From: a bacterium
GTDB lineage: Bacteria > UBP15 > UBA6099 > JAJRTR01
Reading direction: 5' to 3'
Length of the DNA stretch: 12,626 nt
Assembly (NCBI GenBank): GCA_024278215.1
Contig: JAJRTR010000144.1
Span: forward strand, 1-12,626
Notes under the pieces: generated by a model
Told to the model about the DNA's origin: nothing
The model's input: only the letters and a program-made list of their open reading frames with translations
Databases searched by the model: none
Part shown: positions 1 through 12,626 of the stretch, in pieces
Numbering within the stretch: position 1 is the first letter of the stretch
Layout of the letters: every line of letters starts with the position of its first letter
Program-made: the position numbers and the translations under genes

Positions 1-140
1 AAATTGGTCGGAAGCAAGGCGGAGGTGCAAAATCCCCGCAGGCGTACTTGTAGAGTACGTCGAGGATGATTTTGTGCCGACAACGCAGCTGTTGACAATT
101 GCAGCCGACCGTAGCCGAATCAGAATTTTGCAATTGGCTC
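1..140 (+). repeat. MITE-like palindromic repeat, copy 1 (left end beyond window)
   Basis: This stretch is the reverse complement of most of 4188-4330. By hand alignment there are about 16 differences, including one indel, over 140 positions. The core holds a nested hairpin: GTACT (about 48-52) pairs with AGTAC (about 56-60), inside outer arms of the AAAATCC...GGATGATTTT type. The right terminus ends in CAATTGGCTC at 131-140, matching the terminal inverted repeat of copy 2. The left terminal repeat is missing because the window starts inside the element. No protein is encoded, so it would need a transposase from elsewhere. Unlike copy 2, the base pair after the right end is AA, not TA. Confidence 0.8.
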
Positions 141-155
141 AATAGGGGATATTAA
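128..155 (+). promoter_or_regulatory. Weak possible sigma-70 promoter formed at the repeat edge
   Basis: TTGCAA at 128-133 lies in the right terminal repeat and is followed after 16 bp by TATTAA at 150-155. Each hexamer matches the consensus at four of six positions. This would start transcription about 20 bp before the AIM24 gene at 182. The arrangement parallels the better promoter at the other end of copy 2, which is the main reason for listing it. Confidence 0.25.
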
Positions 156-181
156 CATAATATTACCGGGGAGACGAAAAC

Positions 182-1033
182 ATGTATTGTAAAAAATGTG
201 GTGGCGATGTACCCCTGACAGACAGGTTTTGCTCTCATTGCGGAGCGCCTGCGCGACAGATCGAACCTGAGGCAAGGACATGTGATGTGATAGATTACGA
301 GATAGTCGGCGACGACATGCAGGCGGTGATCATAACGCTTGATCCGCAGGAAGGGGTCCGCTCGGAGAGCGGCGCTATGATGTATATGCAGGATGGTATA
401 CAGATGAGCACGGGTGTCGACGGCGGAATATGGAAAGGCGTCAAAAGGATGTTCACCGGCGAGTCGTTCTTTCTTACAACTTTCACAAATATCGGAAATG
501 TGAGGGCCGATGTGTCATTTGCCGCGCCTTATCCGGGCAAGATCGTCCCGCTCGATCTGGCGAAAGACAGGGAATATATATGCCAGAAAGATGCTTTTCT
601 CTGTGCTGCCAACGGCGTGGACATCGAGATCGCATTCACAAAGAAACTGGGGGCGGGCTTCTTCGGCGGCGAAGGATTCATACTCCAGAAGATAAGCGGC
701 GACGGCTACGCCTTCATACACGCGGGCGGCACTATTGTGGAACTCGATCTCAAACCCGGCGAGACCCTGCGTGTCGACACCGGCTGCCTGATGGCATTCA
801 AGCCCACGGTGACGTACGACATACAGTTTGTCGGAGGATTTAAGAATTTGCTATTTGGTGGTGAAGGGCTTTTCCTTGCCACTCTCACGGGGCCTGGCAA
901 AGTCTATCTACAGACTATACCGTTCAACAGGCTGGCCAGGAGCATAATTGCAGCCTCCGGTGTGAATATTCGGGGTGGCGAAAAAAAAGGAACAAATATT
1001 CTCAGCACATTGACGGACTTCGCCGGAAGTTGA
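182..1033 (+). CDS. Zinc-ribbon plus AIM24-family (TIGR00266-like) protein
   Basis: The 283-residue product starts with a zinc ribbon (C3, C6, C17, C20, pattern CxxC-x10-CxxC). An AIM24/TIGR00266 domain follows over about residues 37-260. Family hallmarks seen are the SGAMMYM segment (63-69), the glycine-rich GxGFFGGEGFILQKISGDG stretch (157-175), the GETLRVDTGCLMAF stretch (193-206) and FGGEGLFLATLTGPG (225-239). The domain is a double-stranded beta-helix-like fold. Its bacterial role is unsettled, although the yeast homologue is a mitochondrial inner-membrane organising factor. There is no signal peptide or membrane helix, so it is probably cytoplasmic. A GGGGAG ribosome site lies about 8 bases before the ATG and supports the start. 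The start is 41 bp from the end of the repeat. Confidence 0.9.
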   Translation: MYCKKCGGDVPLTDRFCSHCGAPARQIEPEARTCDVIDYEIVGDDMQAVIITLDPQEGVRSESGAMMYMQDGIQMSTGVDGGIWKGVKRMFTGESFFLTTFTNIGNVRADVSFAAPYPGKIVPLDLAKDREYICQKDAFLCAANGVDIEIAFTKKLGAGFFGGEGFILQKISGDGYAFIHAGGTIVELDLKPGETLRVDTGCLMAFKPTVTYDIQFVGGFKNLLFGGEGLFLATLTGPGKVYLQTIPFNRLARSIIAASGVNIRGGEKKGTNILSTLTDFAGS

Positions 1034-1229
1034 CAGGGCAGATTTTCACGTGCGGAAGTTGTTGCGTACAGGCATTTTGGAGTTTGCGCTTTTTATGTGT
1101 GACGAGTACAATTACAGACAAAATCATTTCGTTTCAGAGGATATTGCAATATACAGCGGCATCAGATTCTGAGCGGAAAGTTTTCGTATCGATAAGTATT
1201 TTAGCATAAGTGAGGAGACAGATCAAATC

Positions 1230-1865
1230 ATGAAAACTCTTAAAACAATAATCCTGGCGGTATCGCTCATTATTGTACTTTGCCTCCAGGTATGCGGTGC
1301 AGAAGAGATAACGGCCTGGGTGAGCCTTACAGAGGGGAAGGTGCAGGTAAAATCCACTGGGCGGAGCGAGTGGATAAACATTGACCGCGACTACGCGCTG
1401 AAGTCCGGCGACAGCATACGCACAGACAGAAAGTCGTCATGCGTGATCAAGTGGGACAGCGGTAATGTCACCCGGCTGTTTGAGAATACCGTGCTGCATT
1501 TCAAGTCGCTGATTGCTGAAAAAAACGGCACGACGATGACCGGTCTGAAGATGGATACGGGCCGGATCGTCGTGCATGCAAAGCCACTCGCGAAAGATGC
1601 TTCGTACTTTATCGTGAGGGTTCCCACGGCGATGGTGGGAGTGAAGGGAACCAACTTTTTCGTCGAAGTCGATAAGAGCGGAAGCGCGAAATTCGGGGTG
1701 CTGGGCGGAGAGATATTTGTGGCGTCAAAAGGCAGCGAAGTTAAGTTGGCGAATGAGGCGATGGTTGATGTCGACAGCAGCGGCAATATAGGCGAGCCTT
1801 ATAATGTGCCAAAAGGTGACAAGATCGAAATGTACAGGGCACTTATGGTGATAAAGAAGGTTTAG
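1230..1865 (+). CDS. Secreted FecR-domain protein
   Basis: The product has 211 residues. Residues 1-24 form a signal peptide (charged MKTLKT, hydrophobic core, then VCGA before EE). The cysteine at 22 does not sit in a good lipobox, so signal peptidase I cleavage is more likely. The FecR domain spans about 55-155, with GDSIRTD, a Trp-Asp-Ser-Gly-Asn turn, LFENTVL, and the motif VPTAMVGVKGTNFFVEV (131-147). Stand-alone FecR proteins of this kind are periplasmic beta-rich proteins of uncertain role. They lack the N-terminal anti-sigma region of true FecR, and no sigma factor gene is nearby. A GGAG ribosome site precedes the ATG by about 12 bases. The 196-bp gap after the AIM24 gene contains a perfect 12-bp palindrome ATATTGCAATAT at 1141-1152 but no convincing sigma-70 promoter. 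The gene converges on the glycosidase gene with 14 bp between stops. Confidence 0.88.
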   Translation: MKTLKTIILAVSLIIVLCLQVCGAEEITAWVSLTEGKVQVKSTGRSEWINIDRDYALKSGDSIRTDRKSSCVIKWDSGNVTRLFENTVLHFKSLIAEKNGTTMTGLKMDTGRIVVHAKPLAKDASYFIVRVPTAMVGVKGTNFFVEVDKSGSAKFGVLGGEIFVASKGSEVKLANEAMVDVDSSGNIGEPYNVPKGDKIEMYRALMVIKKV

Positions 1866-1879
1866 CTTCAACTGAAAAG

Positions 1880-4096
1880 TTACTTCTGCATCTCCTTTCT
1901 AACATTTTTCCTTATAGTGTCAGGATCGTAGCAGGGACCTTCAGTCGGGTCCGGGAAAACGATATCAGAGCCGGTGATGATGGTTGTTCTTTTACCGATC
2001 GGTGCGTCGAGCACTTTCTGTTTGTTGACGTAAACCTCGCAGACGTCGGCCTTCATTTTCAGGTCAATGCGTATGTATCTGACTTTGAGCCCCTGGAGTT
2101 CGAGTTTTTTTACAAAATTCAGTGGCACCGGTTTGATCGAAACATCGCCGCGCATCGAGACTTCGAGTCCGAACACGCCATAGATAATCGCCTGTGCGGC
2201 GGCGGCGCCGGCAATGGTGTTCGACCTGCCCGATTCGTCGAATTCCATTTGATCCGCCCGCACTGCTTCAGGATAATACGGAAACCTGTTACCCCACCAG
2301 AGAATCCGTGTGAGTATATCCTCGCCGAGTTCGGGATATCCCGCCCTGTATAGGTTGGTGATCAGTTCGGGCGCTTCGCCGATAAATGTGCCGGGACCGC
2401 CCCAGGCGATGTCGTCATCGTCGAAACCGGCATCTTTTTTGCTCAGGCTGTGCACTCCGTAAGGATAAAGAAACTCGCTGTCGTTGAGATGCAGAACCAT
2501 TTTATCCGACTGTTCTTTCGACGGAACGCCGGTATCGAGAAGATGATAAATCTGCACCGACCAGACCGTGTGTTTTTCTCCGGCAGGGTCGATGACATCG
2601 TACCAGCCTTTTTCCGGATTCCACATTTTTTCATTTATGAGTTTTTCGAGGAAGTCGGCTTTTTTTCGCAAGATAGCCGCCTCGCTCTCTCTGCGCTGGA
2701 GCAGGTCGAGCATATCCGCCGCAGTGCGGAATATCACGACACGCTCGGCGTTCGGGCTGGGGACAACGTGTTCGTAAGGCGCTTTTCGGACTCCCAGGAG
2801 TTGCTGTGTGTCTCCATAATCCAGGAGTTTCGGCATATCCAGGGTTCTGAGACCGCGATTGGCAATGTCGATGATGTTGTCGATCATCGGCTTGCCCAGA
2901 ACCCGGTCGGTCAGTATTTCCCAGTCGCCTGTGAGCGCCACATAGTCTCTGACGAGTCTGACGATGGCGTAATCGCTGAAGGCGAGCCGTTTGCCAAGAC
3001 CACGCGCCGTAAGCGGGTCGAAAGCGCGGTGCCTGTTTATGTTCATGTTGACGAAATACCTTATCTGTTTTCGCGCCGCGGCGCGGTCCGCCATGATCAT
3101 CAGTGGTCCGACATAAGAATAGTCCCACAACTGCGCCGACATTGCCCTGCCGTCGAGCCCGCTGCCGGCAAAGAAGGGGGTGAAGATGAAAGCGTCGTCG
3201 TTTCCCCAGCGGGCCGCCTTGATAGAGAGCATCGAGTGGTCGAAAAATGTTCTGAGGTTGCGGTTGTTTGTGATAATATGCGGCACCCATTTCGACATCT
3301 CATTGATGTCTATCATGCGCCTTGCACGCGAATCCTTCACGAACACCGCAGGGTCGTCATATTGTGCGAGTAGCGCTTTCGCTTCCTTCTTCTCAGCCAT
3401 AGCGCATATAAAATAGAAATAAACAGATGTTGTCGCCGGCACAATTATTTTTGATTTTAGAATGCCGCTCTCGAAAACAGGGTCCGGTAGTTCGGTCTTG
3501 CAGAATATGCCGCCGTCGGGAACCGTTGCACTGAAGATTTTCTTGTCGCTGTCGAAAGCGGATGTGACAGGCGTTGTAACTTCAGGCCCGTCGAGGTCCC
3601 ATTCGACTGGGTCGGGCTTGCCCATTTTGCCTTTCATCTCGAAACTGAGCTCGAACTCGCGGTCCTTGCCCTCCCTCTCGTAGAACTGGCCCAGCGCGAG
3701 AAAAACCGGCTCCGCGGGTGCAAGCGTGAGAGTTGTTCTCAAGACCACTCCGTAGCTTTCGCTTTGCCTGTCGAAGTCGTTTATCAGCCACGATGTGTAT
3801 ATCGGAATCTTTATCTTTCCGTCCACTTTCATCGTAAATTCGAAATCATTCGTTGCGAGCGGCGGGGAAATCGGATTCCGGAAATTAAGGTTCTCCTTCG
3901 GGTCTGAACCGAGTGTGATGTATCCGTTGAAAACCCTGAGGTGCTTCGAATCGTAAATGTTTTTTTTCTGTGTCATCTGGAAGCAGTCCTGGTTCGGTTT
4001 TGCATCCAGACTGCAAAATCCACTTGCGGATTCAGCAGACAGAAAAAAGACGGAAACGAAAAAAACTGCAATAAAGATGTAATGTATAGTCTTCAT
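1880..4096 (-). CDS. Secreted six-hairpin (alpha/alpha)6 glycosidase-like protein
   Basis: The preferred start at 4096 gives 738 residues. A longer reading frame continues upstream to 4237 into the repeat, but only this ATG puts a clear signal peptide (MKTIHYIFIAVFFVSVFFLS) at the N-terminus. An AGAAGG lies about 13 bases upstream. The mature protein has an N-terminal beta-rich region (about 30-250), then a helical barrel-like region (about 255-645). That region includes FFDHSMLSIKAARWGNDDAF, QLWDYSYVGPLMI (322-334), WSVQIYHLLDTGVP and IAWGGPGTFIGEAPELITNLYR (563-584). A small beta domain ends the chain. The layout resembles trehalase/GH63-type six-hairpin glycosidases. Candidate acidic catalytic residues are D325, E573 and E576, but neither the exact family nor the substrate can be fixed by eye. 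A role in envelope or extracellular polysaccharide breakdown is an inference. Confidence 0.75.
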   Translation of the reverse strand: MKTIHYIFIAVFFVSVFFLSAESASGFCSLDAKPNQDCFQMTQKKNIYDSKHLRVFNGYITLGSDPKENLNFRNPISPPLATNDFEFTMKVDGKIKIPIYTSWLINDFDRQSESYGVVLRTTLTLAPAEPVFLALGQFYEREGKDREFELSFEMKGKMGKPDPVEWDLDGPEVTTPVTSAFDSDKKIFSATVPDGGIFCKTELPDPVFESGILKSKIIVPATTSVYFYFICAMAEKKEAKALLAQYDDPAVFVKDSRARRMIDINEMSKWVPHIITNNRNLRTFFDHSMLSIKAARWGNDDAFIFTPFFAGSGLDGRAMSAQLWDYSYVGPLMIMADRAAARKQIRYFVNMNINRHRAFDPLTARGLGKRLAFSDYAIVRLVRDYVALTGDWEILTDRVLGKPMIDNIIDIANRGLRTLDMPKLLDYGDTQQLLGVRKAPYEHVVPSPNAERVVIFRTAADMLDLLQRRESEAAILRKKADFLEKLINEKMWNPEKGWYDVIDPAGEKHTVWSVQIYHLLDTGVPSKEQSDKMVLHLNDSEFLYPYGVHSLSKKDAGFDDDDIAWGGPGTFIGEAPELITNLYRAGYPELGEDILTRILWWGNRFPYYPEAVRADQMEFDESGRSNTIAGAAAAQAIIYGVFGLEVSMRGDVSIKPVPLNFVKKLELQGLKVRYIRIDLKMKADVCEVYVNKQKVLDAPIGKRTTIITGSDIVFPDPTEGPCYDPDTIRKNVRKEMQK

Positions 4097-4187
4097 GTTT
4101 GGGTTCACGCCTTCTCTTTTATGCTTTTGCAACTTCTGTCGCATCGGCAAACCGATTGTGCGCCGACAGTTTAAATATCTTAATATA

Positions 4188-4365
4188 GAGCCAATTGAAA
4201 AATTCTGATTCTGCTGCGGTCGGCTGCTATTGTCCATAGCTGCGTTGTCGGCGCGAAATCGTCCTCGACGTACTCTACAAGTACGCCTGCGAGGATTTTA
4301 TACCTTCGCCTTGCTCTGAACAATTTCGCTCGACCTCGCTACGAACATAATTTTGAAATTGGCTC
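4188..4365 (-). repeat. MITE-like element, copy 2 (complete, 178 bp)
   Basis: The element is bounded by imperfect terminal inverted repeats: GAGCCAATTGAAAAATTCTG at 4188-4207 and, read from the other end, GAGCCAATTTCAAAATTATG (4365 down to 4346). They differ at 3 of 20 positions. A TA dinucleotide lies directly outside each end (4186-4187 and 4366-4367), as expected for a TA-targeting mariner/IS630-type insertion. The middle can fold into a long hairpin: AAATC, CCTCG and CGTACT on one arm against AGTACG, CGAGG and GATTT on the other. It has no coding capacity. Its orientation is opposite to copy 1, and the two copies are separated by 4047 bp. Confidence 0.85.
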
Positions 4366-4380
4366 TACAGGAAATATACT
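4353..4380 (+). promoter_or_regulatory. Putative sigma-70 promoter spanning the element end
   Basis: TTGAAA at 4353-4358 and TATACT at 4375-4380 are separated by 16 bp, and each matches the sigma-70 consensus at five of six positions. The -35 box lies inside the terminal inverted repeat of copy 2. The -10 box lies in the flanking host DNA, so insertion of the element would have created the promoter. It points at the HAD hydrolase gene starting at 4446. Confidence 0.5.
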
Positions 4381-4445
4381 AATGACACATGTCGTGTATT
4401 GCAAAGATTCTTTTTCAAATACGAACAGTGACGAAAGAGGGAAAA

Positions 4446-5141
4446 ATGCAGAATAAGATACAAGCAGTTTTTTTCGACGCGGGGAATACACTTGTTTATC
4501 TTGATTATGCCTACATTGCTGAAGAACTGGGACGCTCAGGAATTGAGGTGTCGGCGGAAGATGTCCGGCACGCCGAACTCATCGCGCGCGGCACTGTAGA
4601 TAAAAGGATAGCCGAGGGCAACATCAGCGACCCGCAGGTGTGGGACCTGTATTTCAGAACAATGTTCACCACGGCGGGACTCGACGGCGCGGCGGCTGTC
4701 GACGACACACTGAGGCGAATCCGCAAACACAATGAATACATGCTGCTGTGGCGGTTTGTACCCGATGAAGTATTCGACGCACTGGCAACACTGCGCGCAG
4801 CGGGCTACAAACTCGGGATCATATCGAACAACGACGGTTCGCTCGAAAAACTGCTCGCGCAGACCAACCTTACCGATAAGGTCGATTTCGCGCTGGACTC
4901 GCATGTCGTCGGTTCGGAAAAACCCGATCCGGGGATATTCCGGCGGGCGATGGGACTTGCGGGCGTGCCGCCCGAAGCCTGCGTGCATGTCGGAGACATC
5001 GAGTCCGCGGACGTCGTCGGTGCAAAAGGAGTCGGCATATATCCCGTATTGCTCGACCCGACCGGAACAAAAAACTGCGACTGCGAATCTATCCGTTCCA
5101 TCGGCGAGATAGTCGATGTTGTCAAGAGGTTGGACAGGTAA
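4446..5141 (+). CDS. HAD-superfamily hydrolase (subfamily IA-like)
   Basis: The start at 4446 (MQNKIQAVFF) follows GAGGG closely and gives 231 residues. An in-frame ATG at 4389 would add 19 residues unlike the family. HAD motif I is FFDAGNTL with nucleophile D11. Motif II is S127 in IISNN, motif III is K159 in GSEKPDP, and motif IV is HVGDIESAD (D184, D189). A helical cap lies between motifs I and II (about 17-105). These enzymes hydrolyse small phosphorylated metabolites or haloacids through an aspartyl intermediate. The usual second aspartate of motif I (DxD) is replaced by G13, so general acid/base catalysis would differ from the standard phosphatase scheme. The substrate is unknown. The gene stands alone, downstream of the repeat-borne promoter. 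Confidence 0.88.
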   Translation: MQNKIQAVFFDAGNTLVYLDYAYIAEELGRSGIEVSAEDVRHAELIARGTVDKRIAEGNISDPQVWDLYFRTMFTTAGLDGAAAVDDTLRRIRKHNEYMLLWRFVPDEVFDALATLRAAGYKLGIISNNDGSLEKLLAQTNLTDKVDFALDSHVVGSEKPDPGIFRRAMGLAGVPPEACVHVGDIESADVVGAKGVGIYPVLLDPTGTKNCDCESIRSIGEIVDVVKRLDR

Positions 5142-5322
5142 TCAGTGGTTGAACGAACAGTGTGAAATTGAAATTATGCTGATAAACAAAGGTGTATTTA
5201 TTCGCGTGCCTGTTTGGTTGTGGTGGACGCTTTTCGGATGTCGGCACTGACAGTAACGTGTTTTTTCACGTATTTTCAGCGTTGATACGACAGTAGTGCT
5301 TACTTGAGTGATATGGATACGC
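5142..5322. other. Intergenic stretch between convergent genes
   Basis: No coding sequence is supported here. The only structure is a short hairpin, ACGTG (5256-5260) and CACGT (5267-5271) with a T6 loop, followed by ATTTTC. It could act as a weak terminator for the hydrolase gene, and the opposite strand is similarly poor. Nothing else stands out. Confidence 0.4.
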
Positions 5323-6303
5323 TCAGCGATTAAGGACACCTTCGGTTATGGTGTCGATGTAATATTTCGAGTATAGCGCTCCGATTGGGTTGTTGGCGAG
5401 GAGTTTGTCTTTGACAAAAAGAGTTGTAACAGGCGCTTCGCTGTATTTCGATAACACCGTGTCGCATCCCACACACAAGCCTGCGGTGATATTCAGTTCG
5501 GTCCCCGCGCTGTTCAGCGCAAGCGCCTGGCCTTTCGGATTGCAGATCAAACCGTTACGGCCTTCAGGTCCGTTTTTTGTCCCGGAGGTATCAGAGCATA
5601 TCCGGCAGCAAACGGAAGTGACTTTGAAGAACCGTCGCAGGATGTTACGCAACAGTTCAGTTTCCTCGAACATATCTATGCAGAATGCGATGCCTACCTT
5701 TCGGAACTCCATTATATGGGCAAAATAGACGACTTCCGCAATGCGGCACATCTTCCGTTCGCTCTCGTGGGCGATATCCAGAGAGAACTCGATACTTTTG
5801 CGGTCAGAGTCGTCGAGCATCGGAGCGGAAAGTGCCGGCATGTAGTTTCCGCAGGGTTCGCCCTTGAGGCAAGTTCGGTTTCGGCATTTCATGCAATCGC
5901 GCCAATGGCCGGTATCGGAGTCCGGCCCTGAAGCGTCTGCGTCGTCGTTACCGGCAGTCTTCTCAGCCTCATCGATATTATAGGTAAGTCCATAACCCTG
6001 CCTGAGTTTCCCTTTAAGGAAAGCCTGCACTATCCTGTCTATCTCACCTGCGACATTGTTTATAACGGATATGCCCCGGGACTCCGCTTGACGTATGAAA
6101 TCCCTGTCCGCGCCGCCGCAGATAAACACATCGACATTCAGGTCCAGCAGTTGCCCCACCCACGCCTCCGGGTCGAATCCGCTGATCACGACAAGTTCCT
6201 TGCTCATGATCATATCATCTGTAATATCAATGACTATCATCCGGTCGGAATAAAAAAATCTTGGTGAAACCCGTGTTCCGAATATGGGAATAGCGGCTTT
6301 CAT
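5323..6303 (-). CDS. NifX/NifB-type cofactor-binding domain fused to DUF1847
   Basis: The ATG at 6303 has GGAGG 6 bases upstream and gives 326 residues. It is preferred over the longer frame to 6333, which would place the start codon upstream of the inferred transcription start. Residues 1-100 (MKAAIPIFGTRVSPRFFYSDRM, then VDVFICGGADRDFI) match the dinitrogenase iron-molybdenum cofactor domain of NifX, NifY and NifB C-termini, which hold Fe-S or metal cofactors. Residues 135-155 form a cysteine knuckle (C137, C140, C145, C151). Residues 168-315 match DUF1847, a putative metal-binding family: EVVYFAHIMEFRKVGIAFCIDM, CNPKGQALALNSAGTELN, GLCVGCDTVLSKYSEAPVTTLFVKD, NPIGALY. The total cysteine content is very high (C186, C208, C232, C233, C236, C254, C277, C280). 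There is no signal peptide, so it is probably cytoplasmic. No nif genes are nearby, so a role in metal/Fe-S handling or redox sensing for the adjacent complex is inferred. Confidence 0.85.
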   Translation of the reverse strand: MKAAIPIFGTRVSPRFFYSDRMIVIDITDDMIMSKELVVISGFDPEAWVGQLLDLNVDVFICGGADRDFIRQAESRGISVINNVAGEIDRIVQAFLKGKLRQGYGLTYNIDEAEKTAGNDDADASGPDSDTGHWRDCMKCRNRTCLKGEPCGNYMPALSAPMLDDSDRKSIEFSLDIAHESERKMCRIAEVVYFAHIMEFRKVGIAFCIDMFEETELLRNILRRFFKVTSVCCRICSDTSGTKNGPEGRNGLICNPKGQALALNSAGTELNITAGLCVGCDTVLSKYSEAPVTTLFVKDKLLANNPIGALYSKYYIDTITEGVLNR

Positions 6304-6328
6304 GCAGTGCCTCCGAACAAAGTTTAAT

Positions 6329-6344
6329 TGCAATAATCATGCCA
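6329..6344 (-). promoter_or_regulatory. Sigma-54 promoter for NifX-DUF1847 gene
   Basis: Read on the minus strand the site is TGGCATGATTATTGCA. It has the invariant GG and GC separated by exactly 10 bases and matches the -24/-12 consensus TGGCAC-N5-TTGCW at all but one position. The inferred start is near 6318, giving a 15-base leader that includes the GGAGG at 6310-6314. Sigma-54 promoters require an AAA+ activator bound upstream. Confidence 0.8.
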
Positions 6345-6466
6345 TGTAAAACGATATACTCCAGCGTATCCTTTCGAGGTGCGTCTCCTGTTATCCGGTG
6401 TCGAGTTTTGCAATGGATTTACCGTTTTCAATACCGAAAATCTATTGATACAGTGATTCAACAAAT

Positions 6467-6514
6467 GTTGCATATCGGCGTTGCATGTTGCAACATGTTG
6501 CAATGTTATGCAAC
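6467..6514. promoter_or_regulatory. GTTGCA box cluster, candidate enhancer (UAS)
   Basis: Four GTTGCA boxes (6467, 6480, 6487, 6497) and one reversed TGCAAC (6509-6514) lie within 48 bp. They form two overlapping perfect palindromes: CATGTTGCAACATG at 6484-6497 and GCAACATGTTGC at 6490-6501. A spaced dyad GTTGCA-N6-TGCAAC follows at 6497-6514. The cluster is about 150-200 bp from the inferred minus start and 175-220 bp from the inferred plus start, the usual enhancer distance for sigma-54 activators. The binding protein is unknown. Confidence 0.65.
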
Positions 6515-6660
6515 AAATATGGCTGCGCTATGATGGTTTTCGAGGAAAACGGAAATCCTCACGAAACAGGTCGACAATCTGTTTGATATAGGTGTTGTCA
6601 GGTAGATTCATAAGTTATTTACCAAATTATTGTCGCTCGGAAAGTGCCGTGCTCACGATT

Positions 6661-6676
6661 TGGCATATATATTGCT
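6661..6676 (+). promoter_or_regulatory. Sigma-54 promoter for the respiratory operon
   Basis: TGGCATATATATTGCT matches TGGCAC-N5-TTGCW at all but one position. GG (6662-6663) and GC (6674-6675) are exactly 10 bases apart. The inferred transcription start is near 6687, giving a 51-base leader before the ATG at 6738. No competing sigma-70 promoter was found in the spacer. Confidence 0.82.
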
Positions 6677-6737
6677 TTTAAATATATTTGCGCAGCATTT
6701 CTGAGCGTATTGCGACAGGAAGGACGGTCGAAAAGAC

Positions 6738-8126
6738 ATGTCGACAGCAACAGAAAAAAGTGAAGGTTCGGTTGCAACGGCACCGAAAAAGACATTTGAT
6801 TTTTATTATATTGAAGGCGGGTTGCCTCGCGGGCGAGCTGTGAAGTTTATCAATGCTTTCGCGGCAGTGCTCAGACATACCAATTACAAGCCGCTTCTTG
6901 ATATGTATTCGAGAAGCACAGCGAAATGCGCAAGGTGTACTGTCATGTGTCCCGTGCATGAAGCGACCGGCGATCCCCGGGATATACCCTGCTATCGTTC
7001 GCAACTCATTCTGGACATCTATAAAAAATACTTCACCGTGGGTGGCTGGTTCAAAACCCGTGTAATGGGTGAAGGGCATATTACAAACGACGACATCGAC
7101 GAACTTGCCGAGTCGGTCTACCGTTGCACAGCCTGCAAACGGTGTTTATTGCAGTGTCCGATGGGTATCGACCATGCACTGGTCACCCACATTGCACGCT
7201 ATGTTCTATCCGAGATCGGCATAGTGCCCAAGGCGCTAAGGGTTGCCACGAGGGAGCAACTCGAGGGCCCCTCGGCGAACACGTCGGCGATTCCCGTTGT
7301 CGCGCTCAGGGACACGCTCGAATTTCTCGAAGAAGAACTCCTCGAGATCACCGGACACGAGATAAAGTTCCCTGTAGATAAGGAAGGTGTGGATTTCGTG
7401 TTTTTCCCGGCAGTCTCCGACTACCTTCTCGAGGCCGAGACGCTTATGGGCAACGCCGCCGTCATGTATGCCACGGGCAACGCCGACAACTGGACTATCG
7501 GCACACAGAACTTCGACGGCATCAACTACGGCCTGTTCTACAGCGACTGGCATCTCGAAAACATCATCAAGAACGTGGTCAAAGAAACGAGAAGGCTTAA
7601 GGGAAAGTGCATCCTGATCGGCGAGTGCGGGCACGCCTCGCGCTCGGCCAAGCAGTTTGTCCCGGTGTTCGGCGGCAAGAACCCGCCTCCGGTCATCAAC
7701 TGCATGGAATTCGCGCTGGACATGATGGAAGAGGGCAAGCTGAAGCTCAATCCCGACATTATTGATAAAAGCGCGACATATCACGACCCCTGCAACATAG
7801 CCCGTTCGGGCTGGATCGTCGAGCAGCCGCGCAAGATTATTAAATCTTTCATCAAGGATTTCGTCGAAATGACTCCCAACGGCGCTGAGAATTATTGTTG
7901 CGGCGGTGGCGGCGGTACCGTATCCATCGACGAGATGCACAAGTTCCGCATGGAGATAGGCGGTCTGAAAAAGGCCGAGCAGATACGCAACGCCGGTACG
8001 GACTATGTCATCGCTCCGTGCGCCAACTGCAAGAAACAACTCGGTGAAATCATCGAATATCACAAACTCGACAGCAAGCTTATCGGTCTTCACGATCTGA
8101 TGCTGAAGGCAATCGAGTTTAAATGA
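6738..8126 (+). CDS. DsrK/TmcB/HdrD-like CCG-domain iron-sulfur protein
   Basis: The 462-residue product is soluble and has no signal peptide. Two cysteine clusters bind [4Fe-4S] centres: C64-x2-C67-x3-C71-P with C85, and C130-x2-C133-x2-C136-x3-C140-P. The C-terminal half carries CCG (cysteine-rich) domains. The second is complete (C352, then Y-CCG at 387-389, then C428-AN-C431), the signature that binds the noncubane [4Fe-4S] site of heterodisulfide reductase. The first (C291, C297, C322) is degenerate, as in DsrK and TmcB. Such subunits form the cytoplasmic arm of membrane complexes linking the quinone pool and periplasmic cytochromes to thiol/disulfide chemistry in sulfate reducers. GGAAGGA lies about 13 bases upstream of the ATG. 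It is the first gene of an operon with the cytochrome b and cytochrome c genes. The natural disulfide or protein partner is unknown. Confidence 0.9.
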   Translation: MSTATEKSEGSVATAPKKTFDFYYIEGGLPRGRAVKFINAFAAVLRHTNYKPLLDMYSRSTAKCARCTVMCPVHEATGDPRDIPCYRSQLILDIYKKYFTVGGWFKTRVMGEGHITNDDIDELAESVYRCTACKRCLLQCPMGIDHALVTHIARYVLSEIGIVPKALRVATREQLEGPSANTSAIPVVALRDTLEFLEEELLEITGHEIKFPVDKEGVDFVFFPAVSDYLLEAETLMGNAAVMYATGNADNWTIGTQNFDGINYGLFYSDWHLENIIKNVVKETRRLKGKCILIGECGHASRSAKQFVPVFGGKNPPPVINCMEFALDMMEEGKLKLNPDIIDKSATYHDPCNIARSGWIVEQPRKIIKSFIKDFVEMTPNGAENYCCGGGGGTVSIDEMHKFRMEIGGLKKAEQIRNAGTDYVIAPCANCKKQLGEIIEYHKLDSKLIGLHDLMLKAIEFK

Positions 8127-8183
8127 TGCGGTATAGCAATCTATTGCTTAATGTTACAGGATTCGAGTTGCGAAAGAGAAATT

Positions 8184-8202
8184 CCGGTTTGCGCAGAACC
8201 GG
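8184..8202 (+). other. Intercistronic hairpin
   Basis: CCGGTT (8184-8189) and AACCGG (8197-8202) form a perfect 6-bp stem with a 7-base loop. It is followed by an A-rich run, not a T-run, so it is not a standard plus-strand terminator. It lies between the Fe-S and cytochrome b genes and may be an mRNA processing or stability element. Confidence 0.4.
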
Positions 8203-8231
8203 CTAAAAAAAATAAAAAGCATATTTTATAG

Positions 8232-8240
8232 AAAGAGGTG
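8232..8240 (+). promoter_or_regulatory. Ribosome binding site deciding the cytochrome b start
   Basis: AAAGAGGTG matches the anti-Shine-Dalgarno complement AAGGAGGTG at eight of nine positions. It covers the in-frame GTG at 8238, so that GTG cannot be the start if this is the ribosome site. The TTG at 8247 (spacing 6) or 8250 (spacing 9) fits instead. Confidence 0.6.
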
Positions 8241-8246
8241 GCGGAT

Positions 8247-9005
8247 TTGTTGACAGACTGGTTGGGTTTCGCGAGGGGGCCGCTGTTTATCATGTGCTTC
8301 CTGTTCATGTTGCTGGGACTACTCAGGCTGGTGGTTCTCGAACTTATCGGCTTTAAAAACGCTTACGCTAAAATCGAAGACAAAGATTTCCTGATATTCT
8401 CTCCACCCGAACAGACGGGAGATATCAGGGATAAGAAGTTCATCTCGAAAACATGGCTTGCGGGCATTATGGAATGGCTGATACCGGTTCGGCACATTTA
8501 TAAGAGCAAACCGTTCTTCAGCATTGTGTCGATTATATTTCACATAGCGATTATAGTGACTCCGATATTCCTGATGCAGCACATACTTCTGTGGAAGCGG
8601 GGCGTGGGGGTCGGCTGGCCGGGTCTGCCGGGGCATCTGGCGGATGTGCTTACGGTTGTGGCGCTTGCCTCGATTATCATTCTTTTTCTTTACCGGCTTA
8701 CGGATAAAGACGCGCGTGTCCTGAGTGGCACGGGCGACTATCTGCTGCTCGCGCTGATATTCGTGATATTCGGGACGGGGCTTCTGGCCGCGCACCCGGC
8801 TATGAGCCCTGTAAACTACAGTCTCACCATGTTGATTCATGTTCTCGCGGGCAATCTTTCTTTTGTTCTCCTGCCTCTGAGCAAGCTGGCGCATGTTGTC
8901 CTCTTCCCGTTCAACAGGGTTTCCTCGGACTTCTTCTGGAGACTGCCTCCGGGCATGGGAGATAAAGTCGCGCACGAACTTCATGGCGAGGAGGCGAAAG
9001 TGTGA
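8247..9005 (+). CDS. NarI/TmcC/DsrM-like cytochrome b membrane subunit
   Basis: With a TTG start at 8247 the product has 252 residues. The first in-frame GTG, at 8238, would give 255. There are five hydrophobic helices at about 12-35, 91-114, 131-150, 165-182 and 191-222. Histidines placed for two b hemes are H99 and H112 in helix 2 and H198 and H216 in helix 5. The 18-residue spacing of the last pair equals that of NarI. A long cytoplasmic loop (about 36-88) lies between helices 1 and 2. Proteins of this type (nitrate reductase gamma family, including DsrM and TmcC) exchange electrons with menaquinone and pass them between a periplasmic cytochrome and a cytoplasmic CCG subunit, which matches both neighbours. 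The spacer from the Fe-S gene is about 120 bp with a hairpin and no clear promoter. Confidence 0.87.
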   Translation: MLTDWLGFARGPLFIMCFLFMLLGLLRLVVLELIGFKNAYAKIEDKDFLIFSPPEQTGDIRDKKFISKTWLAGIMEWLIPVRHIYKSKPFFSIVSIIFHIAIIVTPIFLMQHILLWKRGVGVGWPGLPGHLADVLTVVALASIIILFLYRLTDKDARVLSGTGDYLLLALIFVIFGTGLLAAHPAMSPVNYSLTMLIHVLAGNLSFVLLPLSKLAHVVLFPFNRVSSDFFWRLPPGMGDKVAHELHGEEAKV

Positions 9006-9058
9006 TCCTGCGGAGACCGGCACTTCGAGCCGGTCATTCTCCATGCAATCAGCAGGAT
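9005..9058 (+). other. Structured intercistronic RNA filling the gap before the cytochrome c gene
   Basis: Nested pairings cover almost the whole 72-bp spacer. ATCCTGC (9005-9011) pairs with GCAGGAT (9052-9058). Inside it GACCGGC (9015-9021) pairs with GCCGGTC (9029-9035) around a 7-base loop, and GGA (9012-9014) can pair with TCC (9040-9042). It starts at the last base of the upstream stop codon and ends just before the GGAGG of the next gene. There is no T-run, so it is not a simple terminator. Confidence 0.6.
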
Positions 9059-9077
9059 TCACGCGGAGGAATGCTCA

Positions 9078-10013
9078 ATGAAAAGTTTTCACAATAAAAA
9101 TATACTTGCCGTCGTTTCAGCCGTTATCGTTTCCATAGCCTGCGGCGGCGCGGCGCGCGCGCAGAGTCTGACGGATTTTCTGAACTCGGACACGCCGAAA
9201 AATGTCGCATACTTGAACTTTACATTTGTCTTTCTCGGGGTCATCACGCTGATACTCATAGCGGCGGCAATTCTTGAGATCGTTTTCTCGATCAGGCGCG
9301 ACACGCAGGCCGGCGGCCTGATGCTTACAGATGACGACATCGAACCGGGGCAATCGCTCGTTTCAATGCTGTTCGGCGACACCGGCGTGCGTCTCAGTAT
9401 GCTCGCTGTGTTTATTGTTGTTCTTATCACGGGCATGGTAGTAACCGCCGATTCGATCGACAATGCTGTTGTCGAACATAATGACAGGGTGGACTCCCCG
9501 ATAGGGCTTACTGCGAACAGGGCGGTCCTGCGCATCGACGGCGACAGGAATGGCCTGTATGTGGATTTCAAACACGATATGCACAAAAAGATGCTGGGCG
9601 GAGTAAACTCGTGCGACACCTGCCATCACCTGCACAGCCCCACAGATAAAACAATGCAATGCTGGAAGTGCCACTCGCTGATGCACAATTCGTCTTCGAT
9701 ATTCGACCACTCGCTGCACGAAAAGGCGCTGGGCGGCAACACAGCCTGCGATAAGTGCCATAAACAGGGTGTGCCCAAAACCCGTGAAAGCGCGAAGCCA
9801 TGCGCGGAATGCCATGCGGCCAATATGAATATGGATGCCGAACTCGACAACAACGGGCGTTTCGATTTCCACGCGATGTCTTATGAGAACGCCATGCACA
9901 CACTGTGCGTCGGATGTCACAAGAGCCGCGCCGAACAGGTTGGCCGGCCCGCGCTCGGCAACTGCAATACCTGCCACCCGAACATCGAACCGCCCGGTTC
10001 AACCTTGAAGTAA
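9078..10013 (+). CDS. Membrane-anchored hexaheme cytochrome c (class III-like)
   Basis: The ATG follows GGAGG by 8 bases and the product has 311 residues. An N-terminal signal or anchor (1-28, ending ARA before QS) is followed by helices at about 45-70 and 103-124. SIRR after the second helix stays inside, so the C-terminal domain faces the periplasm. Six CxxCH heme sites are seen at 179, 195, 224, 242, 277 and 296. Histidines for bis-His ligation occur in the FKHDMH and FDHSLH blocks. The two blocks VDFKHDMHKKMLGG and SIFDHSLHEKALGG, each followed by CDxCH, show internal duplication of a two-heme unit, and a third, weaker unit starts at FDFHAM. Class III cytochromes accept electrons from periplasmic hydrogenases or formate dehydrogenases. 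TmcA of Desulfovibrio has four hemes and is soluble, so this subunit is larger and anchored. It is the third gene of the operon. Confidence 0.9.
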   Translation: MKSFHNKNILAVVSAVIVSIACGGAARAQSLTDFLNSDTPKNVAYLNFTFVFLGVITLILIAAAILEIVFSIRRDTQAGGLMLTDDDIEPGQSLVSMLFGDTGVRLSMLAVFIVVLITGMVVTADSIDNAVVEHNDRVDSPIGLTANRAVLRIDGDRNGLYVDFKHDMHKKMLGGVNSCDTCHHLHSPTDKTMQCWKCHSLMHNSSSIFDHSLHEKALGGNTACDKCHKQGVPKTRESAKPCAECHAANMNMDAELDNNGRFDFHAMSYENAMHTLCVGCHKSRAEQVGRPALGNCNTCHPNIEPPGSTLK

Positions 10014-10083
10014 ATCTGACACCTCCAGACCCGGCATTAGAAACCACAGTGGGGGTACTATCTCAGAGAGGGACCAGTGATAA

Positions 10084-10527
10084 ATGAGTGGCGGCGATGT
10101 GTTGAAAAAAAACAAAATTATGGTGGTCGACGACGAGCAGGACATCGTCGATTATCTTTCGATCTTTCTTGATGATAATGATTACCAAGTGGCGAGTGCG
10201 ACAGACACAGACGAAGTGATGCCGCTTGTCGAGAAGTTCAAACCGGATCTTATGCTTCTTGATATTGTCATGCCGAAGAAAACGGGATTTGCCATTTATA
10301 AGGGATTGAAGGAAGACCCCTGTTTCAGCGATATGCCGATACTTATCGTCAGTGCCTTCAGCAAAACACGGGATTTTCCACAGGTGGAATTCGACCGGAT
10401 GATAAAAGAAAACAACTTGCCCCGGCCGGGCGGCTACGTCGAGAAACCCATCGACCGCAAGCGGCTTTTAGAACTGATAAAGTCTCAACTCGGAGAGAAC
10501 GATCGTAATGTCGACAATGGACATTAA
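10084..10527 (+). CDS. Single-domain response regulator
   Basis: The 147-residue product is one receiver domain with the acidic pair D16-D17, phosphoacceptor D60 (LLDIVMPKKTG), switch residue S90 and K121 in YVEKP. There is no DNA-binding or enzymatic output domain. S90 to K121 spans 31 residues against about 22 in CheY, so there is an insertion of about 9 residues (KTRDFPQVEFDRMIKENN region) in the alpha4-beta5 face used for partner contacts. The gene follows the cytochrome c gene by 70 bp in the same direction with no clear promoter, so co-transcription is likely. GAGGGA lies about 11 bases before the ATG. Its end overlaps the kinase gene by 20 bp. It probably relays phosphate to or from that kinase. 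Confidence 0.87.
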   Translation: MSGGDVLKKNKIMVVDDEQDIVDYLSIFLDDNDYQVASATDTDEVMPLVEKFKPDLMLLDIVMPKKTGFAIYKGLKEDPCFSDMPILIVSAFSKTRDFPQVEFDRMIKENNLPRPGGYVEKPIDRKRLLELIKSQLGENDRNVDNGH

Positions 10528-12334
10528 AGAGGTCAGAGAGTGGGTTTGCAGCGAACTCTACGAGCAGATGCCCGTGAGTGTCGCGGTAATCGACTCCGAC
10601 TTCAAAATCGTCGATGCAAACAATACGTTCGTGCAGACATTCGGCGAAATGAAAGGCAGAAGTTGCCACGAAGCAATAAAACGGAGCCGGTTGTACTGCG
10701 AAGAATGTGAGGCCGGCAAGACTTTTGTTGATGGCAAAGTACGCATAAATAAAGTCAGCGGTATCGACCGCTTTGGAAATAAGATCAGTTACCTCATACA
10801 TCTCTTTCCTCTCGTCGCCGAGGACGGCAGCATACCCTACATCATCGAGATGGCCGCCGACTCGACACTCATTGACGAATTGCAGGAAAGATACGAACTT
10901 CTTTTCGACAAGACGCCCTGTTATATATGTATCATCGACAGGCAGTTCCAGGTGATACAGACAAACCGGAAGTTCCGCGACACATTCGGCGAGCCCGGCG
11001 GCCGCTACTGCCACCAGGTCTACAAGCAGAGCCCGAATATATGCGAAGAATGTCCCGCCGTCAGGGTATTCCAGACTGGCGCCGAGCACTCTACACGACA
11101 ACGCGGTGTAGACGTTCACGGCAACACAACTTATTACATGGTCACCGCCGCGCCTCTTATAAAAGGACCGGACGGTACCGTCGAGACGGTCATGGAAATC
11201 GCGTTCGACGTTTCCCGCATCGTCGAACTCGAAGAACAGATAAAAGAGCTGTTCGACATTCAGGAGTTTGTCATCGCAAGTTCGATGGACGCCCTTATAG
11301 TTACAGACTTCAAGGACAGGATAATAATATTCAACAGGTCCGCGGAAAAACTTTTCGGTTATTCGGCGATGGACGTTATCGGCAAACGTGGTTTCTTCAA
11401 CGAGATTCTGCCCGGTGAATTCACGGGGTTGCTGAAAGACAACGGCGGCCCGAAACAGATTCGGGAAACAACAATAAAAAACAGGGACGGCGAGTCGATT
11501 CCTGTCAGGATATCAGGGAGCTGCCTGTCGAGCGAAGACAAGTTCCTCGGCCATGCCGCGTTTTTGCAGGATTTAAGAAAGATCAAACAGCTCGAGGACG
11601 AGAAACTAAGCGCCGAGCGGCTTGCGGCTGTAGGCCAGACCGTTGCGGGCCTGGCACACGGCATAAAAAACATCATCACAGGGCTCGAAGGCGGTCTCTA
11701 TGTGATGAAAACAGGTATGCGCAAGAGTGATGTCGAGACCATCGGCAAGGGCCTCACTATGCTCGACAGCAACATCCGGCGCATATCACACTTCGTCAGG
11801 GAGTTCCTCAGTTTCGCGCGGGGCAAAGTTCCTGAAGTCGATATGACAGAACCTGTAAGTATCGCTGCCGAGGTTTTCGAGTTGTACAAATACGCCGCGC
11901 AGCAGGAAGGCATCGAGATCGTTACCGATTTCCAGGACGGTGTACCGCCTGCGCCTATGGATCGGGAAGCAATCCATACGTGCATTTCCAACCTCGTGTC
12001 AAATGCGATCGACGCTTGCCAGATGAGCGACAAAGATAGTAAAGTAATTACCATAAGGGCATACGAAGAGAATGAAACAATAATATATGAAGTCTCGGAT
12101 AACGGGATCGGGATGGATTATGACGTTAAAAAGAAGGTGTTCACAAGTTTCTTCAGCACCAAGGGGTCACATCAGGGGACAGGACTCGGGCTTCTGCTCA
12201 CTAAAAAGACGGTGCAGGAACACGGCGGGCAGGTAAGACTGGATTCGGAACCTGAAGAAGGCGCGACCTTCCGACTCGAGTTTCCACGAAACCGGCTGCC
12301 GAAACCCGGTGGAGAGGAACATGTCGACAGTTAG
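10508..12334 (+). CDS. Triple-PAS histidine kinase with duplicated cysteine motifs
   Basis: The 608-residue protein is soluble, with no membrane helices. Three PAS domains lie at about 17-120, 127-243 and 250-362. A HisKA dimerisation region follows with H384 in GLAHGIKN, then a HATPase_c domain with N-box NLVSNAIDA (495-503), G1 DNGIG (531-535) and G2 GTGLGL (557-562). PAS1 and PAS2 each carry the same cysteine pattern: C53-H54 then C64-EE-C67, and C168-H169 then C179-EE-C182, with identical spacing. PAS3 lacks it. Such CH-x9-CxxC clusters could bind metal or an Fe-S centre or form disulfides, suggesting cytoplasmic redox sensing. The start at 10508 follows GGAGAG by 10 bases; ATG 10517 is an alternative. 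The kinase sits between two receiver genes and overlaps the first. Confidence 0.9.
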   Translation: MSTMDIKEVREWVCSELYEQMPVSVAVIDSDFKIVDANNTFVQTFGEMKGRSCHEAIKRSRLYCEECEAGKTFVDGKVRINKVSGIDRFGNKISYLIHLFPLVAEDGSIPYIIEMAADSTLIDELQERYELLFDKTPCYICIIDRQFQVIQTNRKFRDTFGEPGGRYCHQVYKQSPNICEECPAVRVFQTGAEHSTRQRGVDVHGNTTYYMVTAAPLIKGPDGTVETVMEIAFDVSRIVELEEQIKELFDIQEFVIASSMDALIVTDFKDRIIIFNRSAEKLFGYSAMDVIGKRGFFNEILPGEFTGLLKDNGGPKQIRETTIKNRDGESIPVRISGSCLSSEDKFLGHAAFLQDLRKIKQLEDEKLSAERLAAVGQTVAGLAHGIKNIITGLEGGLYVMKTGMRKSDVETIGKGLTMLDSNIRRISHFVREFLSFARGKVPEVDMTEPVSIAAEVFELYKYAAQQEGIEIVTDFQDGVPPAPMDREAIHTCISNLVSNAIDACQMSDKDSKVITIRAYEENETIIYEVSDNGIGMDYDVKKKVFTSFFSTKGSHQGTGLGLLLTKKTVQEHGGQVRLDSEPEEGATFRLEFPRNRLPKPGGEEHVDS

Positions 12335-12371
12335 GCGACGGCTCAATACATATCAGAAAAGGAGTTTGCCA

Positions 12372-12626
12372 ATGGAAGGACATCTCAACAAAACAATACT
12401 CGTAGTGGACGACGAACCTGACGTGCGAACATTTTTTGAAACGGCCCTTAAGGATGCCGGTTTCACTGTTGTGACGGCAGGCGATGGGGAGGCCGCCCGG
12501 AAGGCACTTGATGAGAGAAAGCCCGACCTGGTTTCCCTGGACCTTGTCATGCCGAAAAAGTCGGGCGTGAAACTATACCATGAGATCAGGCGCGATAAGG
12601 AGTTGAGAAAGATTCCGGTGATAGTC
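12372..12626 (+). CDS. Response regulator, N-terminal part (cut by window end)
   Basis: The visible 85 residues are the first part of a receiver domain: acidic pair D13-D14, phosphoacceptor D57 in SLDLVMPKKSG, and the start of beta4 (KIPVIV) at the window edge. AGGAG lies 7 bases before the ATG, and the gene begins 37 bp after the kinase stop. Whether an output domain follows cannot be seen. The likeness to the receiver at 10084 around VMPKK(S/T)G suggests duplication. If the full protein carries an AAA+ and Fis domain, it would be a candidate activator for the sigma-54 promoters upstream. If it is a lone receiver, it is probably a relay protein. Confidence 0.88.
   Translation, partial: MEGHLNKTILVVDDEPDVRTFFETALKDAGFTVVTAGDGEAARKALDERKPDLVSLDLVMPKKSGVKLYHEIRRDKELRKIPVIV

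Follow-up and report, generated by a model that had tools for sequence, protein, structure and literature searches.

The window, namely the whole stretch of DNA analysed here, is a complete contig (C120) of 12626 bases from a draft genome of 4.55 Mb. Two gene units diverge in it from a 434-bp spacer at 6304-6737. On the minus strand, the gene at 5323-6303 (ATG at 6303) encodes a protein of 326 amino acids combining a NifX/ORP domain with DUF1847 (PF08901, E 2e-34; PF02579, E 6e-5, the latter below the cut-off). The NifX part weakly matches the C-terminal domain of MrpORP (E 2e-8, 33.8 of 450, below the cut-off), and our literature search found no paper on DUF1847. On the plus strand lies a TmcB-like operon, which begins with an Fe–S/CCG-domain subunit of an Hmc/Tmc/DsrK-like complex (6738-8126, 462 amino acids), assigned from profile matches that all score under the NCBIfam curated cut-offs (DsrK 274/400, TmcB 202/735, HmcF 192/750). 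It is followed by a TmcC/HmcE-like membrane subunit (8238-9005, plus strand; TmcC 119 bits for a cut-off of 240) and by a class III-type multihaem cytochrome c with an N-terminal hydrophobic stretch (9078-10013, plus strand). A receiver, PAS kinase, receiver set comes after the cytochrome gene on the same strand (10084-12626), and a similar set follows the TmcB operon of one of the loci compared below (L115). It consists of a single-domain response regulator (10084-10527), nearest to the DVU0259 family although below its cut-off, and a PAS histidine kinase (10508-12334), both probably in the same operon, and of a second receiver-domain protein (12309-12626) cut off by the contig end.

The spacer contains two sigma-54 core promoters facing outwards: TGGCATGATTATTGCA at 6329-6344 on the minus strand for the NifX–DUF1847 gene, and TGGCATATATATTGCT at 6661-6676 on the plus strand for the TmcB-like operon. 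The initial annotation had proposed these as near-consensus -24/-12 elements with GG-N10-GC spacing; their positions and spacing are confirmed, and the predicted transcription starts lie near 6318 and 6687, respectively. With a simple score based on the consensus TGGCAC-N5-TTGC, which like the boundaries of the spacer and the choice of 6-mers is our own, the two cores reach 16.9 and 17.3 (maximum 17.3). Dinucleotide shuffles of the spacer equalled the core score in 2/1000 cases for the plus core and in 0/1000 for the minus core. Scores at this level occur about four times per Mb in a 247-kb sample of the genome, and the pattern TTGGCAYN5TTGCW has just four occurrences in the 4.55 Mb. An rpoN gene, without which the proposal could not stand, was found in the genome (PF00309, E 1.3e-12, above the cut-off). 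Separately, TTGGCATCTATATTGCT, which is almost the plus core of the window, is present at C199:19757-19773 on the minus strand (L074), where it precedes an outer-membrane-type gene and an apparent ammonium transporter gene and has GCAACAAT/ATTGTTGC arms upstream.

Between the two cores, at 6466-6515, lies a putative enhancer (UAS) cluster of six GTTGCA/TGCAAC half-sites, assigned from enrichment, palindromes and conservation. The half-sites (positions 6467, 6480, 6487, 6489, 6497 and 6509) span 6467-6514, with six copies in 48 bases against 0.48 expected in the spacer, a number reached by one in 1000 shuffles. As noted initially, they form perfect palindromes, of which there are three, nested or adjacent: GTTGCA-N3-TGCAAC at 6480-6494, TTGCAACATGTTGCAA at 6488-6503 and TGTTGCA-N6-TGCAACA at 6496-6515. 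The pattern TGTTGCA-N3-9-TGCAACA occurs once genome-wide, in this spacer. A genome-wide search for further GTTGCA clusters near sigma-54 promoters, as the initial annotation had suggested, gave none with a strong core adjacent: the GTTGCA..TGCAAC pairs found elsewhere are single pairs, none of them flanked by a strong sigma-54 core. The box is indeed unlike the NifA consensus, as TGT-N10-ACA is absent from the spacer and is found in the window only at 3428 and 5460, within genes. Nor is the box string printed in the Desulfovibrio and Clostridiales sigma-54 papers.

We compared the spacer with those of seven loci from five other genomes that carry a related Fe–S gene (TmcB/DsrK-like; TmcB identity to the window 52-63%). 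An initial search gave L002 and L003, and searches centred on those two genomes gave further loci. L111 (contig C582) and L112 (contig C505, which is the L002 contig) are two copies of the locus within a single genome, L113 and L115 come from another, and L114, L116 and L003 complete the set. All of these genomes are drafts and none is a near relative, the searches by family, order, class and phylum having yielded few genomes; as the seven loci were picked by their target gene, they do not form a random sample. GTTGCA/TGCAAC is the top over-represented 6-mer in the seven spacers when the window is left out of the ranking (17 against 2.2 expected, 0/1000 shuffles) and is found in each of them, with a density over the eight spacers of 7.7 per kb compared with 0.39 per kb in the remainder of the same loci. 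The full layout, consisting of the NifX–DUF1847 gene, an outward core, the boxes, a second outward core and the TmcB-like Fe–S gene, is kept in L111, L112 and L113, and L003, L115 and L116 have the boxes together with one core. Measured from box to plus -24 element, the distance is 150-192 bp for the window and 69-123 bp for L003, L115 and L116; in the three loci with the full layout it is 128-205 bp once an outlying box in L113 is set aside. L114 is the exception, in that the only GTTGCA of its spacer overlaps the promoter and no cluster lies further upstream. In a global alignment the box regions match poorly, since the half-sites are spaced differently from locus to locus, and the L003 spacer additionally carries TGAAAC/GTTTCA repeats. 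In L114, a small HTH_17/MerR-like protein gene (1809-2234, Pfam match) separates the sigma-54 promoter from the TmcB-like gene; a similar gene, judged by eye, occupies the same place in L116 (about 9365-9810).

In L003, a gene for a PAS–AAA+–Fis activator lies directly upstream of a NifX-like gene and TmcB. The same activator family adjoins TmcB in six of the seven loci (L003, L111, L113, L114, L115 and L116), its members being 46-59% identical to the L003 protein. The TmcB proteins of L111 and L112 are 81% identical, and in the stretches read an activator gene stands beside just one of these two copies. At the TmcB loci of G001, the stretches read show no linked member of this activator family, and the spacer is devoid of a box cluster and of clear sigma-54 cores. 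The window contig encodes no sigma-54 activator either, so the linked AAA+/Fis regulator looked for on the strength of the initial annotation is missing here, although it is present at six other loci and has a homologue elsewhere in the genome, at G000:C194:1235-2695 (minus strand). This candidate, next to a CheW-like gene, has a PAS domain at its N terminus and the AAA+ and Fis HTH domains of a bEBP (PF00158, E 2.6e-61; PF02954, E 1.2e-14; loop GAFTDA). It is the top match in its own genome of all six linked activators (for L111, 60% identity and 561 bits, compared with 337 for the runner-up). In a maximum-likelihood tree it nests within their clade with support of 100/98, beside L111 and L113, both of which have the layout of the window, and it is the sole member of the clade in its genome. 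All seven clade members share the GAFTDA loop, three PAS-domain cysteines (C-x9-C-x3-C) and a similar HTH recognition helix. The C194 protein scores under the curated equivalog cut-offs of PrdR (the best, 359.7/795), NifA (308/529), NtrC (298/559) and AtoC. As its gene is on a separate contig, its pairing with the window rests on homology. GTGTTGCATTGTGTTGCCA is located at L053:2591-2609, near the start of the candidate activator ORF; were translation to begin at the later ATG, this sequence would precede the gene and might point to self-control.

It could be argued that sigma-54 control and the enhancer boxes are correctly identified, but that another of the roughly 15 AAA+ activators of the genome binds them, since the genome is rich in such proteins, none of them encoded on the window contig, and closely related PAS activators exist (L011 and L013). 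We consider this improbable: the C194 protein is alone among them in belonging to the clade linked to a TmcB-like target elsewhere, and L011 and L013 carry GAFTGA and differing HTH helices. A bEBP on C26, with a near-perfect sigma-54 core and TTGCA boxes adjacent to it, was also considered; it is outside the linked clade and was rejected because its boxes are part of a dispersed repeat, present also on C33. This repeat, with TTGCAAAATT and GAGCCAATTGCAAAATT arms, spans L049:8147-8235 on C26 and L072:1530-1720 on C33, with a near-perfect sigma-54 core beside each copy.

We propose that the spacer controls two divergent units through sigma-54 and that the one-component C194 activator would bind it at the central GTTGCA/TGCAAC cluster. 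From there, by the DNA looping and ATP-driven opening established for bEBPs, it would reach the sigma-54 polymerase about 130-190 bp away on each side and open both outward promoters, so that the NifX/ORP–DUF1847 gene and the TmcB–TmcC–cytochrome c operon would be induced together. That both promoters are driven by the C194 activator, bound to the GTTGCA boxes, seems to us very likely from the sequence comparisons, while its binding to these boxes in the window genome itself and the joint firing of the two promoters are what we infer from them. The idea, already put forward in the initial annotation, that a single AAA+ activator governs both sigma-54 promoters gains support from the conserved cores and boxes and from the linked activator family, with co-ordinate activation as its predicted consequence. 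There is little chance, in our judgement, that just one of the promoters works with sigma-54 and that the other is used by sigma-70 or matches by accident. The plus core does double as a sigma-70 pattern (TTGGCA-N17-TATATT, 10/12) and the minus core has a weak sigma-70 match; yet sigma-70 matches are at about chance level (3 against 1.8), both cores are rare by the shuffles and both recur in L111, L112 and L113, where the gene pair is the same. It is very improbable that the palindromes, instead of forming a bEBP enhancer, are bound by a repressor or by some unrelated factor, or belong to a structural or mobile repeat: palindromic clusters fit many regulators and a dispersed repeat with TTGCAAAAT arms exists elsewhere in the genome, but the window cluster is unique in it and the boxes recur in distant genomes beside sigma-54 cores and a bEBP gene.

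If the C194 protein activates both promoters, what began as a promoter reading in one spacer becomes a testable regulon with a defined box, a defined activator clade and two defined target units, which occur in several genomes that are only distantly related and mostly uncultured. The sigma-54 logic is in itself ordinary. Shared control, on the other hand, ties the ORP/NifX–DUF1847 protein to a small respiratory complex and therefore offers a functional clue for both. The PAS cysteines may sense redox or carry an Fe–S cluster. We can go further, tentatively and with somewhat more doubt than confidence, and suggest a previously undescribed regulon, conserved across distant bacteria, in which the three-cysteine PAS–bEBP clade recognises GTTGCA half-sites, senses the state of redox or Fe–S and induces together a distinct Tmc/DsrK-like respiratory complex and the ORP–DUF1847 metal-cluster protein, the latter possibly assembling cofactors of the complex or feeding back on the sensor.

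By layout and activator traits, the nearest described system is that of the orp operons of Desulfovibrio vulgaris, where divergent sigma-54 operons enclose palindromic DVU2106 sites, with IHF sites between enhancer and cores (PMC3897727). The window has the same arrangement of paired divergent operons, with the activator palindromes inside and the sigma-54 sites outside. The two systems also have in common a one-component activator with a GAFTDA loop, which is that of DVU2106 (OrpR; PMC4641369, Table 1), and a target with an ORP/NifX-type domain, MrpORP being the product of one orp operon (PMC6345978). The activator, which the initial annotation thought might be undescribed, now has a specific candidate; because this shares with OrpR its one-component build, its loop, the divergent operons and the ORP/NifX-domain target, it is not wholly without precedent. 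The targets differ, however: an ORP–DUF1847 protein and a Tmc/Hmc-like complex in the window, compared with Mrp/MinD-type ORP proteins, and the orp set (Orp3, Orp4, Orp5, Orp8 and MrpORP) is absent from the window apart from the weak match to the MrpORP C-terminal domain. The regulator is encoded at the locus in orp and is unlinked in the window genome. Whereas IHF sites have been shown for orp, the window has two candidates with one mismatch each, at 6450 (minus strand) and 6620 (plus strand), about the number expected by chance (2 against 1.0).

The Ohc system is a second parallel, in which an Hmc/Tmc-type complex is predicted by comparative genomics to be under sigma-54 control with DVU3142, encoded divergently from the operon (PMC4641369). 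Here too a single-component bEBP and a sigma-54 promoter are associated with a small redox complex of cytochrome c, Fe–S and haem b type. DVU3142 carries GAFTGA, in contrast to GAFTDA here, no NifX–DUF1847 partner is described for it, and its motif is published as a figure logo. With the Tmc, Hmc and DsrK complexes, the window operon shares a CCG-type Fe–S subunit, a haem-type subunit in the membrane and a multihaem cytochrome c, then response regulator and kinase genes, although every score lies beneath the curated cut-off (DsrK, TmcB, HmcF and TmcC). The type of control is known from orp/DVU2106 and Ohc/DVU3142, and the box, the targets and the regulator family look new within the literature covered here.
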